In this document: in pieces, positions 1 to 64,000 of the stretch | Position numbering within the stretch: position 1 is the first letter of the stretch | How the letters are laid out: each line of letters begins with the position of its first letter | Assembly (NCBI RefSeq): GCF_030704205.1 | Contig: NZ_CP131913.1 | Location: 2,604,001-2,668,000, forward strand | Reading direction: 5' to 3' | Length of the DNA stretch: 64,000 nt | Source: Halomonas alkalicola | GTDB lineage: Bacteria; Pseudomonadota; Gammaproteobacteria; Pseudomonadales; Halomonadaceae | Notes under the pieces: generated by a model | What the model was told of the DNA's origin: nothing | The model's input: only the letters and a program-made list of their open reading frames with translations | Databases searched by the model: none | Made by a program: the position numbers and the translations under genes

Positions 1-2052
1 CACCGCGCTCTCGCGCTCGGCCAGCCAGCCGCGCAGCGCGGCGGCGGCGCGCCGGGCGAGCTCGCCGGCGGCCTCTTCCCTGGCGCTCTCCAGGCGCAGC
101 AGCGCCAGGAAGCGGAAGGGGGGCAGGGCGGCGGCGCGGCGCTCCGCGAGCAGCTGCTCGGCCAGGGCGGCATAGCCCCGCTCGGCCAGCAGGCGCAGGT
201 GGGGGTCATCCGGGTGCATGGTCTGTACCAGCACCCGGCCGGGGTGGGCGGCGCGGCCGGCGCGGCCGGCCACCTGGACCAGCAGCTGGGCACTCTGCTC
301 CAGGGCGCGAAAGTCGCTGGCATAGAGGCCGGCGTCGGCGTTGACCACCACCACCAGGGTGACGTGGGGCAGGTGGTGGCCCTTGGCCAGCATCTGGGTG
401 CCCACCAGCAGGCAGGGCTCGCCTCGGCGCACCTCGGCCAGCGCCTGCTCGAAGGCGTCGCGGCGGCGGGTGCTGTCGCGGTCGATGCGGTGCACCGGCA
501 CCTTCGGGAAGAGGCCGGCCAGGGTCTCCTCGGTGCGTTCGGTGCCGCTGCCCAGGGGGCGCAGGTCGATGCTGCCGCACTGCGGGCAGCTATTCGGCAG
601 CGCCCGGCGGCGGTCGCAGTGGTGGCAGGCGAGCAGCGGCGGCTGGCGGTGCAGGGTCATGCGGGCGTCGCAGGCGTCGCACTCGGCCAGCCAGCCGCAG
701 GCGTGGCAGGCCAGGGTCGGCGCGAAGCCGCGGCGGTTGATGAACACCAGCACCTGGTGACCGGCGCCCAGGGTCTCGCGGATGGCGTCGAGCACTGGCG
801 GGATCAGGCCGCCCTGGCGGGGCCGGCCGCGCAGGTCGATCAGCTCCAGCCGGGCGGGGGCATGGCGGGTGGCGCGGCGGGTCAGCGGCAGATGGCGCCA
901 CTCGCCGCTGTGCGCCTTGGCCAGGCTCTCAAGCGAAGGGGTGGCACTGCCGAGCAGCAGCGGGATGCCGTGATGGTGGGCGCGGGCCACCGCCAGGTCC
1001 CGGGCGTGGTAGCGCAGGCCGTCCTGCTGCTTGTAGGAGCCGTCGTGCTCCTCGTCGACGATGATGGCGCCGGGGCGCGCCAGCGGGGTGAAGATCGCCG
1101 AGCGGGTGCCGATGACGATGGGCGCGCGGCCGCTGGCGGCGGCTTCCCAGGCGTCCAGCCGCTCGTGGTCGGTGAGGCCGGAGTGCAGGGCCACCACCGG
1201 CACCCGGAAGCGCTTGCGGAAGCGGGCCAGGGTCTGGGGGGTGAGGCCGATCTCCGGCACCAGCACCAGCGCCTGGCGCCCGCGCCCCACCACCGCCTCG
1301 ATCAGCTGCAGGTAGACCTCGGTCTTGCCGCTGCCGGTGACTCCCTCCAGCAGGCAGGGGTGATAGGCCTCCAGGCGCTCGTGCAGGGCGGCCAGCGCCG
1401 TGGCCTGCTCGCGGTTGAGGGGCAGGGCAGGGGCAGGCTCCGCCAGCAGCTGGTCGGCGTCTGGCCGGGAGCGGGCGGTGAGCGGCTCCTCGCGGGACGC
1501 CACCAGCCCCTTGGCGGCCAGGGCCCTGAGCTGGTCGCGGGAAAATGACTGGGCCAGGATCGCCTGGGCGGCCAGGCCGTGGGGGTGCTGGGCGAGCATC
1601 GCCAGCAGCTCGGCCTGGCGCGGGGCGCGTGACAGGGACTCGGGGGGCGCGTCACGGCCCGCGGCGGTGAGCTGCCAGCGCTCCCGGGTACGCCCCTCCA
1701 GGGCGCGACCCTGGCGCAGCAGCACCGGCATGGCCTGGTGCAGGGTGTCCCCCAGGGAGTGCTGGTAATAGCGGGCGGTGAAGCGGCACAGCCACAGCCA
1801 GTCGGCGGGCAGCGGTGCGGCGTCCAGGCAGGCGGCGACGGGCCTGAGCTCGGCCAGCGGCAGCTCGCTGCGCTCGCGGCACTCCATCACCACGCCGACC
1901 ACCTCGCGCCGCCCGAAGGGCACCCTCACGCGCAGCCCCGGGGCCCAGCCGCCGGGCGGCGGCGCACCGGCAGGGCGATAGTCGAACAGTCGGCGCAGCG
2001 GCGAGGGAACCGCGACGCCCAGCACGCGCGGGGGCGGAGTCGAGATGGGCAA
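1..2052 (-). CDS. priA: Primosomal protein N' (PriA helicase), 3' end outside window
   Basis: PriA is the 3'-5' DNA helicase that restarts stalled replication forks by loading the primosome. 684 codons are visible, and a typical PriA is about 730, so only the extreme C-terminus is missing. The N-terminal fork-binding domain reads LGVAVPSPLRRLFDY. Walker A is GVTGSGKTEV with its Lys near residue 243, the DEEH box lies near plus-strand 1030-1060, and paired zinc-binding Cys motifs (CxxC, e.g. CPQCG) lie near 570-700. The start is inferred to be a TTG at 2050-2052, because GGAGG sits 4-5 bases ahead and no ATG occurs in frame between it and the conserved N-terminus. The gene is divergent from rpmE; the -35 of the rpmE promoter abuts this start. 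Family assignment is secure; the TTG start is likely. Confidence 0.95.
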   Translation of the reverse strand, partial: MPISTPPPRVLGVAVPSPLRRLFDYRPAGAPPPGGWAPGLRVRVPFGRREVVGVVMECRERSELPLAELRPVAACLDAAPLPADWLWLCRFTARYYQHSLGDTLHQAMPVLLRQGRALEGRTRERWQLTAAGRDAPPESLSRAPRQAELLAMLAQHPHGLAAQAILAQSFSRDQLRALAAKGLVASREEPLTARSRPDADQLLAEPAPALPLNREQATALAALHERLEAYHPCLLEGVTGSGKTEVYLQLIEAVVGRGRQALVLVPEIGLTPQTLARFRKRFRVPVVALHSGLTDHERLDAWEAAASGRAPIVIGTRSAIFTPLARPGAIIVDEEHDGSYKQQDGLRYHARDLAVARAHHHGIPLLLGSATPSLESLAKAHSGEWRHLPLTRRATRHAPARLELIDLRGRPRQGGLIPPVLDAIRETLGAGHQVLVFINRRGFAPTLACHACGWLAECDACDARMTLHRQPPLLACHHCDRRRALPNSCPQCGSIDLRPLGSGTERTEETLAGLFPKVPVHRIDRDSTRRRDAFEQALAEVRRGEPCLLVGTQMLAKGHHLPHVTLVVVVNADAGLYASDFRALEQSAQLLVQVAGRAGRAAHPGRVLVQTMHPDDPHLRLLAERGYAALAEQLLAERRAAALPPFRFLALLRLESAREEAAGELARRAAAALRGWLAERESAV

Positions 2053-2081
2053 TTGGCCTCCGGGATTGGCTCTGCTAGAAT
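2053..2081 (+). promoter_or_regulatory. Candidate sigma-70 promoter of rpmE
   Basis: A -35 element TTGGCC (2053-2058) is followed after exactly 17 bp by an extended -10, TGC-TAGAAT (hexamer 2076-2081). It points toward rpmE and leaves a leader of about 150 nt. Spacing and the extended -10 make it convincing by eye; no transcription start is known. Confidence 0.6.
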
Positions 2082-2241
2082 GCTGCGCCTCCCTGCCTGC
2101 CGAGTTCGGCCAGGGCGGAACGACCGGTTTGCACTCGCGCTTGCGGTCTACGTGACCATCAGTCAGCGCGACCGATAGACAACCCGTATGCGGTGCCTGG
2201 CAGCAGATCAGGTGGCGGCATGCAGCTCAACGAGGCTCAAG

Positions 2242-2454
2242 ATGAAACAAGGTATCCATCCCGAATACAAGACGGTCAACGCGACCTGCTCCTGTGGCGC
2301 CAGCTTCCAGGTGGGCTCCACCTCCGGCCACGACTTCTCCCTGGACGTCTGCTCCCAGTGCCACCCCTTCTACACCGGCAAGCAGAAGCAGGCGACCACC
2401 GGTGGTCGCGTCGAGCGCTTCAACAAGCGTTTCGGTGCCGCGATCAAGCGCTGA
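2242..2454 (+). CDS. rpmE: 50S ribosomal protein L31 (zinc-containing form)
   Basis: A 70-residue protein of the large ribosomal subunit starting [12 protein letters not shown]. It keeps the zinc ligands of the C+ form: Cys16, Cys18, Cys37 and Cys40 (CSC and CSQCH). It is therefore the zinc-replete paralogue and not the zinc-free rpmE2/YkgM type. The ATG at 2242 was chosen over the upstream in-frame ATG at 2188 because the family begins at MK-x-GIHP. It stands alone between priA (divergent) and maeB and is followed by a hairpin with a T-run. Confidence 0.97.
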
Positions 2455-2480
2455 TCGCCCAGGCGTTCCCCGGACCGTCG

Positions 2481-2510
2481 AAAAACCCGCCCATCGTGGC
2501 GTGTTTTTTT
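2481..2510 (+). terminator. Rho-independent terminator after rpmE
   Basis: A short GC stem (CGCC/GGCG, plus an outer C-G pair across one mismatch) is flanked by AAAAA on the left and seven T on the right. It lies 27 bp after the rpmE stop. Confidence 0.65.
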
Positions 2511-2537
2511 CATGCTGGGTGCTGTGATAAGGGATGG

Positions 2538-2563
2538 CTTATGGCTGGCTCGCCAGGCATAAG
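2538..2563. promoter_or_regulatory. 26-bp dyad upstream of maeB (possible operator)
   Basis: CTTATG-g-CTGGC-tc-GCCAG-g-CATAAG is an inverted repeat with one mismatched pair, about 130 bp before the malic enzyme start and without a T-run. Symmetry and position fit a repressor or activator site. The regulator is unknown. Confidence 0.35.
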
Positions 2564-2691
2564 TTGCAGCAAATGGCTGCCATCGGCGTCAAACGAGCGT
2601 ACAAAAGGCGAGAAAACCGCGAGACTTGAGCGGTGGAAGGTTTTTCTATATCGTGGGCGGACGATTTCACCCTGACCGGAACCCACCCTCT

Positions 2692-3960
2692 ATGAGTGAT
2701 GCAAGACAGGCCGCGCTGGACTATCACGCCAAGCCCATCCCCGGAAAGCTCTCCATCGAGCTGACCAAGCCCACCGCTACCGCCAAGGACCTCGCCCTGG
2801 CCTACAGCCCGGGCGTGGCCGAGCCGTGCCGCGAGATCGCTCGCGACCCCGAGAACGCCTACCGCTACACCGGCAAGGGCAACCTGGTGGCGGTGATCTC
2901 CGATGGCAGCGCCATCCTGGGGCTGGGCAATCTGGGCGCCCTGGCCAGCAAGCCGGTCATGGAGGGCAAGGGCGTGCTGTTCAAGCGCTTTGCCGGCATC
3001 AACTCCGTGGACATTGAGGTCAACTCCGAGAGCCCCCAGGCCTTCATCGACACCGTGGCGCGCATCGCCGATACCTGGGGCGGCATCAACCTCGAGGATA
3101 TCAAGGCGCCGGAGTGCTTCGAGATCGAGCAGGCGCTGATCGAGCAGTGCAGCATCCCGGTCTTCCACGATGACCAGCACGGTACCGCCATCGTGACCGC
3201 GGCGGGCATGCTCAACGCCCTGGAGATCGCCGGCAAGCGCCTCGAGGACGCCAGCATCGTCTGCATGGGTGCCGGCGCTGCGGCCATTGCCTGCATGAAG
3301 CTGCTGGTGGCCTGCGGTGCGCGTGCCGAGAACCTCGTGATGCTCGACCGCAAGGGCGTGATCCACACCGGTCGCGAGGATCTCAACCCCTACAAGGCGA
3401 TGTTCGCCGTTGACACCGACAAGCGCACCCTGGATGACGCCATCGATGGCGCAGACGTCTTCGTCGGACTCTCCGGCCCCGGCCTGATGAGCGCCGACCA
3501 CATCCGCAAGATGGCGCCCAACCCGGTGGTCTTCGCCTGCACCAACCCGGACCCGGAGATCCACCCCGACCTGGCCCGCGAAGTGCGCCCCGACGTGATC
3601 ATGGCCACCGGCCGCTCGGACTACCCGAACCAGGTCAACAACGTACTGGGCTTCCCCTTCATCTTCCGCGGTGCCCTGGACGTGCGTGCCACCCGCATCA
3701 ACGAGGAGATGAAGGTGGCCGCGGTTCACGCCCTGAAGGACCTGGCCCGCGAGCCGGTGCCCCAGGAGGTGCTGGATGCCTACGAGAAGAGCGAGATGAG
3801 CTTCGGCCGCGAGTACATCATCCCCACCCCGGTGGATGTGCGCCTGCTGGAGAGGATCACCTCCGCGGTAGCCCAGGCGGCGGTGGATTCCGGCGTGGCG
3901 CGTCGGCCCTACCCCTCCCACTATCCGCTGAAGAGCGTGGACGACGTTTACGGCGTGTAA
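2692..3960 (+). CDS. maeB: Malic enzyme, short form without phosphotransacetylase domain
   Basis: Oxidative decarboxylation of malate to pyruvate with reduction of NAD(P)+, in the cytosol. The protein has 422 residues. An N-terminal malic domain carries a Tyr near 38 (AYSPGV), a catalytic-type Lys near 93 (EGKGVLFK) and metal ligands LEDIKAP (near 135) and DDQHGT (160-165). A Rossmann domain follows with GAGAAA at 193-198. E. coli MaeB is about 760 residues because of an extra C-terminal phosphotransacetylase-like domain, which is absent here. The ATG at 2692 starts the conserved [12 protein letters not shown]; the longer in-frame start at 2626 has no matching sequence. NADP preference is assumed from the family. 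A 14-bp tandem duplication covers the stop codon. Confidence 0.93.
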
Positions 3961-3976
3961 CGTACGGCGTGTAACG
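3949..3976 (+). repeat. 14-bp tandem duplication over the maeB stop codon
   Basis: TACGGCGTGTAACG occurs twice head to tail (3949-3962 and 3963-3976), followed by further TACG echoes. The first copy includes the TAA stop of maeB. The unit is not a multiple of three, so the second copy lies entirely downstream of the coding region. Confidence 0.9.
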
Positions 3977-4000
3977 TACGTACGGCTCATCAGCCTCCGC

Positions 4001-4030
4001 GACGCCGGCCCTCGGGCCGGCGTCTTCGTG
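4001..4030 (+). terminator. Terminator hairpin between maeB and the convergent DUF481 gene
   Basis: A perfect 11-bp stem GACGCCGGCCC/GGGCCGGCGTC with a 2-base loop, then TTCGTG. The T-tract is weak, but the stem is strong and the two flanking genes converge on it. Confidence 0.6.
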
Positions 4031-4047
4031 TCTGGGGGTTGGGGCGC

Positions 4048-4797
4048 CTACCAGCTGTAGAGCAGCGAGGCGCTGGTGGTGTGGTCGGTGCGCGCCTCGG
4101 CGCCCTCCGGGGGCTGCGAGTTGCGCTTGATCTCGTGGGAGAGGCGCAGCGCCAGGCGCGAGTTGAACCGCGCGGTCAGCGAGGAGAGCGAGCGGGAGGT
4201 GGTGTTGTCGTCGGTGGCTTCCACCGAGAGCTCCTGCTTGAGGGTGGTGGTCTCGGTGGCCTCGAGGTGCCAGTCCAGGGCCCCGTAGGCCACGGCGAGG
4301 GAGGCGTCGGGCTCGGTATCGATGCGGTCGCGGCGATAGCCGGGGCCGGCCTCCAGCGAGAGCCGATGGCGCTCGCCCTCGATCAGGTCGCGGCCGTAGC
4401 CGGCGATGGCGGCCAGCTGCTGGTCGTAGCCGCTGAAGCGATCCTTCTCCCAGCGGGCGAAGCCGAACAGGTAGTGGGGGCCCTCCAGGTCGTAGCGTTC
4501 GCGCCCGGTCAGGCGATACTGTTCGGCGCTGGCCTCGCCGTCCCGGGAGACGTGGCGCACCTCGCCGCGCAGCAGATGGGTCCAGCGATCACGCCACCAG
4601 GTCAGCTGGCTCTTGCCGATCAGGGTCTGGCTGTCGGTATTGCCGGCGAGGTGGGTATAGCCGAGCTCGGCCTCGCCGCTGAAGCCGTGGGGCGTCTCGT
4701 CGATGGGCGGCGGGGCGTAGAAGGGGCTGGCGAGGGTGGCGCCGCTGGCGGCTAACCCCAGCGCCAGGATCATCAGGCGGCTGGCAAGGTGTGGCAT
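4048..4797 (-). CDS. DUF481 family outer-membrane protein (YdiY-like)
   Basis: 249 residues. A signal peptide (residues 1 to about 28, cleavage near TLAS) is followed by a series of alternating amphipathic strands ending in LLYSW. A terminal aromatic residue is typical of outer-membrane beta-barrels. The pattern (GEAELGYTHLAGNTD near the start, then LSHEIKRNS-x-P near the end) is that of the DUF481/YdiY family, sometimes described as salt-induced outer-membrane proteins; the biochemical role is unknown. The ATG at 4797 is preferred over the one two codons upstream because GGGG then sits at a usable distance. It lies 101 bp downstream of mrcA on the same strand. Confidence 0.82.
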   Translation of the reverse strand: MPHLASRLMILALGLAASGATLASPFYAPPPIDETPHGFSGEAELGYTHLAGNTDSQTLIGKSQLTWWRDRWTHLLRGEVRHVSRDGEASAEQYRLTGRERYDLEGPHYLFGFARWEKDRFSGYDQQLAAIAGYGRDLIEGERHRLSLEAGPGYRRDRIDTEPDASLAVAYGALDWHLEATETTTLKQELSVEATDDNTTSRSLSSLTARFNSRLALRLSHEIKRNSQPPEGAEARTDHTTSASLLYSW

Positions 4798-4898
4798 GGG
4801 CATCCCCAGATGTCCGGTGAGTGGATCCCAGCGGGTGTGGCATCGGGGTGCGAGAGAGGGGGGGGCGGCATCCTTGCCGCCCCGGCAGGCAGCACTAA

Positions 4899-7427
4899 CT
4901 AGAAGATCGCCTCGTAGGCGCCGGTGCCCTGGGAGCCGCTGTGCTGCTCCACTTCGCGCTCGACGCGCTGCGGCTGGAAGCTGGGCAGGTGATCCGGATG
5001 GAAGAGCTCGCTGATGCCGCCGCCGTGGCCGTCGGGCAGCAGGCGGCCGCTGTCCGGGTCGACCCGGGCGGTGACCAGGCTGGCGGGCCGCGGATGCTTC
5101 GCCTCGGGACGGCCCTCCAGGGCGTCCCCCATGAAGTCGATCCAGATCGGCAGGGCCGCATTGGCGCCGTACTCGGCGATGGTCTCGTTGTTGTCCTTGC
5201 CGACCCAGACGGTGACGGCCAGGTCGGCGTTGTAGCCGGCGAACCAGGCGTCGCGCTGGTTGTTGGTGGTGCCGGTCTTGCCGACGATATCGCCACGGCC
5301 CAGCGACTGGGCGGCGCGGCCGGTGCCGCTGTCGATCACGTCGCGCAGCATGTCGGTCAGGATGTAGGCGGACATCGGGTCGACCACGCGCGGTGCCACC
5401 GGGTGGAGCCGGCCGTCGATCTCCACCTCGGTCTGGCCGTTGGAGCACTCGCGGCACACCACCATGGGGGTGGCCTCCTCGATCAGCCGCTCGTCGTCGC
5501 CGCGGGTGACACGTTCGATGAACCAGGGAGCGACCTGGTAGCCGCCGTTGGCCAGCACCGCATAGGCGTTGGTCATCTCCAGCGGGGTCAGGTCGGCGCT
5601 GCCCAGCGCCAGGGAGAGCCCCCGGGGCAGGCGTGAGCTGGCGAAGCCGAAGCCCTCCAGGAAGTCGATGGTGGCATCGAGCCCCACCTCCTGCAGCACC
5701 CGGATGGTCACCAGGTTGCGCGAACGGGCGAGCGCCACCCGCAGGCGGGTCGGGCCGAGGAAGTCGCCGCTGGCATTGACCGGCCGCCACAGCTCGCTGC
5801 TGCCGTCCTGGACCACCACCGGGGCATCGTTGACCACGCTGGCCGCGGTCATCAGGCCGCTGTCCAGGGCCGCCAGGTAGATGAACGGCTTGAAGATCGA
5901 GCCCGACTGGCGCTGTGCCTGTACGGCGCGGTTGAACTTGCTGGCCTGGAAGCTGAAGCCGCCCTGCAGCGCCAGGATGGCGCCGGTGTCGGGGTGCATC
6001 ACCACCAGGGAGCCTTCGGCGTCCGGGCGCTGGGCCAGGCGCAGGCTGCCGTCCTCGCGCTCCAGCACGCGGACCAGGTCGCCGCGGCTGGCGATCTCGG
6101 CGGCGGAGCCGGGCTCGGGGCCGCGGGCCCGCGGGCTGCGGTAGGCCCGCGCCCAGGAGAGCCCGTCCCAGGCGATGGTGCGCACTTCGCCGCCGCGGGT
6201 CAGCACGCGCATCTCGCGACCGCTGCTCTCCACCACGATGGCCGGCTGCAGCGGGCCGAGGCCAGCGGTGCGCTCCAGCACCTGAACCCAGTTGCTGACA
6301 TCGCCCTCGATGCCCTCGATCTCGGTCTGGCTGCGCTCGGCGGCGCGCTGGGCGGTCTCCAGGATCTCGGGGGACTCGTCGAGCTCCTCCTCCAGGCCGC
6401 GACGGTCGGTGCGCGCCTGGGCCTCCACGAGGCTCGCGGGAAGGTCGCGCTGCTCGGCGCCGCGCCACCCGTGGCGGGTGTCGTAGGCGATCAGGCCGTC
6501 GGCCAGGGCGCGGCGGGCGAAGGGCTGCAGCTCGCCGTCCAGGGTGGTGTGGATGCGGTAGCCGCCGGTGTAGGCCTCCTCGCCGAAGCGCTCCACGGCG
6601 AACTGGCGGGCCATCTCCGCCACGTAGTCGGCGTCCACCTCGGTCTGGGCCACGTAGCGGCGGGCGGTGATCGGCGCCTGGACCGCCTCGTCGTAGGCGG
6701 CCTGGTCAATATGGCCCAGCTGGCGCATGCGGTAGAGGATCCAGTTGCGGCGGATCAGCGAGCGCTCCGGGTTGGCCAGCGGGTTGAAGGCCGACGGCGC
6801 CTTGGGCAGGCCGGCAATCATCGCCTTCTCGGCCAGGGTCAGCTCGGACAGCGGGCGGTTGTAGTAGGTCTCGGCGGCGGCGGCGATGCCATAGGCGCGG
6901 TTGCCGAGGAAGATCTTGTTGACGTAGAGCTCGAAGATCTCCTCCTTGGTGAGCACCTGCTCCATCTGCAGGGCCAGCAGGATCTCTCGGATCTTGCGGG
7001 TGAAGGTGCGGTCCAGTGTCAGCAGGTAGTTGCGCGCCACCTGCATGGTGATGGTGGAACCGCCCGACTGGATCTCGCCGCCGCTGGAGGCGAGCTCCAC
7101 GGCGGCGCGCGCCAGGCCTCTGGGGTCGACGCCGCGGTGCTCGAAGAAATTGGCGTCCTCGGCGGCCAGCAGTGCCTGGATGAAGTCACCGGGGATCTCG
7201 TCGAACTCCACCGGCATACGACGCTCCTCGCCGAACTCGCCGATCAGCTTGCCGTCGCGGGTGAAGATACGCAGCGGGGAGTGCAGCTCGAAGTCCTGAA
7301 GCTGGCGCACATCGGGCAGCCCGGGGGCAAAGTAGAGCGCGGCGCCCACCACGCCCAGGGTCACGGCCGCGGTGAGGGACACCAGCAGCCAGACCAGGGA
7401 AAAGAACAGGGTTCTGATAAACGTCAT
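4899..7427 (-). CDS. mrcA: Penicillin-binding protein 1A, bifunctional glycosyltransferase/transpeptidase
   Basis: Class A PBP that polymerises and cross-links peptidoglycan at the inner-membrane surface. 842 residues, normal for the family. A membrane anchor spans about residues 8-33. The GT51 domain has the EDANFFEHRG motif with catalytic Glu90. A PBP1A-type OB/insert region lies near 320-450. The transpeptidase domain has SIFK with nucleophile Ser510, SRN at 569-571 and KTGTT at 717-721, so all three penicillin-binding motifs are intact. It is divergent from pilM across a 257-bp gap, the same neighbourhood (ponA-pilMNOPQ) known in Pseudomonas. Confidence 0.97.
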   Translation of the reverse strand: MTFIRTLFFSLVWLLVSLTAAVTLGVVGAALYFAPGLPDVRQLQDFELHSPLRIFTRDGKLIGEFGEERRMPVEFDEIPGDFIQALLAAEDANFFEHRGVDPRGLARAAVELASSGGEIQSGGSTITMQVARNYLLTLDRTFTRKIREILLALQMEQVLTKEEIFELYVNKIFLGNRAYGIAAAAETYYNRPLSELTLAEKAMIAGLPKAPSAFNPLANPERSLIRRNWILYRMRQLGHIDQAAYDEAVQAPITARRYVAQTEVDADYVAEMARQFAVERFGEEAYTGGYRIHTTLDGELQPFARRALADGLIAYDTRHGWRGAEQRDLPASLVEAQARTDRRGLEEELDESPEILETAQRAAERSQTEIEGIEGDVSNWVQVLERTAGLGPLQPAIVVESSGREMRVLTRGGEVRTIAWDGLSWARAYRSPRARGPEPGSAAEIASRGDLVRVLEREDGSLRLAQRPDAEGSLVVMHPDTGAILALQGGFSFQASKFNRAVQAQRQSGSIFKPFIYLAALDSGLMTAASVVNDAPVVVQDGSSELWRPVNASGDFLGPTRLRVALARSRNLVTIRVLQEVGLDATIDFLEGFGFASSRLPRGLSLALGSADLTPLEMTNAYAVLANGGYQVAPWFIERVTRGDDERLIEEATPMVVCRECSNGQTEVEIDGRLHPVAPRVVDPMSAYILTDMLRDVIDSGTGRAAQSLGRGDIVGKTGTTNNQRDAWFAGYNADLAVTVWVGKDNNETIAEYGANAALPIWIDFMGDALEGRPEAKHPRPASLVTARVDPDSGRLLPDGHGGGISELFHPDHLPSFQPQRVEREVEQHSGSQGTGAYEAIF

Positions 7428-7574
7428 GAAAGGGCGGTATCCGTGCAGGGAACTGGAGCGTCGCGAAGAGGACGGGTCGGGGCGACTGAGACGCCATTAT
7501 AGGAATCCAGGCGCAGGGTCACCAGCGTTGAGGGTGCAGGTTTGCGGCTAGCCGTGTGAGATTCAGCAATATCA

Positions 7575-7591
7575 TGTAACCTCTGCTTACA
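7575..7591. promoter_or_regulatory. TGTAA-N7-TTACA dyad between mrcA and pilM
   Basis: A perfect 5-bp inverted repeat with a 7-bp centre, in the shared promoter region of the cell-wall gene and the pilus operon. It resembles a GacA box (TGTAAG-N6-CTTACA) but is one base shorter between the half-sites. Treated as an unassigned operator-like site. Confidence 0.3.
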
Positions 7592-7684
7592 GGGGCTAGA
7601 CCGCGGGGCTCAGACTCTTCCTATTGCGAGGGGTGAGCGAAATAACAAGCGGTCATTCGCATGGATCAGCAGGGGCGGACCGAG

Positions 7685-8746
7685 ATGCGATTCAGAGCAT
7701 CCAGCAAGGGACTGATCGGTGTCGATATCACCTCGGCAACCGTCAAGCTCGTGGAACTCAGGCGTGCTGGCGCCAGCTACCAGGTCGAGAGCTACGCGGT
7801 GCGGCCGCTGCGCGAGGACGCCGTGGTCGAGCGTCGCATCCAGGACATGGGGGAGGTGGTCGATGCCCTCTCCCGGGCGGTCCAGCAGGCCAAGCCGCAT
7901 ACCCGCCGCGCCGCGGTCGCGGTACCTGCCAGCGCGGCCATCACCAAGACGCTGACGCTGCCGGCCTCGCTCAGCGATGATGAGATCGAGGCGCGCATTC
8001 AGCTTGATTCAGACAAGCACATCCCCTTTCCGTTCAGTGAGGTTGCCTTCGACTTCCAGCGGCTGGGCCTCAATGCCCGCTACGCCGACCAGCAGGACGT
8101 GCTGCTGGTGGCCTGTCGGCAGCAGGATGTCAGCCAGCTGACCGATGCCGTGCTGCAGGCGGGGCTGACCCCCGAGGCGGTGGATGTCGAGACCTTCGCC
8201 ATGGAGCGCGCCTTCACCGAGGTGCGCCATCAGCTGCCCGCCTCCTCCGGCGAGGAGGACTGCGTGGCCCTGGTGGATATCGGCGCCACCATGAACACCT
8301 TTCACGTGCTGCGCGAGGGGCGTGTGGTCTACAGCCGCGACACCGTATTCGGTGGTCGCCAGCTCACCGAGGAGATCCGCAACCGCTACGGCCTGAGCCT
8401 CGACGAGGCGGGCCTGGCCAAGAAGCGCGGCGGCCTGCCCGAGGACTATCCGCGCAGCGTGCTCGGCCCCTTCCTGGATACCCTGGAGCAGCAGGTCGGG
8501 CGCTCCCTGCAGCTCTACTACACCGCCGGTCGCAAGCAGGAGGTGCGTCGCATGGTGCTGGCCGGCGGCACCAGCATGCTGCCCGGCCTGGCCGAGCGAC
8601 TGGCCCAGGAGAGCGGCATGGAGGTCTCCATCGCCAATCCCCTGGCGCGGATGAAGGTCAACAGCCGCATCGATGTCCAGACGCTCTCCGGTGATGCCCC
8701 GGCGCTGCTTGCCGCCTGCGGCCTGGCAATGAGGTCCCGCCCATGA
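7685..8746 (+). CDS. pilM: Type IV pilus assembly protein PilM
   Basis: Cytoplasmic actin-like protein (353 residues) of the type IV pilus alignment complex. It binds the N-terminal tail of PilN and connects the inner-membrane PilN/PilO pair to the motor. The sequence shows an FtsA/PilM fold: GVDITSATVKLVEL at the start, DIGATMNTFHV mid-protein (phosphate-binding style loop) and LAGGTSMLPGL near the end. The ATG at 7685 (MRFRASSKG) has GGGG upstream and gives the usual length; an in-frame ATG at 7661 would add 8 residues. First gene of pilMNOPQ; its stop overlaps the pilN start by 4 bp. Confidence 0.94.
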   Translation: MRFRASSKGLIGVDITSATVKLVELRRAGASYQVESYAVRPLREDAVVERRIQDMGEVVDALSRAVQQAKPHTRRAAVAVPASAAITKTLTLPASLSDDEIEARIQLDSDKHIPFPFSEVAFDFQRLGLNARYADQQDVLLVACRQQDVSQLTDAVLQAGLTPEAVDVETFAMERAFTEVRHQLPASSGEEDCVALVDIGATMNTFHVLREGRVVYSRDTVFGGRQLTEEIRNRYGLSLDEAGLAKKRGGLPEDYPRSVLGPFLDTLEQQVGRSLQLYYTAGRKQEVRRMVLAGGTSMLPGLAERLAQESGMEVSIANPLARMKVNSRIDVQTLSGDAPALLAACGLAMRSRP

Positions 8747-9324
8747 CCATCGAGATCAACCTGCTGCCCTGGCGCGAGGAGCGCCGGGCCCGTCGCAGCA
8801 AGCGCTTCTTCGTGACGCTGGGGCTGGCCGCCCTGCTCGGCCTCGGGGGCGGCTACGGCCTGACCTGGCACTACCAGCAGGAAGCCCAGGCCCAGCAGCA
8901 GCGCAATGCCCATATCCAGGCCCAGAGTCGCCAGCTCGACTCGGCGATCCGCGAGATCAGCGAGCTGGAGGCGATCCGCGACCAGATGCTCGAGCAGGTG
9001 CGGGTGTTCACCGAACTGCAGATGGGGCGCACCCAGACCGTCCATGTCCTGAGCGACCTGACCTCAAGCCTGGTGGACGGCGTCCACTACAGCCAGCTCA
9101 CCCGCCAGGGTGACAGCCTGCGCCTGACCGGCCTGGCCGAGAACAACCGCCAGGTCTCCGACCAGCTGCGCGCGCTGGCGGCGGCCGCCTCCTTCACCGA
9201 GCCGGTGCTCTCAGAGGTGGAGGCCGAGGGGGGCGGTGAGCGGCGTCGCTTCAGCCTGAGCATGAGTCAGCAGCTGCCCCGGGCGGCGGAGGCGAATCAG
9301 GCGTCGGCGGAGGAAGGGTCATGA
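8743..9324 (+). CDS. pilN: Type IV pilus inner-membrane protein PilN
   Basis: 193 residues. A short cytoplasmic N-terminus with the conserved INLLPWREERR motif, which docks into PilM, is followed by a transmembrane helix (about 22-42). A periplasmic coiled coil (about 43-90) and a ferredoxin-like fold come next and pair with PilO. It starts inside the end of pilM (ATGA overlap) and its own end overlaps pilO by 4 bp, pointing to translational coupling along the operon. Confidence 0.94.
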   Translation: MTIEINLLPWREERRARRSKRFFVTLGLAALLGLGGGYGLTWHYQQEAQAQQQRNAHIQAQSRQLDSAIREISELEAIRDQMLEQVRVFTELQMGRTQTVHVLSDLTSSLVDGVHYSQLTRQGDSLRLTGLAENNRQVSDQLRALAAAASFTEPVLSEVEAEGGGERRRFSLSMSQQLPRAAEANQASAEEGS

Positions 9325-9944
9325 GTCTCAAGGGAGAGATGCGTCGCCTGCGCGAGCTGGACTGGCGCGAACTGGACATCAAGGAGGCCGGCGTCTGGCC
9401 CTGGTCGCTGCAGCTGCTCTGCTGCCTGCTGCTGCTGGGCGCGACCTTCTACGGCATGCACTGGTACCTGGCGGCTCCCGCCAAGGAGGAGCTCGAACGG
9501 GTGCGTGGCCAGGAGGCGCAGCTGATCCGCGACTACCGCAGCAAGGCGGCCCAGGCGGCGAATCTCGAGGCGATGCGCGAACAGATGGGCGTCCTCGAGG
9601 CGCGCATGAGCGAACTGCGCGAGATGCTGCCCACCGGCGCCGAGGTGCCCTCGCTGATCGACAACATCAGCGAGACCGCCATCGACAATCAGCTCGCCAT
9701 CGACTCCATTCGCCTGCGCGGCACGGTCACCCGGGAGCACTATATCGAGCAGCCCTTCGATATCCAGGTGCAGGGCGACTACCACCGCATCGCTACCTTC
9801 CTGGCCGGCGTGGCGGCTCTGCCGCGCATCGTCACCCTGCACGACATGACCCTGTCGCCGGAGGGGGGCAGCGGCCAGCGGCTCAGGCTCTCCCTGCTGG
9901 CGCGGACCTACAGCTACCGCCAGAGCGAGGAGGGGGCGCCATGA
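9321..9944 (+). CDS. pilO: Type IV pilus inner-membrane protein PilO
   Basis: 207 residues. Cytoplasmic segment, one transmembrane helix (about 28-50), coiled coil (55-105), then a periplasmic domain that heterodimerises with PilN and contacts the PilP lipoprotein. The LREMLPTGAEVPSLIDNIS segment after the coiled coil is characteristic of PilO. Overlaps pilN and pilP by 4 bp at both ends. Confidence 0.94.
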   Translation: MSLKGEMRRLRELDWRELDIKEAGVWPWSLQLLCCLLLLGATFYGMHWYLAAPAKEELERVRGQEAQLIRDYRSKAAQAANLEAMREQMGVLEARMSELREMLPTGAEVPSLIDNISETAIDNQLAIDSIRLRGTVTREHYIEQPFDIQVQGDYHRIATFLAGVAALPRIVTLHDMTLSPEGGSGQRLRLSLLARTYSYRQSEEGAP

Positions 9945-10471
9945 GCCGAGCCAACCGTCTTTCGGCGGCACTGGCGGTCGTGCTGCTGCTGGGGCTTTCG
10001 GGATGTTCCGACCCTCAGCTCGGCATGCTCGACCGCGAGCTGGCCGAGATCCGCAGCAACCCCGGTGCGACCCCGCGGGTGGAGCTGCCCGATATTCCCG
10101 ACTATGAGGCGCTGCCCTACGACGAGGCCGATCGGCGCAGTCCGTTCATCGCCAGGCTGCCAGAAACGGAGCAGCCGCCGCGCGGCTCCGAGGAGCTGGC
10201 GCCGGACCTGACCCGCCCGCGGGAGCCCCTGGAGGCCTACGGCCTCGGCCAACTCGACCTGGTCGGCACCCTGACCCATGGCGGGCAGCCCTCGGCGCTG
10301 GTCCGGGCGCCGAGCGGCACGGTGCACCGGTTGCGCGTGGGCAATCACCTGGGCAGCGACTTTGGCCGCATCGTCAGCATCACCTCCTCCTCGGTGCAGC
10401 TGATCGAGGTTGTGCCCACCGGGCGAGGTGGCTGGATCGAGCGCACGACGCAGATGACGCTCAACGACTAG
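9941..10471 (+). CDS. pilP: Type IV pilus lipoprotein PilP
   Basis: 176 residues. A lipoprotein signal peptide ends in the lipobox LSGC (Cys at about 23). A flexible acidic and proline-rich linker follows, then a small beta domain (about 95-170; LVGTLTHGG near its start) that links the PilNO complex to the PilQ secretin across the periplasm. Sits between pilO (4-bp overlap) and pilQ (87-bp gap). Confidence 0.94.
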   Translation: MSRANRLSAALAVVLLLGLSGCSDPQLGMLDRELAEIRSNPGATPRVELPDIPDYEALPYDEADRRSPFIARLPETEQPPRGSEELAPDLTRPREPLEAYGLGQLDLVGTLTHGGQPSALVRAPSGTVHRLRVGNHLGSDFGRIVSITSSSVQLIEVVPTGRGGWIERTTQMTLND

Positions 10472-10558
10472 ATCCTGATAACGAGATCCGGATAAACCAC
10501 CAGGCAAGCGATTCGCCGCCCACCGGCAGGGATGGGCGACAAGCGGGGGAAGGGAACA

Positions 10559-12625
10559 ATGCTACCGATCATGAAGCGTGGATTCGCGACACTCTTGCTG
10601 CTGGCGCTCTCCGCCGGCGCCCTGGCCGCCTCCTCCCTGGAGGGGCTCGACTTCCGGCAGGGCGGCGGGGGCGAGCTTGAGGTCGACCTCCAGTTCGCCG
10701 GCCCGGTGCCCGAGGTGCGTGGCTATCGCCTGGACGACCCGGCGCGGCTCACCATCGACCTGATGGAGACCGCCAACCGCCTCGACCAGCGCAGCTACGC
10801 CCTGGGGATCGGTGGCGTGCGGCAGGTCACGGCGCTGGAGGCCGGCTCCCGCACCCGCCTGGTGTTCGATCTCGAGGGGCCGCTGCCCTACAACACCCGC
10901 GAGCAGGGCAATCGCCTGCGCCTGGCCATCGGTGGCGGCGCGGCCGATACCGGCGTGGCACGGGTAGCGGCGCCGGCACCGGCGTCGGCCCCCAGTGAGC
11001 CGGCCCCCAGCCGGTCGGTGGCCAGCGGTCCCAGCGTCGAGAACATCGACTTCCGCCGCGGCGAGGGCGGCGCCGGCCGCCTGGTGGTCACCTTCGACCG
11101 TGCCGGGGTCGATGCCCGGGTGCGCGAGAGCGGGCGAAACCGCATCACCGCCGACCTGCGCGGCGTGGAGCTGCCGGCCTCCCTGGATCAGGTCTATGAC
11201 GTCAGCGACTTCGGCACCCCGCTGCGCCGCGTCACCCCGCGGGTCGGCCGAGATGGCGTGACCCTCGATATCGAGGGGGCCGGCGAGTTCGCCATGGTCT
11301 CCACCCAGAGCGGGCGGCAGCTCACCATCGAGGCCCAGCCGGTCACCCAGCAGCAGCGCGAGCAGCGGGTCCGCGAGCAGTTCCCCTACACCGGCGAGCG
11401 CATCACCCTCAATTTCCAGGACATCGAGGTGCGTTCGGTGCTGGCGATCATCGCCGACTTCACCGGCCTCAATCTGGTGGCCAGCGACAGCGTCCAGGGT
11501 CGGGTGACGCTGAACCTCGAGGACGTGCCCTGGGACCAGGCGCTGGACCTGGTGCTCAAGAGCCACGGCCTTGCCAGCCGCCAGGAGGGCAACGTCATCG
11601 TGGTGGCCCCGGCCAGCGAACTGGCCAACATCGAGCGCCAGGAGCTGCAGGCCCGCGAGCAGATGGAGGTGCTGGCGCCGCTCACCACCGAGTATGTCCA
11701 GGTGCGCTATGCGCGCGCCTCCGACCTGGCGGCGCTGCTGCGCGGCGGCGAAGGGTTCGGGCTTTTGACCGAGCGCGGCCGGGTGGCGGTGGATCAGCGC
11801 ACCAATACCCTGCTGATCCAGGACACCGCCGACCAGATCGACGAGATCATGCGCACCCTGGACCGCCTCGACGTGGCCGTGCGCCAGGTGCAGATCGAGG
11901 CGCGCATCGTCATCGCCAGCGACAGCGCCACCCGCGAGCTGGGGGTCAACTGGGGTGTTTCGAGCACCTCCAGCAGCCGCTTCAACCTAGGCGGTGCCTC
12001 GGACGGCACGCCCATTTCGGGCCTGGGTGGCCTGGCCGTGGATTTCGGCTCCACCGACCGCGGCGTGGGCGGCATGACCAGCTTCGCCTTCGGCTATCTC
12101 TCCGGTGACGTGCTGCTCGACCTGGAGCTGCGCGCCATGGAGAGCGAAGGGCGCAGCTATACCATCTCCCAGCCGCGGGTGATCACCGCCAACCAGCGCA
12201 CCGCGGTGATCAAGCAGGGCCAGGAGCGGGCCTACCGCGAGTCCGCGGCCAGCGGCGCGGCCGCGGTGGACTTCAAGGAGGCGGTGCTGTCGCTGGAGGT
12301 GACGCCGCAGATCACCCCGGACAATCGCATCATCATGGACGTGTCCATCACCAACGACACCTTCGGCGAGTTCCAGCCCGGCGAGGAGCCGCCGATCAAC
12401 AAGAACGAGATCGAGACCCAGGTGCTGGTGGACAACGGTGAGACCGTGGTGCTGGGCGGTATCCTGCAGACCGAAGAGCTGCGCAACCTGGTCAAGACCC
12501 CCTTCCTGGGCGACCTGCCGGTGATCGGCAACCTCTTCCGCTATACCCAACAGAGCAACGAGAAGGTAGAGTTGCTGGTATTCATCACTCCCCGGATACT
12601 GGACGACGGCGTGGCCCTTCGCTGA
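10559..12625 (+). CDS. pilQ: Type IV pilus secretin PilQ
   Basis: Outer-membrane secretin through which the pilus emerges, 688 residues. Signal peptide (1 to about 21, ending ALAAS), two AMIN peptidoglycan-binding domains (about 25-120 and 155-245) separated by an Ala/Pro/Ser linker, an STN/secretin N domain (about 280-340), an N1-type domain and the C-terminal secretin pore with VPLLGD-like [13 protein letters not shown] near residue 655. The ATG at 10559 was chosen because AAGGGA precedes it by 5 bases; in-frame ATGs also exist at 10532 and 10571. The stop shares a base with the aroK start. Confidence 0.94.
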
Positions 12626-13167
12626 TGCAGGCACTACCCAACCTGATACTGATCGGCCCCATGGGGGCCGGCAAGAGCACCATCGGCCGCCTCTTGGCGG
12701 CCGAACTTTCTCGCGACTTCTTCGATACCGACCACGAGATCCAGGACCGCTGCGGCGCCGATATCCCCTGGATCTTCGACGTGGAGGGGGAGCTCGGCTT
12801 CCGCGACCGCGAGACCCAGATGATCGACGAGCTGACGCGGCTCGAGGGGGTGGTGATCGCCACCGGTGGCGGCGCCGTGCTGCGCGAGGAGAACCGCCGC
12901 ATGCTGCGCGAGCGCGGCACCGTGATCTATCTCTACACCACCGTCGAGCAGCAGCTCAAGCGCACCGCCAAGGACCGCAACCGGCCGCTGCTTCAGCGGC
13001 CGGACAGGGAGGCGGTGCTGCGCGAGATGTTCGGCGTGCGCGACCCCCTCTATCGGGCCACCGCCGACGTCACCGTGCGTACCGACCGCCGTGGCCCCCG
13101 GGCCGTGGTCAACGATATCGTCAGGCGCGTCACCCGGCTGGTCGACCCCCTGCAATGCAAGGCATGA
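12625..13167 (+). CDS. aroK: Shikimate kinase
   Basis: Phosphorylates shikimate at the 3-hydroxyl with ATP in the shikimate pathway. 180 residues. P-loop GPMGAGKST at 11-19, the DTDHEIQ segment (Asp that binds shikimate), GGGAVLR at about 77-83 and the lid arginines near 117-130 are all present. Coupled to pilQ (TGATG) and followed directly by aroB: the pilQ-aroK-aroB arrangement found in many gammaproteobacteria. Confidence 0.96.
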
Positions 13168-13172
13168 GGCCC

Positions 13173-14279
13173 ATGAGCGAGACTCTGACAGGCCCGCGCA
13201 ACCTCGAGGTGGCGCTGGGCGAACGCAGCTATCCCATCCATATCGGCCCCGGCCTGCTGGGCGAGCCCGGTGTGCTGGCGCCCTGGCTGGCCGGCCGCCA
13301 GGTGATGATCGTCACCAACGAGGTGGTGGCACCGCTCTACCTGGAGCGCTGCCGGGCCTCGCTGCCGGCAGGCGTCGAGGTGCGTGAGCTGGTGCTGCCC
13401 GACGGCGAAGCCACCAAGACCCTGGCCAGCGTGTCGCGCATCTGGGATGCCCTGCTGGAGGCGGGCTTCAACCGCCGCTGTACCCTGATCGCCCTGGGCG
13501 GCGGGGTGATCGGCGACATGGTCGGCTATGCGGCCGCCTGCTATCAGCGCGGGGTGGCCTTCATCCAGGTGCCGACGACCCTGCTCTCCCAGGTGGACTC
13601 CTCGGTGGGCGGCAAGACCGGGGTCAACCATCCGCTGGGCAAGAACATGATCGGCGCCTTCTGGCAGCCCCGTGCCGTGCTGATCGACACCGACACCCTG
13701 GCCACCCTGCCGCCCCGGGAGCTCTCCGCGGGGCTCGCCGAGGTGATCAAGTACGGGTTGATCCGCGATGCCGACTTCCTGGCCTGGCTGGAGGCCGAGA
13801 TGCCCGCCCTGCGGGCCCTGGAGGCATCGGCGCTGACCCGTGCCATCGAGCGCAGCTGTGCGCTCAAGGCCGAGATCGTCGCCGAGGACGAGACCGAGCA
13901 GGGGGTCCGGGCGCTGCTCAACCTGGGGCACACCTTCGGGCACGCCATCGAGGCGCACCAGGGCTACGGGGTCTGGTTGCACGGCGAGGCGGTGGGGGCC
14001 GGCATGCTGATGGCCGCCGAGCTCTCGGCGCGGCTGGGCTGGCTCTCCGAGGCCGAGGTGGCGCGCACCAGGGCCATCATCGGGGCCGCCGGGCTGCCGC
14101 TGGCCGCGCCTGCCGACATGTCGGTGGAGGACTTCCTGGTCCGCATGCGGCTCGACAAGAAGAACGTCGACAGCCGCCTGCGTCTGATCCTGCTGCGCAC
14201 GCTGGGGGATGCCTGCCTCTTCGACGAGACCCCGGCCGAGCTGCTGGAGGCGCTGATCGAGGCATTTCCCCGCGGCTGA
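13173..14279 (+). CDS. aroB: 3-dehydroquinate synthase
   Basis: Converts DAHP to 3-dehydroquinate with catalytic NAD+ and a divalent metal. 368 residues from the ATG at 13173. NAD-binding DGEATKT and [13 protein letters not shown], the [20 protein letters not shown] block, and the zinc ligands in EVIKYG (Glu), [11 protein letters not shown] (His) and LHGEAV (His) are all seen. ATG 13164 overlaps the aroK stop and is a possible coupled start that adds three residues; GAGG ahead of 13173 favours the latter. Confidence 0.96.
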
Positions 14280-14309
14280 TCCGCCTCCGACGCCGTTGGC
14301 ACCCGATCT

Positions 14310-14345
14310 CGACGCCCGCACCCCTGTTGTGCGGGCGTCGTCGTT
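14310..14345 (+). terminator. Terminator after aroB
   Basis: A 12-bp stem CGACGCCCGCAC/GTGCGGGCGTCG with a 7-base loop, followed by TCGTTGG, 30 bp after the aroB stop. Ends the pil-aro transcript. Confidence 0.7.
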
Positions 14346-14736
14346 GGTGGGGGCTCTGCCGGGCGGCATGGGGCGCCGGCGAGGGTCATGCCGAGAATCC
14401 GCATGACTTATGCGCTATCAGCATGGGGTTTCAGGGGTATGTTAGACTAAAGTCTAGTATCGGCATTCAATCGTTGAAGATTCGTCTATGTGTTCTGCAA
14501 GTCATTGAGAGACAGGCTTTTTTCGTCCGGGGGGATTCTGCAAGTCGCGGATTTTCAGGTGTTTTTTGATTGATGCTTCACTGCTGGCGTTGCGCGTTTC
14601 CCGGCGGAGTGTCTATGCTGGGCGGCCTTTTGTCGTGCAGCCTGACGCCTTGCGGGGCGTGACGTAAAAAAATAAAAACCTATTAAAATATCACGGTAGA
14701 GCTGCAAAAGAAATCACCTTTATCCGAGGCACGCCA
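14346..14736 (+). promoter_or_regulatory. Long AT-richer leader/promoter region of gltB
   Basis: About 390 bp without a credible gene, visibly less GC-rich than its surroundings. It holds an inverted repeat TAGACT-aa-AGTCTA (14443-14456), an 11-bp direct repeat TTCTGCAAGTC at 14493-14503 and 14536-14546, a small hairpin ACGCC/GGCGT near 14645-14660, and an A/T-only tract from about 14665 to 14690. This looks like a multi-site control region for nitrogen assimilation. I could not settle on a -35/-10 pair. Confidence 0.45.
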
Positions 14737-17700
14737 ATGAACAGAGGTCTCCATCAGCCCGGCGAGTTCCGCGACAACTGCGGGTTCGGCCTGATCGCCC
14801 ACATGGAAGGGCGCGCCAGCCATCAGCTGCTGCGCACCGCCATCGAGTCGCTCACCTGCATGACCCACCGTGGCGGCATCGCCGCCGACGGCAAGACCGG
14901 CGACGGCTGCGGCCTGCTGCTCAAGATGCCCGAGGCCTTTATGCGCCAGATCGCGCAGGAAGCTCTCGGTGTCGACCTGGGTGAGCGCTTCGCGGTGGGG
15001 GCGGTCTTCCTGCCCGACGATGACGCACGTGCCGCCAAGGCGTGCGATACCCTCGAGGGCGAGCTGCGCGCCCGCGGCCTGGTGATCCGCGGCTGGCGCG
15101 ACGTGCCGGTGGACCCGAGCGTCTGTGGCCCCATGGCGCTGGCGTGCCTGCCGAGGATCCGCCACCTCTTCGTGGAGCCGGGCAAGAACGGCGGCGTCGA
15201 GACCTTCGAGGTCGACCTCTTCATGGGCCGCCGCCTGGCCGAGCAGGCCCTGCGCAGCGAGTCCGAGTTCTACGTCTGCTCGCTCTCCGAGCAGGTGATC
15301 TCCTACAAGGGCCTGGTGATGCCGGTGGACCTGCCGGCCTTCTACCGGGACCTCGGCGACGAGCGTCTGGAGACCGCGATCTGCGTCTTCCACCAGCGCT
15401 TCTCCACCAACACCGCGCCGCGCTGGCCCCTGGCCCAGCCCTTCCGCCTGCTGGCCCACAACGGCGAGATCAACACCATCGAGGCCAACCGCGGCTGGGC
15501 CAACTCCCGCAAGGAGAACTTCGTCTGTGAGCGGCTGCCCGAGATCGCCGAGCTCGACGAGATCGTCAACACCACGGGTTCCGACTCCTCGAGCATGGAC
15601 AACATGCTGGAAGTGTTGCTGACGGGCGGCATGGAGCTGCACCGCGCGGTACGCCTGATGGTGCCCCCCGCCTGGCAGAACGTGGAGCTGATGGACGGCG
15701 ACCTGCGCGCCTTCTACGAGTACAACTCCATGCACATGGAGCCCTGGGACGGCCCCGCCGGCGTGGTGATGACCGACGGCCGCCAGGCGCTCTGCATGCT
15801 GGACCGCAACGGCCTGCGTCCGGCTCGCTGGGTGATCACCAAGAACGGTTTCATCACCCTGGCCTCCGAGATCGGCACCTACGACTACAAGCCCGAGGAT
15901 GTGGTGGCCAAGGGGCGCGTGGGCCCCGGCCAGATACTGGCCGTGGATACCGAGACCGGCGAGGTGCTACACACCGGCGACATCGACGAGCGCCTCAAGT
16001 CGGCCTACCCCTACAAGCGCTGGCTGAAGCAGGAGGCCCACTACCTGGAGTCGGCGCTGACCGAGCTGGCCAGCTTCCACAACATGGATACCGACGCCCT
16101 CAATGTCGCTCAGAAGATGTTCCAGGTGAGCTTCGAGGAGCGCGACCAGCTGCTGCGTCCCCTGGCCGAGAGCGGCCAGGAGGCGGTGGGCTCCATGGGG
16201 GACGATACGCCCATGGCGGTGCTCTCCGGCAAGCAGCGCCTGCTGACCGACTACTTCCGCCAGAAGTTTGCCCAGGTCACCAACCCTGCCATCGACCCGC
16301 TGCGCGAGGCGATCGTGATGTCGCTGGAGACCTGCATCGGCGCCGAGCTCAACGTCTTCAAGGCGACGCCGGAGCATGCCCACCGCATTATCCTGACCAC
16401 CCCGGTGCTCTCGCCGCGCAAGTTCACCGCCCTGGTGGAGCAGGATGACCCGACCTTCGCGCCCCATCGGCTGCGCATGGCCTACGACCCCGAGGCAATG
16501 GGGCTGCAGGCGGCGATTCGCGAGCTCTGCCGCCAGGCCGAGGCGGCCGTGCACGATGGCAAGGTGGTGCTGGTGCTGTCGGATGCCGACCTCGAGCGGG
16601 GCGAGCTGCCGATCCACGCGGCCCTGGCCGTGGGGGCCGTCCACCACCACCTCAGTCGCCTGGCACTGCGCCCGCGGGCCAACATCGTGGTGGAGACCGG
16701 CTATGCCCGCGACGCCCACCAGATGGCGGTGCTGTTCGGTGTGGGCGCCACCGCGGTCTTCCCGTGGCTCGCCTACCAGGTGATGGCCGACATGCAGCGC
16801 ACCGGCGAGCTCACCGGCAACCCGGCCGACGCCCGCGAGAACTACCGCAAGGGCCTGCAGAAGGGGCTCTACAAGATCCTCTCCAAGATGGGCATCTCGA
16901 CGCTCGCCTCCTACCGCGGCTCCCAGCTGTTCGAGGCGGTGGGCCTGGCCGACGAGGTGATGGAGCTGTGCTTCACCGGCATGGCCTCGCGCATCCAGGG
17001 CACCGGCTTCGCCGAGCTGCAGCTGCAGCAGGAGTGGCTGGCCCGCGATGCCTGGACGCCGCGCAAGGGGATCTCCCAGGGTGGCCTGGTCAAGTATGTG
17101 CACGGCCATGAGTACCACGCCTACAACCCCGACGTGGTCAAGGCGCTGCAGGAGGCGGTGCAGGAGGGCGACTACGCCAAGTGGAAGAAGTTTGCCGCCC
17201 TGGTCAACGAGCGTCCGCCGGCCACCATCCGCGACCTGCTCAAGCTGAAGCCGGCCGCCGAGCCGCTGCCGCTTTCGGAGGTGGAGGCGGTCGAGGACCT
17301 GATCCCGCGCTTCGACAGCGCCGGCATGTCGCTGGGCGCGCTGTCGCCGGAGGCTCACGAGGCCCTGGCCCAGGCCATGAACGAGGCGGGCGGGCGCTCC
17401 AACTCCGGCGAGGGCGGCGAGGATCCGGCCCGCTACGGCACCATCCGCTCCTCCAAGATCAAGCAGATCGCCTCCGGGCGCTTCGGCGTCACCCCGGCCT
17501 ACCTGGTCAACGCCGAGGTGCTGCAGATCAAGGTGGCCCAGGGCGCCAAGCCCGGCGAGGGCGGCCAGCTGCCCGGCGGCAAGGTCAACGACCTGATCGC
17601 CCGGCTGCGCTACTCCGTGCCCGGCGTGACCCTGATCTCGCCGCCGCCGCACCATGACATCTACTCCATCGAGGATCTGGCCCAGCTGATCTTCGACCTC

Positions 17701-19170
17701 AAGCAGGTCAACCCGGAGGCCCAGGTCTCGGTGAAGCTGGTCTCCGAGCCCGGCATCGGCACCATCGCCACCGGCGTGGCCAAGGCCTACGCCGACCTGA
17801 TCACCGTCTCCGGCTACGACGGCGGCACCGCGGCGAGCCCCATCACCTCCATCAAGCACGCCGGTTCCCCCTGGGAGCTGGGCCTGCCCGAGGTGCACCA
17901 GGCGCTGCGCATCAACGGCCTGCGCGACAAGATCCGCCTGCAGACCGACGGCGGCCTGAAGACCGGCCTCGACGTGGTCAAGGCGGCGATCCTCGGCGCC
18001 GAGAGCTTCGGCTTCGGCACCGCGCCCATGGTGGCGCTGGGCTGCAAGTACCTGCGCATCTGCCACCTGAACAACTGCGCCACCGGCGTGGCCACCCAGA
18101 ACGACTTCCTGCGCGGCGAGCACTTCCGCGGCACCGTGGACATGGTCAAGCACTACTTCCGCTTCATCGCCGAGGAGGTGCGTGAGCTGATGGCCATGCT
18201 GGGCGTGCGAAAGCTCACCGACCTGATCGGCCGCACCGACCTGCTCGAGGTGCTGGAGGGTGTCACCGCCTCCCAGCGCAGGCTCGACCTGACCCCGCTG
18301 CTGGGCAACGACTTCGTGCCGGCCGAGGCCCCGCAGTTCTGCCAGGTAAGCCGCAACGTACCCCACGACCCGGGTGCCAAGAACCAGGAGGTGCTGGCGG
18401 CGCTGGCGGACGCCATCGAGGCGAAGTCCGGCGGCGACTTCTCCTTCACCATCACCAACTGCGACCGCAGCGTGGGGGCGCTCACCTCCGGGGCCATCGC
18501 CAAGCGCTACGGCGAGGCGGGGCTCGAGGAGGCGCCGGTCACCGCGCGCTTCATCGGCGTGGCGGGCCAGAGCTTCGGTGTCTGGAACGCCCGCGGTCTC
18601 AACCTCTATCTGGAAGGGGACGCCAACGACTACGTCGGCAAGGGCATGAACGGCGGCAAGGTGGTGATCACCCCGCCGGCGGGCAGCCGCTTCGAGAGCC
18701 ACAAGACGGCGATCATCGGCAACACCTGCCTGTATGGCGCCACCGGCGGCAAGCTGTTCGCCGCGGGCACCGCCGGCGAGCGCTTCGGGGTGCGCAACTC
18801 CGGCGCCCACGCGGTGATCGAGGGCGCCGGCGACCACTGCTGCGAGTACATGACCGGCGGCCTGGTGGCGGTGCTCGGCGAGACCGGCGTCAACTTCGGC
18901 GCGGGCATGACCGGCGGCTTCGCCTACGTGCTCGACGAGGACCGTACCTTCGTCGACAATTACAACCACGAGCTGGTGGAGATCCACCGCGTCAACACGG
19001 AGACCATGGAAGCCTATCGCCGCCACCTGCGCGAGGTGATCGAGGAGTTCGTCGACGAGACCGGCTCGGCCCGCGGCCGCGCCATCCTCGACGACTTCAG
19101 CGACTTCATCCGCCACTTCTGGCTGGTGAAGCCCAAGGCGGCAAGCCTGAACAGCCTGTTGGCCCAATCC

Positions 19171-19188
<18 letters not shown>
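14737..19188 (+). CDS. gltB: Glutamate synthase (NADPH) large subunit
   Basis: Transfers the amide of glutamine to 2-oxoglutarate to give two glutamates. 1483 residues, normal for bacterial GltB. The Ntn-type glutaminase domain starts at Cys15 (DNCGFGL), so a 14-residue propeptide must be removed. A central domain (about 470-770), an FMN/3Fe-4S synthase domain (about 790-1180) with cluster cysteines Cys1103, Cys1109 and Cys1114, and a C-terminal GXGXG beta-helix (about 1230-1430) follow. The ATG at 14737 has CGAGG about 7 bases upstream. Paired with gltD 125 bp downstream. The last codons lie in a three-copy 22-bp tandem repeat. Confidence 0.97.
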
Positions 19189-20732
<1,544 letters not shown>

Positions 20733-21021
20733 GTGGCGCTACACGGAGAGCCTGGGAACCCGTCGCGCAAGCCTTTAGCCGAGCGCTGATGTGAAGCGAA
20801 GCGGCCGCGTGGCGCTCGCCAGGGATGGCGAGCGAGCCGCACCCGTGAGGGATTATGTTGTGCGGCGACGCGCGGGCCGCGAGCGGAGTATCAGGGTTTC
20901 GCTCGGCGTGGCGCCGGCGGCGGGCTCCCCGGCTTGGTCTGCCTGCCTTTTGGCTCCACCTAGGGGCAGCGCCGCCAGGGCCTGTCGCCGGGTAAGCCGC
21001 GGATCAGGCGGCTGGCCGAAA
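20733..21021. other. Intergenic gltD-pyrG, no gene seen
   Basis: About 290 bp with no credible coding frame. The only clear structure is a hairpin CGCTCGCC/GGCGAGCG (20813-20834, 6-base loop) without a T-run, which might serve as an attenuating 3' structure for gltBD. Confidence 0.4.
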
Positions 21022-21050
21022 TTGAGCCATTGGTCGTGTTCTGCTAGTCT
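21022..21050 (+). promoter_or_regulatory. Candidate pyrG promoter
   Basis: TTGAGC (21022-21027), a 17-bp spacer and an extended -10 TGC-TAGTCT (hexamer 21045-21050), 62 bp before pyrG. The TGCTAG context is shared with the rpmE promoter candidate. The -10 is weak, so moderate confidence. Confidence 0.45.
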
Positions 21051-21090
21051 GTCGTCCCATCCTGGCGCGGCTTCCTGCCGAGCCTCATGA

Positions 21091-24949
<3,859 letters not shown>

Positions 24950-24979
24950 GCGAACACTGTTGCCTCTGGCGGGAACCCG

Positions 24980-24997
24980 TGTAGGAAATCGCTGACA
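24980..24997 (+). promoter_or_regulatory. Candidate GacA upstream activating sequence
   Basis: TGTAGG-AAATCG-CTGACA matches the GacA/UvrY box TGTAAG-N6-CTTACA with one mismatch in each half-site and the exact 18-bp length. It lies 30 bp after eno and about 190 bp upstream of the predicted sRNA start, close to the distance known for rsmY/rsmZ in Pseudomonas. Confidence 0.55.
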
Positions 24998-25030
24998 ATT
25001 TGGCGAAGAGATTTGCTCGGGTTCAGCGGA

Positions 25031-25062
25031 AAGACCGATGCCTTTGGCGTCGGTCTTTTTTT
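25031..25062 (+). terminator. Terminator after eno
   Basis: A 12-bp stem AAGACCGA-t-GCC / GGC-g-TCGGTCTT (one G-T pair) with loop TTT and a run of seven T. A textbook intrinsic terminator that also separates the proposed GacA box from the sRNA promoter. Confidence 0.9.
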
Positions 25063-25145
25063 AACCATATGTTATTTAACGTGTTTTTTTGGATTTCCGC
25101 TGCTGGGCCAGCGCGCCGGTCGAGGTTGGTCGCCGTTGGTCGCGC

Positions 25146-25173
25146 TTGTGTTGCAATGCAGCTCTGCCACAAT
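25146..25173 (+). promoter_or_regulatory. Candidate promoter of the RsmZ-type sRNA
   Basis: TTGTGT (25146-25151), a 16-bp spacer and CACAAT (25168-25173), predicting a start near 25180. An AT-rich tract (about 25060-25100) lies between it and the GacA-like box, as in the IHF-bound linkers of Pseudomonas rsm promoters. Confidence 0.45.
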
Positions 25174-25179
25174 GAACTC

Positions 25180-25348
25180 GGGACAAGGGGGCAGCATTGC
25201 TGCTCCCGGCAGGATGCAACGGGATGCTGAGTGATGCGCCAGGTGCGGCAGGAGGCTGCTTCCGGGCAGGGAAGGCATCACGGGAGTCGGGCGGAGGGAG
25301 CCGCTCAAGGAACAGCTTGGAGCGGGCGGCCTGCGGGCCGCCTTTTTT
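25180..25348 (+). ncRNA. rsmZ: Candidate RsmZ/CsrB-type CsrA-sequestering small RNA
   Basis: About 170 nt between the predicted start and an intrinsic terminator (stem GGCGGCC/GGCCGCC, loop TGCG, six T; 25325-25348). It contains ten GGA triplets (starting near 25181, 25212, 25222, 25251, 25270, 25283, 25293, 25297, 25309 and 25319), about three times the number expected by chance. Hairpins include GGGGGCAGC/GCTGCTCCC (25187-25207) and CCGCTC/GAGCGG around AAGGAACAG. A GacA-like box lies at the expected distance upstream. The next genes are fdxA and mutS; in Pseudomonas aeruginosa rsmZ also lies next to fdxA. csrA is about 10 kb downstream. The call rests on motifs and synteny; no RNA family model was run. 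Confidence 0.65.
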
Positions 25349-25379
25349 GCCGGTGTTCTCCAGCATGGCAGGCAGAAGC

Positions 25380-25420
25380 AGGAACGCCGAATGTCGCGAG
25401 ACATTCGGCGTTCCTTTTTT
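25380..25420 (+). terminator. Second plus-strand terminator downstream of the sRNA
   Basis: A perfect 16-bp stem AGGAACGCCGAATGTC / GACATTCGGCGTTCCT with loop GCGA and a six-T tail. It reads on the plus strand; on the minus strand, the direction of fdxA, no T-run follows. It appears to be a back-up stop for transcription arriving from eno or the sRNA before it runs into fdxA. Confidence 0.85.
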
Positions 25421-25455
25421 CGTGCTGGCGCCCGCGTGCGAGGCAGGCGACGCTC

Positions 25456-25779
25456 TCAGCGCTCCAGCTGCTCGAGCTTGCCCGGCTTGCCGTCCCACTC
25501 CTCGGCGTCGGGCAGCGGGTCCTTCTTCTCGCTGATGTTGGGCCATACCTCGGCGAGCTCGGCATTGATCTCGATGAACGGCTCCTGGCCCTCCGGCAAT
25601 TCGTCTTCCGAGAAGATCGCCTCGGCGGGACACTCCGGCTCGCACAGGGCGCAGTCGATGCACTCGTCGGGGTGGATCACCAGGAAGTTGGGGCCTTCAT
25701 AGAAACAGTCCACCGGGCACACCTCGACACAGTCGGTGTACTTGCACTTGATGCAGTTCTCGGTGACGACGAATGTCAT
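25456..25779 (-). CDS. fdxA: Seven-iron ferredoxin FdxA
   Basis: Small electron carrier with one 3Fe-4S and one 4Fe-4S cluster, 107 residues, Azotobacter FdI type. N-terminal cysteines Cys9, Cys12, Cys17, Cys21 and Cys25, and a second group Cys40, Cys43, Cys46 and Cys50 ([11 protein letters not shown]), fit the 7Fe pattern. The acidic C-terminal extension (about 55-107) is usual in this subfamily. It is monocistronic, with mutS upstream on the same strand but 323 bp away. Confidence 0.96.
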
Positions 25780-26102
25780 GCCACTCTCCCTTCCTCGGGC
25801 CGGCGTCGCACGGCCACTGTGGATAGTTGATGAAACGGTTATAAAAGCCGTGTTTCTTATGCTAAGGCGGCGGTGAATCAGACCATTCTAGTCGCGGCCC
25901 CCTGGCCTAGCAAGACGAAGGACGGCATGTTCAGGACCATCGCAGATGGCTGGATCGCTCAAGGCTGTTCCGGCGACAGGCCTGTTCGGGGGCGCTATGA
26001 ATACCTCCCTGTACGCTACCTCGGCCATCCCTGGTCCTCGGACCCCCTCTCCGACCTGTCTCCGGCGCCTTTCGCTGACACGGCTTGGTAACTCCGTGCA
26101 CC
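25780..26102. other. Intergenic fdxA-mutS, no gene seen
   Basis: 323 bp with no convincing coding frame or hairpin terminator for mutS. The fdxA-proximal part carries the fdxA promoter candidate; nothing recognisable in the rest. Confidence 0.4.
25838..25865 (-). promoter_or_regulatory. Candidate fdxA promoter
   Basis: On the minus strand TTAGCA (25865-25860), a 16-bp spacer and TATAAC (25843-25838), about 60 bp before the fdxA ATG. Good -10, weak -35. Confidence 0.4.
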
Positions 26103-28691
26103 TTACAATGACTCCCGCCAGCGGTAGAGCAGCGCCAGGGCCTGGCGCGGCGTCAGGTCATCCAGGGCCAGGCCGCCGAGCTCTTCCACCAGAGGATGGG
26201 GGGCGCTGGCGAAGAGGTCGTTCTGCTGCGGCATCGGGGGATGGTCACCGAGTCGCTGCGCGGTCCGGCTGCCCTGGTCCACCTCCTGCTGCTCCAGCTG
26301 GGCGAGCTTCTCCCGGGCCCGGGCGATCACCCCCTGGGGCACGCCGGCGAGCTGGGCCACCTGCAGGCCGTAGCTCTGGCTCGCCGGGCCCTCCTCCACG
26401 CGGTGCATGAAGACGATGCCGTCACGGTGCTCGGCGGCCGTCAGGTGCACGTTGGCCACCCCCTCGGCCTGCTCGGGCAGGGCGGTCATCTCGAAGTAGT
26501 GGGTGGCGAACAGGGTGAAGGCGCGGGTACGCGTCAGCTGCTCGGCGCTGGCCCAGGCCAGCGAGAGGCCGTCGAAGGTGCTGGTGCCGCGGCCGATCTC
26601 GTCCATCAGCACCAGGCTTTCGTCGGTGGCGTTGTGCAGGATGTTGGCGGTCTCGGTCATCTCCACCATGAAGGTGGAGCGCCCGCCGGCCAGGTCGTCC
26701 GAGGAGCCGATGCGGGTGAAGATGCGATCCACCGGGCCGATCTCGGCGGCGTCCGCCGGCACGAAGCTGCCGGTATGGGCGAGCAGCACGATCAGCGCCG
26801 CCTGGCGCATGAAGGTGGACTTGCCCCCCATGTTGGGGCCGGTGATCACCAGCATGCGGCGGTCGTCGCCCATCACCAGGTCGTTGGGCACGAAGGGGGC
26901 GTCGGAGACCTGCTCCACCACCGGGTGGCGGCCGCCCCGGATGGCGATGCCGGGGGTCTCGGCCAGCCGCGGCCGCACGAAGTCCAGCGCCTGGGCGCGC
27001 TCGGCGAAGGCGCACAGCACGTCCAGGGCGGCCAGTGCGCGGCCGCTGGCCTGCAGGGCGTCGAGTTCGGCGTTGAGGGTGTCGAGCAGGCCGTCGTAGA
27101 GCAGCTTCTCCCGGGCGAGCGCCCGCGACTTCGCCGACAGCGCCTTGTCCTCGAACTCCTTCAGCTCGGGGATGATGAAGCGCTCGGCGTTCTTCAGGGT
27201 CTGGCGGCGCACGTAGTCCGCCGGGGCGTCCCTGGCCTGGGCGCGGGGGATCTCGATGTAGTAGCCGTGGACCCGGTTGTAGCCCACCTTGAGGCCGGGC
27301 AGGCCGGTGCGCTCGCGCTCCCGGGTCTCCAGCCTCACCAGGTAGTCGCCGGCATGCTCGGCCAGGCCGCGGTGTTCGTCGAGCTCGGCGTCGAAGCCCT
27401 CGGCGATCACCCCGCCGTCGCGGATCACCACCGGCGGGTTCTCGATCAGGGCGCGGGTCAGGGTATCGGCGAGCGCCGGGTAGGGGCGGATATGGCGCCG
27501 GAGCTCGTCAAGCGCCGTGCCCTCGGGATAGTCGGCAAGCGATTGCTCCAGTGCCGGCAGGGCGTTGAAGGCATCGCGCAGCCGGGCCAGGTCCCGCGGG
27601 CGGGCGCTGTAGAGGGCGACCCGGGCCAGGATGCGCTCCACGTCGCCGATCGCCTTGAGCGACTCGCGCAGCGCCACGAACCCCTCGGCCTCGAGCAGCA
27701 GCGCCACCGCGGCCTGGCGGGCCTGCACCCGCTCGCGGTCGCGCAGCGGGCGGTTGAGCCAGCGCTTGAGCAGCCGCGAGCCCATGGCCGTCGCGGTGGT
27801 GTCGAGCACGCTGGCCAGGGTGTTGTCGCCGCTGCCCCCGAGGTTGATGTCGATCTCCAGGTTGCGGCGGCTGGCGGCGTCGATCACCACGGCATCGTCG
27901 CGGCTCTCCACGCCGATGGCGGTGACATGGGGCAGGCCCGAGCGCTGGGTGTCCCGGGCGTACTCGATCAGCACGCCGGCGGCGGTGAGGGCCGCGGTGA
28001 GATGGGCGCAGCCGAAGCCGCGCAGGTCCTGGACCCGAAACTGGTCGCACAGCAGGCGGGTGGCGCTCTCCAGGTCGAACAGCCAGTCGCCCTGACGGCG
28101 CAGGCCGCGCCGGCCCTCCAGGGCCGGGGGCAGGGTCTGGCTCTCGGCCACCAGCAGCTCGGCGGGGTCGAGGCGCTGGAGCTCGGCCAGCATCTCGCCT
28201 TCACCCTCGACCTCCAGCACGCTGAAGCGCCCGCTGGAGAGCTCCAGCCAGGCGAGGCCCATGCGCTCGCCTGCGGCGTGAACGGCCACCAGCAGGTTGT
28301 CGCGGCGGGCGTCGAGCAGCGCCTCGTCGTAGAGGGTGCCGGGGGTGACGATGCGCGATGCGCACGCGCGCCGCTCCACCGGCCCCTTGCTGGTGGCCGG
28401 GTCGCCGACCTGCTCGCAGATCGCCACCGACTCGCCGGCCGCCACCAGGCGCGCGAGGTATCCCTCGGCGCTGTGGTAGGGGACCCCGGCCATGGGGATC
28501 GGCTTGCCGGCCGACTGGCCGCGCTGGGTCAGGGTGATGTCGAGCAGCGCCGCCGCGCGGCGGGCGTCGTCGAAGAAGAGTTCGTAGAAGTCGCCCATGC
28601 GGTAGAAGAGCAGCACGTCGGGATGGTCGCGCTTGATCTTCAGGTACTGGACCATCATCGGCGTATGAGAGGGGCTTGCGGCCTGTGACAT
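26103..28691 (-). CDS. mutS: DNA mismatch repair protein MutS
   Basis: Mismatch recognition ATPase, 862 residues. The mismatch-binding domain has GDFYELFF (FYE mismatch wedge, near residue 40). Core and clamp domains (about 270-540) lead to the ABC ATPase with Walker [10 protein letters not shown] (Lys624), DEIGRGT Walker B and the ATHYFE switch. The ATG at 28691 ([11 protein letters not shown]) has AGGGAG 6 bases upstream. The longer open frame up to 28937 is not conserved-looking and overlaps pncC. Divergent from pncC with a 106-bp gap. Confidence 0.96.
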
Positions 28692-28797
28692 CGGAGCTCC
28701 CTGTTGAGGCTCTGCACTCGCTGGCAAAAGCCAGTATTCTACCGTCCAGGCATCGGCTCCGTCAGGAGCGATTGCAGATGACTCAGGAGACCGCCCC

Positions 28798-29310
28798 ATG
28801 CCCCGTTCCGCCGCCAGCCTGGCCAACCTCGACCTCATCACCCTGGCCGAGCGCCTGGGCCGGCTCTGTCGAGAGCGGGGCGTGACGATCACCGCCGCCG
28901 AGTCCTGCACCGGCGGCGGGGTGGCCAGCGCCATCACCGCGGTGGCCGGCAGCTCCGACTGGTTCGAGACCGGCTACGTGACCTACTCCAACGCCGCCAA
29001 GTCCCGCCTGCTGGGCGTTCCCGAGGCGCTGCTCGAGGCCCATGGGGCGGTGAGCCGCGAGGTGGTGGAGGCCATGGTGGTCGGCGCCTGTCGCGACAGC
29101 GGCGCCGGCCTCGGCGTGGCGATCAGCGGCGTGGCCGGCCCCGGGGGCGGCAGCGACGCGAAGCCGGTGGGCACCGTATGGCTGGCCTGGGGCGATGCCG
29201 GGGGCGCCAGCGCCGAGTGCCATCGTTATCCCGGTGATCGCCGTGCGGTGCGCGAGCAGGCGGTGCGCGAGGCCCTGGTGGGTCTGGTCCGTCGCCTCGA
29301 GGCTCGCTGA
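28798..29310 (+). CDS. pncC: Nicotinamide-nucleotide amidohydrolase (CinA C-terminal domain protein)
   Basis: Deamidates NMN to NaMN in pyridine nucleotide recycling. 170 residues: a stand-alone CinA C-terminal domain without the N-terminal MoCF domain. The [10 protein letters not shown] motif near residues 32-41 holds the active-site Ser, followed by [11 protein letters not shown] and [10 protein letters not shown]. The mutS-pncC-recA-recX neighbourhood is conserved in gammaproteobacteria; a DNA-repair role has been proposed for the family but is not shown by the sequence. Confidence 0.93.
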
Positions 29311-29369
29311 GCCCCGCCCCGTATCCGGGCCGAATTTGCACTGGTCCTCCCCACCCTTTTTCGCCATAC

Positions 29370-29389
29370 TACTGTCCAGTCATACAGTA
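29370..29389 (+). promoter_or_regulatory. LexA (SOS) box of recA
   Basis: TACTGT-ccagtcat-ACAGTA is a perfect inverted repeat of the gammaproteobacterial LexA consensus (CTGT-N8-ACAG), 28 bp before the recA ATG. Confidence 0.93.
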
Positions 29390-29417
29390 TTCAGACACCT
29401 CGACCAGGAGATCCGAC

Positions 29418-30479
<1,062 letters not shown>

Positions 30480-30482
30480 GCC

Positions 30483-30971
30483 ATGTTCGCGCAGGCCGAT
30501 TCCGACGCCACGCCACGTGACGATGCGATCCGCCTTCTGGCCCGGCGCGAGTACTCCCGCGCCGAGCTGGCCACCCGGCTCGCGGCCAAGGGGCACGAGC
30601 CGGCGGCCATCGGCGAGTGCCTCGATGCCCTCGAGGCGCAGGGCCTGCAGTCCGACGCCCGCTTCGCCGAGAGCTTCCTGCGCTCGCGCATCCTGCGCGG
30701 CCAGGGCCCGCTGAAGATCCGCCAGGCGCTCTCGCAGCGCGGCATCGAGCGGGAGCTGGTGCGCAGCGCCTTCAGCGAGCAGGAGGGGCAGGGCGGGGTC
30801 GACTGGTTCGCCCTGGCCTGCGAGACCCTCGCCCGGCGCTTCTCCGGCCCCGGCGACACCCCCCGCGAGCGCGCCCGGCGCGAGCGCTTCCTGGCCGGTC
30901 GCGGCTTCGACTTCGAGCAGGTGCGTCACGCCCTGGATCACGCCTGGGACTCGGCACCGGATCTCGACTAA
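30483..30971 (+). CDS. recX: Regulatory protein RecX
   Basis: Caps RecA filaments and limits RecA activity. 162 residues forming three-helix repeats, with [16 protein letters not shown] at about 19-34 and the [17 protein letters not shown] block (about 60-76) typical of RecX. It begins 3 bp after recA, so it shares its LexA control. Confidence 0.93.
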
Positions 30972-31105
30972 TGGCAGGATCCGCCCCGTTCTTGCGGGTG
31001 CTGCCTCTTCAGTCCCTTGACAGCTGCGCTATAATGTCTCCCTTTGCGAACGCCCCGGGTGGCCTCGTTGCCGACGGTCACCCTGCCCATCGCCACGGAT
31101 ACCCC

Positions 31106-33718
<2,613 letters not shown>

Positions 33719-33724
33719 CCATCC

Positions 33725-33760
33725 ACAGGGCCGGTGACCGCAGGGTACCGGCCCTGTTTG
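33725..33760 (+). terminator. Terminator after alaS
   Basis: An 11-bp perfect stem ACAGGGCCGGT / ACCGGCCCTGT, 11-base loop, then a short TTTG. Begins 7 bp after the alaS stop. Confidence 0.75.
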
Positions 33761-33824
33761 CAGGGATTCACCTTTCACTCATCCGGGCGCCCCTGGCGTT
33801 CGACTCACGAGGGAAAATCGGCAT

Positions 33825-35075
33825 ATGGCACTATACGTACAGAAATTCGGCGGCACCTCGGTGGGCTCCGTGGAGCGCATCAAGGCCGTGGCCGAGAAGG
33901 TCAAGGGGTTCCGCGACGGCGGCCATCAGGTCGTGGTCGTGGTCTCCGCCATGAGCGGCGAGACCAACCGCCTGATCGGCATGGCCAACGAGATCAACGA
34001 CGAGCCGACGCCGCGCGAGATGGACATGCTGGTCTCCACCGGCGAGCAGGTCACCATCTCCCTGCTGGCCATGGCGCTGCACAAGCTGGGCGTGCCGGCC
34101 ACCTCCTACACGGGTTCCCAGGTGGGCATCCTCACCGACAGCTCCCACACCAAGGCGCGCATCCAGCGCATCGAGACCGACGAGATCCAGGACGACCTGG
34201 ACGAGGGCAAGGTGGTGGTGGTCGCCGGCTTCCAGGGCGTGGATGAAGAGGGCAACATCACCACCCTCGGCCGCGGCGGCTCCGATACCACCGGTGTGGC
34301 CCTGGCGGCCGCGCTGAAGGCGGATGAGTGCCAGATCTATACCGACGTCGACGGCGTCTACACCACCGACCCGCGGGTCTGCAGCAAGGCCCGGCGCCTG
34401 GACTCCATCACCGTGGAGGAGATGCTGGAACTGGCCAGCCTAGGCTCCAAGGTGCTGCAGATTCGCTCCGTCGAATTCGCCGGCAAGTACAACGTGCCGC
34501 TGCGCGTGCTCTCCAGCTTCGAGGATGGCCCCGGCACCCTGATCGTTGCAGACTCCGACCAAGACGAGGACTCCATGGAAGAACCGCTGATCTCCGGTAT
34601 CGCCTTCACCGCCAACGAGGCCAAGCTGACCCTGCTCAACACCCCGGACGTGCCGGGCGTCGCCTCGCGCATCCTGGGCCCGATCGCCGATGCCAACATC
34701 GAAGTGGACATGATCGTCCAGAACGTGGCGCCGGCCGGTGACTACACCGACTTCACCTTCACCGTGGCCAAGGGCGACTACAAGAAGACCTTGCGGATCC
34801 TCGAGGAGCAGGTGATCCCCGATCTGGGCGGCGGTGAGGTGCGCGGCGACGAGAACATCGCCAAGGTCTCCCTGGTGGGTGTCGGCATGCGCTCCCACGC
34901 CGGCGTGGCCTCCAAGATGTTCCGGGTGCTGGCCGACGAAAGCATCAATATCCGCATGGTCTCCACCTCCGAGATCAAGATCTCCGTGGTGATCGACGAG
35001 AAGCAGATGGAGCTCGCCGTGCGCGCCCTGCATACCGCCTTCGGCCTCGACAAGAGCGATATCGAGAGCGAATAA
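33825..35075 (+). CDS. lysC: Aspartate kinase
   Basis: Phosphorylates aspartate, the first step to lysine, threonine and methionine. 416 residues. Kinase domain with KFGGTSVG at 7-14, the substrate-binding STGEQVT region and [10 protein letters not shown], then two ACT domains (about 265-340 and 345-416) for feedback control by lysine and/or threonine. Mono-functional, with no homoserine dehydrogenase part. The alaS-lysC-csrA-tRNA order matches Pseudomonas. Confidence 0.96.
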
Positions 35076-35111
35076 GGCTGCCCCGGGCGACCGACACCTT
35101 CTACGCTGACA

Positions 35112-35137
35112 GGGAGGCCCGTGACGGGGCTTCCCTT
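35112..35137 (+). terminator. Possible terminator after lysC
   Basis: A 9-bp stem GGGAGGCCC / GGGCTTCCC (one G-T pair) with a 6-base loop, followed only by TT. Weak T-tract, so possibly attenuating rather than a full stop. Confidence 0.45.
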
Positions 35138-35170
35138 CAGCGGGGAGGTCAGGTGTCATCGGCTGCCGAA

Positions 35171-35200
35171 TTGGTCACGGACGACGCTGTGCCACATAAT
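35171..35200 (+). promoter_or_regulatory. Candidate csrA promoter
   Basis: TTGGTC (35171-35176), 18-bp spacer, CATAAT (35195-35200), about 70 bp upstream of the csrA ATG. Confidence 0.5.
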
Positions 35201-35271
35201 GACTCGGTGTGCTTCCCGCGGCGAACATGCCGCCGCCGAGTTTCAGAACAAGCCTGAGAAGGAGATCAGCC

Positions 35272-35469
35272 ATGCTCATCCTGACCCGCCGAGTCGGCGA
35301 GACCCTGATGATCGGAGACGACATCACCGTGACGGTGCTGGGCGTCAAGGGGAATCAGGTCCGGATTGGCGTCAATGCCCCCAAGGACGTCGCCGTGCAC
35401 CGCGAGGAGATCTACCAGCGCATCCAGCGCGAGAAGGGCGAGGAGGCCGCCTCCGGCCACGACGACTGA
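35272..35469 (+). CDS. csrA: Carbon storage regulator CsrA/RsmA
   Basis: Homodimeric RNA-binding protein that represses or activates translation by binding GGA motifs in mRNA leaders. 65 residues. The RNA-contact residues are present: Leu4, Arg6 and Arg7 in MLILTRR, and the VAVHREEIY segment with Arg44. The ATG at 35272 has AAGGAG 7 bases upstream; the preceding in-frame extension from 35209 is not conserved. The same window carries a candidate sequestering RNA near 25.2 kb. tRNA-Ser lies 80 bp downstream. Confidence 0.98.
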
Positions 35470-35502
35470 TCCCGCGCCCATGAAAAAAGAAACAGGCGTC
35501 GC

Positions 35503-35531
35503 TGGACAAAGCGCTTCATAAACGGTAGGAT
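35503..35531 (+). promoter_or_regulatory. Promoter of the tRNA-Ser/tRNA-Arg cluster
   Basis: TGGACA (35503-35508), 17-bp spacer, TAGGAT (35526-35531), followed by a GC-rich discriminator ACGCCCC. Such discriminators are typical of stringently controlled stable-RNA promoters. Confidence 0.6.
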
Positions 35532-35549
35532 ACGCCCCGTGTCGATGAG

Positions 35550-35642
35550 GGAGAGGTGGCCGAGTGGCTGAAGGCGCTCCCCTGCTAAGGGAGTATGGGG
35601 TTTATAGCCTCATCGAGGGTTCGAATCCCTCCCTCTCCGCCA
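35550..35642 (+). tRNA. tRNA-Ser (GCU)
   Basis: 93 nt with a long variable arm, as expected for class II tRNA-Ser. Acceptor GGAGAGG pairs with CCTCTCC; the anticodon loop CTGCTAA gives GCU; the T loop is GGTTCGAATCC. CCA is encoded. Reads AGC/AGU serine codons. Confidence 0.98.
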
Positions 35643-35695
35643 TGACCGCAAGGCTCAGGTCTCGCAATCATAGGGTCGACACTATTGAAGACAGG

Positions 35696-35772
35696 GCGCC
35701 CGTAGCTCAGCTGGATAGAGTACCTGACTACGAATCAGGTGGTCGGAGGTTCGAATCCTCCCGGGCGCGCCA
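35696..35772 (+). tRNA. tRNA-Arg (ACG), copy 1
   Basis: 77 nt, acceptor GCGCCCG / CGGGCGC, anticodon loop CTACGAA (ACG, wobble A presumably edited to inosine), T loop GGTTCGAATCC, encoded CCA. Reads CGU/CGC/CGA. Identical in sequence to the copy at 35821. Confidence 0.98.
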
Positions 35773-35820
35773 CTTCAGAACATTTCCACGTGATGGCGAT
35801 CACGCTAATCATCGCACCAC

Positions 35821-35897
35821 GCGCCCGTAGCTCAGCTGGATAGAGTACCTGACTACGAATCAGGTGGTCGGAGGTTCGAATCCTCCCGGGCGCGCCA
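35821..35897 (+). tRNA. tRNA-Arg (ACG), copy 2
   Basis: Exact duplicate of the tRNA-Arg at 35696, separated by 48 bp of unrelated sequence. Probably processed from one transcript with tRNA-Ser. Confidence 0.98.
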
Positions 35898-35903
35898 GAT
35901 CTG

Positions 35904-35940
35904 GACCCGTCCTCTCAGGAGGGCGGGTCTTCTGCTTTCC
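35904..35940 (+). terminator. Terminator after the tRNA cluster
   Basis: Hairpin with outer stem GACCCG / CGGGTC and an inner TCCT/AGGA part, followed by TTCTGCTTTCC, 6 bp after the second tRNA-Arg. Confidence 0.65.
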
Positions 35941-36007
35941 GGGGTCGCCCCCTTCGTTTTCTGCTAGCCGGAGTCGCCCGAGTTCGAGCGTGACTCCGCG
36001 ATCGTTT

Positions 36008-36044
36008 GAGGCGCCGTCGCCATTGCGACGTGCGCCTCTTTTTT
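36008..36044 (+). terminator. Second plus-strand terminator facing dusC
   Basis: Stem GAGGCGC-c-GTCGC / GCGAC-g-tGCGCCTC with a 4-base CATT loop and a T-run (36037-36044). It ends plus-strand transcription from the tRNA cluster just before the 3' end of the convergent dusC gene. Confidence 0.8.
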
Positions 36045-36067
36045 ATGGTTTATGGCTTGTTTACGGC

Positions 36068-37090
36068 TTATGCGCCTGCCGCGGCACCTGCGGCTTCCTC
36101 CCGAGTCGCCAGCCCCTCCAGCAGAGCCTCCAGGTCATTGATCCGCTTGAGGCGCTCGAAGCGGCGGGCGGCCTCCGGGTCCCTGACGCGCATGTGATTC
36201 AGCCATTGCTTGATCAGGGAGGCCACGACCCGCTCGGGAAGCGTGCTGCGCTGAAGCTCGGCGAAGCGGGTCAGGATCTCGGCCCGCGCCGACCAGGGCG
36301 TCGCCGGCAGGCGCTCGCCGGTGAGCTGCCAGTGGCGGATGCGCGGGGCCAGCCAGGGGTCGGCCAGGGCGCCGCGGCCGATCATCACGTCGCGGCAGCC
36401 CGAGAGGGTGCGGGCGCGCCAGTAGTCCTCGAGGGTCCAGATGTCGCCATTGGCGACGACCGGGATCGACAGGCGAGAGCGGATGCGCCCGATCCACTCC
36501 CAGTGGGCCGGGGGCCGATAGCCTTCGTTGCGGGTACGGGCGTGGACGACCAACTGGCGCGCGCCGCCGGCCTCGGCGGCCAGGGCGCAGGCCAGCGCCA
36601 GGCGGCTGTCGGCGAAGCCCAGGCGGACCTTGGCGGTGACCGGGATCGCGTGGCCCACGGCATCGTTCACGGCGGCCACGGCGGCATAGACGCGGCGCGG
36701 GTCGCGCAGCAGCGAGGCGCCACCGTCGTGGCGGTTGACCAGCTTGGCCGGGCAGCCGAAGTTCAGGTCGAGGCTCACGGCGCCGAGGCTCAGCGCCTGG
36801 GAGGCGTTGGCGGCCAGGGTCGCGGGGTCGGAGCCCAGCAGCTGAAGATGGACCGGTATCCGGCTCGGGGTCGTGACGCTGGGGCCGAGCAGCTCCGGGC
36901 AGTGCTTGTGGAAGACCCGCGGCGGCAGCCGGGCATCGACGACGCGCACGAACTCGGTGACCGTCCAGTCGAAGCCCGGCTGGCGGGTCAGCAGGTCACG
37001 GGTATGGGCGTCGATGACGCCTTCCATGGGCGCCAGTCCGAGCCGTCCGCTACAGTCTTGTAGTAAATTAACAACGCTGACTTCCACCAT
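36068..37090 (-). CDS. dusC: tRNA-dihydrouridine(16) synthase DusC
   Basis: FMN/NADPH enzyme reducing uridine 16 of tRNA. 340 residues. TIM barrel with LAPMEGVID at 19-27 (FMN binding), TEFVRV, catalytic Cys113 in NFGCPAK, VVHARTR and NGDIW, then a C-terminal helical tRNA-binding domain. The TEFVRVVD and FGCPAKLVNRHDGG segments point to DusC rather than DusA/B. The chosen start gives about 14 residues more than E. coli DusC; a GTG a few codons in is possible. Divergent from oadG and close to a tRNA cluster. Confidence 0.92.
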   Translation of the reverse strand: MVEVSVVNLLQDCSGRLGLAPMEGVIDAHTRDLLTRQPGFDWTVTEFVRVVDARLPPRVFHKHCPELLGPSVTTPSRIPVHLQLLGSDPATLAANASQALSLGAVSLDLNFGCPAKLVNRHDGGASLLRDPRRVYAAVAAVNDAVGHAIPVTAKVRLGFADSRLALACALAAEAGGARQLVVHARTRNEGYRPPAHWEWIGRIRSRLSIPVVANGDIWTLEDYWRARTLSGCRDVMIGRGALADPWLAPRIRHWQLTGERLPATPWSARAEILTRFAELQRSTLPERVVASLIKQWLNHMRVRDPEAARRFERLKRINDLEALLEGLATREEAAGAAAGA

Positions 37091-37207
37091 GCCCTCATTG
37101 CAATCTGACGGGAGTGTGGCAGGTTATACCATCGGAAAATTTGCGCAAGACGCTATCTTGCTGAGTGTTGGCGGCACGGTGGCTGACGATTGATACGGAG
37201 GCACGGC

Positions 37208-37459
37208 ATGCAGGATGTGGAACTGCTGGAGGAGGGCCTGGCCCTGATGGGGCTCGGCATGGGCTTCGTTTTTGTTTTTCTTACCGTTCTGGTGATCGTG
37301 ACCACCCTGATGTCGCTGGTGATCCGGCGCTTCGCCCCCGAGCCGCCCGCGCCCGCCGCCACGCCCGCTCGCTCGCCGGCACCCGCCCGGCAGGATGACG
37401 AGCTGATGGCGGTGATCGGCGCCGCCCTGCATCGCTACCGTCAGCGCCATCGCCGCTGA
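37208..37459 (+). CDS. oadG: Oxaloacetate decarboxylase gamma subunit
   Basis: Small membrane subunit (83 residues) that anchors the alpha subunit to the beta subunit of the Na+ pump. One transmembrane helix (about 14-37) is followed by a Pro/Ala-rich linker and a C-terminal tail VIGAALHRYRQRHRR, the typical OadG layout. The ATG at 37208 has GGAGG 6 bases upstream. First gene of oadGAB. Confidence 0.9.
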   Translation: MQDVELLEEGLALMGLGMGFVFVFLTVLVIVTTLMSLVIRRFAPEPPAPAATPARSPAPARQDDELMAVIGAALHRYRQRHRR

Positions 37460-37513
37460 CGCCGGCTTCCCCGCTTTCCCGACGTTCCCTTCAATTACGA
37501 CAAGGTCAAGCCA

Positions 37514-39347
37514 ATGACTGACACCGCTCGCCCGCTCGGTATCACCGACGTCGTCCTGCGTGACGCCCACCAGTCGCTGTTCGCCACCCGCCTGCGCCTC
37601 GATGACATGCTGCCCATCGCCGAGAAGCTCGACCGCGTCGGCTTTTGGTCGCTGGAGTCCTGGGGCGGCGCCACCTTCGACGCCTGCATCCGCTACCTGG
37701 GCGAGGATCCCTGGGAGCGTATCCGCGAGCTCAAGGCGGCCATGCCCAACACCCCCCAGCAGATGCTGCTGCGGGGTCAGAACCTGCTCGGCTATCGCCA
37801 CTACGCCGATGACGTGGTGGACCGATTCGTCGAGCGCGCCAAGACCAACGGCGTCGACGTCTTCCGCGTCTTCGATGCCATGAACGACCCGCGCAACCTG
37901 GAGCGCGCCATTCAGGCGGTGCGCAACGTCGAGGGCCACGCCCAGGGCACCCTCTCCTACACGGTGAGCCCGGTGCACACCCTGGACGGCTGGGTCGAGC
38001 TCGGCAAGACCATCGCCGCCATGGGCGCCGATTCCCTGTGCATCAAGGACATGGCCGGCCTGCTCAAGCCCTATGACGCCTATGAGCTGGTCACCAAGCT
38101 CAAGGCCGCGGTGGACATCCCGATCCACATGCAGTGCCACGCCACCACCGGCCTCTCCACATCGACCATCGTCAAGGCCGCCGAGGCGGGCATCGACAAC
38201 GTCGATACCGCCATCTCCTCGATGTCGATGACCTACGGCCACAGCCCCACCGAGTCCGTGGTGGCGATCCTCCAGGGCACCGAGCGCGACACCGGCCTGG
38301 ACCTCGAGCTGCTCGAGGAGATTGCCGCCTACTTCCGCGAGGTGCGCAAGAAGTACGCCGCCTTCGAGGGCTCGCTCAAGGGCATCGACTCGCGCATCCT
38401 GATCGCCCAGGTGCCGGGCGGCATGCCTCACCCACATGGAGAACCAGCTCAAGGAGCAGGGCGCCGGCGACAAGCTCGACGACGTGCTCCAGGAGATCCC
38501 CAGGGTGCGCGAGGACCTGGGCTTCATCCCGCTGGTCACCCCCACCTCCCAGATCGTCGGCACCCAGGCGGTGATGAACGTGATGATGGGAGAGCGCTAC
38601 AAGTCGATCTCCAAGGAGGTCCAGGCGCTGCTCAAGGGCGAGTATGGCGCCGCGCCTGCCGCCTTCAACAAGGAGCTGCAGGCTCGCGTGCTGGAGGGCA
38701 AGGCGCCCATCACCTGCCGCCCCGCCGACCTGCTCGAGGCGGAGATGGATACGCTGACCAAGGAGCTCAAGGCGAAGGCCAAGGCCGACGGCATCCGCCT
38801 GGCCGAGGGCGAGCGCGAGATCGATGACGTGCTCACCTATGCGCTCTTCCCGCAGATCGGCCTGAAGTTCCTCAAGAACCGCGACAACCCCGATGCTTTC
38901 GAGCCGGCGCCCCAGGCGCCGGGCAAGGACGCCGCCGGTGCCAACCTGCCGGTCGCTGCCCAGAAGGGCGGGGCGCCGGCCGTCAGCGCAGGCGCCCCGG
39001 CCGGCCCCGAGACCTACACCGTCAAGGTCAACGGCAAGGCCTACGTGGTCGAGGTCGCCGAGGGCGGCGAGATCGCCGATGTCCAGGCGCAGGGCACTGC
39101 CGCCCAGCCCGCCGCCGAGGCCGCGCCGGCCGCAACCGGCGAGGTGATCAGCGCGCCGCTGGCCGGCAACATCTTCAAGGTCAACGTGCGCCCGGGCGAT
39201 GCGGTCAAGGCGGGTGACGTGGTGATCATCCTCGAGGCCATGAAGATGGAAACCGAGGTGCGTGCGGCGAGCGCCGGTACCGTCTCCGCGGTCAAGGTCG
39301 GCGAGGGCGACAGCGTCGCCGTCGGTGACGTCCTCATCGAGCTCTAA
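37514..39347 (+). pseudogene. oadA: Oxaloacetate decarboxylase alpha subunit, one-base frameshift in this sequence
   Basis: Biotin-dependent carboxyltransferase that decarboxylates oxaloacetate; with OadB and OadG it pumps Na+ out of the cell. The reading frame from 37514 is family-like up to QVPGGM (Met at 38423-38425, residue 304), then shifts. One extra C at 38426/38427 separates it from the rest, which continues as [14 protein letters not shown] in the +1 frame to 39347. Without that C the protein would be 610 residues, full length: carboxyltransferase domain ([16 protein letters not shown]), PYC_OADA domain, Ala/Pro linker and a biotinyl domain with EAMKMET (biotinyl Lys). The neighbours oadG and oadB are intact, so a sequencing error or a recent mutation are both possible. 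Confidence 0.9.
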
Positions 39348-39358
39348 GGGCCCTGACC

Positions 39359-40690
39359 ATGGAGAATCTGCTGACACTCTGGGAGGGTTCGGGTGCCTAC
39401 AACCTGACCCTCGGCCAGACGCTGATGATCGCGGTGGGCCTGGGGCTGCTGTACCTGGCCATCGCCAAGAAGTTCGAGCCGCTGCTGCTGGTGCCTATCG
39501 GCTTCGGCGGGATACTGGCCAACATTCCCGAGGCGGGCCTGGCCATCTCGGCCCTGGACCAGGCCATCGAGGTGGCGCGCCCCGCGGTGCTCCACCAGAT
39601 GGCCATGGCGCTGGGGGCGACCCTGGACCCGCTGGCCGGCGAGGAGGCCTGGCGGGCCACCCTCAAGGCGCTGGTCGACAACGGCGCCTCGCCGGACCAG
39701 CTGCGTGCCGCCAAGGACGTGGCCATGAACGTCGGCTACGGCGACGGCCTGCTCTACACCTTCTACCAGGTCGCGGTCGCCTCGGGCATCGCCCCGCTGC
39801 TGATCTTCATGGGCGTGGGGGCGATGACCGACTTCGGGCCGCTCTTGGCCAACCCGCGCACCCTGTTCCTGTTCCTGGGCGCGGCGGCGCAGTTCGGCAT
39901 CTTCGCCACGGTGTTCGGCGCGGTGGGCCCTGTGTCGGCCCTGGGCTGGATGGACTTCTCCATCGAGCAGGCCGCCGCCATCGGCATCATCGGCGGCGCC
40001 GACGGCCCCACCTCGATCTACGTGTCGAGCGTGCTGGCCCCGGAGCTGCTGGGGGCCATCGCCGTGGCCGCCTACGCCTACATGGCGCTGGTGCCGATGA
40101 TCCAGCCGCCGATCATGCGCCTGCTCACCACCAAGCGCGAGCGTGAGATCACCATGACGCAGCTGCGCCCGGTGTCGAAGCTCGAGAAGATCGTCTTCCC
40201 GCTGGCCCTGCTGATGCTGGTGGCGCTGTTCCTGCCGGACGCCGCGCCGCTCTTGGGGATGTTCTGCTTCGGCAACCTGATGCGCGAGTGCGGCGTGGTC
40301 GAGCGCCTGACCGACACCGCCCAGAACGCCCTGATCAACATCGTCACCATCGTGCTGGGCCTGGCCGTGGGCTCGCGGCTGATGGCCGAGAGCTTCCTGG
40401 CCCTGGAGACCCTGGGGATCATGGCGCTGGGCATGGTGGCCTTCGCCATCGGCACCGCCGCCGGCATCCTGATGGCCAAGCTGATGAACGTGATGAGCAA
40501 GATGCCGATCAACCCGCTGATCGGCGCCGCCGGCGTCTCCGCGGTGCCCATGGCAGCCAGGGTGGCCAACAAGGTGGGGCTGGAGTCCAACCCGCACAAC
40601 TTCCTGCTGATGCACGCCATGGGGCCCAACGTGGCCGGCGTCATCGGCTCGGCGGTGGCCGCGGGGGTGATGATCAAGTACCTGGGCTGA
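39359..40690 (+). CDS. oadB: Oxaloacetate decarboxylase beta subunit (Na+ channel/pump)
   Basis: 443-residue polytopic membrane protein that decarboxylates carboxybiotin and drives Na+ export. The conserved [21 protein letters not shown] segment (with the Na+-binding Asp) and [25 protein letters not shown] region are intact, as are the glycine-rich C-terminal helices ([15 protein letters not shown]). Starts 11 bp after oadA with GG upstream. A Na+ pump fits a halophilic or salt-tolerant host. Confidence 0.95.
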
Positions 40691-40708
40691 GGCTCGTCGG
40701 TACCGTCA

Positions 40709-40740
40709 CGCAAACGGCGCCCCGCGGGGCGCCGTTTGCG
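40709..40740. terminator. 32-bp perfect palindrome between oadB and yigZ (bidirectional terminator)
   Basis: CGCAAACGGCGCCCCG and its exact reverse complement abut without a loop base. It sits between the convergent oadB and yigZ genes with CAAA/TTTG inside the stem, so it can form a hairpin with a short T-tract on either strand. Confidence 0.65.
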
Positions 40741-40765
40741 CGGTGGGTACGCGAGGGGGGGGGCG

Positions 40766-41383
40766 TCAGCTCTCCAGCAGAGTGAGCCGCCCGCGCAGTC
40801 GCGATTCGAGCTCGCTGAGGTCGATGGGGGTGTCGCTGGGCCAGCCCACGGTCAGCACCACGCCGTCGGCGGCGTAGTCGGCGGCTTCCACGGGGATCTC
40901 CCGGCTGGCCAGCCAGCCGCGGGCCTCGGCCTCGCCGGCGAAGGCCACCTGCAGCCGACGCGGCGTGCGCTCCACTACCTGGCGGTGAGGCAGGCTCTCC
41001 AGGCCCTGGGTCACGGCCTGGGCATAGGCGCGGGCCAGGCCGCCGGTGCCCAGCTTGGTGCCTCCGAAGTAGCGGGTCACCACGCAGCCCACCTGGCCGA
41101 GCCCCGAGCCCTGCAGTACCTGATACATGGGGCGCCCGGCGGTGCCGCCGGGTTCGCCGTCGTCGGAGAAGCCGATGGCGGCCTGCTCGCCGGGCGGGCC
41201 GGCGATGAAGGCGCTGCAGTGATGGCTCGCCGCAGGGTGGCGCCGCCGGGCCTCGACCAGCAGCGCCTCGAAGGCGGCGGCGTCGTGGGCGTGGCACAGC
41301 CAGGTGATGAAGCGGCTCTTCTCCACCTCCAGCTCGCTCTCCTGCCAGGTGCCGGCGGGCAGGTCGGGGACGGGGTAACGCAT
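40766..41383 (-). CDS. yigZ: YigZ/IMPACT family protein
   Basis: 205 residues. An N-terminal UPF0029/IMPACT domain (about 15-125) has KSRFITWL, FSDDGEPGGTAGRPM and VTRYFGGTKLGTGGLARAYA, and a C-terminal ferredoxin-like DUF1949 domain follows. The family is linked to translation control in eukaryotes; the bacterial function is unclear. Its ATG shares one base with the stop of the LexA-like gene (TGATG), so the two are very likely translated together and both lie under the SOS box at 41905. Confidence 0.93.
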   Translation of the reverse strand: MRYPVPDLPAGTWQESELEVEKSRFITWLCHAHDAAAFEALLVEARRRHPAASHHCSAFIAGPPGEQAAIGFSDDGEPGGTAGRPMYQVLQGSGLGQVGCVVTRYFGGTKLGTGGLARAYAQAVTQGLESLPHRQVVERTPRRLQVAFAGEAEARGWLASREIPVEAADYAADGVVLTVGWPSDTPIDLSELESRLRGRLTLLES

Positions 41384-41868
41384 CAGGCGGCCAGTTCCTC
41401 CTGGCGCACGACGCCCATCACCAGCCCCAGCACCTGGATGTCGCTGTTCTTCAGGAAGATCGGCGCCATGCGCTCGTTGGCCGGCTGCAGGCGCACGCCG
41501 GCGCGGTCGATATAGAGCTTCTTCAGGGTGACCTCCTGGTTGTTGATCATCACGACGGCGGTCTCGCCGTTCTCGGCGCTCTCCTGGCGCTCGATGATGA
41601 TCACATCCCCATCGAAGATGTTGCAATCGATCATGGAGTCGCCGCGCACCCGCAGCGCATAGGTGTTGCGGCGCACCATGCGCCGGGGGACCCGGATGCT
41701 GGTGCTGTCCAGGCAGGCCTCGATGGGCAGGCCCGCCGAGACACTGCCGAGCAGCGGCACCTCGATCAGGTGTTCGTCGGTGGCGTCCGCCTCGTCGAGC
41801 AGGGCCCAGGCCTCGGCCAGGGGCAGGTTGGGGCGGCGAAGAAGGAACTGGGCGTTGACCTCGGGCAT
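41383..41868 (-). CDS. LexA-like S24 protease without DNA-binding domain
   Basis: 161 residues. The C-terminal part is clearly LexA/UmuD type: an Ala45-Gly46 self-cleavage site (SVSAGLP), nucleophile Ser78 (VRGDSMID) and general-base Lys116 (EVTLKKLY), at spacings within a residue or two of those of E. coli LexA. The remainder (INNQEVTL, RLQPANERMAP) is more LexA-like than UmuD-like. The N-terminal 40 residues do not resemble the LexA winged helix. AGGAG precedes the ATG. The gene has its own LexA box and is coupled to yigZ; no umuC homologue is adjacent. It could be a UmuD-like mutasome subunit, an anti-repressor or a RecA decoy substrate. Confidence 0.85.
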   Translation of the reverse strand: MPEVNAQFLLRRPNLPLAEAWALLDEADATDEHLIEVPLLGSVSAGLPIEACLDSTSIRVPRRMVRRNTYALRVRGDSMIDCNIFDGDVIIIERQESAENGETAVVMINNQEVTLKKLYIDRAGVRLQPANERMAPIFLKNSDIQVLGLVMGVVRQEELAA

Positions 41869-41904
41869 GGCGTGGGTCTCCTGTCGTCAGCCTGGTCGGC
41901 TGGA

Positions 41905-41924
41905 TACTGTTGGTATATACAGTA
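41905..41924 (-). promoter_or_regulatory. LexA (SOS) box upstream of the LexA-like gene
   Basis: TACTGT-tggtatat-ACAGTA: perfect half-sites and spacing of the LexA operator with an AT-rich centre, 37 bp before the start of the LexA-like gene on the minus strand. Confidence 0.92.
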
Positions 41925-42084
41925 TCTGGCAAGCATAGCAGGGCCGGCCGATCGCGCAAGGGGAGGGCATCGGCGGGTGGCTTGACCCGGGTCAACCGCG
42001 ACCGGCTGACGCAGGCGGTAATCTGGCAGCAAAACCGCTTTCCGTGTAGAGTCTCGAGCCAAATTACCCATCCCGGAGTGTGCC

Positions 42085-42732
42085 TTGACCCTGAGCCTGC
42101 AAGCCCGAAAGCTGGCCTGTGAGCGGGATGATCGCTGGCTCTTCGAGGATCTCGATCTGGATATCCACGCGGGCGAGATCGTTCGCATCGAAGGCCCCAA
42201 CGGCAGCGGCAAGACCACGCTGCTCAAGATCCTCTCCGGCCAGCTCGCCGACTATCAGGGCGAGCTTTACTGGAACGGCGCGCCGATGCGTGAATCGCGC
42301 CAGGCCTTTCTCGAGAGCCTGCTCTACCTGGGCCATGCCCCGGGGGTGAAGGGGGCCCTGACGCCGCTGGAGAACCTGACCTGGTACCAGGCCCTGGCCG
42401 GCGAGCGCGGCAACGAGGCGGCGCGCCTGGCCGCCCTGGAGTCGGTGGGGCTTGTGGGCTTCGAGGATGTGCCGGCCGGGCAGCTCTCCGCCGGGCAGCA
42501 GCGTCGGGTGGCGCTGGCGCGGCTGGAGCTGACGCCGCGCCCGCTGTGGGTGCTGGACGAGCCCTTCACCGCCATCGACCGCGACGGCGTGGCGGCGCTG
42601 GAGGAGCGACTGATCGTGCATGCCCGCGCCGGCGGCTGCGTGCTGGTCACCACCCACCATGAGCTCAGGCAGACCGACGAGCTGCGCCGCGTGCGCCTGG
42701 GCAGAGGAGGGCAGCCGCATGGCGGGCTCTGA
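42085..42732 (+). CDS. ccmA: Haem exporter ATPase CcmA
   Basis: ATP-binding subunit of the CcmABCD complex that releases holo-CcmE during cytochrome c maturation. 215 residues, with Walker A GPNGSGKTT, signature LSAGQQRRVALAR and Walker B LWVLDEPF. The start is a TTG at 42085, supported by GGAG 6 bases ahead and by alignment of the first residues (TLSLQARKLACERDDRWLF). Opens the nine-gene ccm operon; it overlaps ccmB by 14 bp. Confidence 0.95.
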   Translation: MTLSLQARKLACERDDRWLFEDLDLDIHAGEIVRIEGPNGSGKTTLLKILSGQLADYQGELYWNGAPMRESRQAFLESLLYLGHAPGVKGALTPLENLTWYQALAGERGNEAARLAALESVGLVGFEDVPAGQLSAGQQRRVALARLELTPRPLWVLDEPFTAIDRDGVAALEERLIVHARAGGCVLVTTHHELRQTDELRRVRLGRGGQPHGGL

Positions 42733-43462
42733 GACTCGGCTGGCGGCCGCCGAGAGCCGCGAGTCACGGCACGGGGAACCTGGCGGCGGCCTGGGGGTCG
42801 CACTCTGGGCGACCCTACGCCGTGACCTGGTCCTGCTGATGCGCCGGCGCAGCGAGGTGCTCAACCCGCTGGTGTTCTTCGCGCTGGTGATCACCCTGTT
42901 TCCGATCGGCATCTCGCCGGATCCGCAGCTGCTGGCCACCATCGCCCCGGGCCTGCTGTGGGTGGCGGCGCTGCTGGCGGCGCTGCTCTCCCTGGACAGC
43001 CTGTTCCGCGGTGACTACGACGACGGTTCCCTCGAACAGCTGCTGCTGACGCCGCAGCCGCTGCCGATGCTGGCGCTGGCCAAGGTGGCGGTGCACTGGC
43101 TGCTGACCGGCCTGCCCCTGGCGCTGATGGCGCCGGTGCTGGGGATCATGCTGTCGCTGCCGGCCGGCAGCTACCTGACACTGGCGTTCTCGCTGGCGCT
43201 GGGCACGGCCAGCCTGAGCCTGATCGGCGCCATCGGCGCGGCGCTGACCGTGGGGCTCTCCCGCGGCGGCGTGCTGCTGTCGCTGCTGGTGCTGCCGCTC
43301 TATATCCCGGTGCTGATCTTCGGCGCCGGTGCGGTACAGGCGGCAATCCTCGGCGACGGAGCCGTCGCCCATCTGGCAATCCTGGGCGCCCTGCTGGCCC
43401 TGGCGCTGATGCTGGCCCCCTGGGCCATCGCGGCGTCACTGCGTATCAGCATCAACGGTTGA
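42719..43462 (+). CDS. ccmB: Haem exporter permease CcmB
   Basis: 247-residue inner-membrane protein with about six transmembrane helices. Family landmarks are [22 protein letters not shown] near the start and [12 protein letters not shown] in a cytoplasmic loop. It carries an unusually long N-terminal tail of about 30 residues before the first conserved helix. The ATG at 42719 lies inside ccmA with GGAGG upstream. Confidence 0.94.
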
Positions 43463-43476
43463 GAGGTGGAAGAAGC

Positions 43477-44217
43477 ATGTGGGCCTTTATTAACAAGTTG
43501 CGTTCCCCCAAGTGGTTCTACGCCATCGGGGCCAGGCTGCAGCCGTTCTTCTGGCTCGCCGCGGCCGCGCTGATCCTGGTCGGCACCGTCTGGGGCCTGG
43601 CCTTTGCCCCCGCCGACTACCAGCAGGGCAACAGCTTCCGCATCATCTACGTGCATGTGCCGTCGGCCTTCCTGGCCCAGTCCATCTTCGTCAGCATGGC
43701 GGTGTGTGGCCTGGTCTACATGGTCTGGAAGATCAAGGTGGCCGACATGGCCGCCGCCATGATGGCACCGCTGGGCGCGGCCATGACCTTCGTGTCGCTC
43801 TTCTCCGGCGCGGTGTGGGGCGTGCCCACCTGGGGCACCTGGTGGGTGTGGGACGCCCGCCTGACCTCGATGCTGATCCTGCTCTTCCTCTACCTGGGGG
43901 TGATCGCCCTGCGCGGCGCCTTCACGAGCCGCGACAGCGCCTCCCGGGCCGCCTCGGTGCTGGCCATGGTGGGGGTGATCAACATCCCGATCATCAAGTA
44001 CTCGGTGGACTGGTGGTACACCCTGCACCAGCCGGCCACCTTCACCATCACCGGGCGCGTCGGCATGCCGATGGAGATGTGGGCGCCGCTGCTGATCATG
44101 GTGCTGGGCTTCTACAGCTTCTTCATTGCCCTGACCCTGATGCGCACCCGCAGCGAGATCCTGCGCCGCGAGTCCAACAAGCGCTGGGTGCGTGACCTGG
44201 CCGGGGAGGAACGCTGA
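43477..44217 (+). CDS. ccmC: Haem handling protein CcmC
   Basis: 246 residues, six transmembrane helices. It attaches haem to CcmE. The tryptophan-rich WWD signature [12 protein letters not shown] in a periplasmic loop binds haem together with conserved flanking histidines (YVHVPSA and TLHQPA). The ATG at 43477 (MWAFINKL) follows GAGGTGGAAG. It overlaps ccmD by one base (TGATG). Confidence 0.96.
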
Positions 44218-44456
44218 TGACCTTCGAATCCTTCAACGAATTTATTGCCATGGGGGGCCATGCCCCCTACGTCTGGGCCGCCTGGGGCGTGACCGGCGCA
44301 CTGCTGGTGGCGATCGTCCTGCACGCCCGCGCCGAGCGTCGCCAGCTGCTGCGCAACCTGCAGCGCCGGGTGCGGCGCGAGGAGCGCCTGGGTGCCAACC
44401 AGAACGAGATGGCTGGAGTTTCACATCACACGGGTGGTAATCGCCATGACACTTAG
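44217..44456 (+). CDS. ccmD: Haem exporter protein CcmD
   Basis: 79-residue small membrane protein with one transmembrane helix (about 15-38) and a basic cytoplasmic tail; it assists release of haem-loaded CcmE from the CcmABC complex. The MGGHAPYVWAAWGVT segment is typical. The end overlaps the ccmE start by 11 bp. Confidence 0.92.
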   Translation: MTFESFNEFIAMGGHAPYVWAAWGVTGALLVAIVLHARAERRQLLRNLQRRVRREERLGANQNEMAGVSHHTGGNRHDT

Positions 44457-44979
44457 CCTGACACCGAAGCGCAAGCAGAAGCTCTACGTGATCCTGGGCC
44501 TGATCGCCCTGGCGTCCGTGGCCGTGGGCCTGACCCTCTATGCCCTGCGCGCCAACATCAACCTCTTCTTCAGCCCTATCCAGATTGCCGCCGGCGAGGC
44601 GCCCTTCGAGCGCCAGATCCGCGCCGGCGGCATGGTCAAGGAGGGGACGGTAGTACGCAACCCCGACAGCCTGGACGTGGAATTTTACGTGACCGACTAT
44701 GTGGACGACCTGCGCGTGCACTACAGCGGTATCCTGCCCGACCTGTTCCGGGAAGGGCAGGGCGTGGTGGTGGTCGGCCAGCTGCAGCACGAGGGCTACC
44801 TCAAGGCCGACCAGGTGCTGGCGCGCCACGACGAGAACTACATGCCGCCCGAGGTAGCCCAGGCGCTGGTGGACGCCGGCTACAAGCCCGAGGACTTCCA
44901 GCAGAAGGCCGCCGAGGTGGCCAAGCGCCTGGAGGCCGAGGAAGCCAACGGCGACGGCGCCACCAGCAGCTCGTACTGA
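44446..44979 (+). CDS. ccmE: Haem chaperone CcmE
   Basis: Periplasmic, membrane-anchored chaperone that carries haem covalently to CcmF. 177 residues: N-terminal anchor (about 11-32), OB-fold beta barrel, and the haem-attachment motif HDENY with His128 and Tyr132. A flexible acidic C-terminal tail follows. The start at 44446 lies inside ccmD. Confidence 0.96.
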   Translation: MTLSLTPKRKQKLYVILGLIALASVAVGLTLYALRANINLFFSPIQIAAGEAPFERQIRAGGMVKEGTVVRNPDSLDVEFYVTDYVDDLRVHYSGILPDLFREGQGVVVVGQLQHEGYLKADQVLARHDENYMPPEVAQALVDAGYKPEDFQQKAAEVAKRLEAEEANGDGATSSSY

Positions 44980-44991
44980 TCAGGAGTGCCC

Positions 44992-47010
44992 ATGCTGACC
45001 AAGATGATTCCCGAGATCGGCCACTACGCCCTGGTCATCGCCCTGCTGCTGGCGATGGTGCAGGCGGTGATGCCCCTGGCCGGTGCGGCGACCCGTCGCC
45101 CGCTGTGGATGGCCTATGCCCGGCCCATGGCGGCCGGTCAGTTTCTGTTCGTGGCCATCGCCTATGCCTGCCTGACCACGAGCTACATGCTGGACGACTT
45201 CAGCGTGATGAACGTGGCCAACAACTCCAACTCCATGCTGCCCTGGTACTACAAGTTCAGCGCGGTGTGGGGCAACCACGAGGGCTCGGTGCTGCTGTGG
45301 AGCCTGATGCTGGCCGGCTGGGGCTACTTCGCCGCGCGCTACTCCCGGGAGCTGCCCCGCGACATGGTCGCCCGGGTGATGGGCGTGATGGGCCTGGTCT
45401 GCGTGGGCTTCCTGCTCTTTATCCTGGTCACCTCCAACCCCTTCGAGCGGATCCTGCCGCACATGCCGGCGGACGGCGCGGACCTCAATCCGCTGCTCCA
45501 GGACATCGGCCTGATCCTGCATCCGCCGATGCTCTACATGGGCTATGTGGGCTTCTCGGTGGTCTTCGCCTTCGCCATCGCCGCCCTGCTGGGCGGGCGC
45601 CTGGATGCTGCCTGGGCGCGCTGGGCGCGCCCCTGGACCAACCTGGCCTGGGCCTTCCTCACCGTGGGCATCGCGCTGGGCAGCTGGTGGGCCTACTACG
45701 AGCTGGGCTGGGGCGGCTGGTGGTTCTGGGATCCGGTGGAGAACGCCTCCCTGCTGCCCTGGCTGACCGGCACCGCCCTGATGCACTCCCTGGCGGTCAC
45801 CGAGAAGCGCGGCGCCTTCAAGAGCTGGACCCTGCTGCTGGCGATCTCCACCTTCTCGCTGTCGCTGCTCGGCACCTTCCTGGTGCGCTCCGGGGTGCTC
45901 ACCTCGGTGCACGCCTTCGCCAATGACCCCTCCCGCGGCTTCTTCATCCTGATGCTGCTGGGGATCACCGTGGGCCTGTCGCTGCTGATCTTCGCGCTGC
46001 GCGCCCCGCGGGTCAGCCACAAGGTGGGCTTCGGCTGGCTCTCGCGTGATGCCCTGCTGCTGATCAACAACCTGATGCTGGTGATCATCACCATCACCGT
46101 GCTGATGGGCACCGTCTATCCGCTGATCCTGGATGCCCTGGACCTGGGCAAGATCAGCGTGGGGCCTCCCTACTTCAATGCGCTCTTCGTGCCGCTGACC
46201 CTGATCATGTGCGTGTTCATGGGGCTCGGGCCGATCGCCCGCTGGAAGGACACCGCGCCGAGCCTGCTGATCCAGCGGCTGTGGCTCTCCGCCGCGGTGG
46301 CCGTGGTGCTGGGGGCGGCGCTGCCGCTGATCTTCGCCGAGCGCTGGAGCGCGCCGGTGGCCATCGGCCTGATCGCCGCGCTGTGGATCGTGCTGCCCAT
46401 GCTTCGCGATCTCTATGACAAGACCCGCCACGCCAGCTCCCTCGGAGCGGGGCTCAAGAAGCTGTCGCTGGCCTACTGGGGCATGCAGCTCGGCCACCTG
46501 GGCGTGGCGGTGACCATCGTCGGCGTGGCGATCGTCTCCAACTACAACATCGAGCGCAATGTGCGCATGGGGCCGGGCGACAGCGTCCAGGTCGCCGGCT
46601 ACACCTTCACCATGATCGAGCTCACCGATCGTCGCGGCCCCAATTTCCTGGCCGACCGCGCGGTGATCGAGGTGCAGCGTGGCGACCGTGAGCGCAGCTT
46701 CACCATGAACCCCGAGAAGCGCCTCTACATCGCCACCGGCATGCCGATGACCCAGGTGGCACTGCGCCCCGGCCTGTTCCGCGACCTCTACGTCGCCATG
46801 GGCGAGGACCTGGGCGACGGCAGCTGGGCCATGCGGGTGCAGTACAAGCCCTTCGTGCGCTGGCTGTGGCTGGGCGGCCTGCTGATGTCCATCGGCGGCG
46901 TACTGGCCGTGGCCGACAAGCGCTACCGCCGCCTGGCCACCGCGCCGGATCCCGAGGAGGCCGCGCTCAAGGCCGCCTCGGGTGCCCCCGGCAAGGAGGC
47001 GGCTGCATGA
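44992..47010 (+). CDS. ccmF: Cytochrome c haem lyase subunit CcmF
   Basis: 672-residue polytopic membrane protein that ligates haem to apocytochrome c together with CcmH/I. The WWD motif WGGWWFWDPVENAS and the conserved periplasmic GNHEGS and HPPMLYMGY segments are present. The ATG at 44992 is preferred over the GTG at 44986 because AGGAG (44982-44986) would overlap that GTG. It overlaps ccmG by 4 bp. Confidence 0.96.
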   Translation: MLTKMIPEIGHYALVIALLLAMVQAVMPLAGAATRRPLWMAYARPMAAGQFLFVAIAYACLTTSYMLDDFSVMNVANNSNSMLPWYYKFSAVWGNHEGSVLLWSLMLAGWGYFAARYSRELPRDMVARVMGVMGLVCVGFLLFILVTSNPFERILPHMPADGADLNPLLQDIGLILHPPMLYMGYVGFSVVFAFAIAALLGGRLDAAWARWARPWTNLAWAFLTVGIALGSWWAYYELGWGGWWFWDPVENASLLPWLTGTALMHSLAVTEKRGAFKSWTLLLAISTFSLSLLGTFLVRSGVLTSVHAFANDPSRGFFILMLLGITVGLSLLIFALRAPRVSHKVGFGWLSRDALLLINNLMLVIITITVLMGTVYPLILDALDLGKISVGPPYFNALFVPLTLIMCVFMGLGPIARWKDTAPSLLIQRLWLSAAVAVVLGAALPLIFAERWSAPVAIGLIAALWIVLPMLRDLYDKTRHASSLGAGLKKLSLAYWGMQLGHLGVAVTIVGVAIVSNYNIERNVRMGPGDSVQVAGYTFTMIELTDRRGPNFLADRAVIEVQRGDRERSFTMNPEKRLYIATGMPMTQVALRPGLFRDLYVAMGEDLGDGSWAMRVQYKPFVRWLWLGGLLMSIGGVLAVADKRYRRLATAPDPEEAALKAASGAPGKEAAA

Positions 47011-47540
47011 ATCGTCGCCTGCTGCTGCTGCTGCCGCTGGTTGGCTTCCTGGCGCTGTCGCTGTTCCTCTACCAGGGGCTCTCGCTGAACCCCTTCCACC
47101 GGGAATCGGCGCTGATGGCCCGTGACTTCCCGGAGTTCGACCTCCCCACCCTGGAGGACCCGGAGCGCCGGGTGGATCGCTCGCTGCTGACTACCGGCGA
47201 GCTCACCCTGGTCAACGTCTGGGGCGAGTGGTGTCCGGAGTGCAAGCGCGAGATGCCGCAGCTGCTCGACCTCTCCCATCGCCACGATGTCCGCATGGTC
47301 GGCATCAGCTGGAAGGACACCCGCGAGAAGGGCCTCGGCTTCCTCGAGGAGTTCGGTAATCCTTTCGAGATCAATATCTTCGACCCGGACAACGAGCTGG
47401 GCTTCGAGCTCGGCGTGTTCGGTGCGCCGGAGTCCTTCCTGGTGGATGCCGACGGGGTGATTCGCTATCACCACGTGGGCTACATCTCGCCGGGCGAGGT
47501 GCGCGAAAAGATCCTGCCGGAGGTGGAAAGATGGCGCTGA
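47007..47540 (+). CDS. ccmG: Thiol:disulfide interchange protein CcmG (DsbE)
   Basis: 177 residues. Membrane-anchored periplasmic thioredoxin-like protein that reduces the cysteines of apocytochrome c or CcmH. N-terminal helix (about 4-22), active site WCPEC with Cys76 and Cys79, cis-proline loop at FGAPESFL. Also called DsbE or CycY. It overlaps ccmF and ccmH. Confidence 0.96.
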   Translation: MNRRLLLLLPLVGFLALSLFLYQGLSLNPFHRESALMARDFPEFDLPTLEDPERRVDRSLLTTGELTLVNVWGEWCPECKREMPQLLDLSHRHDVRMVGISWKDTREKGLGFLEEFGNPFEINIFDPDNELGFELGVFGAPESFLVDADGVIRYHHVGYISPGEVREKILPEVERWR

Positions 47541-48004
47541 TGCGAAACCTGATCACGACGCTCGCCCTGCTGCTGGTGGCCGGCCTGGCCCAGGCCGGGG
47601 CCATCGAGGTGCGCGAGTTCGACGACCCGGTGCTGGAGCAGCGCTACCGAAGCCTGACGGCCTCGCTGCGCTGCCCCACCTGCGAGAACCAGGCGATCAA
47701 CGACTCCGATGCACCGGTCTCCGGCGACATGCGTGACCGCGTCTACCTGCTGCTGCATGAAGGCATTTCCGACATCGAGATCCGCGACCACATGGTGCAG
47801 CGTTTCGGTGACTACGTGCTCTACAACCCGCGCCTGGAGGGCCGCACCTTCCTGCTTTGGGGGCTGCCAGCCGGCCTGGTGCTGCTCGCTACCCTGCTGG
47901 TGGTGCTGATCGTGCGGTCCCGCCAGAACGCCTCCGCGCAGGCGCTCTCTGCCGAGGAGCGTGCCCGCCTGCAAGCCCTGATCAACCGCGAGAGAACCGA
48001 ATGA
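47531..48004 (+). CDS. ccmH: Cytochrome c maturation protein CcmH
   Basis: 157 residues. Cleavable signal peptide (1 to about 22), periplasmic three-helix domain with the redox motif LRCPTCENQ (Cys48, Cys51), then a transmembrane helix (about 105-128). This is the short CycL-type CcmH; the TPR part found fused in E. coli CcmH is encoded separately as ccmI. The ATG at 47531 has GGAGG 7 bases upstream; 47540 is an alternative. Confidence 0.95.
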   Translation: MALMRNLITTLALLLVAGLAQAGAIEVREFDDPVLEQRYRSLTASLRCPTCENQAINDSDAPVSGDMRDRVYLLLHEGISDIEIRDHMVQRFGDYVLYNPRLEGRTFLLWGLPAGLVLLATLLVVLIVRSRQNASAQALSAEERARLQALINRERTE

Positions 48005-49251
48005 CTCTGTTATGGATTGCCTTCGCCGTCCTGCTGCTGCCGGCACTCTGGCTGCTGGTCGCGCCGCTGCGCCGGGCGCGTGCCGTGCATGACGCTCAGC
48101 GCGACCACGAGATCAACGACCGTACCGCGGAGCAGAACGTGGCGATCTTCCAGCGGCGCCTGGCGTCCCTGGAGGCGGCCCTCGAGCGTGGCGATATCGA
48201 CCAGGCCCGCTACGAGGAGGATCGCCTGGAGCTCGAGCGCGGCCTGCTCGAGGACACCGAGGGCCTCAAGCGGGCGCCGCTCAAGGCCTCCGCCTCCGGC
48301 CGCCTGGTCGTGCCGATCGTGATGGTGCTGGTGGTGGCAGCCAGCGTGCTCTGGTACCAGCGCGAAGGTGCCGAGGGCGACCTCACCCTGCTCGCGCTGC
48401 AGCAGGAGGTGCAGAACCACCCCGATGGCTCCATCGAGATGCTGATCGAGCGCCTCGAGGAGCAGGCCGTGCGCCAGCCCGGCAATCCCAACGTCTGGTC
48501 CTCGCTGTTTCCGCTCTACCGGGATATGGGCCAGGGCCGTGAGGCGATCCACGCCCTGGAGCGGCTGATCGAGCTCGAAGGGCGCCACCCCTCGCTGCTT
48601 GGCCAGCTGGCCCAGATCGAGTTCTTCGTCGCCGACCGCCAGCTGACCCCCCGGGTGCAGGCGCTGGTGGACGAGACCCTGGAGCGCGACTCCAGCCAGC
48701 CCACGGTGCTCGGGGTGCTGGGTATCGAGGCCTTCGACCGCAGCGACTACGAAGGCGCCATCGACTACTGGCGGCGCGCCATCGCGGGCATGTCGGATGC
48801 CGCCTCCGGCCAGGCGCTGCGGGAAGGCATCCGCGTCGCTCAGGAGCGGCTGGGCGTCGAGCCCGAGGCTCGGGAGCCGACCATGGGCGAGGCCCAGGGA
48901 GACGGCATCCGCGTCCGGGTCAGCCTGGATGAGGCCCTCGAGGGGCGCCTGGGCGAGCAGGCCACGGTGTTCGTGGTGGCGCGCGATATGGAGGGCGAGC
49001 TGCCCCCCCTGGCCGTGGCCCGCTTCCCGGTCAGCGAGCTGCCCACCGAGGTGGTCCTCGACGAGCGCCACGCCATGTCGCCGGAGGCGAGCCTCGCCCA
49101 GGTGCGCGAGGCGCGGCTGATGGTGCGCGTCTCGGCCAGCGGCGACGCGGCCCCCCAGGCCGGCGACCTGTTCGGCGATCGCGAGGGGGTGCCGGTGGGT
49201 GCCACCGACGGCGAGCCCGTCGAGGTGGTGGTCGACCGTGTCTTCGACTAG
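48001..49251 (+). CDS. ccmI: Cytochrome c maturation protein CcmI (CycH)
   Basis: 416 residues. Two N-terminal transmembrane helices (about 3-20 and 99-117) flank a cytoplasmic coiled loop, followed by a periplasmic TPR region (about 130-270) that binds the C-terminus of apocytochrome c, and a beta-rich C-terminal domain. It starts on the ccmH stop (ATGA overlap) and ends the ccm operon, 19 bp before smc. Confidence 0.93.
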   Translation: MTLLWIAFAVLLLPALWLLVAPLRRARAVHDAQRDHEINDRTAEQNVAIFQRRLASLEAALERGDIDQARYEEDRLELERGLLEDTEGLKRAPLKASASGRLVVPIVMVLVVAASVLWYQREGAEGDLTLLALQQEVQNHPDGSIEMLIERLEEQAVRQPGNPNVWSSLFPLYRDMGQGREAIHALERLIELEGRHPSLLGQLAQIEFFVADRQLTPRVQALVDETLERDSSQPTVLGVLGIEAFDRSDYEGAIDYWRRAIAGMSDAASGQALREGIRVAQERLGVEPEAREPTMGEAQGDGIRVRVSLDEALEGRLGEQATVFVVARDMEGELPPLAVARFPVSELPTEVVLDERHAMSPEASLAQVREARLMVRVSASGDAAPQAGDLFGDREGVPVGATDGEPVEVVVDRVFD

Positions 49252-49270
49252 CCTCGGCGGATAGTCGCCG

Positions 49271-52200
49271 ATGCGCCTCAAGTCGATCCGCCTGGTTGGC
49301 TTCAAGTCCTTCGTCGACCCGGTCACGGTGCCCTTCGATGGCAACATGACCGCCATCGTCGGGCCCAACGGCTGTGGCAAGTCCAACATCATCGACGCGG
49401 TGCGCTGGGTCATGGGGGAGTCCTCCGCCAAGACCCTGCGCGGCGAGTCGATGACCGACGTCATCTTCAACGGCTCCACCGGCCGCAAGCCGGTGGGGCA
49501 GGCCGCCATCGAGCTGCTCTTCGACAACCGTGACGGCGCCATGGGCGGCATCTACGCCCAGTATGCCGAGATCGCCGTCAAGCGGGTGGTGACCCGCGAC
49601 GCCCAGTCCTCCTACTTCTTCAACGGCCAGAAGTGTCGCCGCCGCGACATCGCCGACCTCTTCCTCGGTACCGGCCTCGGTCCGCGCTCCTACGCCATCA
49701 TCGGCCAGGGCATGATCTCGCGCCTGATCGAGGCGCGCCCCGAGGAGCTGCGTGCCACCCTGGAGGAGGCCGCCGGCATCTCCAAGTACAAGGAGCGACG
49801 CCGAGAGACCGAGAGCCGCATGCGCCGCACCCAGGAGAACCTGGATCGCCTGGAGGATATCCGCGAGGAGCTCGACAAGCAGCTCGAGCGCCTCCGGCGC
49901 CAGGCCGAGGCCGCGCGCCGCTACCAGCAGCTCAAGAACGAGGAGCACCGGGTCAAGGGCGAGCTGGCCCTGCTGCGCGCCCGGGCCCTGCGCGCCCGTC
50001 AGGGCGAGGAGGAGAGCCGGGTCGGCGAGCTCGAGACCGCGGTGGAGCGCGAGGTGCTGGGACTGCGTCAGTGCGAGACTCGCCTCGAGGAGGCCCGGGT
50101 CGACCACGACCGCCTGGCCGCCGAACTCGACGCCGAGCAGTCACGCTTCTTCGAGACCACCACCGCCATCGCCAGGCTGGAGCAGGATCTCGAGCATGCC
50201 CGCGCCCGCGATGCCCAGCTGGCCCGCGACCTGGAGGCCGCCCACCGCGACCTCCAGGAGCTGGCGCGCCTGGGCGAGGACGACGGCGAGCGGCTGGCGC
50301 GCCTTGAGGAGCGCCTGGAGACCCTCACCCCGGAGCGCGAGGCCCTGGCCGAGCAGCTCGAGGAGCTGGAGGCGGCCCTCGAGGAGGCCGAGCCCGAGGC
50401 GGAGGAGGCCGACGCCGCCTGGGAGGCCTTCAGTGAGCAGTGGCGCGAGGCGAGTCGCGAGGCCGAACGCGGCCAGGATCGCCTGCGCGAGCAGGAGTCA
50501 CGCCTGGAGCGCCTCGGCGCCGATGAACAGCGCCGCCGCCAGCAGCAGGCGGAGCTGCCCGACATCGCGGCGCTGGCCGAGCAGCGGGCCGAGCTCGCCG
50601 AGCGGCTGGCCGAGCTGGAGCTCAGGCGCGAGTCCCTGGAGGCGCGCCGCGAGAGCCTGCAGCAGGCCCGCGACGCGGCCCGGGAGGCGGCCCGCGACAG
50701 CGAGGCCGCCCGCGAGGAGCAGCGTCAGCGCCGCAGTGAACTGCAGGGGGAGCTCGCCTCCCTGGAGGCGCTGATCCAGGCCGGGCTGGCCGATCACGAC
50801 GAGGCGCTGGATGCCCACCTGGCCGGGCTGGGCCTCGCCGAGGCTCCGCGCCTCGGCGAGTGCCTCTCGGTCGATGACGGCTGGGAGGCCGCGGTGTCCT
50901 GGGTGCTGGCGCCCTGGCTGCGGGCCCGACTGGCCTCCCTGGACCCCGCCGCCCTGACGGCGCCTCCGGCGGAGCTGGGGCTGGTCGAGGCGCGCGAGAG
51001 CGAGGCGCCCGCCGGCACCCTGGCGAGCCGCGTCCGGGGCGCGGGCGCCGCCGCCCGCTGGCTGGCGACCATCCGCTGCGTCGAGAGCCGCGAGGCCGCC
51101 TGGGCCGAGCGCGAGACCCTCGCCCCCGGCGAGAGCCTGATCACCCCCGACGGCCTCTGGCTGGGCGCAGGCTGGATGCGCCATCGCGGGCTGGGCGATG
51201 GCCCCGATGCCCTGCTGGTGAGCCGTCGCCGCCAGGCCGAGGCCGAGGCCGCCTGCGCGGCCGTCGAGTCTCGCCTGGAGGAGCAGGAGCGGCGGCTGGC
51301 CGAGCAGCTGGAAAGCGCCGAGCAGGCCGAGCGGGACCTGGAGGCGTGCCGCCTCGAGGAGCGCGACCTGGATCAGCAGCGCCAGCAGCTGGCGGTGCAG
51401 CAGAGCGGGCTGGCCAGCCGCCTGGAGCACCTGGAGGGCCGCGCCGCCGAACTGGCCGAGGAGCTCGCTGGCCTCGCCGAGGCGCGCGAGGAGGCGCGGC
51501 TCGACATCGAGGAGGCGCGCGACCGCTGGCAGCAGGCCATGACGCGGCTCGAGGAGGGCGCCGAGCGCCGCGAGCGGCTCGAGCGCGAGCGGCAGGCCGC
51601 CCGGGAGCGGCTCGCCTCGCTGCGGGCCCGCCAGCGCCCCCTGGCCGAACAGCTGCAGCGCCTGGCCCTCGAGCAGGAGCGCCTGGCCGCCGAGCGCACC
51701 GGCCTCGCCGAACAGCAGGGGCGCGCCGCCGAGGCACGCGAACGCCTGCAGGGGCGCCGCGAGGAGCTCGAGGAGGAGCGCGAGCTGCTGCGCGAGCCGG
51801 AGGAGGAGCGCCGCGAACGCCTCGACGAGCTGCTCGACCGCCGCGAGCGCGAGGAGCGCGCCCTCAACGCGGTGCGTGCCCGCTCCGCCGAGCTGGTGGA
51901 GCGCCTGCGCGAGGACGAGCAGGCGCGCCAGGGCCATGAGCGCCGCCTGGAGGGCATTCGCGAACGCCTCCAGGAGGCGCGCATGCAGGTTCAGGCCCTG
52001 CACCTCAAGGCCGAGACCCAGGACGAGCAGCTGCGCGAACTGGGCCTCGAGGAGCGCGAGCTGGCCGAGGGGCTCGACCCCAACGCCACCGAGTCCGCCT
52101 GGCAGACTCGCCTGGAGGAGCTCGGCGAGCGCATCCGCCGCCTCGGCGCCATCAACCTCGCGGCCATCGAGGAGTATGACCAGCAGGCCGAGCGCCGCGA

Positions 52201-52756
52201 CTACCTGGAGGCCCAGCATGCCGAGCTCAGCGAGGCGCTGGAGACCCTCGACCGGGCGATCCGGCGCATCGACCAGGAAACCCGGGCCCGTTTCCGCGAC
52301 ACCTTCGAGCGGGTCAACGCCGGCCTGCAGTCGCTTTTCCCCCGGGTCTTCGGCGGCGGAACCGCATGGTTGACCCTGACCGGGGAGGATTTGCTGGAGA
52401 CCGGGGTCGCCATCATGGCGCGCCCGCCCGGCAAGAAGAACAGCACCATTCACCTGCTCTCCGGTGGCGAAAAGGCGCTGACCGCCCTGTCGCTGGTCTT
52501 CGCCATCTTCCAGCTCAACCCGGCCCCCTTCTGCATGCTGGACGAAGTGGATGCGCCGCTGGATGATGCCAACGTGGGTCGCTATGCGAAGCTGGTGAAG
52601 GAGATGTCGGAGAGCGTCCAGTTCATCTATATCACCCACAACAAGATCGCCATGGAAGCCGGCGATCGACTGATGGGGGTCACCATGCAGGAACCGGGGG
52701 TGTCGCGGCTGGTATCGGTGGATGTCGAGGAAGCCGCCGCCCTCGCCGAAGCCTGA
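49271..52756 (+). CDS. smc: Chromosome segregation protein SMC
   Basis: 1161-residue condensin-type ATPase. N-terminal head with Walker A GPNGCGKSN (32-40), then a very long coiled coil extremely rich in Glu, Arg, Ala and Leu, a hinge (about 505-640) and a return coiled coil. The C-terminal head has signature LSGGEKAL and Walker B FCMLDEVDAPLDD (about 1089). It is the bacterial SMC type and not MukB; ScpA/B are not in this window. Followed by zipA and ligA, a conserved trio. Confidence 0.96.
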   Translation: MRLKSIRLVGFKSFVDPVTVPFDGNMTAIVGPNGCGKSNIIDAVRWVMGESSAKTLRGESMTDVIFNGSTGRKPVGQAAIELLFDNRDGAMGGIYAQYAEIAVKRVVTRDAQSSYFFNGQKCRRRDIADLFLGTGLGPRSYAIIGQGMISRLIEARPEELRATLEEAAGISKYKERRRETESRMRRTQENLDRLEDIREELDKQLERLRRQAEAARRYQQLKNEEHRVKGELALLRARALRARQGEEESRVGELETAVEREVLGLRQCETRLEEARVDHDRLAAELDAEQSRFFETTTAIARLEQDLEHARARDAQLARDLEAAHRDLQELARLGEDDGERLARLEERLETLTPEREALAEQLEELEAALEEAEPEAEEADAAWEAFSEQWREASREAERGQDRLREQESRLERLGADEQRRRQQQAELPDIAALAEQRAELAERLAELELRRESLEARRESLQQARDAAREAARDSEAAREEQRQRRSELQGELASLEALIQAGLADHDEALDAHLAGLGLAEAPRLGECLSVDDGWEAAVSWVLAPWLRARLASLDPAALTAPPAELGLVEARESEAPAGTLASRVRGAGAAARWLATIRCVESREAAWAERETLAPGESLITPDGLWLGAGWMRHRGLGDGPDALLVSRRRQAEAEAACAAVESRLEEQERRLAEQLESAEQAERDLEACRLEERDLDQQRQQLAVQQSGLASRLEHLEGRAAELAEELAGLAEAREEARLDIEEARDRWQQAMTRLEEGAERRERLERERQAARERLASLRARQRPLAEQLQRLALEQERLAAERTGLAEQQGRAAEARERLQGRREELEEERELLREPEEERRERLDELLDRREREERALNAVRARSAELVERLREDEQARQGHERRLEGIRERLQEARMQVQALHLKAETQDEQLRELGLEERELAEGLDPNATESAWQTRLEELGERIRRLGAINLAAIEEYDQQAERRDYLEAQHAELSEALETLDRAIRRIDQETRARFRDTFERVNAGLQSLFPRVFGGGTAWLTLTGEDLLETGVAIMARPPGKKNSTIHLLSGGEKALTALSLVFAIFQLNPAPFCMLDEVDAPLDDANVGRYAKLVKEMSESVQFIYITHNKIAMEAGDRLMGVTMQEPGVSRLVSVDVEEAAALAEA

Positions 52757-52982
52757 CGGGCTTGATGCCGAGGAATAAAAGGGGTAACAAGGAGAGTGGT
52801 CATGCTGCATTGCATGGATGCTAGGGGATCATCGAAGGGCGATTGCGCGGGGCATCGTCGACTCAGGGCAGGAAATCCCGGAGGGTTGACAAATAAAAAA
52901 AGTGGCCCCTTTTTTGGCGATCGCGCTATGCTATGGACGGACAACCATCAGGCATGGCGCCTAAGCGAAAGGCTGACGACCC

Positions 52983-57221
<4,239 letters not shown>

Positions 57222-57256
57222 GGCCCCCTCCACGAGCCGTTCCTGACGCCTCTCGC

Positions 57257-59275
57257 TTACTTGCCCTGGATGATGTCGCGAATCAGCCGCCGGCCGGGAT
57301 GCAGGTGGTCGGCGAGCGGCTGCTCCAGGGGCAGCGGCTCGTCGCAGATCCGCGAGGCGATGAGCTCCGCGCAGAGCGGGGCGCTGGCGAGCCCTCGCGA
57401 GCCGTGGGCGCTGCTGATCCAGAGTCCGGCATGGTGGCGCCCGGAGACGTCCGGGACGCGAGTGGCGTCCTTGGCCAGCACGGCGTAGTCCTCCCGCCAC
57501 GCCTCGGCGTCGGGCACCGGGCCGGCGTAGGGTGACTTGTCTGGGCTCGCCGCCCGCACGCCCACCCGGCCGGTGAGGCGCTCGGGCGCGAGGTCGGCGC
57601 CGGCGGCGCGCAGGACCGCCACGAAATCGGGCAGGCCGCGGGCGAGCTCGGCCAGGTTGGCCGCGTGGTCGGCCTCGCGCTCGGTGGGGTCGGTCTCACC
57701 GGGGCCGAAGGTGGCGCCGAAATTGAGCACCCCGTCCGCCGCGGGCGGCACATAGCCGCCGGCGCACACCACCCGCTCCAGGGCGGGGGCGCCCTCGGGC
57801 AGGGCGAGCTGGCTGACCTGTCCGCGTACCGGCTGCAGCGGCAGGCCGGCGGTCTGGGCGAAGGCGGCGGCCTCGCTGGCCCCGGCGACCACCACCTGGT
57901 CGGCCGCGAGGCGCTCGCCGTCGGCCAGGGTCAGCGCCCAGCCGTCGTCCTCCGCCTGCAGGGCCCTGACCTCGCCCTGGCGGAAGCGCACGCCCGGGCT
58001 TGCCGCGAGGCGAACGCAGAGCTCCAGGGGGCGGACCCAGGCGGCATTCGGGTAGTCCAGCGCGGGGGCGGTGACCCTGACGCCGGCGACGGCGCTGGCC
58101 GCCTCGGCGTCGAGGCCGCGCACCACGCTCTCCGGCAGGGGGTGTCCCGCCAGGAAGCGCGCCTGGCGTGCCTGCTCCTTCTCGCTCAGCGCCAGCTGCA
58201 GCACGCCGCTGGGGCGCCACAGGCGCTGGTCCGGGTCGAGCCACGCCAGCCAGCGCCGGCTGTGGAGCAGCCCGGCCAGGTAGACCCGGCTCTGGAGGTT
58301 GGTCTCCACGGCCAGCTTGACGTAGAGCGCCCCCTGCAGGTGGGTCTCGCCCAGGGTCGCCCGGTCGAAGCGGTCGATGAGGGTGACCTCGATGCCGCGC
58401 CGCGACAGGGCGGCGGCCACGCTGGCGCCGGCGATGCCGGCGCCGATCACCGCCACATGACGCGGCGGCCGAGCCGCAGGCGGCGTGAACCAGGGGGCGC
58501 GGGTGCGGCGGGGATCCTCGGGGGGGCTTGTGATATCGCCGGCCAGCATCTCGCGCTTGCGCCCGAACCCCGGCACCTTGCGCCAGGCGAAGCCCGCCGC
58601 CGCCAGGCCACGCTTGACCACCCCGGCGCAGGTGAAGGTGGCGAAGGTGGTGCCGGGGCGCGAGCGGGCGGCCATGGCCGCGAACAGCTCGGGCTGCCAC
58701 ATCTGGGGGTTCTTCGCGGGCGCGAAGCCGTCCAGGAACCAGGCGTCGACCCGGCCATCGAGCAGGGCGAGGCGCTCGGCGGCGTCGCCGAAGTGCAGGT
58801 CCAGGGTGACCCGCGGGTCGAGCCACAGCCGGTGGACGCCCGCCACCGGCTCGGGCCACTGGGCCAGCAGCGCCTCGGCGCGGTGGGCCAGGTCGGCCCA
58901 GCTGGCCCACCGCGCCGAGGCCAGGTCCTCGCGGGAGAGCGGAAACTTCTCGGTGGAGACCAGGTGCAGCCGCGCCTGCGCCGGGGCATGGGCGTCGAAG
59001 CAGGCCCAGGCGACCAGCATGTTGAGCCCGGTGCCGAAGCCGGTCTCGCCGATCACGAAGGGCCGGCGCGCCTGCCAGTCGGCGAAGCGCTGCGGCAGCC
59101 GGTTGCCGCCGAGGAAGACATGCTCGGTCTCGGCGCGGCCGTCGTGGCGCGAGAAGTAGACGTCGTCGAAGGCGGCGGAGCGGGGGGCCTCCTCGCCGGT
59201 GTCATCGCGCTGCCAGTCGAGGCGAGCGGTCTCCAGGGCGGCGAGCGGGGGCAGGCCATCGGGGGCGGCGGTCAC
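57257..59275 (-). CDS. mnmC: Bifunctional tRNA mnm5s2U biosynthesis protein MnmC
   Basis: Last two steps of 5-methylaminomethyl-2-thiouridine synthesis at wobble U34. 672 residues. The N-terminal SAM-dependent methyltransferase domain (MnmC2, 1 to about 250; GETGFGTGLNML) is followed by an FAD-dependent oxidase domain (MnmC1, about 270-660; VIGAGIAGASVA). Start is a GTG at 59273-59275 with GGAG 5 bases ahead; no in-frame ATG fits the conserved N-terminus. Convergent with yheU. Confidence 0.94.
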   Translation of the reverse strand: MTAAPDGLPPLAALETARLDWQRDDTGEEAPRSAAFDDVYFSRHDGRAETEHVFLGGNRLPQRFADWQARRPFVIGETGFGTGLNMLVAWACFDAHAPAQARLHLVSTEKFPLSREDLASARWASWADLAHRAEALLAQWPEPVAGVHRLWLDPRVTLDLHFGDAAERLALLDGRVDAWFLDGFAPAKNPQMWQPELFAAMAARSRPGTTFATFTCAGVVKRGLAAAGFAWRKVPGFGRKREMLAGDITSPPEDPRRTRAPWFTPPAARPPRHVAVIGAGIAGASVAAALSRRGIEVTLIDRFDRATLGETHLQGALYVKLAVETNLQSRVYLAGLLHSRRWLAWLDPDQRLWRPSGVLQLALSEKEQARQARFLAGHPLPESVVRGLDAEAASAVAGVRVTAPALDYPNAAWVRPLELCVRLAASPGVRFRQGEVRALQAEDDGWALTLADGERLAADQVVVAGASEAAAFAQTAGLPLQPVRGQVSQLALPEGAPALERVVCAGGYVPPAADGVLNFGATFGPGETDPTEREADHAANLAELARGLPDFVAVLRAAGADLAPERLTGRVGVRAASPDKSPYAGPVPDAEAWREDYAVLAKDATRVPDVSGRHHAGLWISSAHGSRGLASAPLCAELIASRICDEPLPLEQPLADHLHPGRRLIRDIIQGK

Positions 59276-59390
59276 GGGAGCTCCATGGCGGGGGTGGTCT
59301 CAGGCGAGAGGGCTGGTCACTATCTGATCAATGGCGCCGCGGCGGCGCCCCATGCCGGCTGGGGAAAAGCGTCCGCGGCGTTTCAACAGT

Positions 59391-59428
59391 CTTATCCACA
59401 GCCTCTGTGCAAAACTCGGCTGTGGACA
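59391..59428. promoter_or_regulatory. Inverted pair of DnaA-box-like sites
   Basis: TTATCCACA (59391-59399, exact consensus DnaA box) and, in opposite orientation, TGTGGACAA (59420-59428, one mismatch), 20 bp apart in the gap between the YciI-like gene and mnmC, both on the minus strand. Confidence 0.5.
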
Positions 59429-59450
59429 AGGTGCCGTGAAGGGCAGGGGG

Positions 59451-59750
59451 TCAGGGCATCACCTTCTTGAACGGCTTCACCGTGACCCTGGCGTAGACCC
59501 CGGCGATCATGTAGGGGTCGGCGTCGGCCCAGGCCTGGGCCTCCTTGAGGCTCTCGAACTCGGCGACCACCAGGCTGCCGGTGAAGCCCGCCTCGCCCGG
59601 GTCCTCGCTGTCGATGGCCGGGTGGGGGCCGACCAGCACCAGACGGCCCTCGTCACGCAGGAGCTCGAGGCGCGCCAGGTGATCCGGGCGGGCGGCCAGG
59701 CGCCGTTCCAGGCTGTTGTTCACGTCTTCACTGATGATGGCATAGAGCAT
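59451..59750 (-). CDS. YciI family protein
   Basis: 99 residues, ferredoxin-like alpha/beta fold of the YciI/DGPF-related family. [10 protein letters not shown] with a strand at the N-terminus, [22 protein letters not shown] (active-site-like His) and the Asp-Pro pair [11 protein letters not shown] are typical. Function uncertain. The ATG at 59750 is the family start; the longer open frame up to 60410 is antisense to rnm. Divergent from rnm; yciI, yciV(rnm) and yciO also cluster in E. coli. Confidence 0.9.
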
Positions 59751-59865
59751 GGCAGTGGTTTCCTCGGGTTGGACGGCTGGCGCTGCAGGATGCGCCTGCG
59801 ATTGACCGCGCAGGGCCTGGCGCGCACCATGGAAAGCCATTCTGACAAAGTCCCCAGCCGGCGTC

Positions 59866-60768
59866 ATGCCAATGTCCCCACTTCCCGCCCGTTTCGAGGG
59901 CGACCCCGAACCGCTCGCCATCGACCTGCACATGCACTCCACCGCCTCGGATGGCGCTCTCTCGCCCGAGGCGCTGCTGGCGCTGTGCAAGGCGCGGGGG
60001 CTGACCCACGTCGCGCTGACCGACCACGACACCCTGGCCGGGGTGCCAGAGGCCGCGGCGGCGGCGGCGCGGGAGGGGCTCACCCTGATCCCCGGCACCG
60101 AGCTCTCCACCCAATGGCGCGGCCACAATATCCACGTGGTGGGGCTGCTGCCGCAGGGCGTGCGCGGCCCCCTGGCCGAGGGGCTGGCGGCCCAGGCCGA
60201 GGCGCGCGAGCGGCGGGCGCTCAAGATCGCCGAGCGTCTGGAGAAGCTAGGCCTCGAGAATGCCCTGGCCCGGGCCCGGGAGCAGGCCGGCAGCGAGCGC
60301 CCCCTGGGCAGGCCCGACTTCGCCCGGGCGCTGGTGGCGGCGGGCCTGGTGCCCGACGTCGCCACCGCCTTCAAGAAGCACCTGGGCGATGGCAAGGCCG
60401 GGGACGTCAAGTCTCACTGGCCGGGGCTCAGCGAGGCGGTGGCCTGGATCGTCGCCGCGGGCGGCGTAGCGGTGCTGGCCCATCCGCTGCGCCACGGCCT
60501 GACTCGGCGCAAGCGCGGCCTGTTGCTGGATGCCTTCCGCGAGGCGGGCGGGCAGGCCGCCGAGCTGGTCAGCGGCTTCCAGAACCCCGATGCCACCCGC
60601 GACCTGGCCCGCCAGCTCCAGGAGCGCGAGCTCTACGCCTCGCTGGGCAGCGACTTCCACTTTCCCGGCGGCCACCTGGCGCCGGGCAGCATGAGCCCGG
60701 TGCCGCGCACGGCCACGCCGCCGGTGTGGACCCACCCCAGGCTCGTCGCCTGCGTCGGCGCGCTATAG
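59866..60768 (+). CDS. rnm: PHP-domain 5'-3' exoribonuclease RNase AM (YciV/TrpH)
   Basis: 300-residue PHP domain protein. Metal-binding motifs [12 protein letters not shown] (His, His, Asp), [21 protein letters not shown] and GSDFHFPG are all present. E. coli RNase AM removes the 5' ends of small RNAs and oligoribonucleotides. Several ATGs are available near the start; 59866 gives the usual length. yciO follows 42 bp later. Confidence 0.9.
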
Positions 60769-60810
60769 TCACACCATCATCCGCATGGCCTTTGCACAGG
60801 GAGCGACACC

Positions 60811-61434
60811 ATGAGCCAGTTCTTCCAGCTTCACCCCGACAACCCCCAGAAGCGCCTGATCGACCAGGCCATCCAGATCATCCGCGCCGGCGGGGTGGTG
60901 GCCTACCCCACCGACTCGGGCTACGCCCTGGGCTGCCACCTCGGCGACAAGAAGGCCGTCGAGAAGATCAAGCGGCTGCGCTCCCTGGATGACAAGCACA
61001 ACTTCACCCTGGTCTGCTCCGATCTCTCGGAGATCGGCACCTACGCCAAGGTGGACAACGCCGTCTTCCGGCTGCTCAAGGCCCACACGCCGGGGGCCTA
61101 TACCTTCATCCTGCATGCCACCACCGAGGTGCCGCGACTGCTGCTGCACCCCAAGCGGCGCTCCATCGGGGTGCGGGTGCCGGACCACGCCATCACCCAT
61201 GCCCTGCTCGAGGCGCTGGGCGAGCCGCTGATGAGCGTGACGCTGATCCCGCCGGGCGATGAGCTGCCGATGACCGATGCCGAGGAGATCCGCGACCGCT
61301 TCGGCGCCCAGCTCGACCTGATCATCGACGGTGGCGCCTGCCACCTGGAGCCCACCAGCGTGGTGGACCTGCGCGACCTGCCGCCGACGATCCTGCGCGA
61401 GGGGCGCGGCGACGTCGCCCCCTTCCGCGAGTAA
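60811..61434 (+). CDS. yciO: Sua5/YciO/YrdC family protein YciO
   Basis: 207 residues of the double-stranded RNA-binding YrdC-like fold, with VVAYPTDSGYALGCHL (residues about 29-44), KRRSIGVRVPDH and SVTLIPPGDELP. It belongs to the YciO branch rather than TsaC, so a true threonylcarbamoyl-AMP synthase role is uncertain. It follows rnm, as in E. coli. The AGGGAG ahead of the ATG is well placed. Confidence 0.92.
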   Translation: MSQFFQLHPDNPQKRLIDQAIQIIRAGGVVAYPTDSGYALGCHLGDKKAVEKIKRLRSLDDKHNFTLVCSDLSEIGTYAKVDNAVFRLLKAHTPGAYTFILHATTEVPRLLLHPKRRSIGVRVPDHAITHALLEALGEPLMSVTLIPPGDELPMTDAEEIRDRFGAQLDLIIDGGACHLEPTSVVDLRDLPPTILREGRGDVAPFRE

Positions 61435-61435
61435 T

Positions 61436-61655
61436 GGCAGCCGCCGCCGGGGCACGCCTCGTCGGAGTGGCGCTCCTGGCGGATCGAGCGGATCACCTGG
61501 GCCGAGAAGACCCCGGTGGGCACCACGATGATCGAGTAGCCGGTGAGCATGACCATCACCGAGAGCCCCTGGCCCAGCGGGGTGTCCGACTCGAAGATGA
61601 TCTGGAAGGCGCGGGTGCGCAGGCCTTCCCCGCCGGGCTTGAACTCGAGATTCAT
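61436..61655 (-). pseudogene. Remnant of a voltage-gated K+ channel-type ion transporter gene
   Basis: A minus-strand frame starting MNLEFKPGGEG. Residues about 13-26 (RTRAFQIIFESDTP) look like the cytoplasmic N-terminus of Kv-type ion transporters. Immediately after come residues that look like the segment behind the selectivity filter plus the last helix (TPLGQGLSVMVMLTGYSIIVVPTG) and the start of the C-terminal zinc-ribbon-like tail (ACPGGGC). All voltage-sensor and pore helices between are missing, and the tail runs into the 3' end of yciO. I read it as an internal deletion plus a 3' truncation. Identification is by recognition of motifs only. Confidence 0.6.
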
Positions 61656-61692
61656 GGCGCTTTTCCTTGAGCCGGTTCGCGAAGGGGCAGGG

Positions 61693-62571
61693 TCAGGCGA
61701 GGGCGTTGTCGGCGGGCAGGCTCCGGGCCAGGCGCACCATGGCCAGGCCGAACGCCGGGGTCAGCCAGACCGGATCGCCAAGCGCCTCGGCCAGCCCTCG
61801 CGCCGCGTCGCCGCGGTCGCCTCCGCGGTCGCTGCTGCTCGCCTCGGCCAGCCGCGCGAGGGCCTCCCGGGCCGCCTGGCGCCAGGTGTCATCGTCGCTG
61901 TCGGCCAGGGCATCCAGGGCCACCACGGCGCGATGCAGCCAGGCACTGGGCGTGCCCCCCTCGGGCAGCCGCCAGGCGCCGGCCAGCAGGGCGCCACCCC
62001 GGGCGGCCTTGCTGGTGTCCGCGGGGTGCAGTGGCACCGCGCCGGCCAGCGCCTCGGCCAGCGACCAGAGGGCCTCGGGCTCGCCCTCCTTGAGCTCGAG
62101 CTCCAGTTCGCGGATGGCCACCCGCCGGCCGGCGGCCGCGATCTCTCCCTCGTCCAGGGCCACCTCGATGCGCGCACCTGCGTGATCGATGAGGCGGGTC
62201 TCGCGGCGGAAGTCGGTGGTGAAGCGAGGCTCGAGCCGGGCGAGCACCCCGTCGCCCAGCGCGGCCGGCGGCAGCCCGGCCAGGCCCGCCAGGTCGAGCC
62301 CCGGCCCGGGGACCTCCCACTCCCACTCGCCGCGGCGCGACAGCCCGCCGCCGCCCGCGCCACGGGTCTTCACCGTCTGCAGCACCCGCCCGTCCAGCCG
62401 CCGCAGGCGCAGCGCCATGCGGGCCGCCTCCAGGTCGCCCTGGGGGGTGTCGAAGTAGGTGTTGCCGAGGTGCTGCACCTCGCAGGCGAGGCCCGCCAGC
62501 AGGGGGTGGCGGCGCAGCGCCGCGGGGCCCTCCTGGCCCAGGGCGAGCTTCAGCTCTATCTCATGACTCAT
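61693..62571 (-). CDS. CYTH-domain protein (inorganic triphosphatase-like)
   Basis: 292 residues. The N-terminal CYTH triphosphate tunnel domain (1 to about 200) has EIELKLAL at 4-11, TYFDTP, RMALRLRR, TVKTRG and ELELELKEGE, the charged residues that line the tunnel in E. coli YgiF. The C-terminal 90 residues are helical and much shorter than the CHAD domain of YgiF (433 residues), so CHAD is missing or vestigial. The ATG at 62571 is the family start. Divergent from the DUF47 gene. Confidence 0.85.
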   Translation of the reverse strand: MSHEIELKLALGQEGPAALRRHPLLAGLACEVQHLGNTYFDTPQGDLEAARMALRLRRLDGRVLQTVKTRGAGGGGLSRRGEWEWEVPGPGLDLAGLAGLPPAALGDGVLARLEPRFTTDFRRETRLIDHAGARIEVALDEGEIAAAGRRVAIRELELELKEGEPEALWSLAEALAGAVPLHPADTSKAARGGALLAGAWRLPEGGTPSAWLHRAVVALDALADSDDDTWRQAAREALARLAEASSSDRGGDRGDAARGLAEALGDPVWLTPAFGLAMVRLARSLPADNALA

Positions 62572-62613
62572 GGCGGTGCCACCTCGTGTCGATGAATTCT
62601 GGATGATTTTTCC

Positions 62614-62642
62614 ATGACGCTGGCAGGGGTGCCCTCTATACT
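62614..62642 (+). promoter_or_regulatory. Candidate promoter of the DUF47-pit operon
   Basis: ATGACG (62614-62619; TGAC core), 17-bp spacer, TATACT (62637-62642), 32 bp before the DUF47 start. Good -10 and moderate -35. Confidence 0.45.
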
Positions 62643-62674
62643 GTCGCCGCCATTTGCCAAGCCGACAGAATCCT

Positions 62675-63355
62675 ATGGTTACCCCCAACCCCTTCTCGGC
62701 CATGTTCGGTCGTTCGCCATTTCAGCCGCTGCTGGCGCATATCGTCAAGGCGCAGGAGTGTGCCGACCAGCTGCTGCCCTTCTTCGAGGCCACCCTGGCC
62801 GGCGACTGGGAAGAGGCCGCGAGGGTCCGCGAGACCATCACGCGCCTGGAGCACGAGGCCGACGAGCTCAAGACCGAGCTGCGCCTCAACCTGCCCAACA
62901 CCCTCTTTCTGCCGGTCTCGCGCACCGACCTGCTGGAGCTGATCAGCGTCCAGGACAAGATGGCCAACAAGGTGCGTGACATCACCGGCATCATGCTCGG
63001 CCGCACCATGCAGATCCCCGAGCCCCTGGCCGGCGCCATGCGCGACTACATGCGCACCGCGGTGGCCTGCGTGGCCCAGGCCCGGGAGGCCATGGAGGAG
63101 CTCGAGGCGCTGCTGGAGTCCGGCTTCGGCCGCAACGTCTCCGACGTGATGCAGCGCCTGATCCGCCAGCTGCACGTGCTCGAGCAGCAGGCCGATGGCC
63201 AGCAGGTGGCCATTCGCCGCCAGCTCTTCGAGCTGGAGAGCGAGCTGCCGCCGGTGGACGTGATCTTCCTCTACAAGATCATCGACTGGGTCGGCGAACT
63301 CTCCGACCGCGCCGAGCGCGTAGGCAGCCGGTTGCAGATCCTGACGGCTCGCTGA
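62675..63355 (+). CDS. DUF47/TIGR00153 PhoU-like protein (Pit accessory)
   Basis: 226 residues, all helical, PhoU-like fold: FGRSPFQPLLAHIVK near the start, RLEHEADELKTELR (metal-ligand E-x3-D type motif) and IDWVGELSDRAERVGSRL at the end. Genes of this family sit beside PiT phosphate transporters and are thought to modulate them; the pit gene follows 86 bp downstream. The ATG at 62675 fits family length better than the upstream TTG at 62654. Confidence 0.9.
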   Translation: MVTPNPFSAMFGRSPFQPLLAHIVKAQECADQLLPFFEATLAGDWEEAARVRETITRLEHEADELKTELRLNLPNTLFLPVSRTDLLELISVQDKMANKVRDITGIMLGRTMQIPEPLAGAMRDYMRTAVACVAQAREAMEELEALLESGFGRNVSDVMQRLIRQLHVLEQQADGQQVAIRRQLFELESELPPVDVIFLYKIIDWVGELSDRAERVGSRLQILTAR

Positions 63356-63441
63356 GCCCTTTTCCCCTCCTGCCGGCCCGCCGATCCAGGGCCTGCCACC
63401 CACACGCCACTCACGACAAGCCACATAGGAAACCACTCCCT

Positions 63442-64000
63442 ATGTCGATCATCGCGCAGCACGGCGAAATCTTCATCATCCTGGCCTGCCTCTTCGGCTT
63501 CTTCATGGCCTGGGGCGTCGGTGCCAACGACGTGGCCAACGCCATGGGCACCTCGGTGGGCTCCAAGGCCATCACCATCAAGCAGGCGATCATCATCGCC
63601 GTGATCTTCGAGTTCCTCGGCGCCTGGCTGGCCGGCGGCGAGGTGACGGCCACCATCCGCGGCGGCATCGTCGACCCGGCGCTGCTGGAGGCCAATCCCC
63701 AGCTGCTGGTCTACGGCATGCTCTCCGCGCTGCTGGCCGCCGCCATCTGGCTGCTGGTGGCCTCCGCCAAGGGCTGGCCGGTCTCCACCACCCACTCCAT
63801 CGTCGGCGCCATCGTCGGCTTCGGCGCCGTGGGGCTGGGCATGGAGGCGGTCGCCTGGAACCGGGTCGGCACCATCGCCTCCAGCTGGGTGGTCTCGCCG
63901 CTGCTGGCCGGCACCATCGCCTTCGTGCTCTTCAAGTCGGTACAGCACCTGATCTTCGAGTCCCACGACCCCTTCGCCGCCGCCAAGCGCTACGTGCCGG
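63442..64000 (+). CDS. pit: PiT family inorganic phosphate transporter, 3' end outside window
   Basis: 186 codons of a membrane phosphate/cation symporter. The signature GANDVANAMGTSVGSKAI lies at residues 27-44. Transmembrane helices occur at about 9-26, 48-66, 90-110, 118-140 and 150-172, and the PVSTTHSIVGAIVG segment is the second half of the inverted PiT repeat motif. A GGA 12 bases ahead of the ATG is a weak ribosome site. Cut off by the window edge in a cytoplasmic loop. Confidence 0.93.
   Translation, partial: MSIIAQHGEIFIILACLFGFFMAWGVGANDVANAMGTSVGSKAITIKQAIIIAVIFEFLGAWLAGGEVTATIRGGIVDPALLEANPQLLVYGMLSALLAAAIWLLVASAKGWPVSTTHSIVGAIVGFGAVGLGMEAVAWNRVGTIASSWVVSPLLAGTIAFVLFKSVQHLIFESHDPFAAAKRYVP

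Follow-up and report, generated by a model that had tools for sequence, protein, structure and literature searches.

In Pseudomonas, the gene of the small RNA (sRNA) RsmZ/PrrB lies convergently beside fdxA and combines a distal GacA-type box, multiple GGA motifs and a terminator. The CsrB and CsrC sRNAs of E. coli (RF00018 and RF00084; clan CL00106) are encoded at a different genomic location from the RNA described here, but their box type and box distance are alike, the csrB box, TGTGAGAGATCTCTTACA, being reported as centered at −183/−182 (excerpts of PMC4682653). In Marinomonas mediterranea, CsrB and CsrC are described as having a GacA box and as dropping in RNA-Seq levels in UvrY/BarA-type mutants (excerpts of PMC8523701), while the Alcanivorax dieselolei CsrR2, a CsrA-related sRNA adjoining a ferredoxin gene in the excerpted account of PMC9788540, is likened to the Halomonas RNA by this description. 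For Halomonas anticariensis, a review table lists GacS–GacA with outputs in quorum sensing, exopolysaccharide and biofilm, and gives the sRNA as "Unknown" (PMC7366521, in the section available). No description of an RNA from the Halomonas eno–fdxA gap was found in the accessible parts of the literature on Halomonas Gac/Csr sRNAs, including PMC12889724, PMC7366521 and PMC13414033. The locus analyzed here is a candidate for the missing Halomonas sRNA, with coordinates, boundaries and an alignment usable for an Rfam family, and it makes the Gac–Csr cascade testable in Halomonas. This genus is used in polyester and ectoine production.

The candidate lies between eno and fdxA in the window, that is, the whole 64-kb stretch of DNA that was analyzed (Table 1). 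It is very probably a GacA-activated, CsrA-sequestering RNA that corresponds in position and function to Pseudomonas rsmZ, with its transcription, GacA control and CsrA binding and titration predicted from the computed boundaries, conservation, covarying structure, GGA motifs, box and its spacing, synteny, and presence of gacA, gacS and csrA. In the proposed mechanism, phosphorylated GacA would bind the 18-bp box about 180–190 bp upstream and activate the promoter at 25146–25173. The resulting RNA of about 170 nt would display about ten GGA motifs, mostly unpaired, which would bind several CsrA dimers and take them off target mRNAs, and transcription would stop at the terminator at 25324–25349.

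Table 1. Features of the eno–fdxA gap and the csrA gene (window positions)
Feature	Position	Strand	Remarks
eno (enolase)	23657..24949	+	5′ neighbor of the small RNA
GacA/UvrY-type box TGTAGGAAATCGCTGACA	24980..24997	+	one mismatch per half-site
eno terminator hairpin with T run	25030..25062	+	from reading of the sequence; between box and sRNA promoter
−35-like TTGTGT	25146..25151	+	TTGAGA in many relatives
extended −10-like TGCCACAAT	25165..25173	+	conserved in relatives
small RNA of about 170 nt with ten GGA, predicted to sequester CsrA	25180..25349	+	
GGCAGGATGCAACGGGATG with two GGA	25208..25226	+	GGAs present in 68/70 and 70/70 sequences
stacked hairpin	25232..25280	+	helices 25232–25236/25276–25280 and 25238–25243/25262–25267; GGA at 25251 and 25270
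inner hairpin GCGGC-AGGAG-GCTGC	25245..25259	+	AGGA in loop; weaker support
hairpin with loop GAGGGA	25289..25306	+	two-sided changes in 4/5 pairs
small RNA intrinsic terminator	25324..25349	+	stem 25324–25343 and T run (terminator scan)
16-pair hairpin with T run	25380..25420		between small RNA and fdxA stop; probably fdxA terminator and backstop for the small RNA, a role read from its place
fdxA (ferredoxin)	25456..25779	−	convergent neighbor; synteny
csrA	35272..35469	+	preceded by alaS and a gene for aspartate kinase

The elements that the initial annotation had read in this gap were all located. The box TGTAGGAAATCGCTGACA with its one mismatch per half-site, the eno terminator, the AT-rich linker and the TTGTGT-16 bp-CACAAT element (CACAAT at 25168–25173) are at the positions claimed, and the box, said to lie about 190 bp upstream, has its center 191.5 bp from the predicted start. 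The ten GGA in about 170 nt were counted in 25180–25349, where the terminator stem was also found, and csrA, placed at 35.3 kb, was confirmed there. The eno hairpin is absent from the list of the terminator scan, and a sigma-70 scan of the window listed no promoter for the small RNA, so that the promoter assignment rests on conservation: the −10-like TGCCACAAT directly before the RNA is exact in 19 of 25 rows inspected and closely similar in the remaining 6. Because this promoter-like element is conserved, the small RNA is taken as an independent gene. An element of a read-through eno 3′ UTR, or a structured terminator region with no gene of its own, would be in keeping with the box starting 31 nt past the end of the eno stop codon and with the RNA being co-directional with eno; such a reading is exceedingly improbable, as the eno terminator hairpin stands in between and the promoter-like element is conserved right before the conserved core.

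The distribution of the RNA in Halomonadaceae was examined at the level of genomes and of gaps. The core of the window matches DNA in 149 of 201 family genomes, some of these matches covering the terminator only. Eno–fdxA gaps were taken from 87 loci having both genes, 81 of them unique and mostly picked by similarity, and a profile that was built up starting from the core of the window matched 80 of the 81, the exception being L062. A covariance model built from Halomonadaceae only, R1, matched 161 of the 201 genomes at E ≤ 1e-4, which is the fairer rate because similarity had guided the choice of most gap loci. The positive genomes belong to 16 of 24 genera, and 157 of the 161 have a single match (Infernal, stricter filters), while R1 found nothing in 40 of the 201 genomes and in eight of the 24 genera (g3, g4, g5, g14, g18, g19, g22 and g24). 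In the window, R1 scores 162 bits (E 1.8e-44). This is the one full-length copy in its own genome; the other 11 matches there at E ≤ 10 cover model positions 114–168 or less. The core set comprised 76 of the 80 profile-positive gaps (without L034 and L130–L132), and the 70-sequence alignment A1 additionally omits L121–L123, L125, L127 and L128; all ten omitted rows were later matched by R1.

Among nine named Halomonadaceae loci, R1 matched six; the other three, Modicisalibacter ilicicola and two from Salinicola, gave no match beside fdxA. The loci without such a match from Salinicola are L062, L225 and L227. The eno–fdxA gap of L062 is just 229 nt long and lacks both the RNA and the box, which suggests their joint loss. 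In Larsenimonas suaedae, three tandem copies of the RNA (60–74 bits) lie between eno and fdxA (L217:2141-2867, also L236). A locus of Cobetia amphilecti (L252) has a 59-bit RNA at 2018–2178 and a weak second R1 match at 2670–2731, with its sole good box at 2915–2932, about 190 bp before this second match; it possibly holds two RNAs.

The alignment A1 gave a consensus of 24 pairs in four helices. The data showed that 15 of these pairs underwent compensatory two-sided changes with pairing kept, each in at least one of the 70 sequences. Standard pairs occupied 97.7% of the cells, against 85.1% when partners were shuffled and at most 52.1% when they were slid, and the covariation score was 0.431, against 0.193 (shuffled) and at most 0.124 (slid), figures that are inflated by kinship among the sequences, which is equal in the slid control. 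The stacked hairpin had double-sided changes in 9 of its 11 pairs, and the 5′ hairpin formed at least five pairs in 70/70 sequences when the first 46 alignment columns were folded alone, a count with no shuffled control. The inner hairpin presenting AGGA appears only moderately supported by the alignment, with 71.2% of its cells paired and its number of two-sided pairs reached by 198 of 500 shuffles; the inspected rows of genus g11 have GTGA or similar at this place, and pairing in another register. The fold of the window sequence by itself had a z-score of −1.44, with 15 of 200 shuffles folding equally well, and since this is unexceptional, the case for the RNA rests on comparison. By that comparison, the small RNA is a real structured RNA, conserved in relatives beyond chance.

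The opposite strand of 25180–25349 has only 2 GGA against the ten of the RNA strand. Ten were reached in 13 of 2000 dinucleotide shuffles (mean 5.4), and in 8 of the 12,766 170-nt segments taken every 10 nt on both strands; three of these 8 are the small RNA locus itself and five start at 50,241–51,271, inside the open reading frame 49271–52756. The number of GGA per sequence was 8–13 among the 70 aligned sequences. Eight of the ten sites are found again, at most three columns away, in 66/70 sequences or more, the others in 51/70 and 27/70, so the annotation's proposal did not founder on a lack of conserved GGA motifs in relatives, the outcome that it had named as counting against it. When every second sequence (35 of the 70) was folded freely, the mean unpaired probability at GGA was 0.645 against 0.506 in shuffles, while for G and A overall it was 0.489 against 0.491. 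Conserved, preferentially unpaired GGA motifs are the pattern expected of a CsrA-binding RNA, and binding is predicted on that ground. An RNA that is G-rich, with a GC content of 68%, and whose GGA count is only moderately beyond that of dinucleotide shuffles could also be a trans-acting base-pairing sRNA of another class, in which GGA would reflect purine richness rather than CsrA binding. We consider this very unlikely, because the GGA columns are conserved while the surrounding helices change by compensation, the GGA motifs are less paired than in shuffles, and the RNA has the position of rsmZ and a GacA-type box whose distance is close to that of csrB.

The box is the only match to TGTAAG-N6-CTTACA with at most two mismatches in the 64-kb window. 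Its conservation across Halomonadaceae, which the annotation had proposed to check, was borne out: in the 81 unique gaps the best box had 0, 1, 2, 3 or 4 mismatches in 37, 28, 10, 3 and 3 cases, so that 75/81 gaps had at most two, compared with 9/243 mononucleotide-shuffled gaps, in a scan that allowed three consensus forms, two of them drawn from these same sequences. The distance from the box center to the predicted start had a median of 181.5 bp (quartiles 180.5–183.75, range 146.5–203.5, n = 76). The helical phasing of box–promoter distances gave a value of 0.04 with hand-picked cluster centers, which is suggestive only and was left unused. A good box was missing or poor at L130–L132 although the RNA is present there (81 gaps). 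In other loci the box was sought within 800 nt near fdxA, which was too short for Larsenimonas; its loci, scanned whole for that reason, showed no recognizable box despite the RNA.

The components expected to act on such an RNA were also identified. The csrA gene of the window is the only copy found in the genome. The best homolog of E. coli UvrY (G000:C1:535335-535961, 51% identity) was assigned as gacA, its best-matching NCBIfam family being UvrY/SirA/GacA with 276.9 bits (cut-off 280), and the best homolog of BarA (G000:C1:725416-727629, 37% identity) as gacS, with 609.7 bits to the BarA family (cut-off 890). Both pieces stay below the curated cut-offs, probably because trimmed tblastn hits were scored. 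The genome thus has the CsrA and the GacS/GacA pair that the CsrB/RsmZ class requires, and we infer, with the initial annotation, that the RNA titrates CsrA and is the partner of this csrA. A real RNA with a box read by another NarL/LuxR-type response regulator, and not by GacA, is very unlikely. The genome does encode at least five further, weaker UvrY-like matches (22–36% identity), and the window box deviates from the consensus by one base per half-site; against this, several loci of genus g11 carry the perfect palindrome TGTAAGAGATCTCTTACA, which agrees with the csrB site of E. coli, TGTGAGAGATCTCTTACA, in all but one base, and the best UvrY homolog is best matched, just under the cut-off, by the UvrY/SirA/GacA family itself.

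If GacA does read these boxes, its direct targets may extend beyond the RNA. The pattern TGTARGNNATNNCNKACA was composed when all three sites had already been seen. It occurs exactly at three places in the genome, which are the small RNA box, a box at an export gene and a box at a cyclase gene; with one mismatch it occurs at six more places, one of them a second cyclase box, and its strand matches numbered 13, compared with 3 for a control pattern read backwards. The export-gene box, TGTAGGAAATCACTGACA, is on the minus strand at G000:C1:451379-451396 (L043:1501-1518, L168), where it separates a Wza-type polysaccharide-export gene, with Poly_export and SLBB domains, from a small gene divergent to it. 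The cyclase gene, which encodes a membrane GGDEF diguanylate cyclase and lies behind a gene for an NA37-type nucleoid protein, has two boxes in tandem upstream (G000:C1:670418-670458; L041, L303), the second 23 bp on.

To extend this, 30 genus loci per gene, own included, were surveyed at a 12-bit threshold with a matrix from 77 sRNA boxes (leaving out L062, L130–L132 and six duplicate loci). At the export gene, 9 of 30 loci carried a box upstream, all among the 13 closest, with 8 at 21.7 bits or more and L169 at 14.4; the upstream sequence was incomplete in two of the 30 (L178 and L197). For the cyclase, 19 of 30 loci had a box, 15 of them at 18.5 bits or more, in a survey that counts the own species twice (L303 and L319). 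No box was found at the three closest other-species cyclase homologs (L304–L306, 78–81% identity), and no export-gene match in the same-species genome G511. The matrix gave zero matches in coding and downstream control sequence (74,958 and 67,089 bases). We give about an even chance to a forked GacA regulon, in which GacA would directly activate both matrix export and a c-di-GMP synthase while the RNA frees mRNAs from CsrA. In P. aeruginosa, a ChIP-on-chip study, as cited in the part of PMC4682653 available, found only rsmY and rsmZ as direct GacA targets, and later ChIP-seq, according to excerpts of PMC6610081, found many more, the pelB promoter included. Direct GacA control of matrix genes in Halomonas would hence be notable, but not unheard of.

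The class that the annotation had assigned, RsmZ/CsrB-type, is supported with a refinement: the position beside fdxA, the box, the GGA motifs and the terminator agree with it, while the Rfam PrrB/RsmZ and CsrB models gave no match. At gathering thresholds, Rfam found three tRNAs in the 64-kb window and nothing else. In 24800–25600, RF00166 (PrrB/RsmZ), RF00018 (CsrB) and RF00195 (RsmY) had no match at E ≤ 10, and CsrC (RF00084) matched in the window only a terminator fragment with 7.9 bits; hence the gathering score of RF00166 (44 bits) is not reached, nor are those of CsrB, CsrC and RsmY, which places the small RNA outside these families as Rfam defines them. Other names that scored low in 24800–25600, with ctRNA_pGA1 at the top, were below gathering, look like chance hairpin matches and were rejected. 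Elsewhere in the genome, RF00166 reached 18 bits at most, at a place (L001) that overlaps the end of a gene and a terminator. When 12 Halomonadaceae loci were scanned at E ≤ 1, CsrC matched one of them, L086, below its threshold (28.8 bits, E 2e-5).

The annotation places rsmZ next to fdxA in P. aeruginosa, and most of the pseudomonad loci show this arrangement: of 23 named Pseudomonadaceae loci, 20 have RF00166 adjoining fdxA (3/5 and 17/18; it is lacking in Atopomonas L235 and in Stutzerimonas L239 and L240), as do seven of eight further loci of the same family (label f21; exception L140). The Halomonas RNA shares this location. R1 matched 11 of the 27 RF00166 loci, always ending within 1 nt of Rfam's terminator end, with four of the seven f21 loci at 14.0–17.5 bits and seven of the 20 named loci at 12.4–19.2 bits; these scores are weak, and 16 of the 27 had no match. 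The order mutS–fdxA–RNA is common to the window and one pseudomonad genome (G442), where eno is not within about 17 kb of rsmZ. The Halomonas RNA differs from Pseudomonas RsmZ in having eno as its other neighbor, in its length of about 170 nt against the 133 model positions of RF00166, and in its helices and sequence. It is likely, as judged from position and sequence comparison, that the two share a common descent and that the small RNA is an rsmZ ortholog that drifted beyond the reach of Rfam.

A further R1 match in the window, at 52783–52916 in the smc–zipA gap (12.7 bits), was rejected, because its GGAs were not conserved in 10 relatives having both genes; the conserved part of that gap resembles a promoter before zipA. 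There (52754–52982), TTGACAAA...GGCCCTTTTTT...GCGCTATGCT precede zipA and appear to be well preserved in most of these 10 relatives.

Outside Halomonadaceae, most other fdxA loci fetched showed neither a box nor an R1 match. R1 did match beside fdxA in L211 (26.7 bits) and L210 (26.1 bits), and weakly in L138 (17.4) and L212 (11.1), and none of these RNAs had an Rfam match at gathering. Among 80 named loci, weak R1 matches outside Halomonadaceae and Pseudomonadaceae were obtained in L268 (16.8 bits, without RF00166), L271 (13.6) and L238 (11.1), while L289 had a terminator fragment only. The Halomonas locus suggests for fdxA-linked CsrA-sponge RNAs of this order a greater age and a wider spread than Rfam records. 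L210 is a Marinomonas-like locus, the nearest among the named ones being that of Marinomonas ushuaiensis (78% over 622 nt). The fdxA-linked RNAs of L210, L211, L138 and L212 are GGA-rich, and L211 and L138 apparently have two RNAs each, with a box between them.
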